37,364 bases of DNA, from NCBI GenBank assembly GCA_945883695.1, contig CAMCYK010000033.1, forward strand, positions 1 to 37,364, written 5' to 3'. The stretch comes from Akkermansia muciniphila. Lineage in GTDB: Bacteria; Verrucomicrobiota; Verrucomicrobiia; Verrucomicrobiales; Akkermansiaceae. Under the pieces are notes generated by a model. The model was given only the letters and a program-made list of their open reading frames with translations. It was not told the DNA's origin and ran no database searches. Both the position numbers and the translations under genes were made by a program. Positions 1-37,364 of the stretch are shown here, piece by piece. How positions within the stretch are numbered: position 1 is the first letter of the stretch; every line of letters begins with the position of its first letter.

Positions 1-301
1 AGCGCGCTTCAAGAAGGAACTCGCGAAGGCTTTGGGCCGCATGACCCGGCACTCGTTACCGGTGCCGAAGCTGCGCCTTCTTCGCATGCCCAAGCGCTGG
101 GGCAGTTGCACGGCAAAAGGCGAGATCCTCCTCAACCCGGAACTGATCAAGACCGCTGGAGTCTGCATCGAATACGTGGTCATCCACGAGCTTTGCCACC
201 TCAAGCACCCTAACCACGGCCCCGCGTTCTTCCGGATGCTCGACGCCGTTTTCCCCGACTGGAGAGTCCGGAAACAACGCTTGGAGCAGAGCGAGATCTG
301 A
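1..301 (+). CDS. YgjP/DUF45-type zinc metallopeptidase, C-terminal part
   Basis: The reading frame is open from the left edge and ends at TGA 299-301, so only the last ~100 residues are visible and the start lies outside. The motif HELCHLKHPNHGPAF is the zinc-binding HExxH of the SprT-like/YgjP (DUF45, M48-related) family, with the third ligand in the following H-x-x-H stretch. The upstream RWGSCTAKG block is also typical. Members are usually about 230-250 residues, cytoplasmic, of poorly known role, and often lie near restriction or toxin genes. The family call is firm; the substrate is unknown. Confidence 0.85.
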   Translation, partial: ARFKKELAKALGRMTRHSLPVPKLRLLRMPKRWGSCTAKGEILLNPELIKTAGVCIEYVVIHELCHLKHPNHGPAFFRMLDAVFPDWRVRKQRLEQSEI

Positions 302-363
302 CAAATCTCGCTCGAACGACCTGCCCCGTCCGTCCGCCCGCCCACCTTCGCTGATCTGCCAAG

Positions 364-774
364 TCAAGGCTGCGGCAAAAGCACCGCCCCGGGAATCCCG
401 CCGTCCAGGGTCGCGAGCATCGCGCCGTGGGCCTTTGCCAAGGCAAATAGATGCGCATCCGTCGTCGCCGACGCCCCGGAGCACCAGTCGGGAAGCCCCT
501 TTGACGACGAATGATCATCGGGCAGGAAAAGATGCCCGGCTCCGAGCGATCCCAGCATCGAGGCAAGCGTTGCCACTGCATCCCCGATCGCAAGCCTGCC
601 CTGCGCGCGCTGCACCGAGACCCGGACAAATCCGAGCTCGGGGATCGCCGATGTGAGAAGCATCGATCCCCTCTTCCGTTTCATCGACGCGATCCAGGAC
701 GCGGCGCGCCGGTGCTCCGCATGATCCGCCCAGCCCCATGCCAGAAGCACGTTCACGTCCAGCAGATAGTTCAT
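364..774 (-). CDS. VapC-like PIN-domain toxin
   Basis: A 136-residue protein with PIN-domain layout: an N-terminal YLLDVNVLLAW strand with the first acidic residue, a central Glu in IPELGF, and a C-terminal ATTDAHLFALAKAHG block with a further Asp, followed by the LATLD strand. PIN toxins are Mg-dependent RNases, commonly cutting tRNA or rRNA. Its ATG (772-774) overlaps the stop of the upstream small gene as ATGA, the usual antitoxin-toxin coupling. The length matches VapC proteins. The RNA target cannot be inferred. Confidence 0.85.
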   Translation of the reverse strand: MNYLLDVNVLLAWGWADHAEHRRAASWIASMKRKRGSMLLTSAIPELGFVRVSVQRAQGRLAIGDAVATLASMLGSLGAGHLFLPDDHSSSKGLPDWCSGASATTDAHLFALAKAHGAMLATLDGGIPGAVLLPQP

Positions 775-1013
775 GGGAAGTCGGCCAGCATTTCACGGAC
801 CTGTTCGGAAGTCAGCGGCCGGGAACCCTCCAAGGGGGCGAAGATCTCCGCTCCGGTAAACTCGCATCGAACCTTCCCGACCGCCGCACACGGAGACTCC
901 GTGCCCGCGGCACGACGCCGCAGGAATTCCGAAACGGACAAACGCCGCCGCTTCGCCTCCTGACGGATTGCCCTGGCCTCATCATCCGTGACCTTGAAAC
1001 TGATCGTCTTCAC
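771..1013 (-). CDS. Ribbon-helix-helix antitoxin (VapB-like)
   Basis: An 80-residue protein if it starts at GTG 1013-1011 (VKTISFKVTDDEARA...). The N-terminal beta strand TISFKV followed by two helices ending LSVSEFLRRRA is a ribbon-helix-helix DNA-binding fold. The C-terminal half would wrap the PIN toxin. An alternative TTG start at 1049 would add 12 residues, but they read through a 17-bp palindrome and do not look like protein, so GTG is preferred. Stop and toxin start overlap by 4 bp. The pair is expected to repress its own promoter through the palindrome. Confidence 0.75.
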   Translation of the reverse strand: MKTISFKVTDDEARAIRQEAKRRRLSVSEFLRRRAAGTESPCAAVGKVRCEFTGAEIFAPLEGSRPLTSEQVREMLADFP

Positions 1014-1014
1014 G

Positions 1015-1031
1015 GGTATTACCGTAATACC
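1015..1031. promoter_or_regulatory. 17-bp palindrome, likely antitoxin operator
   Basis: GGTATTAC-C-GTAATACC is a perfect inverted repeat with one central base, ending one base upstream of the antitoxin GTG on the minus strand. It contains TATTAC/TAATAC, which could serve as a -10 element. A TTGTCA lies 14 bp further upstream, a poor spacing. If that is the promoter, the mRNA would be almost leaderless. Autoregulation by the antitoxin is inferred from family knowledge. Confidence 0.6.
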
Positions 1032-1079
1032 GACCAGACCGGGTGACAAGGAGCCTTTTCCGGATCGCGGACAAGAGAA

Positions 1080-1098
1080 GGAGGGCGTGGCACCCTCC
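1080..1098 (-). terminator. Possible hairpin terminator after the FKBP remnant
   Basis: GGAGGG (1080-1085) and CCCTCC (1093-1098) form a 6-bp GC stem with a 7-nt loop, about 12 bp beyond the FKBP stop codon. On the minus strand it is followed only by a weakly T-rich TTCTCTTGT, so intrinsic termination is uncertain. Confidence 0.35.
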
Positions 1099-1110
1099 CG
1101 CCCGCAAACC

Positions 1111-1338
1111 TCACTTGATCTCCAGCAGCTCCACCTCGAAAACCAGCGTGCTGTTCGGCGGGATGACCGGCGGACTGCCGGCCGCTCCGTAGGCGAGGTC
1201 GGCGGGGATCTCGAACTTGAACTTGTCGCCCTGCTTCATGAGTTGCACGCCCTCGGTCCAGCCGGGGATCACGCGGTTCAGCGGGAAGCTGGCGGGCTGG
1301 CCGCGGTCGACCGAGCTGTCGAAGACCGTCCCGTTGAG
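1111..1338 (-). pseudogene. FKBP-type peptidyl-prolyl isomerase, C-terminal remnant
   Basis: The minus strand encodes about 75 residues of a classic FKBP domain: [12 protein letters not shown], then [17 protein letters not shown], ending with [18 protein letters not shown] and [11 protein letters not shown] before TGA (1111-1113). FKBPs are prolyl cis-trans isomerases that assist folding. The first ~30 residues of the fold and any signal peptide are missing. Homology stops near 1335-1340, exactly where a glycosyltransferase begins on the other strand. No start codon is available, so this is a fragment made by rearrangement or by a chimeric assembly join. Confidence 0.8.
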
Positions 1339-2488
1339 CCGCGCGCTCGCGGCCCGCGGTCACGAGGTGGTCCACGCCTTCGCCGGCTCGCTGCAAACCC
1401 CGCGCGGCGATCTCGAGCGCGGCCCGGGCGACGCGGCGACGCTGGAATTCCGCGAGATCCCGATGGATCCACGCTACCCGCGCTACAAGTATTCTTTCCG
1501 CCGCCGCCGCGGGATGGAGATCCGCTACGGTCACGCCGCCGCCGATTTCATCCGCCGGTGGAAGCCGGACGCCGTACTCTCCGGCAACACGCCGACCGAA
1601 ACCCAGGAGCCGATCACCCGTGCCACGGCGGAATGCGGCGGCCGCTTCTACTACTGGGTCCAGGACTTCTACAGCCTGGCGGTCGACAAGCTGCTGCGGA
1701 ATAAAATCCCCGTCGCCGGCGGCTTCATCGGGGCCTGGTACCGGCTGTTAGACAGGCGGCAGTTCGAGCGCAGCAGCGGCATCGTGACCATCACCGACGA
1801 CTTCACGCCGATCCTCGCCGCCGAGTTCGGGGTCGATCCCGCCCGCATCTCGGTGGTTCCGAACTGGGCGGTCATCGAGGAGCTCCCCGTCTTGCCGAAA
1901 GACAACGCGTGGTCGCGCCGCCATGGCCTGCACGACAAGTTCGTCTTCCTCTACTCCGGCACCATCGGCATGAAGCACAACCCGGCGATGCTGCTCGAGC
2001 TGGCCCGGCGATTCCAAGGCGATCCGTCGGTCGCGGTGGTGATCGTTTCCGAAGGCCTCGGCGCCGACTGGCTGCGCCGCGAATCCGCGGCCGCCGGCTT
2101 GAGCAACCTGCGCCTGCTCCCGTATCAGCCCTTCGCGGAGCTGCCGGCGCTGCTCGCCTCGGGCGACGTGCTGGTCGGTATTCTCGACGAGGATGCCGGA
2201 GCCTTCTCGGTGCCCTCCAAAACCCTCAGCTACCTCTGCGCGGCCCGCCCCTTGCTGCTCGCGGTGCCGATGGACAATCTCACCGCGCGGATCACCCGCG
2301 ACCACGGAGCCGGTTTGACCGTCGGGCCCCGGGACCTCGAGGGCTTCCTGGCGGCCACCAGCTTCCTCCACGCCTCGCCGGCCGAACGCGCGGAGTTCGG
2401 CCGCAAGGCCCGGGAGTATGCCGAGCTGAACTTTGCGATCGGTAAAACCGCCGCAACCTTCGAGCGGATTCTCAACGCCAAGCCCTGA
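1334..2488 (+). CDS. GT4-type glycosyltransferase (WcaI-like), 5'-truncated
   Basis: About 384 residues of a GT-B glycosyltransferase. Recognisable family homology begins at ALAARGHEV, which normally sits ~25-30 residues into such proteins, so the native N-terminus is absent. TTG 1334 is the only nearby start. The second Rossmann domain includes [34 protein letters not shown] and the sugar-nucleotide region around [18 protein letters not shown]. It would transfer a sugar to a lipid-linked intermediate at the inner membrane face. It is followed 28 bp later by GT2. The 5' end coincides with the FKBP break. Confidence 0.8.
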
Positions 2489-2516
2489 TCCTTGCGCTAG
2501 AAGTCACCCGACCGCC

Positions 2517-3695
2517 ATGCGCTGCCTCTGGATCACCCGCCAAGACCCCCGCCCCGCGGACAGCGGCGAGCTCATCTACACCCGCGGCCTGCTGACCTCG
2601 CTCGCCGCCCGGCCGGGCATGGAGATCACGGTGCTGGCCCACGGGACCGCGCAACCTTGCCACGGTGCCCCCCCGGTCACCTGGGAACTCCACGGCGCGA
2701 TCCCGACCGACCGCGTCCGGAGCCTCGCGTCGCCGCTGCCCGCCGATGCCTTCCGGCTCGGAAATGCCGTCCAACGCGCGGCGCTCGCCCGTCTGTTAGG
2801 GCAGGATTGGGACTGGGTGATCATCGATCAGGCCGCCTGCGCGTGGTCGCTCGACCTGCTCGGGAAATACCGCCGGGTCGCCTACCTCGCCCACAACCAC
2901 GAGGCCTCGGTCCGCCGTCAGGTCGCGGCGGGGGGCGGCAGCTCCTTCGCGCTGCGGATGGCCCTGCAATGGGACGCCAGCAAGTACGCGAGGATGGAGC
3001 GCGACCTCTGCCAGCGCGCCGACCTGATCACCACGCTCACCCCGCGCGATGCCGCGGCCTTCCTCGCGGACAACCCGGGCAAGCCGGTCTGCATCCTGCC
3101 GCCCGGCTACCACGGCGAGATCCCCGCCGGGCCGCCGCGCGAACTGACCGAGGCCACCCCCCGCACCGTGGTTCTGAGCGGGGCCTTCGAGTGGATCGCC
3201 AAGCGCCGCAACCTGGAGTCCTTCCTCCGCGCCGCGGCCGGACCCTTCCAGCGGGCGGGGGTCGGATTCCGGGTCGTCGGCAAGGCGGATCCCGCGTGGT
3301 TCGAGGCGCTCGCCAAGCGGTATCCATGGGCGAGCTTCCACCCGAACGTGCCGTCCGTCACACCCCACCTCGACCAAGCCCGCATCGGCCTGATCCCGGA
3401 AGCCCTCGGCGGCGGCTTCAAGCTCAAGGCGCTCGACTACATCTTCCGCGGCCTGCCGGTCGCCGCGATCGATGCCGCGCTGAGCGGCGTGCCGGTCGAT
3501 CCCGCCACCGGGGCGATCACCGCGGGCGATCCCGCCTCCCTCGCCACCGCGGTCGTCGCGAGGATCGACGACCTCGGGTTTCTCAACCACGCGGCGCGCC
3601 AGGCCCTCGAGGCCTGCCGCCACGCCTTCCACTGGGAAGACCGCGGGATCACCCTCGCCCGCGCCTTGGAAAATCCGGATGCCTGCCGGTCATGA
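2517..3695 (+). CDS. GT4-like glycosyltransferase, EPS cluster
   Basis: A 392-residue GT-B type protein starting at ATG 2517 (MRCLWITRQDPRPADSGEL). The N-terminal domain has the Rossmann pattern RCLWITRQDPRPADSGELIY seen in transferases acting on EPS repeat units. The C-terminal domain carries VVLSGAFEWIAKRRNLESFL and GLIPEALGGGFKLKALDYI, corresponding to the nucleotide-sugar binding region of family 4. The donor and acceptor cannot be told. Its stop TGA overlaps the next ATG (ATGA at 3692-3695), so it is translationally coupled to the Wzy-like gene. Confidence 0.8.
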   Translation: MRCLWITRQDPRPADSGELIYTRGLLTSLAARPGMEITVLAHGTAQPCHGAPPVTWELHGAIPTDRVRSLASPLPADAFRLGNAVQRAALARLLGQDWDWVIIDQAACAWSLDLLGKYRRVAYLAHNHEASVRRQVAAGGGSSFALRMALQWDASKYARMERDLCQRADLITTLTPRDAAAFLADNPGKPVCILPPGYHGEIPAGPPRELTEATPRTVVLSGAFEWIAKRRNLESFLRAAAGPFQRAGVGFRVVGKADPAWFEALAKRYPWASFHPNVPSVTPHLDQARIGLIPEALGGGFKLKALDYIFRGLPVAAIDAALSGVPVDPATGAITAGDPASLATAVVARIDDLGFLNHAARQALEACRHAFHWEDRGITLARALENPDACRS

Positions 3696-5064
3696 GCGGC
3701 GCCCACCCTGCCTTCGACGTTCCCGCCACCGCCACCGCGCCGTGGATCGAGCGCTTGCTGTGGGTCTTCATGCTCGCCTTCGCCTTCGACTACCGCGCCG
3801 ACCAGGCGCGCGAGTCCGGCGGCGGCGCGGGGCTCGACCAACTGCTGTTCCTCGGCCTCGCGGCGTTCTCCACCGCCGGCATCGTCTTCCTCGGCTGGCA
3901 CCACCTGCTGGTCCGGCCGGGCGCCTGGTTGATCCTCGGCTGGGGCGCGTTCCTCGCCTTCATGGCCGCGAACGCCCTGCTGCAGGGGGGCGCCCCCCGG
4001 CCGCTCGCTGCGGATCATCCTGCCCTTGGTCCTGTGCCTCGCCGGAATGATCAACGCCCACGTCGCGGGCTGCGCGGGAGTCCGTCCCGTCGAGGATCGT
4101 CGCGGCGGTGTTCGCGGCAGCCTGCATCAACATCCTGTGGCGCATCTTCCACGGCTTCGTCTTCAAAGGCGTGACGATGGAGAACGCGCGGGTCGAGGTC
4201 CAGAGTTCGGCCAACAACTGGCTCGCCGCGTGGATCGGCTGCGCGCTCCTGCTGCGGCCGCGCTTTCACTGGCTGCTGCCCTTCGCGCTCTTCGTCCTGT
4301 TCTTCGGCATCTTCATCACGGTGACCCGCTCGCTGTTGTTTCCGGTGCTGGCATCGGCCGGCGCGAGCTCGCTGTGCTTGCTGCTCGGCATCCGCTGGGG
4401 CATCTACCGGCCCGTCGACGCCATGAAGCGCTTGTGGCCGGGCGTGGCGCTCGCTTTCGTCGCCGTGGTCGGCCTCTCCCTCGCCGCCATCGCCCAACCG
4501 CGCCAGATCGAGCGCTGGGACGAACGGCTCTTCCACCACGCGGAGGACCGCAACCTCCGGACCGACATCTCGCTGCTGACCCGGCTCGCCGAGGCCGACG
4601 CGATCTTCGAGATCCTCAACCGCGATCCCGTCCACTACCTCCACGGCAAGGGCATCGGTGCCTCCTACTACTGGCATCCGTCCTACCTGCCGGAGATCCG
4701 CCTGGTCTATCCGCCGGAGGAGGACATCGGCGGCGACGTCTGGTTCGCCGGCCACTCGACGTGGACCTACTCGCTGTTTTCCGGCGGCGTGATCGCGCTG
4801 GTGGCCCACCTCGCGCTGCTCGGCGGCACAATGGCCGGCTCGCTGCTCGCCGCCCGCGCCAACGCCATCGATCCCGGACCGGACCAGTGGCTCGCCTTCC
4901 TCCCCTTCATCGCGGCCTGCTACCTGCTCAGCGAGACCCTCACCTCGAATCCCTTCGACGAAAGGCTGGCCGCGCTGGTGTTCGGCGTGATGGCCGGACT
5001 GCCGCAAGCCTTCCTGGTCCGCGCCTCCTGGATCCATGCCGGGCTCCGCCCTTCCATCGAATGA
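3692..5064 (+). CDS. O-antigen polymerase/ligase-like membrane protein, two frameshifts
   Basis: A polytopic membrane protein with segments such as LLWVFMLAFAF, LILGWGAFLAFMAANAL, IILPLVLCLAGMINAHVA and FALFVLFFGIFITVT, resembling Wzy/WaaL-type polymerases or ligases. The frame changes twice: at a G6-CG-C6 tract (3985-3998), where removing one base restores QGGAPGRSLRIILPLVL, and again near 4070-4083. Each break looks like one extra base. ATGA overlaps with both neighbours indicate the gene was recently intact. Sequencing error and slippage or decay are both possible. The intact product would be about 455 residues. Confidence 0.7.
3985..3998. repeat. GGGGGGCGCCCCCC palindromic homopolymer tract
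   Basis: A perfect 14-bp palindrome of G6-CG-C6 inside the Wzy-like gene, at the position of its first apparent frameshift. Such tracts are prone both to replication slippage and to sequencing error. Confidence 0.8.
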
Positions 5065-6120
5065 GCGCCGCCCCGACCCGCAAAACCGTCGCGTTGGTCG
5101 ATCCGCTGTGGATCGGTCACCATCCGATGTACTTTTCCCAATTCACGGCCGCCTTTCTCCGCCTGGGAGCCCCGGTCATCGGCCTCTGCCCGGATCCCGC
5201 GGACGCCCTGCAAGCCGCGCGCAAGGCAGCCCTCGCCACCACCCCCGATTTCGACCGGCGGGTCTCGATGCACCTTCTTCCCGCCGGACGACAGAGCTGG
5301 TTCGGCGGCCGCTTCGAAGGCGACCCGCTGCTCACCTTCCACCGTTGGAAACGCGCCGCCGACGCGCTCCACCAGGCCGAGCTCGCGGCGGGACGGCAGG
5401 CCGATCTGGTGTTTTTTCCCTATCTCGACAGTTATCTCCGCTTCCTTCCCTTTTCCGCGGTTCCGGGCATCGCGCTCGGCCGGCCGTGGAGCGGGCTCTA
5501 CCTGCGCAACCACCATCACGGCGAACCGCCGCAAGGCGGAAGGGCGCAAGATCATCGGCCTGATCGGCCTCGAACGTCGCAAGGGGATGCTCAACCTGCT
5601 GCGGGTCGCGGACCGGGCGCGGGAACTACGACTGCCGTGGTACTTCGTCTGCGCCGGCCGCTACGAGCACGACGAATACGATGCGGCGGAGCGGGCCCTG
5701 ATCGACCGCATCGCGAGCCGGGTGGCCGACGGCGGAATCGACAACCTCCACTTCGACCCCGCCGCCGGGCGCATCCCGGACGAAGCGGATTTCAATTCGG
5801 TCTTCGCCAGCTTCGACCTCGCCTGGATCGCCTACGAGGGCTTCGAAGGCAGCAGCGGCACCCTCGGCAAGGCCGCGGCCTTCGAAATCCCCTGCGTCGC
5901 CACCAAAGGCGAGTGCATCGGCGGGCGGGTCGAGCGCTACCGCAGCGGCTTGACGATCCCCGAAGGCGACAGCGATCGCGCGTTCGAGGCCATCCGGCGG
6001 CTGCTGGACGGGCTCGACTGGGACGGCCGTCCGCTGGCCGGCGACTTCGCCCGCTTCCGCGCCGACCACGACCTGTCGAAGCTCGATGCGGTCCTCCGGC
6101 ACCTGCTCGGGAAGGCATAA
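5061..6120 (+). CDS. Glycosyltransferase (GT-B), internal break near 5521
   Basis: The N-terminal half (5061-5520) begins MSAAPTRKTVALVDPLWIG, with the substrate-side motif DPLWIGHHPMYF and YLRNHHHG at its end. The C-terminal half (5521-6120) is in the next frame, starting RRKAEGRKIIGLIGLERRKG and continuing through WYFVCAGRYEHDEY and LAWIAYEGFEGSSGTLGKAA, a family 4-like second domain. No homopolymer lies at the break, and the join appears short of the linker expected between the two domains. A deletion or assembly collapse is therefore likelier than a single-base error. Start ATG overlaps the preceding stop; its stop is 1 bp from the convergent flippase stop. Confidence 0.7.
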
Positions 6121-6121
6121 C

Positions 6122-7427
6122 TCACGCCTTCCCCATCAGTCCGCGCGCCACCTGCCGCGGCAACTGGGTTCCGGTGACGGCGAAGAGGCCCCCCCCATCA
6201 GGGCCGGCCAGGCGACCGCGGCAACCACCGCCGACTCCGCGAACTGGATGCGCGCCAGCTTGCCCACCTGGCCGGTGCCGATCATCATCACGTGGTTCAG
6301 GTGGCGCCAGACATGGGCGACGAAATAGAACCCGTAGCACGCGAACAACGACCTCGGGATCCCGGTGAAATCCGCACCCAGCCAGATCGAGAAAACCTTC
6401 GGACCCAGCAGCACCAGCCCGGCGAAGGCGCAGAGGCCGAAGGCACTGCCGTAGAGATAGAGCCGGCGCGCCGCGCCCTGCGCCCACGGCCGGTCGCCCC
6501 GGGCGAGGCCTTCGGCAACCGCGGTCCAGGTGGGAGTGCTCACCATCATCACGAAGCCGAGTTGCAGGATCGTGATCTGGACCAGCACGCCGTAGAGCGC
6601 GATCATCTCCGGCCCGCCGTAATGGCCGACCAGGAATCCGCACAGGTAGTACTCGACCATGCCGGCCACCAGCGCGCTGGCCGAGAACGCCAGTCCGTCG
6701 TGGAAAGCAGTTTCGCGGTCCAGGGATGGAACCGCGCCCACTCGGGCCGGACGTCGGGATGGCGGCGCCAGAGGGCGGCGGTGTTGCACAGCTTGGAAAG
6801 CACCTGGGCCCCGTAGACCGACAGCACCAGGAACCATACCTGCGGGACGAACCAGATGCCGATGCCGACCGCGGCGGCGGCCGCCAGGTTGCCCGCGGCT
6901 CCCCACAGGTTGTTGGCCGCGGTCTCCAACAAGCCCTCGCGCATCCGGTCGGTCAAGTTGAGCAGGAACATCATCAGGAACAAGGCGAGCCCGATCCACA
7001 ACGCCGGACGCAGGACCTCCTCCATGCCGGCGAACTTGGAACCGAACAGCCACGGCAAGGGCACCAGCGCCAATACCAATGCGAGCAGAAGTCCCGCCAA
7101 GCCCGCCAGGCCCGCGGTCAGGAAAAACGCGCTCGACGCCAGTTGCCGCGACTCGCCCTCGACCCCGCGCGCCTTGGCAACGGAGAGCCCGTGGGCCAGC
7201 GCGGGGCCGATCCCGACTTGCATCAGGGCGACGATGCCAAGCGTGACATTCACCACCGAATAAACGCCGAACGCTTCGCGGCCGAGCACCCGCACGGCGA
7301 TCGGGATCGACAGCAACTGGAACAAGGCGGTGCCCCCTTTCGACAGGAACAAGGTCACCACCGCCAGCCGGATCGAACGATCGCGGAGGGCGGAATGGGA
7401 CTGATCGGCTGTTAGAGCGGGGTCCAT
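6122..7427 (-). CDS. Polysaccharide flippase (Wzx/MATE-like), two frameshifts
   Basis: A polytopic membrane protein of about 435 residues if reconstructed. It starts at ATG 7427 and has repeated hydrophobic segments (LAVVTLFLSKGGTALFQLL, IWFVPQVWFLVLSVYGAQVL, MIALYGVLVQITILQLGFVM). This is the polysaccharide_synt family, which flips lipid-linked repeat units across the inner membrane. The frame breaks near 6700-6712 and again at a run of eight C (6189-6196, G8 in the coding strand). With nine G the end reads MGGGLFAVTGTQLPRQVARG and terminates normally at 6122. It is convergent with GT3. Confidence 0.75.
6189..6196 (-). repeat. G8 homopolymer in flippase coding strand
   Basis: Eight consecutive C on the plus strand near the 3' end of the flippase. 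The reading frame continues to a conserved-looking C-terminus only if the tract holds nine bases. Poly-G tracts of this length are typical slippage sites, and also typical sequencing-error sites. Confidence 0.8.
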
Positions 7428-7440
7428 ACGGGAGGGACAA

Positions 7441-7587
7441 AAGACTTCAAGACGGAAGACTCAAGACGCGAAGAATCAGGACCGGAGGAGTCACCACAAG
7501 GGAGGAGCACGGGCGGGAGTCCGCAGTAGCGCAGGTCCGTCTCCGGTCTTGTGTCTTGTGTCTTGTGTCTTCCCGTCTTGTGTCTCT
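7441..7587. repeat. Intergenic repeat family E (AAGAC/GTCTT words)
   Basis: The left part on the plus strand has AAGAC words (AAGACTTCAAGAC, GAAGACTCAAGACG at about 7441-7467). The right part (7549-7584) is built of GTCTTGTGTCTTGTGTCTT units. On the minus strand the right block begins directly at the stop codon of the sugar-phosphate transferase (TGA at 7590-7588). No coding potential or intact mobile element is seen between the two blocks. Confidence 0.7.
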
Positions 7588-9198
7588 TCAGCAGGCCCCC
7601 TTCCGGCTGAAAAAAGTCATCACCAGGATCTGGAGGTCGAGGAAGAAGTTCCAGTTCTCGATGTAGTCGAGGTCGAATTTCACCCGCTCGTGCAGGCAGG
7701 TGTCGCCGCGCAAACCGTTGACCTGGGCCCAGCCGGTGACGCCCGGCTTGATGTTGTGGCGGACGTTGTAGTGCGGGATCTCCTCCTTGAAACCCTCGAT
7801 CAGCTCGGGCCGTTCGGGACGCGGTCCGGCCAGGCTCATCTCCCCGCGCAGGACGTTGATGAACTGCGGCAGCTCGTCGATGTTCCACTCGCGCATGAAC
7901 GAGCCGACCTTGAGCCGGCGGGGATCGTCCTTGACGGTCCAGCCGGGGGCTCCGGCCGCTTCGGCATCCACCCTCATCGAGCGGATCTTGTAGATTTCGA
8001 AAGGCCGGCCGTTGAGGCCGATGCGGCGCTGCTTGTAGAACACCGGCCCGCGCGACTCCAGCCAGACCAGCGCGCAAAACACCGTGATCGCCGGGCCGAA
8101 CAGCACCAGTCCGACGAGGGCGCCCATGAGGTCGATGCCGCGCTTGAGGGCGTTGTTGAACGCGTGGTGGAGCGGCAGCTTGCCGATCCCGAGCACCGGC
8201 ATCCCGTGGAAACTCTCCAACTGGAGGCCGGAGACAAGGATCTGGAAACAGCTCGGCACCAGCTTGAAATCCACGAATTCCTTGCCGCAGGTTTCGGCGA
8301 GCAGAAGCATCTGATGGCGGTCCATGCAGCCGTCGACGGCCATGATCAGGTCGGCTCCGGAACTGCGGACGATCCCGCGCAGCGAGTCATAGGAACCGAG
8401 CACCGGCACCCCTTCCGGCGGCACGGAGTCGAGCTTCTGGCTGGGCGGCACGATGACGCCGTGGATGCAGGCCTGCTGGCCGCGGCCGTCCCCCAGTCGA
8501 TCGAGGGCCCGCCCGCACTCCTCGTTCCAGCCGACGAAGATCGCCTTCTGCCGGAGCGCCGTGGCGAAGCACTCGCGGCGCAGCACGCAGTAGAGGAACC
8601 AGCGCCGACCGCACAAGAGGAAGAGCGAGGTCAAACTGCCGAGCACGCAGTAGGCCCGGCTGATCGGGGGGGTGAGTTTGAGAATCAGGGTGATCCCCAG
8701 GAACGCCACCAGCCATGGGACGCAGGTTTCCGCGATGACCGTGAAAGTCCGCCGGATGGCGAGGTAGTTCCGGGGGTCGTGGACCCGGAAATTCGCGAGC
8801 AAGACCAGTATCAGCAGCCCGCCGAAAATCACGTGGCCGAGGTAAGCGCGGAGATCGATCGCGGGATCATCCACTCCGAACGCCTGGAGCTTCGACTCGA
8901 AGCGCAGCAGGTAGGCCAGCAGCATCGCGATGAAAATCACCGCGGCGTCGCCGATGAAGTTGATCGCCACCAGCTTCTGATGGGCCACCCACGGTCGGTG
9001 CCGGTGACGGAGGGCGTAAGCGGTCGGGACGCTCTCCGGGACCGGAGAGGGCGGCGCGGGAGACTTCGCCGGGGCGGGCGGGTCCGCCTCGGGTGCCGGG
9101 GGTGCACAGTTGATGATTCGGGGGATGGGGGAAAGCGGGACGAGCGGATGGATCGACCTGCAAGGGGAATTCAAGCGGATTCGCAACGGAAAGTCCAT
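7588..9198 (-). CDS. Polyprenyl glycosylphosphotransferase initiating EPS synthesis
   Basis: A 536-residue protein. After a Pro/Ala-rich N-terminus come several membrane segments (AVIFIAMLLAYLLRF, VIFGGLLILVLLANF), a Rossmann-like middle domain, and the C-terminal bacterial sugar transferase domain from about residue 349 (KRGIDLMGALVGLVLFGP). That domain has FYKQRRIGLNGRPFEIYKIR, DELPQFINVLRGEMSLAGPR and KPGVTGWAQVNGLRGDT, all diagnostic. It moves a hexose-1-phosphate onto undecaprenyl phosphate. Its ATG (9198-9196) overlaps the Wzc stop by one base (TAATG), which fixes the start and implies coupling. Confidence 0.93.
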   Translation of the reverse strand: MDFPLRIRLNSPCRSIHPLVPLSPIPRIINCAPPAPEADPPAPAKSPAPPSPVPESVPTAYALRHRHRPWVAHQKLVAINFIGDAAVIFIAMLLAYLLRFESKLQAFGVDDPAIDLRAYLGHVIFGGLLILVLLANFRVHDPRNYLAIRRTFTVIAETCVPWLVAFLGITLILKLTPPISRAYCVLGSLTSLFLLCGRRWFLYCVLRRECFATALRQKAIFVGWNEECGRALDRLGDGRGQQACIHGVIVPPSQKLDSVPPEGVPVLGSYDSLRGIVRSSGADLIMAVDGCMDRHQMLLLAETCGKEFVDFKLVPSCFQILVSGLQLESFHGMPVLGIGKLPLHHAFNNALKRGIDLMGALVGLVLFGPAITVFCALVWLESRGPVFYKQRRIGLNGRPFEIYKIRSMRVDAEAAGAPGWTVKDDPRRLKVGSFMREWNIDELPQFINVLRGEMSLAGPRPERPELIEGFKEEIPHYNVRHNIKPGVTGWAQVNGLRGDTCLHERVKFDLDYIENWNFFLDLQILVMTFFSRKGAC

Positions 9199-11357
9199 TA
9201 CGCGATGGGGGAAGCGGCGGATTCTCCGTCGTCGGAATCCCCGGCCGGCGCGGTCCCGGACGCCACCGCGCCGGCCACGGCGGGTTCCGACAGGGCCGGC
9301 AGGCTGAGCGGAACCACCGGCTCGGGTGCCGGGTTGCCTTTCGTTTGGAAAGCCATCTCGTTCCACACGAAGCCGACCAGATTGCCGCCCGAGGAGCGGA
9401 TCAAGTCCGCCGCCTTGCGCAGGCCGCGTCGCTCGCCCGCGCCCTTGCGGACCACCATGCAGGTGCTGTCGGCATAGCGCGCCACCGCCAGCGCGTCGCT
9501 AACGGCGAGCACCGGCGGGCTGTCGATGACCACCACGTCGAACCAGCGGTAGGCCTCGTCCAACAGGACGGCGAAGCGGGTTCCCGACAGCAGCTCCGCG
9601 GCGTCGTTGCGCATCTGGCCGGAGGACAGCAGGTAAAGATTCGGCAAGGCGGTCGGGAAGCACGCCTTGGCGGGATCGCAGCCGCCGAGGAGAAAGTCGC
9701 CCAGGCCGCTGAACCCCTCGCCCAGATGATCGCGGCTCAGCCCGGGGCGGCGCAGGTCGGCATCGAGCAAGAGCGTCCGCCGGCCCTGTATCGCGAGCGA
9801 CGCGGCGTAATTCATCGCGCACAGCGAGCGGCCTTCGCCCGGTCCGGCGCTGGCGAACAGGACGGTCCGCGCGCCGGGCTTGGCCGGCGGGGGAAGCAGC
9901 GCCGCCCGCAGCCGGCGGAAGGCCTCGGCGGTCGGCGAGGAAGGCGCGGACAGCAGCACCAGGTCGCCCTCGCGGCCGGGCTCGAAGGGCGGCAGGCTGG
10001 ACAGCATCGGCACTCCGGTGGCCCGCGCCGCGGCGGCGGAATCGCGCACCCGGCCGTCGCGCAGCTCCATTCCGACCAGCAGCATCATGCCCGCCATCAT
10101 CCCGGCGAATCCGGCCAGCGGCAGCAGGATCCTCTTCGACGGCTTGATCGCCTTCTCGGGCACCAGCGGCGGCTCGGACCAAGTGATCGCCGAGGCGGCG
10201 ACCGCGTTGGCGAGGGTGGTCTCGCGCAGCCGGGTGTCGACCTTGGCATACAACTCGCGGGCGGCATCGGCCTCCCGCTTGACCTGGTCGAAGCCGGCCC
10301 GCACGCCTTCGACCGCGACCGCGACGGTCCGCGCCCGGTCGACTTCGCCTTGCAGCTTCGATTCGTTCTCCAGCGCGACATGGTAGCTCTTTTCCAGCGC
10401 CTGACCGGCCGAGCGGACCGCCTCCACCAGGTCTTCCTTCAGGTTCGCCACTTCGCGGGCGGCTTCCTGGAACACCGGATGCTTGAAGAGATAGCGCTCC
10501 TGAACCTTGGCAAACTCGAGTTCCTTGGCTTGCAAGGCACGGGCGATCGCCAGCACCTCGTCCGAGCGGGGGGGACTGCCGATGCCGCCGAGCGAGTCGG
10601 GATCCGCGGGGTCGAAGCTCTTGAAGGACTCGTATTCCGCTTCCAGCCGCAGCCGCTCGGACTTGGTCCGGGTCAACTGGCTGTTGAGGGTGCCCAGTTC
10701 GTCGTCGAGCGCACCACCACCGTCCCGCCCCGCGAGCCCGGGCACCGGATGGTCCTCGCGGAATGCCTGCAAGCGCGCCGCCGCCGCTTCCATCGCGGCG
10801 CGGAGCTTCACCTCTTCCTGCGCCAGCCCTTCTCCGGCGCGCCGGGCCAGATCCTCCCGCCGCTCCTTGATCCAAAGGTCATACTCGGCGACCAGCGACT
10901 CGACCAACCGCTTCGCCCGCTCGGGAACCGTATCCTCCAGGCGGATCACCACCACCCGCGTGCCACGGTCGAGCTTCACCCGCGTCCGCTTCGCGAGCCG
11001 CGTCACCAGTCCCTGCTCGCTGGTTCCCGGCGGCGCGAAGTCCGCCGCTTCCGCCAGACCGTTCGCGCGGGCCACCCGCAGCAACGGCACGCTCGATGCC
11101 AGGTTCCGCTCGATCGTCAGCAGTTGCTCGAGATCCTTCGATTCCTCCGGCGACATCCCCTCGATATTGAGCACGTCGGGCGCGTGGCTGCTCACTTCGA
11201 CCGAGCCGACCGATTCATAGATCTTCGGGGCCCCTTTCAAATAAGTCCACATCGCGGCGACGGCCACCGCCATTCCGAGGCGCAGCAGGATCTGGAACAA
11301 CCGCAACGGCTCGACCTTGGGCAGATACAAGGTGGGCTCGGCCGCGGCCAGGTCCAT
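9198..11357 (-). CDS. Wzc-like polysaccharide co-polymerase with tyrosine-kinase domain
   Basis: 719 residues: an N-terminal Wzz domain with a membrane segment (LRLGMAVAVAAMW), long coiled-coil-prone helices, a Pro-rich second membrane segment (VPEKAIKPSKRILLPLAG), then a BY-kinase-type ATPase domain. Walker A reads SAGPGEGRSL near residue 505, with Arg where the family has Lys. Walker A' is TLLLDADLRRP and Walker B is VVVIDSPPVLAVSDA. The C-terminal tail has no tyrosine cluster. It should control EPS chain length at the inner membrane; kinase activity is doubtful. It precedes and is coupled to the initiating transferase. Its start faces an NRPS fragment only 18 bp away. Confidence 0.9.
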   Translation of the reverse strand: MDLAAAEPTLYLPKVEPLRLFQILLRLGMAVAVAAMWTYLKGAPKIYESVGSVEVSSHAPDVLNIEGMSPEESKDLEQLLTIERNLASSVPLLRVARANGLAEAADFAPPGTSEQGLVTRLAKRTRVKLDRGTRVVVIRLEDTVPERAKRLVESLVAEYDLWIKERREDLARRAGEGLAQEEVKLRAAMEAAAARLQAFREDHPVPGLAGRDGGGALDDELGTLNSQLTRTKSERLRLEAEYESFKSFDPADPDSLGGIGSPPRSDEVLAIARALQAKELEFAKVQERYLFKHPVFQEAAREVANLKEDLVEAVRSAGQALEKSYHVALENESKLQGEVDRARTVAVAVEGVRAGFDQVKREADAARELYAKVDTRLRETTLANAVAASAITWSEPPLVPEKAIKPSKRILLPLAGFAGMMAGMMLLVGMELRDGRVRDSAAAARATGVPMLSSLPPFEPGREGDLVLLSAPSSPTAEAFRRLRAALLPPPAKPGARTVLFASAGPGEGRSLCAMNYAASLAIQGRRTLLLDADLRRPGLSRDHLGEGFSGLGDFLLGGCDPAKACFPTALPNLYLLSSGQMRNDAAELLSGTRFAVLLDEAYRWFDVVVIDSPPVLAVSDALAVARYADSTCMVVRKGAGERRGLRKAADLIRSSGGNLVGFVWNEMAFQTKGNPAPEPVVPLSLPALSEPAVAGAVASGTAPAGDSDDGESAASPIA

Positions 11358-11375
11358 GCGGGACGGGGCGGCGGG

Positions 11376-12908
11376 ATGCTCGAATTCCTCGGTCGCGCGG
11401 GGAGCCCGGGCAGCGGATCCCGCTCGCCCCTCGCGGTCGGCGATCTCGAGGCGCGGCTGGAACAGCATCCCGCCGTCGGCCGCGCGGCCGCCCGGGTTCA
11501 CGACGGCCGTCTCATCGCCTACGTCACCCCGGCCGACGCGAGCGGCGGACTCGTCGCGCTGCGGGCCAGCCAGTGGGACCAGCGGCATCGCGAAGCCCTC
11601 GCGCAAGCCGGCGCAACCCGCCCCGGCGGCGAGCCCGACGAGTGGACCGAAACCACCGTGGCGCGCCTCCGCAAGTTCGGCCGGCGGCGGATCTTCGAGA
11701 TCGGCTGCGGTACCGGCGGGCTCCTCGCGCGCCTCGCCGCCGACACCGAATGCTACTGGGCCAGCGATCTTTCCAAGGTCGCGATCGACGCGCTGCAAGC
11801 GGCTCGGCCGGGACCGAACGTGAGGCTTTGCTGCCGCCCGGCCGACGATTTCAGCGGCGTCCCGGAAGGCTATTTCGACACCGTGGTCATCCACTCGGTC
11901 GCCCACTGTTTTCCCGACGCCGGCTACCTCGCCCGGGTTCTCGGCGGGGCCGCCCGCGTGCTCAAGCCCGGCGGCCGCATCTTCCTCGGCGACCTGCGGA
12001 GCCGGGCCCTGCTCGCCGCCCGCCACGCGGATGCCCTCCGCCAGCGCGCCACTCCCGGCACCACCTGCGGCCAGCTCCGCGAGCAACTCGCCCGGCGGCT
12101 TGACGGCTCGACCGAGCTCGCGCTCGATCCCGCCTGGTTCGACCAAGCCGGCATTCCGGGGCTCAGCCACCTCGAGATCCAACTGCGCCGCGGCAGCCAG
12201 ACCACCGTCGCCACGACCTATCACTCTGACGCCATCCTGCATGTGGGCGAAAAGCCCGCGCTGCAACTCGTCAACAAGTGGCGCCAATGGGAGCGGCTCA
12301 ATCTTGAGCAGCTCGAAGCGGTCCTCGCCGAAAGCAGCGGCGAACTGGTGATCGCCGGCATCCCCGACGCGCGGGCTTGCTCGCGGCTCGGCTTCCTGCG
12401 GGCGCTTGAACATTCCGCGGAGACCGGCCCGCTGCCCTTCGCCCCCTCCTCGCCCTCGTCGGCCCTGACCGCGGAACAGCTCCACGCCGTGGCCGAAGCG
12501 AACGGCTTCCGGGCCCACGTCCGCTGGCGCGGCAACGGCTCGGCCGGCTTGCTCGACGTGATGTTTCTTCCCGCCGGCAGCGGCCTGCTGCCGCTGTGGC
12601 CCGTCCCGGCGACGACGCCGCCGCTCGTCCGCGAGCCCTTTTCCGAGGTCAGCCCGGCAAACCTCGCCGCCACCTTGCACCGGCATCTGGCCGGCAGCTT
12701 GCCCGCCCACCTGCTGCCCGCCGCGTTCGTCAAGCTCGGCGAGTTCCCGCTGGCGCCCGACGGCCAGGTCGACCGCGCGGCGTTGCCGGTCCCGGCGGAT
12801 TCCGGCGGGTCCAGCGACCACGACTCCCGGGTGCCCACGGGATTCCCCGAGCGTCAGCCCGACCGCGGCACCCTCAGTCCTTTGTCCGGCATCACGCGCC
12901 GGGATTGA
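11376..12908 (+). CDS. NRPS adenylation domain C-terminus with embedded N-methyltransferase, truncated
   Basis: An open frame of 510 residues from ATG 11376. It begins in the A7-A8 region of an adenylation domain (MLEFLGRAG; GDLEARLEQHPAV follows), then has a full SAM methyltransferase with motif I IFEIGCGTGGLLARLA, RPADDFSGVPEGYFDTVV and RVLKPGGRIFLGDLRS. It ends with the A10 region LPAHLLPAAFVKLGEFPLAP and DGQVDRAALP. An N-MT domain inserted near the A8/A9 boundary is known in NRPSs that make N-methylated peptides. The roughly 400-residue N-terminal part of the A domain, including the substrate pocket, is missing. No carrier-protein domain follows. Probably a non-functional fragment. Confidence 0.85.
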   Translation: MLEFLGRAGSPGSGSRSPLAVGDLEARLEQHPAVGRAAARVHDGRLIAYVTPADASGGLVALRASQWDQRHREALAQAGATRPGGEPDEWTETTVARLRKFGRRRIFEIGCGTGGLLARLAADTECYWASDLSKVAIDALQAARPGPNVRLCCRPADDFSGVPEGYFDTVVIHSVAHCFPDAGYLARVLGGAARVLKPGGRIFLGDLRSRALLAARHADALRQRATPGTTCGQLREQLARRLDGSTELALDPAWFDQAGIPGLSHLEIQLRRGSQTTVATTYHSDAILHVGEKPALQLVNKWRQWERLNLEQLEAVLAESSGELVIAGIPDARACSRLGFLRALEHSAETGPLPFAPSSPSSALTAEQLHAVAEANGFRAHVRWRGNGSAGLLDVMFLPAGSGLLPLWPVPATTPPLVREPFSEVSPANLAATLHRHLAGSLPAHLLPAAFVKLGEFPLAPDGQVDRAALPVPADSGGSSDHDSRVPTGFPERQPDRGTLSPLSGITRRD

Positions 12909-12945
12909 ACCAAGCCGGCCGCGGCCCCGGCTCCCGGCCGGAGCG

Positions 12946-13632
12946 TCAGGACTTTTCCCACACCCGGGTCCGCAGCGCCTCGCCGGCGGCCCGTGCCTCG
13001 GCTTCCTTCTTGCTCTTGCCCTTGCCGGTGGCGAGCACGAGGCCCCGCCACGAAACTTCCGCCTGGAACACCTTCCGGTGGTCCGGCCCGCTCTCGCCCA
13101 GCACCCGGTAGCTCGGCGCCTCCGGGTGGATCGCCTGCAAGCTCTCCTGCAGCTCGCCCTTGGGATTCCGCTCCTCCGGGCTGCCGGCCAGCGCCTCGAT
13201 CTCCGACTGGAAAAGCCGCAGCACCAGGTCGCGGGCGCCGCTGTAGCCGGTGTCCAGATACACCGCGCCGATCAAGGCCTCGAAGCCGTCGGCCAGCGTC
13301 GACATCCGCCGCCGCCCGCCGGTCGCCTCCTCGCCCTTGCCGAGCAGCACGTAGCTGCCGAGATCGATCGTCAGCGCGAACCGCGCCAAGGCCCGCCGCG
13401 ACACCAGTTGCGAGCGCAGCTTGGTCAACCGGCCTTCCGGGAAATCGGGGAACATCCGGTAAAGATCCTCGGTCAGGATCAACTGCAAGACCGCGTCACC
13501 CAGGAACTCCAGCCGTTGGTTGTCGAAGTGCGGACGCTGCGACTCGTAGGCGAGGCTCGGATGGGTCATCGCCTCGGCTAACAGAAGCGAATTGCGGAAT
13601 TTGTATCCGAGGCGACTCTCGAGGCTTTCCAT
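12946..13632 (-). CDS. rnc: Ribonuclease III
   Basis: A 228-residue protein. The N-terminal nuclease domain has the signature NQRLEFLGDAVLQLI and the downstream metal-site block LADGFEALIGAVYLD. The C-terminal dsRNA-binding domain begins NPKGELQESLQAIHPEAPSY and ends KSKKEAEARAAGEAL. The first Glu of the usual NERLEFLGD is Gln; the second Glu and the Asp of the metal site are kept. ATG 13632 is chosen because upstream in-frame codons show no family similarity. It processes rRNA precursors and other structured RNAs. It lies 63 bp downstream of tRNA-His on the same strand. Confidence 0.95.
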   Translation of the reverse strand: MESLESRLGYKFRNSLLLAEAMTHPSLAYESQRPHFDNQRLEFLGDAVLQLILTEDLYRMFPDFPEGRLTKLRSQLVSRRALARFALTIDLGSYVLLGKGEEATGGRRRMSTLADGFEALIGAVYLDTGYSGARDLVLRLFQSEIEALAGSPEERNPKGELQESLQAIHPEAPSYRVLGESGPDHRKVFQAEVSWRGLVLATGKGKSKKEAEARAAGEALRTRVWEKS

Positions 13633-13695
13633 ACGGTGAATCCCAACCACAACCGCCTCCCTCAACCGGAGCAACCTCGCTCCCGAAAAAAAAGG

Positions 13696-13771
13696 TGGGG
13701 TGACCGACGGGACTCGAACCCGCAACAACCAGAATCACAATCTGGGGCTCTACCATTGAACTACGGCCACC
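13696..13771 (-). tRNA. tRNA-His (GTG)
   Basis: On the minus strand the acceptor GTGGCCG (from 13770) pairs with CGGTCAC (13706-13700), with one G-T wobble. The anticodon arm CCAGA-TTGTGAT-TCTGG gives anticodon GTG. The T-arm GCGGGTTCGAGTCCCGT is canonical. A G at 13771 opposite discriminator C (13699) is the G-1:C73 pair specific to histidine tRNA, and CCA is encoded at 13698-13696. Confidence 0.97.
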
Positions 13772-13858
13772 ATTTTACCGGCGGGCGGCAGAACTAAGCG
13801 ATGCCCGCGCGCTTGCAAAGCAAAAATCCACCTTCATTCCGGGGGAAAACACGCAGCC

Positions 13859-14164
13859 ATGAACGACGATCCCCATCCCGTGCCGATCACCGGCGAGCTC
13901 GATCTCCACACCTTCCGGCCCTCGGAGATCGGCGAGCTGCTGCCCGGATATTTCGCCGAATGCCGGCGCGCCGGAATCTTCGGAGTCCGGGTGATCCATG
14001 GCAAAGGCAGCGGCGCCCTGCGGGAGGGCGTCCATGCCCTGCTCCGGCGCTTGCCCGCGGTTGCGGAATTCCACTACCCCGCGGCCAGCGGCGGCTGGGG
14101 AGCCACCTGGGTGATCCTCAAGCCGTCCGCGCCAGAATCCACAGCAGGTCCGACAGCCGGTTGA
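13859..14164 (+). CDS. Small Smr-domain protein
   Basis: 101 residues consisting almost only of an Smr domain: GELDLHTF near the N-terminus, then VRVIHGKGSGALREGVHALL, with the LDLH and HGKG hallmarks. Smr domains are found at the C-terminus of MutS2 and as stand-alone nucleases acting on DNA junctions or on mRNA at stalled ribosomes. This stand-alone form lacks MutS2 ATPase parts. Its 3' end overlaps the convergent cobalamin adenosyltransferase by 47 bp. Confidence 0.88.
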   Translation: MNDDPHPVPITGELDLHTFRPSEIGELLPGYFAECRRAGIFGVRVIHGKGSGALREGVHALLRRLPAVAEFHYPAASGGWGATWVILKPSAPESTAGPTAG

Positions 14165-14642
14165 AAAACAAGCGCAGCACCGCCGGAACCTCCTCGCCGG
14201 TTTCATGCAGCTCCAGCACCGCCAGCTCCGCCCGGCGCGCGACCGTCCGGGCCACGTCCAGTCCCGCCCGGGCCATCGAATGTTCGGCCCCGGGGCGCGC
14301 CCAGCCTTTGAAGACGATCCCCCGCTTTTCGAAATCCCGCGCGGTCTCCACCAGCCACGCCAGATCTTCCTCCCCCACCGCCGCGAAGCCCGCCTCCCGG
14401 TAGCGCTCCTCGTCCCCCGGCAGGCAGGCGAACTGCCCCATCAGCCCCACCAGGAGGTCCTGCACCCGGTCGATCACCCGCTCGATCTCCTCCATCGCCC
14501 CGGCCGCCCGCGCCAAACCCAGCGCCGCGTTCAGTTCGTCCACCGTCCCCAGCACCGCCACCCGCCGCGAGGTCTTGGCAATCCGCCGCCCGAACAGCAG
14601 GTCGGTGTCCCCTTCGTCGCCCCGGCCGGTGATGATGCTCAT
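14118..14642 (-). CDS. Cob(I)alamin adenosyltransferase, PduO type
   Basis: A 174-residue protein starting MSIITGRGDEGDTDLLFG, the N-terminal ATP-binding signature of PduO-type enzymes (TGxGDxGxT). It has VDELNAALGLARA in the middle and HSMARAGLDVARTVARRAE and FFNRLSDLLWILARTA toward the end. It transfers the adenosyl group of ATP to cob(I)alamin to make coenzyme B12. ATG 14642 follows a C-rich leader without a Shine-Dalgarno. The leader is a near-copy of the one before the divergent queE. Confidence 0.92.
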   Translation of the reverse strand: MSIITGRGDEGDTDLLFGRRIAKTSRRVAVLGTVDELNAALGLARAAGAMEEIERVIDRVQDLLVGLMGQFACLPGDEERYREAGFAAVGEEDLAWLVETARDFEKRGIVFKGWARPGAEHSMARAGLDVARTVARRAELAVLELHETGEEVPAVLRLFFNRLSDLLWILARTA

Positions 14643-14655
14643 GGGGGAAGCCAAG

Positions 14656-14794
14656 CACCAATCATCAATCTTCCAATCATCAATCAGGGTGCTTTGAAGA
14701 AGTTTTGCCTCCGCGAGCGGGTGGCAGGCGGATTCATTCCAGTCGACCGCGTCAGGGGCACTTCGTTTGGTGATTGGAAGATTGATGATTGGTG
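14656..14794. repeat. 24-bp perfect inverted repeat forming twin leaders of divergent genes
   Basis: Arms 14656-14679 and 14771-14794 are exact reverse complements over 24 bp, separated by 91 bp. They are made of AATCATCAATC-like words (family B). Each arm ends 13 bp from a start codon (14642 on minus, 14808 on plus). The remaining bases are also alike (CTTCCCCC-ATG and CTTCCCCCC-ATG), so both genes begin with the same ~37-nt leader. Confidence 0.9.
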
Positions 14795-14807
14795 ATTTCT
14801 TCCCCCC

Positions 14808-15560
14808 ATGCTCCTCGCCCGCCTCGACGACGGTCCGGAAATCTTCCACACCCTCCAAGGCGAAGGCGTGTCGGCGGGACTGCCGGCCGTCTTCATCCGC
14901 TCCGCCCTTTGCAACCTCCATTGCCGCTGGTGCGACACCGACCACACCTGGAATTTCGAAGGCACGCCCTGGCCGCACGACAAGGACGCCGACCCGGCCT
15001 ACCGCAAGCACCGCAAGGCCGACGTGACCCTGGAAATGCCGGCCGCCGCGATCGTCGCACGCGTCGCCGCCTACCCCTGCCGCCGGGTGGTCCTGACCGG
15101 TGGCGAGCCGTTGCTCCAGCAGGACGGCTGGCTCGCGGTGATCGCCGGCCTGCGCGCGCTGGATCCCGCCTACCGCTTCGAAGTGGAAACCAACGGCACC
15201 AAGCGGCCGACGCCGGAGTTCCGCGCGGCGGTCGACCAGTTCAATGTTTCGCCCAAGCTGGCCAACTCCGGGATGGAGGAGCGGCTGCGGACCGCCCCGG
15301 ACGTTCTCGCCGACCTCGCCTCCGAGCCAAAGGCCTGGTTCAAATTCGTCGCCCGGGACGAGGCCGACCTCGCGGAAATCGCCGCCTTTGCCACCCGCTT
15401 CGCCATCGTCCCGGAGCGGGTGCTGGTGATGCCGGAAGGCCGCACGTCCGCCGATCTGGACCGCCACGCGCTGGCCATCGCCAGCGGCTGCATCGCGCGC
15501 GGCTGGCGTTTCTGCGACCGCCTCCATGTCCGCCTGTGGGGCGACCGCCGCGGCGTGTGA
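14808..15560 (+). CDS. queE: 7-carboxy-7-deazaguanine synthase (radical SAM)
   Basis: 250 residues. IFHTLQGEGVSAGLPAVFIR and the cluster motif CNLHCRWC (Cys 35, 39, 42; CX3CX2C with W) followed by DTDHTWNF are diagnostic of QueE. VVLTGGEPLL and the FEVETNGT strand follow. The enzyme contracts carboxy-tetrahydropterin to 7-carboxy-7-deazaguanine in the queuosine and deazapurine pathway. Other que genes are not in the window. Start at ATG 14808 after a C-rich leader. nspC follows 151 bp downstream, with a repeat in the gap. Confidence 0.94.
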   Translation: MLLARLDDGPEIFHTLQGEGVSAGLPAVFIRSALCNLHCRWCDTDHTWNFEGTPWPHDKDADPAYRKHRKADVTLEMPAAAIVARVAAYPCRRVVLTGGEPLLQQDGWLAVIAGLRALDPAYRFEVETNGTKRPTPEFRAAVDQFNVSPKLANSGMEERLRTAPDVLADLASEPKAWFKFVARDEADLAEIAAFATRFAIVPERVLVMPEGRTSADLDRHALAIASGCIARGWRFCDRLHVRLWGDRRGV

Positions 15561-15664
15561 GCGCGACCGCCGCCAAGCGGCCGCGCCGTCAGTCCGCCCG
15601 CCGCTCGCGCCCCGGCAAAAGCAGCGACAGCACTGCCATCGCCACCAGCGCGCCGCCCTCATCG

Positions 15665-15702
15665 GAATTTGGAACTTGGCACTTCCCCCCCTGGCACTTC
15701 CT
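15665..15702. repeat. Repeat family C copy upstream of nspC
   Basis: GGAACTTGGCACTTCC followed by a second GGCACTTCC after a C-run. These are the reverse-complement words of the copies at 16579-16613 and 34492-34522. It ends 10 bp before the chosen nspC start. Confidence 0.75.
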
Positions 15703-15711
15703 CCTCTCCCC

Positions 15712-16950
15712 GTGGCCTCCTTCGTCGTCTCCATCGCCGCGCTCCGGCGCAACACCGCCCTGCTCCGCGCAACCGCCGATGCCGCGGGCTGCAAGATCGT
15801 CCTCGCGCTGAAGGGCTTCTCCTGCTGGAAGGCCTTCCCCCATTTCCGCGAGCACCTCGACGGCTGCTGCGCCTCGGGCCTGTGGGAAGCCGAGCTGGCC
15901 CGCGACTACTTCGGCAAGCAGGTCGTCACCTACTCGCCCGCCTATCAGGAGGAGGAAATCCGCCAGCTCTGCGGGTTCACCCACCACCTCGACTTCAACT
16001 CGCTCTCCCAGTGGTTCCGCTTCCGGGACATCGTGATGGAACATCCGCGCTTCAAGAACGGCCAGCTCCACTGCGGCCTGCGGATCAATCCCGAATGCTC
16101 CACCGGTGCCACCCCGCTCTACGATCCCTGCGTCGCCGGCTCGCGGCTCGGCATCACCGCCGACCAGCTCGCGGGTGCCGATCTAACGGGCTTGTCCGGC
16201 CTGCATTTCCACACGCTGTGCGAGCAGGACTCCGACGACCTGGAGAAAACCCTCGCTGCGGTCGATGAGAAGTTCGGCCACCTCCTCCGCTCGCCGCAGT
16301 TCACGTATCTCAACATGGGCGGCGGACACTGGATCACCAAGCCCTTCTACGATCGCGACCGCCTGATCCGCCTGGTCCGCGAGACCCTCACCAAATACGG
16401 CGTCGAGGTCTGGCTTGAGCCCGGCGAGGCCAATGCGATCCACACCGGCGTGCTCCGCGCGACGGTGCTCGATGTCTTCGAAAGCATGGGCCACCGCCAC
16501 GCCATCCTCGACATCTCCGCCACCGCCCACATGCCGGACGTCCTCGAAATGCCCTACCGCCCCGATGTCTTTCTCGTCGAAAGTTCCAAGTCCGAAGTGC
16601 CAAGTGCCAATGCGCCCTGCGTCACTTTCGAAGGCGAATCCTATATCCCCGCCACCGACCCATCTTCCGCCAATCCACAATCGACAATCATCCATCATCA
16701 ATCGTCAATCTCCCACCGCCTCGGCGGCCCGACCTGCCTCGCCGGCGACGTCACCGGCGACTTCGCCTTCCCCCGCCCGCTGGAGGTCGGCGACATCCTC
16801 GTCTTCGACGACATGGCGCACTACACGATGGTGAAGACGACGACCTTCAACGGCGTCCCGCACCCGTCGATCGTGCTCCAGCACGAGGACGGCCGCCTCG
16901 AAACGATCCGCGAGTTCGGCTATCCGGACTTCCGCGACCGGCTGAGTTGA
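15712..16950 (+). CDS. nspC: Carboxynorspermidine decarboxylase
   Basis: 412 residues from GTG 15712 (VASFVVSIAALRRN). This is a PLP-dependent fold III decarboxylase: the Lys of LALKGFSCWK binds PLP, YLNMGGGHWI is the phosphate-binding glycine loop, EPGEANAIHTG holds conserved acids, and GGPTCLAGDVTGDF contains the active-site Cys. It makes norspermidine or spermidine from the carboxy form. From MPYRP to RLGG the protein is about 51 residues where homologs, as remembered, have about 15. The surplus coincides with two repeats (16579-16613 and 16661-16717) read in frame. Core motifs are intact, so activity is plausible. Confidence 0.9.
   Translation: MASFVVSIAALRRNTALLRATADAAGCKIVLALKGFSCWKAFPHFREHLDGCCASGLWEAELARDYFGKQVVTYSPAYQEEEIRQLCGFTHHLDFNSLSQWFRFRDIVMEHPRFKNGQLHCGLRINPECSTGATPLYDPCVAGSRLGITADQLAGADLTGLSGLHFHTLCEQDSDDLEKTLAAVDEKFGHLLRSPQFTYLNMGGGHWITKPFYDRDRLIRLVRETLTKYGVEVWLEPGEANAIHTGVLRATVLDVFESMGHRHAILDISATAHMPDVLEMPYRPDVFLVESSKSEVPSANAPCVTFEGESYIPATDPSSANPQSTIIHHQSSISHRLGGPTCLAGDVTGDFAFPRPLEVGDILVFDDMAHYTMVKTTTFNGVPHPSIVLQHEDGRLETIREFGYPDFRDRLS
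16579..16613 (+). repeat. Repeat family C copy inside nspC
   Basis: AAGTTCCAAGTCCGAAGTGC with following AAGTGCC words, the same vocabulary as the copies at 15665 and 34492. It is read in the nspC frame as ESSKSEVPSANA, peptide text not typical of the enzyme family. Confidence 0.8.
16661..16717 (+). repeat. Repeat family B copy inside nspC
   Basis: Successive CAATC words (CAATCCACAATCGACAATC, then ATCATCAATCGTCAATC) match the style of the 14656-14794 arms. They are read in frame as NPQSTIIHHQSSISH, just before the conserved RLGGPTCLAGD of the decarboxylase. Confidence 0.75.
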
Positions 16951-16966
16951 GCGTCCCGCCCCAGCC

Positions 16967-16998
16967 GAAGTAGCGCAACTTTGCAAGTTGCGTGCTTC
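16967..16998 (+). repeat. Repeat family A, palindromic copy after nspC
   Basis: GAAGTAGCGCAACTTTGCAA followed by GTTGCGTGCTTC. The core GCAACTT-TGC-AAGTTGC is a hairpin, and GAAG/CTTC ends pair as an outer stem. It starts 17 bp after the nspC stop, reading in the direction of transcription. Confidence 0.9.
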
Positions 16999-17134
16999 TG
17001 GCGTCCCAACGCACCCCGACGCCACCGAACCCACCTCCCAAGCCTCGCCCCGTGCCGCAGCGCGCATCCGCGCATCCCGTTCGCAGCCGGCCCGAAGCAC
17101 CCGTTCGGACCCATCCCCGAAGCGGTCCGCACCC

Positions 17135-17163
17135 GCGCGCAACTTGCAAAGTCGCGCTACTTC
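17135..17163 (-). repeat. Repeat family A copy overlapping the ABC ATPase stop
   Basis: The reverse complement reads GAAGTAGCGCGACTTTGCAA then GTTGCGCGC. The TAG of GAAGTAGC is the stop codon of the ATP-binding protein (GAC GCG AAG TAG). The copy is inverted relative to 16967-16998 because the two genes converge. Confidence 0.9.
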
Positions 17164-17924
17164 GCGTCCCGCGCTCCACTTACCGTTGCAACGTGCCCAT
17201 GCTCCTCCTCCGCCACGATCGTTCCCCCGCTCATCTTGACCACCCGCCGCGCCTTCGCCGCCAGCGCCGGATCATGGGTCACCAGCACCAGCGCGGTACC
17301 CGCGTCGCGGTTGAGGCGGAACAGCATCTCGACGATCGGGCCGCTGGTCTCGGCGTCGAGGTTGCCGGTCGGCTCGTCGGCGAAGAGAATCTTCGGCCGG
17401 TGGATGAAGGCGCGGGCCAGGGCGACGCGCTGCTGCTCGCCGCCGGAAAGTTGCAGCGGGTAGTGGTCAAGCCGGTCGCCGAGACCGACTTCCGTCAGCA
17501 GCGCTTCCGCCTCCTTCTCCCGCCCCCGCTCGCCGCGCAGTTCCAGCGGGACGAGCACGTTCTCGATCGCGGTCAGCGTCGGGATCAGCTGGAAACTCTG
17601 GAAGACGAAGCCGACCAGCCGGTTGCGCAGCGCCGCGCGGGCGTCCTGGTCGAGCGATTCCATCGCCTGGCCGTCGAGCAGGACCGAGCCGCTGGTGGCG
17701 TCGTCAAGGCCCGCGCAGAGGCCGAGCAAGGTCGTCTTGCCGCTGCCGGAGGGGCCGATGATCGCCATCGTGTCGCCCTCCTCCAAGGCCAGCGAGACGT
17801 CCCGCAGCACCGTCAGCTCGTGGCTGGCGGTGCGATGGACTTTCTTGAGGTCGCGCACCTCGAGCAGCGTCCGTTTGACAGCTCGGGGGGCGGGTTCTAG
17901 GCTGGCGGGCGATGCGGATGACAT
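17157..17924 (-). CDS. ABC transporter ATP-binding protein, YbbA/LolD-like
   Basis: 255 residues with Walker A GPSGSGKTT, signature LSGGEQQRVALARA, Walker B ILFADEPTGNLD and the H-loop VTHD. This places it in the LolD/MacB/YbbA subfamily, whose permease partners are MacB-like proteins of the inner membrane. It lies head-to-head with a TesA-like gene as in the Escherichia coli ybbA-tesA pair, but no permease gene follows: the next gene is convergent nspC. The ATG at 17924 lies inside the start of the divergent gene, giving a 13-bp overlap. The last codons DAK-stop come from repeat A. Confidence 0.9.
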   Translation of the reverse strand: MSSASPASLEPAPRAVKRTLLEVRDLKKVHRTASHELTVLRDVSLALEEGDTMAIIGPSGSGKTTLLGLCAGLDDATSGSVLLDGQAMESLDQDARAALRNRLVGFVFQSFQLIPTLTAIENVLVPLELRGERGREKEAEALLTEVGLGDRLDHYPLQLSGGEQQRVALARAFIHRPKILFADEPTGNLDAETSGPIVEMLFRLNRDAGTALVLVTHDPALAAKARRVVKMSGGTIVAEEEHGHVATVSGARDAK

Positions 17925-18583
17925 GTCGGAAATTGCTGGCGTTGGGGCTGCTGGTCGTGACGGGCGGCGGACTATGGGCCGAAGACGCGCCGAATGCAAA
18001 TGGCGCGAAGAAGCGGATCGTCGTCCTCGGCGACAGCATCACCGCGGGCTACGGGCTCGATCCCGAGGAGGCCTACCCGGCCTTGCTGCAAAAGAAGATC
18101 GATGCCGCCGGCCTGCCATTCACCGTGACCAACGCCGGGGTCAGCGGCGACACCACCGCCGGCGGCTTGCGGCGGGTTGCCTGGGCGCTGGGCCAGCAAG
18201 GGGCCGACGTGCTGGTCGTCGCGCTCGGCGGGAATGACGGGTTGCGCGGGATCCAGCCGGAGCAGACGAGGGAGAACCTCGCCGGGATCATCGACAAGGC
18301 CCGGACCAAGAACCCCGGGATGAAGGTGATCGTCGCCGGGATGCAGATGCCCGACAACATGGGCGCGGAATTCACCACGAGTTTCAAATCGCTCTTCCCC
18401 GAGATCGCCAAGGAGAAGAAGGCCGCGCTGGTTCCCTTTCTGCTTGAAGGCGTCGGCGGCAGCGAGGAATTGAATCAAGCGGATCGGATCCACCCGACCG
18501 CGGAGGGGCAGGTCAAGGTGGCGGATACGGTGTGGAAGGTGCTGAAGGGGGAGCTCGCGGCCAGCGGCGAGGTAGTGCCTTGA
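17912..18583 (+). CDS. TesA-like SGNH arylesterase/lysophospholipase
   Basis: 223 residues with an N-terminal hydrophobic segment (KLLALGLLVVTGGGLWA) that looks like a signal peptide. Block I is VVLGDSITAGYGL with catalytic Ser 42. Gly and Asn of the oxyanion hole are in AGVSGDTTAGG and GGNDGLRG, and the Asp-His pair is in DRIHPTAEGQ near residues 190-193. TesA enzymes hydrolyse acyl-CoAs, lysophospholipids and aryl esters in the periplasm. The start may instead be ATG 17918, two codons later. Confidence 0.9.
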   Translation: MRMTCRKLLALGLLVVTGGGLWAEDAPNANGAKKRIVVLGDSITAGYGLDPEEAYPALLQKKIDAAGLPFTVTNAGVSGDTTAGGLRRVAWALGQQGADVLVVALGGNDGLRGIQPEQTRENLAGIIDKARTKNPGMKVIVAGMQMPDNMGAEFTTSFKSLFPEIAKEKKAALVPFLLEGVGGSEELNQADRIHPTAEGQVKVADTVWKVLKGELAASGEVVP

Positions 18584-18623
18584 GGCGGCGCGACAGCCGC
18601 GCATCCCCCTTGGTTCCGCGAAT

Positions 18624-18675
18624 GTCGGGCGGCAGGATGCCGCCCGACCCTCGTCATGTCGCCTTCAAGGCGACA
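18624..18675. terminator. Two strong hairpins between convergent genes
   Basis: Stem 1: GTCGGGCGGCA (18624-18634) pairs perfectly with 18638-18648 around a 3-nt loop. Stem 2: TGTCGCCTT (18657-18665) pairs perfectly with 18667-18675 around a single C, so the real loop must open the last pairs. They lie 41 bp after the esterase stop in a convergent intergenic region. No T-tract follows, so they may be repeat elements rather than intrinsic terminators. Confidence 0.55.
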
Positions 18676-18692
18676 CTCCGATCAGGCAGCCG

Positions 18693-18794
18693 CCCCAAGG
18701 AGTGTGGACCTTTGGGCAACACGGTGTCGACGGCACGACGCCACGACGCGGCAACCCCAAGGAGTGTGGACCTTTGGTCAACACGGTGTCGACG
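18693..18794. repeat. Two 40-bp direct repeats, family F
   Basis: Copies 18693-18732 and 18755-18794 differ at one base (start CCCCAAGGAGTGTGGACCTT; end CAACACGGTGTCGACG) and are 62 bp apart. A nearby GTCGACACTCCT (about 18799-18810) is an inverted version of AGGAGTGTGGAC. GTCGAC and GTGGAC words recur at 25643-25681. Confidence 0.85.
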
Positions 18795-18824
18795 CCACGT
18801 CGACACTCCTCAGGGCGGCTCGGG

Positions 18825-20876
18825 TCACCAAATCTTGCACCTCTCCTCCGGCTTGCGCCACATCGGATCGCCTTCCCGGATCCCGAAGGCGTCGAAGAAC
18901 TCCTGCTGGTTGACCAGCGGCCCGTAGGCGCGGAAATTGCCGGGGGCGTGCGGGCCGCGGGCGACCTGCATCCGCATCGCGTCGTCCCGATAGAGGGTCC
19001 GCCATTGCTGCGCCCAGGAGATGAAGAACCGCTGCTCCTGGGTCAGGCCGTCGATCAACTCCGGGTTCTTGCCCTTGAGCGCGCGCTGCAAGGCTTCGAA
19101 GGCGATCGAGGTGCCGCCGAGGTCGGCGATGTTCTCGCCGAGCGACAACTGCCCGTTGATCGCCAGCCCCGGCAAGGCCTGGTAGCCGTTGAACTGCTCC
19201 ACCAGCTTCTGCGCCCGCTCGCGGAAGCGCTGGTCGTCTTCCTTCGACCACCAGTCGGTCAGGTTGCCGTCGGCGTCGGAGTTGCGGCCCTGGTCGTCGA
19301 AGCCGTGGGTGATCTCGTGGCCGATGATCGCCCCGATGGCACCGTAGTTCGCCGCGTCGTCCGCATGGAAATCGAAGAACGGCGGCTGGAGGATGCCGGC
19401 CGGGAAAACGATCTGGTTGGTGGACGGGGAATAGTAAGCGTTCACCGTCGGCGGGCTGATGCCCCACTCGCCGCGATCGACCTTTTGGCCGGTGCGGTCG
19501 ATCGCCCGGCGCGACTCCGCGAGACTGGTCCGCACGATGTTGCCGAAGTAGTCGTCGCGGCGGATCCCGATGGCCGAGTAGTCCTTCCATTTCGCCGGGT
19601 AGCCGATCATCGGTTCGAAGCGGTCGAACTTCGCCAGGGCCTTCCCGCGGGTCTCGTCGGACATCCACTCCAGCTTCTCGATCCGCGCGCGGAAGACCGC
19701 CTGGATGTTGCGGATCATCTCGTCCATCTTCGCCTTGGCTTCCGGCGGGTAGTGCTTGTCCACGTAGAGCTTGCCGAGGGCCTCGCCGATCGAACCGTCC
19801 ACCGCGCGGATCCCCCGCTGCCAGCGCGGCTCCTGGCTCGGCGTGCCGCTCAGCACGGTGCCGTAGAAGCGGAAGTTCTCCTCGCCGAAGGGCTCGGCCA
19901 GGTAGGGCGCGGCGGAGCGCAGGAGCTGCCAGCGCAGGTAGCTCTGCAAGTCGGCGAGCGGGGTCGCGAGCAGAGTCTCCGACAGCCCCTCATAGAACTT
20001 CGGCTGCCCGACGATCACGTCGGTCACCCCGGCCGGAAGGCCGATCGCCTTCGTGAAGCGCGGCAGCGAAATCCCCGGATAAGCGGCGGCCGCTTCGGCG
20101 ATCGTCATCTTGTTGTAGTTCGCCATCCGGTCCCGCAGCTCCACCGGCAGCTTGGCGTTGGCCGCGAGGGCTTTCTCGAATCCGAACACCACCTTGGCCC
20201 GCTCCGCCGCCGCGGCGGGCGCTTCGCCGGCGAGTTCGAACATCTTCGCCACATGGGTGATGAACTCGCCGCGTTCCCGTTCGAAGGCCGCGGAGAAATA
20301 GTATTCCTTCGAAGGCAGGCTCATCCCGCCCTGATAGAGGCCGAAGGCGTAGCGGTCGCTTTCCTTGGCATCGGGACCGAAGCCCGCGCCGAAGAAGGGG
20401 CTGCCAAGGGTCAGGTGCATCCCGGCGGCCCGGTCGAGCAACTGCTCCCGGTCTTCCGCCGCGTCGATCGCCGTGAGCTCCGCCGCGACCGGCTCGAGAC
20501 CGCGTCGGTTGATCGTCGCGGTATCGATCGCCGACGCATAGAAATCGCCCACCTGCTGGCTCGGGCTGCCGGGCGCCCCGGGCTCCGCCGCCGCTTCTTC
20601 GGCGATCACCTTCAGCCGGCCGATGTTGATCTCCGCCAGCTCCATGATCGCTCCCCAGCGCGCCTTGTCCGCCGGGATTTGCGTGCGGCCATACCAGCCG
20701 CCCGCGGCATACTTCGCGAAGTCCGCGCGCGGCTCGACCGAGCGGTCCATCTTGTCGACGCCGAAGGCCTGGGTCAGCGCTTCGCCCTCTTTCGGGGTCT
20801 TCTGGGCAAAGAGCCCCACCCCGGCGGTCAAGGTCAACAGGGTGGCGGCGAGCGGGAAATGGGATTTCGGCTTCAT
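18825..20876 (-). CDS. M13-family zinc metallopeptidase (PepO/neprilysin-like)
   Basis: 683 residues with a signal peptide (FPLAATLLTLTAGVGLFA), so exported. The zinc site HEITHGFD lies near residue 519, the third ligand in ENIADLGG near 579, the substrate-binding NAYYSPSTNQIVFPAGIL upstream, and the C-terminal CKIW matches the M13 CxxW ending. These enzymes cleave small peptides in the periplasm. Divergent from the pectate-lyase-like gene with 113 bp between starts. Its stop lies just beyond the family F repeats. Confidence 0.95.
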   Translation of the reverse strand: MKPKSHFPLAATLLTLTAGVGLFAQKTPKEGEALTQAFGVDKMDRSVEPRADFAKYAAGGWYGRTQIPADKARWGAIMELAEINIGRLKVIAEEAAAEPGAPGSPSQQVGDFYASAIDTATINRRGLEPVAAELTAIDAAEDREQLLDRAAGMHLTLGSPFFGAGFGPDAKESDRYAFGLYQGGMSLPSKEYYFSAAFERERGEFITHVAKMFELAGEAPAAAAERAKVVFGFEKALAANAKLPVELRDRMANYNKMTIAEAAAAYPGISLPRFTKAIGLPAGVTDVIVGQPKFYEGLSETLLATPLADLQSYLRWQLLRSAAPYLAEPFGEENFRFYGTVLSGTPSQEPRWQRGIRAVDGSIGEALGKLYVDKHYPPEAKAKMDEMIRNIQAVFRARIEKLEWMSDETRGKALAKFDRFEPMIGYPAKWKDYSAIGIRRDDYFGNIVRTSLAESRRAIDRTGQKVDRGEWGISPPTVNAYYSPSTNQIVFPAGILQPPFFDFHADDAANYGAIGAIIGHEITHGFDDQGRNSDADGNLTDWWSKEDDQRFRERAQKLVEQFNGYQALPGLAINGQLSLGENIADLGGTSIAFEALQRALKGKNPELIDGLTQEQRFFISWAQQWRTLYRDDAMRMQVARGPHAPGNFRAYGPLVNQQEFFDAFGIREGDPMWRKPEERCKIW

Positions 20877-20989
20877 GAAGGAAAGAAGGGACGGCTGGAA
20901 GATGGAGCATCCGCCCGGCGGTTCAAGCCCCGGCGAAAGGTCCGCCGCGATTCCGCATTGAGGGAGAATCCGGCCCTCCTGTGATCCCC

Positions 20990-22825
20990 ATGCGACTTTT
21001 CCTCCTGCTCCTGCTTCCCTTCACGGTCGCGACCCCGAAGGCGAGGGACCTGCTCTACCCACCGTCGCCCTTCGTCGTCGATGTCACGAAGCCCCCGTAC
21101 GGAGCCAAGGGCGACGGGGTGAGCGACGACACCGCGGCGCTCCAGCAGGCGATCAACGAGAACACCGGACGTCACCGCTTGCTCTTCTTTCCGGCGGGGA
21201 CCTACCTCGTCAGCCGGACCTTGAGCTGGCCGAAGACCTGGCAAGGCCGCGACAACTGGGGCAAGACCTACCTCCGCGGCGCGCATCGGGACCGCAGCGT
21301 GATCCGGCTGAAGGACGCGACCTTCACCGATCCCGCGAAACCGCAGGCGATCATGGGGTGCGGCGGGTTCGGATCGGCGGACTGGTTCCACAACTACGTC
21401 GAGCACCTGACCTTCGACGTCGGCAAGGGCAACCCCGGCGCGACCGCGCTCCAGTTCTACTCGAACAACAGCGGCGCGGTGCGCGATTGCCGCTTCGTCG
21501 CGGGCGAGGACAGCGGGGTGGTCGGGCTCGACCTCGGCCACCGCGACATGAACGGCCCGCTGCGGGTGCGGAACTGTGACGTCGAAGGCTTCCGGATCGG
21601 CAGCGCCACCGCCCACGGCGTGAACGGCCAGGTCTTCGAGAATATCACCCTGAAGGGCCAGCGCGAGATCGGCTTCAAAAACGAGGGCCAGGCGATCAGC
21701 ATCCGGAAACTGACCCGCGACAACGCGGTGCCGGCGCTCGCCAGCTACGGGACGATGCTTCTGATCGACGCCACTCTAACCGGCCGCGGCAAGGCGAACG
21801 GAGCGCCTGCGATCGTGAACTTCAACGGCGGCCGGATCTTCCTGCGCGATATCAAGACCACCGGCTACCGCCGCGCGCTCGCCGACATCGCGACGCCGGA
21901 CTTCACCGCGGCCTACCGGGTCGATGGAGAAGACAAGCCCGGAAGCCTCGGCCCGGACATCGCGGAGTATTGCAGCCACCCCGCCACCCGCCCTTTCCCC
22001 TCGCCTGCCACCTCGCTGCGGCTGCCCGTGAAAGAGACCCCGGAAGTCCCGTGGGACGATCCCGCCACCTGGGCCAACGTCGATGACTTCGGCGCGGATC
22101 CAGCCGGCGAGAAGGACTCGGCGGCGGCGATCCAGAAGGCGATCGACTCCGGCGCGACCACCGTTTTCCTGCCCGGCAGTTATGACCTGCGGTCCACGGT
22201 GAAGATCCGCGGCAAGGTGAGGCGCGTCGTCGGGCTCGGCGGGATGATCAACTACGGCAAGGGCCTGAAGCCCGACTTCCACCTGACCGATGGCGACGCG
22301 CCGCTGGTCAGCATCGAACATTTCGCGAACATCCACGGCGGCCTGAAGCTCGACACCCGGCGCACGCTGGTGATGCGCAGTGTTTCCGACTGCGACCTCA
22401 CGATGACCGCCGCGACGGAAGGCGGCGAACTGTTCTTCGAGGACGTGGTCACCCACGACCTGAAGCTCCGCAAGCAAAGCCTCTGGGCGCGCCAGCTCAA
22501 CATCGAGAACGAGGGCACCCACCTGGTCAACGATGCCGGGCAGCTCTGGGTGCTCGGCTACAAGACCGAGCGCGGCGGCACCCTGCTCGACACCCGCGGC
22601 GGCGGCCGCAGCGAGATCCTCGGCGGCTTCAGCTACACCACCACCGCCGGCAAGCTCGCGCCGATGTTTGTCAATAACAACTCGTCCGTCTTCGCCTTCT
22701 TCAACGAGGTCTGCTACAACGGCGATCCCTTCACCGTCCGCATCCGGGAGACCCGTGGCGGGGAGACCAAGGCCGTAGGCAAGGACGAAGGCGGCACCAC
22801 GCCCTACTCCGGGCGTGCCCGCTAA
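20990..22825 (+). CDS. Secreted pectate-lyase-superfamily protein with two beta-helix starts
   Basis: 611 residues with signal peptide MRLFLLLLLPFTVATPKA. Two Pectate_lyase_3-type entry motifs are visible: GAKGDGVSDDTAALQQAIN near residue 40 and DFGADPAGEKDSAAAIQKAI near 365, each followed by a glycine-rich parallel beta-helix. The fold is shared by GH28 enzymes, lyases and phage tail spikes, so the activity is not certain. The context of rhamnosidases and esterases suggests a pectin or algal polysaccharide substrate. ATG 20990 is preferred to GTG 20981 because it begins the signal peptide directly. Confidence 0.8.
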   Translation: MRLFLLLLLPFTVATPKARDLLYPPSPFVVDVTKPPYGAKGDGVSDDTAALQQAINENTGRHRLLFFPAGTYLVSRTLSWPKTWQGRDNWGKTYLRGAHRDRSVIRLKDATFTDPAKPQAIMGCGGFGSADWFHNYVEHLTFDVGKGNPGATALQFYSNNSGAVRDCRFVAGEDSGVVGLDLGHRDMNGPLRVRNCDVEGFRIGSATAHGVNGQVFENITLKGQREIGFKNEGQAISIRKLTRDNAVPALASYGTMLLIDATLTGRGKANGAPAIVNFNGGRIFLRDIKTTGYRRALADIATPDFTAAYRVDGEDKPGSLGPDIAEYCSHPATRPFPSPATSLRLPVKETPEVPWDDPATWANVDDFGADPAGEKDSAAAIQKAIDSGATTVFLPGSYDLRSTVKIRGKVRRVVGLGGMINYGKGLKPDFHLTDGDAPLVSIEHFANIHGGLKLDTRRTLVMRSVSDCDLTMTAATEGGELFFEDVVTHDLKLRKQSLWARQLNIENEGTHLVNDAGQLWVLGYKTERGGTLLDTRGGGRSEILGGFSYTTTAGKLAPMFVNNNSSVFAFFNEVCYNGDPFTVRIRETRGGETKAVGKDEGGTTPYSGRAR

Positions 22826-22879
22826 AGGCCGCCTGTTCGAGGGTCAGCCCGATACTATCGCGGAGCTTCACCCGCTGGC

Positions 22880-22894
22880 AGCCCGGCACGGGCT
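22880..22894. terminator. Hairpin between convergent genes
   Basis: AGCCCG-GCA-CGGGCT, a perfect 6-bp stem with a 3-nt loop, lies between the stops at 22825 (plus) and 22902 (minus). It has no T-tract. It could terminate either strand. Confidence 0.45.
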
Positions 22895-22901
22895 CACCAC
22901 G

Positions 22902-24560
22902 TTACCGCGCGGCGGCGCCGAGCGGCGGGCGCTGGCGGTGGAAGGCCGTGGCGTTCTGGTAGAGGCCGGCGAGTTGCACGGCGTCGGCCTCGCCGAAAAG
23001 TTGGCCGATGAAGCAGATGCTCGCCGCTTTCCCCCCGGTCTTGTCGCCATTGGGCACCACGACGCACGGATGCCCGGACATGTTGGTGAAGAGCAGTTGC
23101 TTGCCGCGCCAGGAGGGCGCGACAATGACATCCAGCTCCTCGAACAGTCCCGCCATTTCCTGGATCAGCCGGCTGCGCAGCCGCATCGCTTGCAGGTATT
23201 CGACGGCCGGGATGAAGCGGGCGGACCGAAAGGTGTTCGGCCAACTCGAGTCCGCTTGCTGGACGAGCTGGTCGTCCTGGTTGGCGCGGGTCAATTCATC
23301 GAACGCCGCCGCCGCCTCGGCCTCGAGGGTGAGCATGAGCGGTTCGGCGGGGATCGCCGGCCAGTTCAGTTCGCGCAGCTCGAACCCGAGGGACCGCAAG
23401 GTGGCGAGCGTGGCCAGGTCGTTCGGCTGATTGCCTTCCGCTTGGTCGAAGTCGGCCTTCACGTATCCCACCCGCAGGTTTTTCTTCTTCTCCGTGAAAC
23501 GGAAGGCCGCGTCCACCGTGGTGGGGTCCGCCGGATCGGCACCGCGGATCGCATCCAGCACCAGCGCGCAATCCTCCACGCTGCGGGCCAGCGGACCGAC
23601 CTTGTCCAAGGACCAGCAAAGCGTCATCGCTCCAGCCCGGCTGACCCGCCCGAAGGTCGGCCGCAGTCCCGTCGTGCCGCACACCGTGGCGGGGGAAACG
23701 ATCGATCCCAGCGTCTCGGATCCCAGCGCGAAGGGCACCAGGCCCGCCGCGACCGCGGCGGCGGAGCCCGCCGACGAGCCGCTCGAGCCACGCGCGGGAT
23801 CCCACGGGTTGCGGGTCCGTCCGCCGAACCAGACGTCGCCCATGGCCAGTTCGCCGAGACTCGTCTTGGCCACCAGCACCGCGCCGGCATCCTCCAGCTT
23901 GCGGATGACCGTCGCGTCGGTGGCCGGGAGACGCCCGGCATTCAGCGCGACCCCCCAGGTCGTGGCGATCCCCTTGGTGTCGAAAAGGTCCTTCGCCGCG
24001 TAGGGAATCCCGTGCAGCGGGCCGCGCCACTTGCCATCGCGCAGCTCATCGTCGGCGCGCCGCGCCTGGCCGAGCGCGAGCTCCTCGGTCACGGTGATCG
24101 CGCAGTGCAGGCTCGGGCCGATCGTCTTCAAGCGGTCCAGATAGAAGCGGGTCAATTCCCCGGAGGTGATCTGGCGCGAGCGGATCAATCCCGCCAGCTC
24201 GGCCACCGTCGCGAACGCGAGATCCTCGTCCCGCTCCGGTCGCTGGAACGTCGGGTCCGGCGCCCAAACCGTCTTCCCCGCTTGACGCTCGATCTGGAAC
24301 CCCGGCGGCAGCGGATTGAAAAGCAAGGCGGGCGCGAGTTCGTTGGGAAACGCTTCCTTGCGCAGCGCCTCGTAGGTCGCGAGCCGCCTGCCCAGCCCGC
24401 CGGCCATTTGCCCGCGCTCTTTCCCGTCAAAGTCGAGGCCGATGACCTGGCCGGCCGCGCCGATCGCCTCGGCGGAAACCCGCGGGGCCTCTTCTTGCGA
24501 CTCGGCCGCCGGGGACCAGATCAAGCACAGGATCGGAAGGACGACGGGAAGGGCTTTCAT
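22902..24560 (-). CDS. Secreted amidase-signature family enzyme
   Basis: 552 residues from ATG 24560 with an N-terminal signal segment (ALPVVLPILCLIWSPAA). The amidase-signature core is clear: Lys of IPYAAKDLFDTKG near residue 190 and the Gly/Ser-rich RGSSGSSAGSAAAVAAGLVP near 260-270 supply the Ser-cisSer-Lys triad. The large size, N-terminal extension and export separate it from GatA, so it is not the tRNA amidotransferase. The substrate is unknown; a role on amidated or N-acylated glycans or peptides is conceivable. Last of four minus-strand genes that may be cotranscribed. Confidence 0.88.
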   Translation of the reverse strand: MKALPVVLPILCLIWSPAAESQEEAPRVSAEAIGAAGQVIGLDFDGKERGQMAGGLGRRLATYEALRKEAFPNELAPALLFNPLPPGFQIERQAGKTVWAPDPTFQRPERDEDLAFATVAELAGLIRSRQITSGELTRFYLDRLKTIGPSLHCAITVTEELALGQARRADDELRDGKWRGPLHGIPYAAKDLFDTKGIATTWGVALNAGRLPATDATVIRKLEDAGAVLVAKTSLGELAMGDVWFGGRTRNPWDPARGSSGSSAGSAAAVAAGLVPFALGSETLGSIVSPATVCGTTGLRPTFGRVSRAGAMTLCWSLDKVGPLARSVEDCALVLDAIRGADPADPTTVDAAFRFTEKKKNLRVGYVKADFDQAEGNQPNDLATLATLRSLGFELRELNWPAIPAEPLMLTLEAEAAAAFDELTRANQDDQLVQQADSSWPNTFRSARFIPAVEYLQAMRLRSRLIQEMAGLFEELDVIVAPSWRGKQLLFTNMSGHPCVVVPNGDKTGGKAASICFIGQLFGEADAVQLAGLYQNATAFHRQRPPLGAAAR

Positions 24561-24662
24561 CTGGGAGGGAATGTTAAATCGGATCTTGGAGCGTTTGAAG
24601 GCGGGAAACCCGCTCATGCCGGATCGGGCGAGGAAAAGGGGTCATCGATCCGGATCTTCCAC

Positions 24663-25535
24663 TCAAGCGGCCGGCACGCCGCGCAAGGTCAGCACCGCGA
24701 GTTCCGGCGGGCAGGCAAAGCGGACCCGCAGGCCGACGGTGCCGACGCCGCTGGTCACGAACAGGTTCGATCCGCCGCGGGTGTACGAACCTTTGATATA
24801 CTTCCGGCCGTAATCGACTTTGACCGGCGCATATCCGACGAGGGGCACCCGGCATTGCCCGCCGTGGGTGTGGCCGGAGACCTGCAGTTGGATCTCGCGC
24901 TGCGAGGACATGACATCGAAGTAGTCGGGCTCGTGGACCAGCGCGAGCACCGGCGTGGCGGGCGCGATGCCCTTCAACGTGGCGGCGGGATCGGGCTTGC
25001 CGAGCCACACGAAATCGGTGCCCGCCACCGCCAGCGTGTCGCCCTTGATGCGAAGCTGGCTGTTTTGGTTGATGAGAAACGGGATGCCCGCCTTCTCGAA
25101 CGAGCGCCGCACGAAATCGCGACCCGGGTGCCAGCCGTCGTGATTGCCCATCACCGCGAACACGCCGTGGCGCGTCTTCACCCGTTCGAGGATCTTCAGC
25201 AAGGGTGCGAGGACTTCACCGCTGTGCGTCACGTAGTCGCCGGCCAGCGCCAGCAGATCGAGATCCTCGGCGTTGACGCGGGCGACCGCCTTCTCCACCA
25301 GCGCCTCGTCCTGGCCGGGCCGGAAATGGAAATCCGCGAGCACTCCGACCCGCAGCCCTTCCAGTCCCGGCGGCAGGTTCCGGCAAGCGACATCATGACG
25401 ATTCACCCACAGCAAGCCGGGCTCGAGCCACAAGGCATCGGCAAAAGCGCCCGCGGTTCCGGCGGCCAGCAAGCACAACGCGCGGCGTCGGCTGAGCGCT
25501 CCGAAAGGTCCGTTGGCAGGCAGGGCGAGCTTCAT
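24663..25535 (-). CDS. Tat-exported metallophosphoesterase (YkuE-like)
   Basis: 290 residues starting at ATG 25535. SRRRALCLLAAGTAGAFA near the N-terminus is a Tat-like signal (twin Arg then a hydrophobic stretch). The calcineurin-like metal-site motifs follow in order: VLADFHF, AGDYV, GNHDGWH and SGHTHGGQCR. Proteins of this type hydrolyse phosphodiesters or phospholipid headgroups at the membrane. The substrate is not readable. Separated by 102 bp from the amidase and 157 bp from the upstream esterase. Confidence 0.9.
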   Translation of the reverse strand: MKLALPANGPFGALSRRRALCLLAAGTAGAFADALWLEPGLLWVNRHDVACRNLPPGLEGLRVGVLADFHFRPGQDEALVEKAVARVNAEDLDLLALAGDYVTHSGEVLAPLLKILERVKTRHGVFAVMGNHDGWHPGRDFVRRSFEKAGIPFLINQNSQLRIKGDTLAVAGTDFVWLGKPDPAATLKGIAPATPVLALVHEPDYFDVMSSQREIQLQVSGHTHGGQCRVPLVGYAPVKVDYGRKYIKGSYTRGGSNLFVTSGVGTVGLRVRFACPPELAVLTLRGVPAA

Positions 25536-25642
25536 GGGGCGGGATGGAAAAGTCTTACTGTGAAAGCCTGATGAAGCGAGGGTGAATTGGGATTGCGGAC
25601 GTGGTAGCCGATTGCCGCCATGGAAGATCGAAGTTGAGGCGT

Positions 25643-25681
25643 GTCGACCTGCGGTCGACTTCATGTGGACCACAGGTCCAC
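25643..25681. repeat. Twin hairpin repeat, family F
   Basis: GTCGACC-TGC-GGTCGAC (25643-25659) and GTGGACC-ACA-GGTCCAC (25665-25681): two perfect 7-bp stems with 3-nt loops, 5 bp apart. They lie 11 bp beyond the SGNH esterase stop on the minus strand. This could act as a terminator or mRNA 3'-end stabiliser. Confidence 0.85.
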
Positions 25682-25692
25682 TCTCCTTATCT

Positions 25693-26385
25693 TTATCGGG
25701 CGGCCGGGACCGGCGCGGGCTTCCCGGTCAGTGCGGTGTACGCCGCCTTGGCCATCTCTCCCGCGCCTTCCGCATTCGGGTGCACCCGGTCGGGCAGCAG
25801 CTTCGGCTTGTCGGCGAGCGCCTTGTGCATGTCGATCACCCCGAGGCTCATCTCCTCCGCCAGCTGGTCGATCCGCTTGATCCATTCCTGAAGGTTCTTG
25901 TCATTGATCCCGAAGTTCCCGGGATCCGGCACCGGACACGGGCGGCACACATAGATCCGCGGCTCGCTGGCGAGCCCTTGGAACGAGTTCACCAACTCGG
26001 TGTAGTCGGCGACGAACTCCTTTTCGTGGGCCCAGTTCTGCGGCTTGGTGTCGTTGGTGCCGAGCATGATGATCACCACGTCGGGCTCGGACTTGAGCGC
26101 GTCCTGATAGGCTTTCTCCTTCCAATACGGATGGTCGCCCTTCTTCAACAGCGTGCGCCCGCTGACGCCGAAATTCCCGACTTTCCACTCCGCACCGAGC
26201 AGTTCCTGCAGCTGGGCCGGATAGGATTTCCCCGGTCCGGCGCCGGAACCCTGCGTGATGCTGTCGCCGATGCAGGCGACCTTGACCGGAGCCTTGTAAT
26301 CGCCCGGCTTGATCGGAGTCATCGGGGCGGCGGCCAGGGCGGCAATCGAAAGCAGGCCGGCGAACAGGTGGAGGATGGGTTTCAT
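25693..26385 (-). CDS. Secreted SGNH/GDSL acyl esterase
   Basis: 230 residues with signal peptide (ILHLFAGLLSIAALAAA). Catalytic Ser 42 in ACIGDSITQGSG, block II Gly in NFGVSGRTLL, block III Asn in MLGTNDTKPQ, and the Asp-x-x-His in LPDRVHPNAEG near residue 200. Members often remove acetyl groups from plant or algal glycans. Flanked by GH78 genes, which supports a role in deacylating a rhamnose-containing polymer. 88 bp downstream of the GH78 gene on the same strand. Confidence 0.9.
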   Translation of the reverse strand: MKPILHLFAGLLSIAALAAAPMTPIKPGDYKAPVKVACIGDSITQGSGAGPGKSYPAQLQELLGAEWKVGNFGVSGRTLLKKGDHPYWKEKAYQDALKSEPDVVIIMLGTNDTKPQNWAHEKEFVADYTELVNSFQGLASEPRIYVCRPCPVPDPGNFGINDKNLQEWIKRIDQLAEEMSLGVIDMHKALADKPKLLPDRVHPNAEGAGEMAKAAYTALTGKPAPVPAAR

Positions 26386-26473
26386 CGTGGTGTGGGTTGA
26401 AGGATCAGATTCGACCGCACGCGTCGAGCCCCGCGTCCGTCACGGACCCGCGGGTTTGCGCGGGATCCCGGGT

Positions 26474-28201
26474 TCAGGGCACCCGGACCACGCCCGGCGG
26501 CAGGGTGATGTCGCTCTTCACCGAACCGTCGGCCTGCTTTTCGTGGCGCACCCGGATCGGCCCCTTCGGCGTCGGATAGCTGCCCTCCGCCCAGCTCAGG
26601 CGGCCGAGCCGCGGCTCGATCCTCACCTTCGCGAATCCCGGTTCGGCCGGACTGATGCCGAGGACGTTCCTGCTCAGCCAGGCGGTCGGCCCGCCGGCCC
26701 AGCCGTGGCAGAAGCTGTGGCGGAAACCGACGTAGCAATGCGCGCCGAAGTCGCCGTGCAGGTCCTTCTTGCCGGGTGCCACCGGCTGGTCGATGGGCCC
26801 CGCGTTCTCGGTCCACGCCAGGTCGAAGTCCTCCCAGAAAGAGGTCGCGCCGAAGTCCAGCATGCCGCCCCAGTAGCGGCTGATCATGTCGAGTCCGGTG
26901 TCGATCTCGCCGGCCTTGGCGAGCGCGTTGAGCACGTAGAAACCATAGAACGTGCTGAGATCCTTCGGCCCCTCGCGGGCGAGGACCTTGGCGACTTCGG
27001 CCGGATCGCGCAGCCCGGCGAGGGCGAGCAAGGCGGCCGGCGATTTGCGGCCGGAGGCCTCGGGGAGGTGGCGCTTGAGCTGGTCCGCGGTCGTCGTGCA
27101 CAGCGCGGCCGTCTCCCGGTCGCCGAGCAGCGTCATCAGCCGCGCGCCGCTTTCCATCGTCAGGTGCATCATCGCCTGCAAGCCCTCGTGCACCGCCGTC
27201 TTGTTCTCGAAGGTCGGCCAGTCGAGGAAGCGCATCCCGTCCAGCGTCTCCCGGCCGTCCTTGTCGACGAAGCCGCCGAGCCGCTTGAGCAGGGCGGTCA
27301 GGTAAGGCTGCTGCTGCTTCAAATAGGCGAGGTCGCCGTGATGGTTGAACCAGTCCTCGTGGAGGATGATCCACCACATCGAATACGAGCTGATGCCGTT
27401 CATCCACTCGGTGACCGGGGTGACATCGCGGGTCATGTCGAGGCTCCGGGGCACCACCTCGTTGGCCCCGAAGACGGCGTTGATCACCGCGACTTCCGGG
27501 TGCATGTCGCCCAGCCACACCAGCCGGTCGCGCTTCACGCCGTCCCACAGGTAATCCTGCATGTTGAGGTGGACGGTCCACGCGCCGGTCTGCCAGATCC
27601 GGTCGAGGCGCTCGTCGGAACAGCGGAACGACCCGACGTACGGGATATCCCGTAGTTTCAGCACGGCACGGACCTGCGCGATGCGGACTTCGGCGCCGTC
27701 GTCGGTGCCATCGATGCGGACAAAGCGGAAGCCGCTGGGGCCGACCGTCGTCTTGCCCAGCCACGGCAGCTTCACGTTGAAATCCCGCAGGGCGTGGTCG
27801 TTCTGCGCGCCGCGTTCGCCGATCTCCGCCATGGTCTCCGCCACCGATTCGCCGAAGCGGATCCGCACCGACGGCATCTCCTTCGACTCGGTGATCGGCG
27901 TGATCAGTTCGAGGTCGCCGCTGATCTGGACCCCGAAGTCGAGGATCACCCCCGACTTCCCCTTGAGCACCAGGGGCGGCACCGGGTCCTTCAAGACCGC
28001 CTGGCCGGGCTTGGCGACGAGCAGCTTGTCGGCGTTCGCCACCCCTTCCCCGCTGGTCCACACGACGCGCACCGGCGGCAGGATGAACGACGACAAGGGG
28101 CTCTTCTCCGAGCGGCTCACGAGGTCGGGAAGCTGACCCGGAGCGACGACCGAAAACACCAGCGGAAAGACCGCGGAAAGCGAAAGGAACGTGAGTTTCA
28201 T
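26474..28201 (-). CDS. GH78-like alpha-L-rhamnosidase, short form
   Basis: 575 residues with a signal peptide (KLTFLSLSAVFPLVFS). The (alpha/alpha)6-barrel part has DYLWDGVKRDRLVWLGDMHP, the variant form of the GH78 QRDERxGWTGD block seen in a subset of the family, and FWEDFDLAW near the C-terminus, which supplies the second catalytic Glu. It lacks some N-terminal beta domains of the ~900-residue members. Retained DGxKRDR makes a rhamnosidase likely, but the acid/base residue differs from the neighbouring GH78. Divergent from that gene. Confidence 0.82.
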   Translation of the reverse strand: MKLTFLSLSAVFPLVFSVVAPGQLPDLVSRSEKSPLSSFILPPVRVVWTSGEGVANADKLLVAKPGQAVLKDPVPPLVLKGKSGVILDFGVQISGDLELITPITESKEMPSVRIRFGESVAETMAEIGERGAQNDHALRDFNVKLPWLGKTTVGPSGFRFVRIDGTDDGAEVRIAQVRAVLKLRDIPYVGSFRCSDERLDRIWQTGAWTVHLNMQDYLWDGVKRDRLVWLGDMHPEVAVINAVFGANEVVPRSLDMTRDVTPVTEWMNGISSYSMWWIILHEDWFNHHGDLAYLKQQQPYLTALLKRLGGFVDKDGRETLDGMRFLDWPTFENKTAVHEGLQAMMHLTMESGARLMTLLGDRETAALCTTTADQLKRHLPEASGRKSPAALLALAGLRDPAEVAKVLAREGPKDLSTFYGFYVLNALAKAGEIDTGLDMISRYWGGMLDFGATSFWEDFDLAWTENAGPIDQPVAPGKKDLHGDFGAHCYVGFRHSFCHGWAGGPTAWLSRNVLGISPAEPGFAKVRIEPRLGRLSWAEGSYPTPKGPIRVRHEKQADGSVKSDITLPPGVVRVP

Positions 28202-28399
28202 AGGGCAATCCCGGCGACGCGAGGGACGCCCGGGGAAACGATTCATATCCGGTCCATCTTTCGCCTCCAGCCGCAAGCGCGTCACCCGTCGGCCGATCCC
28301 CGCAAACCGGGGCTTCCCACCGCCCCTCCGGCCTGAAAGAATGGATTCTTAATTCGCGCAGCAACACCCGGCCCGCGCCGACCGTAGAAGCCACCGTCC
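28202..28399. promoter_or_regulatory. Divergent control region between two GH78 genes
   Basis: A 198-bp gap between two outward-facing starts must hold both promoters. I see an inverted repeat CCCCG-CAAAC-CGGGG (28298-28312), a candidate operator, and an AT-rich TTCTTAATTCG (about 28346-28356). No clear -35/-10 pair is visible. Confidence 0.35.
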
Positions 28400-31168
28400 A
28401 TGAAGCCCTTTCTCCTGCTTATCACCCTGATTTCCAGTCTCCCGGCCCAGGATTTGCTCCCGAGCCAGCCGCGCAGCGAGTATCAGCGGGGCCCCGTCGC
28501 CCTCGGCACCACCACCCCGCGCTTGTCCTGGAAACTGGCGCCCGCGCAAGCCGGTGCCCGCGACCTGATCCAGAGCGCCTACGAAATCCAGGCCGCGAAG
28601 TCCCCCGACGCCTTCGAATCCGCCCCGCTCTGGACCACCGGCAAAGTCGCTTCCGCCGCCACCGACCAGATCGCCTGGGCGGGCTCGCCGCTGGCCTCGC
28701 GCGACCGCGTCGTCTGGCGCGTCCGCGTCTGGGACGCCAAGGACCAGCCCTCGCCGTGGAGCGAACCGGCTTCGTTCGGCATCGGGCTGCTGGAACCGGT
28801 CGACTGGACCGCGCTGTGGATCAGCGCGAAGGACGACGGCACCTTCGTGACCAAGGAGAACATCCAGAATTTCATCAACGACCCCGCCCGCGGCAAGCTC
28901 CACGTCACCCCCGCCAAATACTTCCGCAACGACTTCGAAGCCCCGAAGATCACCCGCGCGACGCTCCACGCCACCGCGCTCGGCGTTTACAACGTCGAGA
29001 TCAACGGCCTCCGCGTCTCCGACGAGGTGCTCGCTCCGGGCTGGTCGGCCTACCAGCGGCGGATCCACTCGCAGACCTACGACGTCACCACGCTGGTCAA
29101 AGCCGGCAAGAACACGATCGGCGCCACGCTCGCCGACGGCTGGTATTCCGGCTACGTCGCCTACGGCCTGCTGACCGACCAGGAAGGCCTGGTTCCCGGC
29201 ATCAACGGCCGCTATTACTACGGCATCTCCCCGGCTGTTAGAGTGCAGCTCGAACTCGAACTCAGCGACGGCACCCGCCAAACCATCGCCACCGACACCA
29301 CCTGGAAATGCTCCACCGGCCCGATCACCGAGAGCGACATCCTGATGGGCGAGTCCTACGACGCCCGCAAGGAACTGCCCGGCTGGTCGTCGCCCGATTT
29401 CGATGACTCGAAATGGCAGGCGTCGGTCTGCAAAACCGGCAGCAACGCGAAGATCGAGCCCCACCCCGGCAACCCCGTCCGGCCGATCGAACAAATCGTG
29501 CCCAGGTCGGTCCGCGAGCACGCGCCGGGCGTCCACATCTTCGACCTCGGCCAGAACATCTCCGGCGTGATCCGCCTGAAGGTGAAGGGCAAGGCCGGCG
29601 ACAAGGTCACCATCCGCTACGCCGAGGTCCTCCACAACGACGGCCGCCTCAGCACCGAGAACCTGCGCTGCGCCCGCGCCGTCGACACTTACATCCTGAA
29701 GGGCGATCGCAACGGCGAGGCCTGGACGCCCGAGTTCACCTACCACGGCTTCCAATACGTCGAACTCACCGGCTTCCCCGGCACCCCGGACAAGAACGCC
29801 GTCACCGGCATCGTGCTCCACTCCGACACCCCCCTCCACGGCCGCTTCGAGTGCTCCGACCCGATGCTCAACCAGCTCTACAGCAACATGGTGTGGACCC
29901 AGCGCGGGAACTTCTTCGAGATGCCGACCGACTGCCCGCAGCGCGACGAGCGGATGGGCTGGACCGGTGACGCCCAGATCTACGTCCGCGCCGCCACCTT
30001 CAACGCCGACATCGCCGCCTTCTACACCAAGTGGCTGCGCGACCTGAATGACGACCAGTGGGACTACGGCGCGTATCCCGCCTACGCCCCCCGCCCGCTC
30101 GCCCGCCCCAACGAGCACCATGCCGCCGGCTGGATGGACGCCGGCGTGATCTGCCCGTGGACGATCTGGCAGGTTTACGGCGACACCCGGGTGATCCGCG
30201 AGCACTGGCGGAAAATGAACGATTTCATGGCCTGGCGCGCCGCCCGCGACCCCGAGCTGAAAGGCGCGCTCGACGACTGCAATTTCGGCGACTGGCTGTC
30301 GCTCGGCGACGTCAAGACCCCGATCCCTTTCATCGACCTCGCCTACCACGCCTACGACGCCAGGCTGATGGCCGAAATGGCCGCCGCGATCGGCGACACC
30401 GCCGCATCCAAAAAATACCAGGCCCAGGCCGCGAACGTCGCCGCCGCCTTCCAGCAAGCCTACCTCCAGCCCGACGCCAAGCTCGCCGTCCACAACCAGT
30501 CGGCCTACGCCATCGCGCTGTTCTTCGACCTGATTCCCGCCGCGCAGAAGGACGCCGCCGCCGGCCACCTCGCCGCGCTGGTGAGAGCCAACGGCAACAA
30601 GATGACCACCGGCTTCCTCGGCACCCGGCCGCTGCTGCCCGCCCTGTCCGCCACCGGCCACCACGACCTCGCCGGGATCCTGATGCAGCAGCGCGAGTTC
30701 CCGAGCTGGGGCTACGAAGTGGACAACGGCGCGACCACCATCTGGGAGCGCTGGAATTCCTACATCAAGGGCAAGGGCGTCCACGAACCGTCGATGAATT
30801 CCTTCTCCCACTACGCCTTCGGCGCGGTCTGCGAATGGATGTTCGCCGAACTCGCCGGCATCGACCGCGCCGCGCCGGGCTTCGACCGGGTGAAGATCGC
30901 CCCCCGCCCGACCGGCACCATCACCCGGGCCAGCGCCGGCATGGAGACCCGCCACGGCGCGCTGTCCTGCGCGTGGAAAATCGAGGACGGCAGCTTCACC
31001 GCCGACGTCGTGGTCCCGCCGAACACCACCGCGGAGATCATCCTGCCGGTGAAAGGCGGGGTCCTCGAAGGCGGCAAGCCCGCCAAGGAAGCCGCGGGGA
31101 TCCGCGAAGCCACCGGCAACCGGCTCGTCGCCGGTTCGGGGACGTACCGGTTTACGGGCAGCTACTGA
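28400..31168 (+). CDS. GH78 alpha-L-rhamnosidase, full length
   Basis: 922 residues with signal peptide (KPFLLLITLISSLPAQ). Domain order: N-terminal Bac_rhamnosid_N-type beta domain (FRNDFEAPKITRATLHATAL, VLAPGWSAYQRRIHSQTYDV), a rhamnose-binding module (HIFDLGQNISGVIRLKVKGK), the (alpha/alpha)6 catalytic domain, then a C-terminal beta domain. The catalytic acid is Glu 517 in CPQRDERMGWTGDAQ, and the proposed base is Glu 783 in TTIWERWNSY. It removes terminal alpha-L-rhamnose from polysaccharides or glycosides. A DUF5722-type gene starts 15 bp after its stop. Confidence 0.95.
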   Translation: MKPFLLLITLISSLPAQDLLPSQPRSEYQRGPVALGTTTPRLSWKLAPAQAGARDLIQSAYEIQAAKSPDAFESAPLWTTGKVASAATDQIAWAGSPLASRDRVVWRVRVWDAKDQPSPWSEPASFGIGLLEPVDWTALWISAKDDGTFVTKENIQNFINDPARGKLHVTPAKYFRNDFEAPKITRATLHATALGVYNVEINGLRVSDEVLAPGWSAYQRRIHSQTYDVTTLVKAGKNTIGATLADGWYSGYVAYGLLTDQEGLVPGINGRYYYGISPAVRVQLELELSDGTRQTIATDTTWKCSTGPITESDILMGESYDARKELPGWSSPDFDDSKWQASVCKTGSNAKIEPHPGNPVRPIEQIVPRSVREHAPGVHIFDLGQNISGVIRLKVKGKAGDKVTIRYAEVLHNDGRLSTENLRCARAVDTYILKGDRNGEAWTPEFTYHGFQYVELTGFPGTPDKNAVTGIVLHSDTPLHGRFECSDPMLNQLYSNMVWTQRGNFFEMPTDCPQRDERMGWTGDAQIYVRAATFNADIAAFYTKWLRDLNDDQWDYGAYPAYAPRPLARPNEHHAAGWMDAGVICPWTIWQVYGDTRVIREHWRKMNDFMAWRAARDPELKGALDDCNFGDWLSLGDVKTPIPFIDLAYHAYDARLMAEMAAAIGDTAASKKYQAQAANVAAAFQQAYLQPDAKLAVHNQSAYAIALFFDLIPAAQKDAAAGHLAALVRANGNKMTTGFLGTRPLLPALSATGHHDLAGILMQQREFPSWGYEVDNGATTIWERWNSYIKGKGVHEPSMNSFSHYAFGAVCEWMFAELAGIDRAAPGFDRVKIAPRPTGTITRASAGMETRHGALSCAWKIEDGSFTADVVVPPNTTAEIILPVKGGVLEGGKPAKEAAGIREATGNRLVAGSGTYRFTGSY

Positions 31169-31182
31169 CCACTTTACTGGAT

Positions 31183-33288
31183 ATGCTACTTTCACTGATT
31201 CATAGGTCGTACAGGACCTCTAAGACCTATCTCCTGGCGGCGGCCCTCACCCTACCGCTGGCCACCGCCGAAGTCCCCCTCAAGCTCACCCGCTTCGACG
31301 GACCCGCACCCTCCTTCAAGGAGCCGAGCCCCGGCACCCTGGAAATCCACGGACCCATGTCCGTCCTCGCCACCCCGGCCACACCGCCGGGCGCGGCCGA
31401 CCAAGTACTAGAACTGGAGTATTTCTGCGCCGGCGGCGTCCCGACCTTCGCCGCGCTCCCCGGCCCGCCGTTCGAGGCGGAGACCGCCCGCTACCTGCCC
31501 GCGCTCGGCCACAGCGAGGCCTGGAACCGCTACGCCGCCCGCATCGCCCCGCCGGACCAGCCGCTCCCCGCCGGCTGGACCCAGCTCCGCCTCGACCTGC
31601 CGCTGCCGGCCGGCCGCGTGCTCCAGGTCCGCAATCTCAAGCTCCGCCCGGAACGCCCCGGCGAGTTCGACGCCGCACCGGCCAAGCCCTCGGCCGCCGC
31701 TCCCAAGGAAGCCCTGCAAAGCTACCTCGACCGCAAGTTCCCCGCGACCCTGACCCAGGTCTCCGTCGGCAAGGACGCCATCCACCTCGAAGGCCGGGCC
31801 GGCCCGGAAACCGGCGAACTCTTCCTCGCCGACATCCCGATGGACCTGCTGCTCGATGATCCCCGCTGCTGGGAGACCCTCGTCGCGGTGAAGCCCGCCG
31901 CCGATGGCCGCTTCACCCTCGAGGTCCCCCGCCGCCGCCAGCGCGACGGCCTCGACTACGACCGGCTGACCTCCCGTTGGCAACTCGTCCGCAAGACCCC
32001 GCAAGGCATCGAACCGCTGTCCCACGCCCGCTACGGCGGTGCCGTCGATTGCCGGTCGCCCGATCTCCCGCCGGCCCGCCCGCGGAGCAAAAAAGGCCTC
32101 GGCGGCTGGCACACCGGCCTCCTTCCCGACGAACTCAAGGATCTCGGCATCACCGCGGTGACCGTCAACGTGATGATCCACGCGCTGGCCTCGCTCACCC
32201 CGGAGCCCGGCACCGTGCCCTTCCAGTGGCAAGGCCGCACCTACCACGCCCGCGAGAGCGCCCTCGCCGGCCACGACCGCACCTTCCTCGAAGCGCAAAA
32301 GCACGGCGCGATGGTTTCCGCCATCCTGCTCGTCGCCAACCCGGCCAAGGGCGGCAACGATGTCATCAAGCGTCTCGGCCACCCCGACGCCCACCCGGAC
32401 GGCATCTTCGCGATGCCCGACGTCACCTCGCCCGAAGGCATCGCCCTCTACGGCGCCATCCTCAACCTGATGGCCGAACGCTGGTCGCGGCCCGACGGCA
32501 AATACGGCCGGGTCCACCACTGGATCATGCACAACGAGGTCGACGCCGGCTGGGTCTGGACCAATGCCGGCACCAAGCCCGACATCGTGTTCATGGACCT
32601 CTACCACCGCTCGATGCGGCTGATGGACCTGATCGCCCGCCAGTACGACCGCGGCAGCCGCGCCTTCATCACCCTCACCCACCACTGGGCCCACGGCGGC
32701 GATCCGAAATGGTACGGTTCCAAACGGATGATCGACCTGCTCGTCCGCTACGGGCAGGCGGAGGGCGATTTCCCCTGGGCCCTCGCCTATCACCCCTACC
32801 CGCAGAACCTGTTCAACCCGCGCGCCTGGGAAGACGAGCAGGCCACCTTCCGCTTCGACAGCCCGAAGATCACCCCGAAAAACCTCGAGGTGCTCGACGC
32901 CTACATGAAGCAGCCCGCCCTGCGCTTCCGCGGCAAGGTGCGGCCGGTCCACCTGTCGGAGAACGGCTTCAACTCGAAGGACTACTCCGCCAAGGAACTC
33001 GCCGATCAGGCCGCCGGGATGGCGCTCGCCTGGAAAAAAATGGCCAAGCTGTCGTCGATCGAGTCCTGGCAGTATCACAACTGGATCGACAACCGCCACG
33101 AAGGCGGCCTCAAGATCGGCCTGCGGAAGTTTCCCGACGAACCCGGCGACCCGCTCGGCAAGAAGCCGATCTGGCACCTCTACCAAGCGCTCGGCACGCC
33201 CGATGAGGACAAGCTCGCCGCCCCCTACCTGCCGGTCATCGGCATCAAGTCGTGGGACGAGATCATCCACACCGCTCCCATCAACTGA
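31183..33288 (+). CDS. DUF5722-type putative secreted retaining glycosidase
   Basis: 701 residues. The signal peptide (TYLLAAALTLPLATA) is preceded by a basic stretch encoded by a repeat (31202-31230). After a beta-rich N-terminal part, the C-terminal ~400 residues read like a TIM barrel: WIMHNEVDAGWVW (Glu 452) fits an acid/base Glu after strand 4, and VHLSENGFNSKDY (Glu 593) a nucleophile Glu after strand 7, as in clan GH-A. The family resembles DUF5722, which I recall as lacking a defined activity. The tight link to GH78 suggests action on the same rhamnose-bearing glycan. Confidence 0.7.
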   Translation: MLLSLIHRSYRTSKTYLLAAALTLPLATAEVPLKLTRFDGPAPSFKEPSPGTLEIHGPMSVLATPATPPGAADQVLELEYFCAGGVPTFAALPGPPFEAETARYLPALGHSEAWNRYAARIAPPDQPLPAGWTQLRLDLPLPAGRVLQVRNLKLRPERPGEFDAAPAKPSAAAPKEALQSYLDRKFPATLTQVSVGKDAIHLEGRAGPETGELFLADIPMDLLLDDPRCWETLVAVKPAADGRFTLEVPRRRQRDGLDYDRLTSRWQLVRKTPQGIEPLSHARYGGAVDCRSPDLPPARPRSKKGLGGWHTGLLPDELKDLGITAVTVNVMIHALASLTPEPGTVPFQWQGRTYHARESALAGHDRTFLEAQKHGAMVSAILLVANPAKGGNDVIKRLGHPDAHPDGIFAMPDVTSPEGIALYGAILNLMAERWSRPDGKYGRVHHWIMHNEVDAGWVWTNAGTKPDIVFMDLYHRSMRLMDLIARQYDRGSRAFITLTHHWAHGGDPKWYGSKRMIDLLVRYGQAEGDFPWALAYHPYPQNLFNPRAWEDEQATFRFDSPKITPKNLEVLDAYMKQPALRFRGKVRPVHLSENGFNSKDYSAKELADQAAGMALAWKKMAKLSSIESWQYHNWIDNRHEGGLKIGLRKFPDEPGDPLGKKPIWHLYQALGTPDEDKLAAPYLPVIGIKSWDEIIHTAPIN
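31202..31230. repeat. Repeat family G (AGGTC/GACCT words) in a signal peptide
   Basis: ATAGGTC (31202-31208) and GACCTAT (31224-31230) are inverted, with an inner GACCT at 31215-31219. The stretch is read in frame as HRSYRTSKTY, forming the positively charged n-region of the downstream signal peptide. Confidence 0.65.
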
Positions 33289-33355
33289 GCCCCCGCCGCA
33301 TTTCCGGCTTTTCTCGCTTCGCAGCGGCCAAAACGAGGGTAATCTCCCCCCGTTC

Positions 33356-34507
33356 ATGAAGCGCGCCCTGATTCTCGCCCTCCTGCTTCCCCTCCACGCC
33401 GAGGAAGCCGCACCCTCCGTCATCCCGCCACCGCCCGACGACGGCGTGCGGGTGTCGGTGCTCGGCTACCACGATTTCTCCGAGACCGCCCCCGAGACCG
33501 AGATGCTGATCCGCACCTCGAAGTTCCGGACCCAGATGGAGGCGATCAAAAACCTCGGCCTGCCGGTCATCCCGATGGCCGATTTCCAAGCCTGGAAACG
33601 CGGCGAAAAGGAAATCGCGGACAAGAGCATCGTCATCACCATCGATGACGGCTGGAAGGCCGTCTACACCGACGCCTTCCCGATCCTCAAGGAATTCGGC
33701 TACCCCTTCACCCTCTTCCTCTACAAGAACTACGTCGACGGCGGTGGCAAGGCCCTGACCACCCCGATGATCGAGGAAATGCAGAAGCACGGGGCGACCG
33801 TCGGCAGCCACTCGGTCAGCCATCCCTACCCCGGCACCGTGAAATCCCATCGCCGCAAGGGGACGGAGCATTTCGACAAGTTCCTGCGCAAGGAACTCGG
33901 CGAGTCGAAGCGCTTCCTCGAATCGAAGTTCGGCGCGCGGGTGACCACCTACGCCTACCCCGGCGGCTTCCACACCGAGGAAATGTTTCCGCTGGCGGAA
34001 GAGTTCGGCTACGAGCTCCTGTTCACCGTCCTGCCCGGCAAAATCCGCCGCTCGCACGAGAACCGCACCCTGCCCCGCTACGTCATCCTCGGCACCCACG
34101 ACCGGATCTTCGACCTCGCCACCGGCTTCAACGAGATCGCCGTCGCCGCCATTTCCGAAAGCGCGGTCATCGCCCCGCAAAGCACGCCCTTCCCGGTGAC
34201 GCCCGGGGCCGGTTCGCTCATCGACACCCGCATGCCACGGCTCTCGGCCGACCTCTCCACCCTCGCGGATTTCGATCCCAAGACCCTGGTGATGAAGGTC
34301 GGCGGCTTCGGCGAGGTCCCCGCCATGTTCGACGAGGAAAACAAATCCTTCTCCTGGCAAGTCAACCGCCGCCTGCGCTCGCCCGTTTGCCAGGTCGCCG
34401 TGAGCTGGCTCGACAGCAAGGGCAAGCCACCCGAAATCCCCCTCCGCTGGTCCTTCCGCATCGACCCGGAAGCCGCCTACCTGCCGCTGGAGGAAAGTTC
34501 CAAGTAA
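33356..34507 (+). CDS. Secreted polysaccharide deacetylase (NodB/CE4-like)
   Basis: 383 residues with a short signal peptide (MKRALILALLLPLHA). NodB-homology motifs: IVITIDDGWKAVY (catalytic and metal Asp pair), GSHSVSHPYPG (metal His pair) and TTYAYPGGFHTEE. The C-terminal ~110 residues form an extra beta-rich domain. CE4 enzymes remove N- or O-acetyl groups from sugars. Located 67 bp after the DUF5722-type gene. Its final codons, GAA AGT TCC AAG TAA, lie inside a family C repeat, so the repeat supplies the stop. Confidence 0.9.
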   Translation: MKRALILALLLPLHAEEAAPSVIPPPPDDGVRVSVLGYHDFSETAPETEMLIRTSKFRTQMEAIKNLGLPVIPMADFQAWKRGEKEIADKSIVITIDDGWKAVYTDAFPILKEFGYPFTLFLYKNYVDGGGKALTTPMIEEMQKHGATVGSHSVSHPYPGTVKSHRRKGTEHFDKFLRKELGESKRFLESKFGARVTTYAYPGGFHTEEMFPLAEEFGYELLFTVLPGKIRRSHENRTLPRYVILGTHDRIFDLATGFNEIAVAAISESAVIAPQSTPFPVTPGAGSLIDTRMPRLSADLSTLADFDPKTLVMKVGGFGEVPAMFDEENKSFSWQVNRRLRSPVCQVAVSWLDSKGKPPEIPLRWSFRIDPEAAYLPLEESSK

Positions 34508-34522
34508 GAAGTTCCATGTGCC
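34492..34522 (+). repeat. Repeat family C copy at the deacetylase stop codon
   Basis: AAAGTTCCAAGTAAGAAGTT followed by CCATGTGCC. It shares AAAGTTCCAAGT and GTGCC words with 16579-16613. The TAA at 34505-34507 is the deacetylase stop. Confidence 0.8.
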
Positions 34523-34544
34523 AACCCGGGCACCACCAGACCGA

Positions 34545-34580
34545 CTTTCAGCTTTTCAGTTTTCAGCGTTTCAGCTTTTC
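34545..34580 (+). repeat. Repeat family D (TTTCAGC words) before ffh
   Basis: Tandem imperfect units CTTTCAGCTTTTCAGTTTTC then AGCGTTTCAGCTTTTC end 5 bp before the ffh ATG. They occupy the place where a Shine-Dalgarno would be expected and leave a pyrimidine-rich leader. Confidence 0.8.
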
Positions 34581-34585
34581 CAACC

Positions 34586-36001
34586 ATGTTCTCCTCTCTC
34601 TCCGATTCCCTCGATAAGACCTTCCGCAACCTCCGCGGTGTCGGAAAAATCTCCGAGTCCAACATCACCGACGCGCTGCGCGACATCCGGCTCGCCCTGC
34701 TCGAGGCCGATGTCGAATTCACCGTCGCCAAGGAGTTCATCGCCCTCGTCAAGGAGAAGGCGATGGGCATCGACGTTTTCAAGTCGATCAAGCCCGGCGA
34801 ACAGATCGTCAAGATCTTCCACGACGAGCTCGCCGAACTGCTCGGCGGTGAGCAGGTGGGCCTCGATCCCGCGCAACCCTGCCGGATCCTCCTGTGCGGC
34901 CTCAACGGCGCGGGCAAGACCACCACCGCCGGCAAACTCGCGCTGCGCCTCAAGAAGGAAGGCCGCAAGCCCTTGCTGGTCGCCATCGACCTCTACCGCC
35001 CCGCCGCCATCGACCAGCTCGCCACGCTGGCCAAGCAGATCGACGTCCCGGTTTACACCCCCGCCGCCACCGAAACCGACGTCCTGAAGGTCGCCCGCGA
35101 GGCCCTCGCCTGGGCGGACACCCAGAAGCACAACGTCATCATTTTCGACACCGCCGGCCGCCAGGAAATCGACGAGCGGCTGGTCGAGGAACTCAAGCGC
35201 CTCCACCAGTTCCTCGCACCGAACGAAACCCTGCTGGTCGCCGACGCCGCCACCGGCCAGCAGGCGGTCTCCGTCGCCAAGCACTTCGACGAGGCGGTCG
35301 GCATCACCGGCATCATCCTGACCAAGCTCGACGGCGACGCCCGCGGCGGGGCCGCGCTGTCGATGCGCGCCGTCACCGGCAAGCCGATCAAATACGCCGG
35401 CGAAGGCGAGAAGCTCGACCAGTTGTTCGAGTTCCACCCGGGCCGCATGGCCGACCGCATCCTCGGCATGGGCGACATCGTCGGGATGGTCGAGCAGGTC
35501 GCGTCGAAGATCGACGAGAAGGACGCGATGAAGTCGATGCAGCGGATGGCCGAGGGCAAGTTCGACTTCTACGACTTCCTCGACCAGATGAAGATGATCC
35601 AGAAGCTCGGCGACATGAAAGGCCTGATGAGCCTGATGCCCGGCTTCAACAAGATCAAGAAGCAGCTTCCCGACGCCGCCTTCGATCCCAAGCGGCTCAA
35701 GCGCACCGAGGCGATCGTTCTTTCGATGACGCCCGACGAGCGCCGCCGCCCGGAGATCATCAAGGCCTCGCGCCGCGAACGCATCGCCAAGGGCTCCGGC
35801 ACCAAGCTGCTGGAGGTCAACCAGCTGCTCAAGCAGTTCGGCGAGATGCGCAAGATGATGCGCTCGCCGAACAAGATGAAGAACATGATGAAGCAGATGG
35901 GCGGCATGCCCGGCGGAATGCCCGGCCTCGGCGGTCCCGGCGGCGGCATGGGCGGCCTCGGCGACATCATGAAGGGCTTCAAGGGCAAGTTCCCCTTCTG
36001 A
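34586..36001 (+). CDS. ffh: Signal recognition particle protein Ffh
   Basis: 471 residues. N domain first, then the SRP GTPase G domain: GLNGAGKTTTAGKLALRLKK (G1), DLYRPAAIDQLATLA, DTAGRQEIDERLVEEL (G3), TKLDGDARGGAALSM (G4), and GEKLDQLFEFHPGRMADRIL. The C-terminal M domain has SMTPDERRRPEII and ends in a methionine- and glycine-rich tail that binds signal peptides with 4.5S RNA. It targets membrane and secreted proteins to FtsY/SecYEG. Its start follows repeat D without a Shine-Dalgarno. Confidence 0.97.
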   Translation: MFSSLSDSLDKTFRNLRGVGKISESNITDALRDIRLALLEADVEFTVAKEFIALVKEKAMGIDVFKSIKPGEQIVKIFHDELAELLGGEQVGLDPAQPCRILLCGLNGAGKTTTAGKLALRLKKEGRKPLLVAIDLYRPAAIDQLATLAKQIDVPVYTPAATETDVLKVAREALAWADTQKHNVIIFDTAGRQEIDERLVEELKRLHQFLAPNETLLVADAATGQQAVSVAKHFDEAVGITGIILTKLDGDARGGAALSMRAVTGKPIKYAGEGEKLDQLFEFHPGRMADRILGMGDIVGMVEQVASKIDEKDAMKSMQRMAEGKFDFYDFLDQMKMIQKLGDMKGLMSLMPGFNKIKKQLPDAAFDPKRLKRTEAIVLSMTPDERRRPEIIKASRRERIAKGSGTKLLEVNQLLKQFGEMRKMMRSPNKMKNMMKQMGGMPGGMPGLGGPGGGMGGLGDIMKGFKGKFPF

Positions 36002-36051
36002 CCGCGGGATACCGGATCCCGCGCCCCTTCTTCCCGCAGCCACTCTTCTTG

Positions 36052-37137
36052 ATGAAACGCTTTCTCCTCGCCCTTGCCCTCGCCCTGCTGCCCTCTTGTC
36101 AGAAGAAGGAATCCGCCGCGTCTCCCGCCGCCGGCACCGCCTTGCCTCCCGCCGTGGCTGGTCTGGAACGGAAAGACGGCATGGTCCGCCTGCCCGGCGG
36201 GACCTTCACGATGGGCAACGAACGCGTGTTCGACGCCCGGGTCGGCGACAAGATGGTCCCGAAATCCTTCCCCGAGGAAGCCCCCGCCCACAAAGTGACC
36301 GTGAAGGAATTCTGGATCGACGAGACCGAGGTCACCAACGCCCGGTTCGCCGCTTTCGTCAAAGCGACCAACTACGTCACCTTTGCCGAGCGCCAGGTGA
36401 AACCGGAGGATTTCCCCGAGGAAGCCCGCGCCAGCCTGCCGCCCGGCGGCTTCGGCAACGGCGGCATCGTGTTCCGCGAGGACGCCGGCATCGAGGGCGA
36501 CCCGAACCTTCCCGGCCGCTCGATCGAATGGTGGCGCTGGGACCCCGAGGCCAACTGGCGGCAGCCCGCCGGCAAGGGCAGCACGATCGAGGGCAAGGAC
36601 GACCACCCGGTCGTCTGCGTCACCCACGAGGATGCCACCGCCTATGCGAAATGGGCGGGCAAGCGCCTGCCGACCGAAGCCGAATGGGAGTTCGCCGCCC
36701 GCGGCGGGCTCGAGCAGAAGATCTACGTCTGGGGCGACGATTTGAAACCCGGCGACCAGTGGATGGCCAACATCTGGCAAGGCGAGTTCCCGAACCGGAA
36801 CACCGCCGAGGACGGCTTCACCGGCACCGCCCCGGTCCGCACCTATCCGCCGAACTCCTACGGCCTCTACGAGATGGCCGGCAATGTCTGGGAGGCCTGC
36901 AGCGACCTCTACGATCCCACCTACTTCAGCGACTGCGATCCGGACAACCCGCAGGGACCCGCCCATTGGGTCAACCGCGACACCGGCGTGAAAGGCGACG
37001 GCCAGGTCCACCGCGTCACCAAGGGCGGCTCCTTCCTCTGCCACGTCTCCTACTGCATGCGCTACCGCCCCGCCGCACGCCACTCCCAGGACAGCGAGTC
37101 GCCGACCAACCACACCGGCTTCCGCTGCGCGAAGTAG
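36052..37137 (+). CDS. Exported formylglycine-generating enzyme (sulfatase-modifying factor)
   Basis: 361 residues. LALALALLPSC forms a lipoprotein signal with lipobox LPSC, so it is probably a lipoprotein. The FGE fold is marked by VRLPGGTFTMGNE, LPTEAEWEFAARGG, YGLYEMAGNVWEACSD and the C-terminal HTGFRCAK. The active-site block GGSFLCHVSYCMRYRPAARH keeps both copper-binding cysteines (Cys 330 and Cys 335), which many SUMF1-domain relatives lack. It would convert a sulfatase Cys to formylglycine. No sulfatase is in the window. The TAG stop lies inside a repeat A copy. Confidence 0.88.
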   Translation: MKRFLLALALALLPSCQKKESAASPAAGTALPPAVAGLERKDGMVRLPGGTFTMGNERVFDARVGDKMVPKSFPEEAPAHKVTVKEFWIDETEVTNARFAAFVKATNYVTFAERQVKPEDFPEEARASLPPGGFGNGGIVFREDAGIEGDPNLPGRSIEWWRWDPEANWRQPAGKGSTIEGKDDHPVVCVTHEDATAYAKWAGKRLPTEAEWEFAARGGLEQKIYVWGDDLKPGDQWMANIWQGEFPNRNTAEDGFTGTAPVRTYPPNSYGLYEMAGNVWEACSDLYDPTYFSDCDPDNPQGPAHWVNRDTGVKGDGQVHRVTKGGSFLCHVSYCMRYRPAARHSQDSESPTNHTGFRCAK

Positions 37138-37364
37138 CACAACTTTGCAAGTTGTGTGCTTCTCGCGGCCCTCCGTTCACCCGCCCCCGAAGCCGCCCCG
37201 GCCTCTCCCACCGCCCGCCGCTCCGCGAAGTAGCACAACTTTGCAAGTTGTGTGCTTCTCACGGCCCTCCGTTCACCCGCCCCCGAAGCCACCCCGGCCC
37301 GCCTCACCGCCCGCCGCCCCGCGAAGTAGCACAACTTTGCAAGTTGTGTGCTTCTCACGGCCCT
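37131..37364 (+). repeat. 96-bp tandem array carrying repeat family A
   Basis: Copies of GAAGTAGCACAACTTTGCAA plus GTTGTGTGCTTC start at 37131, 37227 and 37323, exactly 96 bp apart. The intervening ~62 bp are also nearly identical, so the whole unit is duplicated. The third unit is cut by the window edge. Each copy can form a CACAACTT-TGC-AAGTTGTG hairpin. The first supplies the TAG stop of the formylglycine-generating enzyme. Confidence 0.95.

Follow-up and report, generated by a model that had tools for sequence, protein, structure and literature searches.

Probable recurrent in-frame entry of intergenic heptamer repeats into loop slots of carboxynorspermidine decarboxylase in Akkermansiaceae

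The DNA under study, referred to here as the window, is a stretch of 37,364 nucleotides from Akkermansia muciniphila (GCA_945883695.1, contig CAMCYK010000033.1). At 15712..16950 on the + strand it carries nspC, for a carboxynorspermidine decarboxylase of 412 aa with a putative GTG start. The assignment is based on the open frame, on TIGR01047, for which the product scores 435.3 bits against a curated cut-off of 409.05, and on the solved NspC structures, which it matches with E down to 3e-105. Residues that are invariant columns in a 57-sequence alignment of the family, K34, C342 and D346 among them, are kept, and the claim in the initial annotation that catalytic motifs outside the loop discussed below are intact is confirmed. 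Outside that loop dN/dS is 0.07-0.17 against six relatives, and the gene is under purifying selection.

Two slots in this gene are made of repeat DNA. Slot 1, at 16579..16613 (+), holds repeat C, four heptamers (AAGTTCC, AAGTCCG, AAGTGCC and AAGTGCC) followed by AA, which makes up residues 290-301 and encodes SSKSEVPSAN. Slot 2, at 16661..16717 (+), holds repeat B, an array of CAATCNN/CCATCNN heptamers making up residues 317-336 and encoding SANPQSTIIHHQSSIS. The reading frame is open across both, and the initial annotation was right to place both in frame at these positions. The GC content is 0.51 for repeat C and 0.47 for repeat B, compared with 0.66 elsewhere in the gene, and both are unstructured, with folds of -0.3 kcal/mol (z 1.2) and -0.5 kcal/mol (z -0.2) respectively.

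Both repeats had also been seen between genes in the window, and further copies of each were located there. In the case of repeat C there is a copy on the opposite (-) strand at 15662..15700, just upstream of the nspC start codon, and an intergenic copy at 34495..34524 (+). The sequence AAGTGCCAAGTGCCAA has 71 matches with up to 2 mismatches in its own 6.3 Mb genome, where the reversed control has 1; the 30-nt element is present in 12 of 18 genomes of the genus, with none for the controls. In the case of repeat B the sequence CAATCATCAATCATCAATC has 295 matches with up to 3 mismatches in its own genome, against 0 for the reversed control, and the other copies in the window are at 14650-14673 and 14775-14800. 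These two form an inverted intergenic pair, a MITE-like hairpin without assigned strand at 14640..14810, with 53-nt arms that are 81% complementary and a fold z of -4.3; we rejected them as in-gene arrays, the frame of the adenosyltransferase gene involved being over-extended. Inverted pairs of repeat B, this one included, have AAATCACCAATCATCAATC-like arms at a distance of about 170 bp, with many at similar spacing in genome G008, and they are likely to be a MITE family.

Repeats B and C are two of many such families. The genome also has CCATCNN, TGATCAC, AAGACNN and others, in arrays that sometimes change word in register and often occur as inverted pairs. Tracts with a lag of 7 are intergenic in 39 of 59 cases, in the approximately 15% of the DNA that is non-coding, and intergenic tracts at lags 8, 10 and 11 number 14, 9 and 6. 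STRR of cyanobacteria are heptameric tandem repeats, and the elements here are STRR-like in having a 7-nt unit, in tandem, dispersed and mainly intergenic. An inverted pair of the AAGACNN / GTCTTNN family lies between genes at 7449-7469 and 7539-7574 in the window, and another intergenic stretch, 18686-18806, has a direct repeat of about 59 nt (CCAAGGAGTGTGGACCTTTGGNCAACACGGTGTCGACG) in two copies that are 88% identical and 62 nt apart.

Just 3' of nspC, at 16966..16996 and without assigned strand, is a REP-like palindrome, GTAGCGCAACTTTGCAAGTTGCG, of window family A and not B or C. It forms a hairpin of -16.8 kcal/mol (z -3.7), has an inverted partner at 17135-17164, and with its 5' GTAG followed by a stem-loop it classes as a GTAG REP. 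There are 28 matches to Y1_Tnp in the genome, and given these it is plausible that the REPs are moved by Y1/RAYT enzymes. Heptamer arrays are not generally beside Y1 transposase genes, lying within about 2 kb of them in 3 of 20 fetched regions. At the contig end (37102-37364) there are three copies of a 96-nt tandem unit, each with a GTAG-type REP (GAAGTAGCACAACTTTGCAAGTTGTG).

The two slots lie in a loop between MPYRP and RLGG; it is 51 residues long in this protein, and most homologs outside Akkermansiaceae have about 15. The initial annotation had given both lengths correctly and had read the loop as domesticated repeats, but about 34 residues belong to an older, repeat-free extension. In Akkermansiaceae without repeats (as in G003 and UBA1315) the loop has 34 residues, among them a conserved PAVxxxGExY island, and of the difference only about 17 residues can be tied to the repeat-bearing stretches; G014 and G001 have loops of about 47-49 aa without heptamers. 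In our gene the island, CVTFEGESYIPA, is encoded at 16624..16659 (+) between the slots, and by alignment and an AlphaFold model (AF2 pLDDT about 92) it includes an extra strand, residues 309-313, of this family-level extension. The model as a whole has a mean pLDDT of 89.8, falling to about 61 at residues 291-300 and about 50 at 321-330, stretches that coincide with repeats C and B, and the slots are thus predicted to be disordered. As repeat-free Akkermansiaceae already have the two-part loop with its conserved strand, the loop is older than the repeats; it is ancestral in the family and was not created by them.

Comparison was made with 18 genomes of the same genus (the G-numbered genomes) and with other Akkermansiaceae. 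An alignment of NspC proteins, which the initial annotation had proposed as a check, finds that in several relatives the loop is both variable and coded by repeats. In seven of the 18 the nspC slots have heptamer words, which are of several kinds, and lag-7 periodicity of the loop exceeds that of codon shuffles (p <=0.004) in G000, G010, G007, G015, G012, G017 and G013, with lags 4, 5, 8, 10 and 11 scoring lower than lag 7 in those seven. Repeat C is orthologous between G000 and G010, and slot 2 has CAATC or CCATC words in G000, G010 and G007 (CCATCAA in G007), the last having a REP-like hairpin in place of heptamers in slot 1. The words are degenerate AAGTTCC in G012, CACTCCG in G015, an inverted AGTTCAG/TGAACTC pair in G017, and GCGCGGA/GCAATCC in G013, while other Akkermansiaceae (L135, L137 and L138) have CCAGAGA, CCAATCT and similar words. 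Slot peptides are unrelated even among close relatives, as with SSKSEVPSAN, TGSAGFSRPE and KGELETTSLT. Carriers of repeats are scattered on a tree of NspC, PriA and LeuRS, which points to several gains or to complete replacements of words.

By the match counts in these genomes, the word in a slot tends to be one that is abundant in the same genome. GAACTCT words have 30 matches in G017, whose slots carry them, and 0-4 in each of the other 17 genomes. CAATCNN has 371 (as CAATCNN x3), 167 and 84 matches in G000, G010 and G007, where slot 2 carries it, and 0 in G004, G002 and G005, which have no CAATCNN slot. We had considered CACTCCG as strictly specific to G015, but three-mismatch matches are present in every genome and the case is suggestive only; among the places listed, G015 has the largest number of closer matches if CACTCGG arrays in G012 and G000 are left aside. 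In G017 nspC (L073) the words in slots 1 and 2 are reverse complements and the coding mRNA would form a long hairpin (z -6.2). Such pairing of the slots is absent in G000, and we dropped it as a general requirement.

Other housekeeping proteins, PriA and LeuRS, have sites that behave like the NspC slots. In PriA the site is the linker before Walker A, which has CAATC arrays in G000, G010 and G007. In G012 and G017 this linker has element C together with palindromes and TGATCAC words, in G013 it has palindromes along with CACTCGG words, and in G002 it has palindromes; other genomes show nothing recognisable there. A LeuRS loop has CAATC words in G000 and G010 and palindromes in G013 and G017; no repeats were found in this loop in G007 and several other genomes. 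REP-like hairpins are thus found in nspC, PriA or LeuRS slots of G007, G017, G013 and G002. In the present genome, genes for AlaRS, UvrA, RarA and DNA ligase also carry in-frame arrays, as do those for a U32/TrhP protein (five tracts), urea carboxylase (two), an epimerase-like protein without a family match, and a relative of phosphorothioate-dependent restriction endonucleases.

These arrays come from an unbiased 1.6 Mb sample plus selected regions of the genome. About 7 of some 75 low-GC tracts in the unbiased sample are in genuine genes, which make up 85% of the DNA, giving a tract density in genes roughly fifty-fold below intergenic after five doubtful or mis-extended cases are dropped, as found with a gene caller that needs an open frame and would miss frame-breaking insertions. 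Candidates set aside were tracts at L104:16458, L217:18533 and L237:12334 (chance or mis-extended gene calls), an array in L385 in an N-terminal extension (a mis-extended call), and the C57 array, which lies 5' of a topoisomerase-like gene and not within it.

The arrays that are in genes differ from those outside in ways that relate to translation. The forward codons of CAATCNN are CAA, TCN, NCA, ATC, NNC, AAT and CNN and can never give a stop, whereas the reverse reading can yield TGA or TAG. All seven in-gene arrays of the unbiased sample (six CAATC/CCATC arrays and repeat C) have stop-free coding words, and all six CAATC/CCATC arrays are on the stop-free strand (chance p 0.016), while the repeat B family is strand-balanced genome-wide (153 forward, 142 reverse). 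A query with the antisense peptide gave the same arrays, nearly all with 1-5 internal stops; the larger set of genes found later came from a sense-peptide query and was left out of the strand test. With regard to element C, unit 2 outside genes is mainly AAGTGAG or AAGTAAG, giving TGA or TAA in the nspC frame. It is AAGTCCG in 4 of 4 nspC and PriA copies and in 1 of 61 other copies from G000, G008 and G010 (Fisher p 7e-6, although these represent about two independent events, nspC in G000/G010 and PriA in G012/G017). The search pattern used the AAGTCCG form itself, and the search therefore cannot account for the rarity of that form elsewhere. The copies that survive in genes are filtered, being in frame, on the stop-free strand, and without the TGA or TAA usual in intergenic copies of element C.

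The explanation we favour, with a probability of about 0.8, is that lineage-specific intergenic repeats have recurrently entered disordered loop slots in frame, have been tolerated there, and have then undergone turnover. Almost any DNA that keeps the frame and is free of stops would be tolerated in the two NspC slots, which flank the family-specific strand. The supply would come from the many dispersed heptamer families and REP-type palindromes, mainly intergenic, of this genome and genus. Families abundant in a given lineage would repeatedly send copies into such slots, those of nspC and of other housekeeping genes alike, the heptamer arrays perhaps spreading by templated recombination with slippage. 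Selection would spare only the stop-free, frame-keeping versions in flexible loops, and surviving inserts would be translated as extra flexible peptide until replaced by other words. As the frame is kept and stops are avoided we infer that the inserts are translated, and the slot peptide is probably present in the mature protein and roughly neutral. We also put forward, tentatively, the wider possibility that the heptamer arrays are mobile or templated DNA of Akkermansiaceae, with some copying process that allows words to be switched in register and fixed loops to be re-entered, giving essential enzymes a peptide that evolves fast, is specific to the lineage and comes from the pool of intergenic repeats.

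It is improbable that the heptamers grew by slippage within each gene, independently of the intergenic families. Short tandem units do expand by slippage, and the slots of G013 and G017 resemble one array with its word changed in register, but the words in the slots are those of the lineage's dispersed families, and one 30-nt element with a fixed architecture is common to the copies in nspC and PriA. Somewhat less probable again is domestication, as the initial annotation had suggested, with the repeat-coded peptide recruited for a role in NspC such as regulation or partner binding. The loop is family-wide, its central strand is conserved, and by alignment the slots adjoin the C-terminal motif TCLAGD, all of which would fit. 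However, the two-part loop predates the repeats, peptides of the same kind are found in unrelated enzymes, and the slot peptides, predicted to be disordered, differ completely between near relatives; functional domestication is unsupported for want of this conservation. Recurrent tolerated insertion with turnover, in many genes, is a better fit than one domestication event.

It is very unlikely that the insertions are skipped, by RNA removal or by ribosome bypass like that of mitochondrial byp elements, to leave a normal protein: some inserts are strong hairpins, such as the inverted pair in G017 nspC, but repeats B and C here have no structure, and skipping would not require the stop avoidance and frame keeping observed. 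Misassembly or a decayed, unexpressed gene can hardly be credited even for a metagenome-derived draft of 391 contigs, given the orthologous C element in G010 nspC, comparable arrays in several independent assemblies, and the low dN/dS.

In-frame repeats in genes are already known. Rickettsia palindromic elements (RPEs; Ogata 2000/2002), as summarised in PMC10969869, are dispersed, in frame in many unrelated genes, and apparently tolerated. The heptamers are like them in being in frame in unrelated housekeeping genes, but the RPEs described in that summary are palindromes of up to about 150 bp, whereas repeats B and C are unstructured tandem heptamers whose words, unlike RPEs as summarised there, differ between species at the same slot. 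In the account of intragenic REPs in PMC3733652 (Di Nocera 2013), the uvrA and DNA ligase genes of the verrucomicrobium O. terrae are reported to contain GTAG/CGTC REPs, with further cases elsewhere in tRNA synthetases. The account also suggests flexible linkers or loops as their sites, and its passages on these insertions mention no heptamers. Unlike the REPs of that account, repeats B and C lack both the GTAG tag and a palindrome. As they are not palindromes they are neither RPEs nor REPs, but within genes their behaviour is like that of both. UvrA is repeat-decorated in both cases, with heptamers and REP-like stretches here and REPs in the O. terrae gene of PMC3733652. The UvrA here, at L390:2458-8424, is a tandem (double) protein of 1989 aa, and there are at least 6 heptamer tracts plus REP-like coding stretches in its linkers.

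In the open literature, outside which most subscription journals fall, we found no paper on heptamers inside genes of Verrucomicrobiota, and what is new is the reuse of fixed protein slots by tandem heptamers. They provide a natural series, over at least 18 species, at least 3 comparable slots and about ten genes, of repeat DNA entering, changing in and leaving coding sequence. The rules are clear: the strand and word are free of stops, the frame is kept, and the slot is disordered. This makes testable both a route from selfish or structural repeats to protein and the nature of protein sites that accept arbitrary peptide, and it is a warning that differences in loop length between homologs can stem from repeat ecology and not adaptation.

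The closest likeness outside genes is to the TAACTGA heptamer direct repeats of Beggiatoaceae, cyanobacteria and Bacteroidetes (MacGregor 2015, PMC4679880), which are also 7-nt tandem units, dispersed, mostly intergenic, and often just 5' of starts, as is repeat C. None of the words here (CAATCNN, AAGTNCC, CCATCNN, TGATCAC, AAGACNN and others) is TAACTGA, and, unlike that case, there are many word families per genome, and those free of stops are found in essential genes; the TAACTGA unit has a stop within it, and its forward copies can overlap genes only at their ends (PMC4679880). Intergenic repeat C is mostly within about 50 nt 5' of a start codon, the coding strand then carrying TTGGCACTT (10 of 12 arrays near a start, in loci L001-L030), and by analogy with TAACTGA it may have a role in expression. 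The nspC gene itself has such a start-proximal copy, at 15662-15700, and this copy is complementary to the one within the gene.
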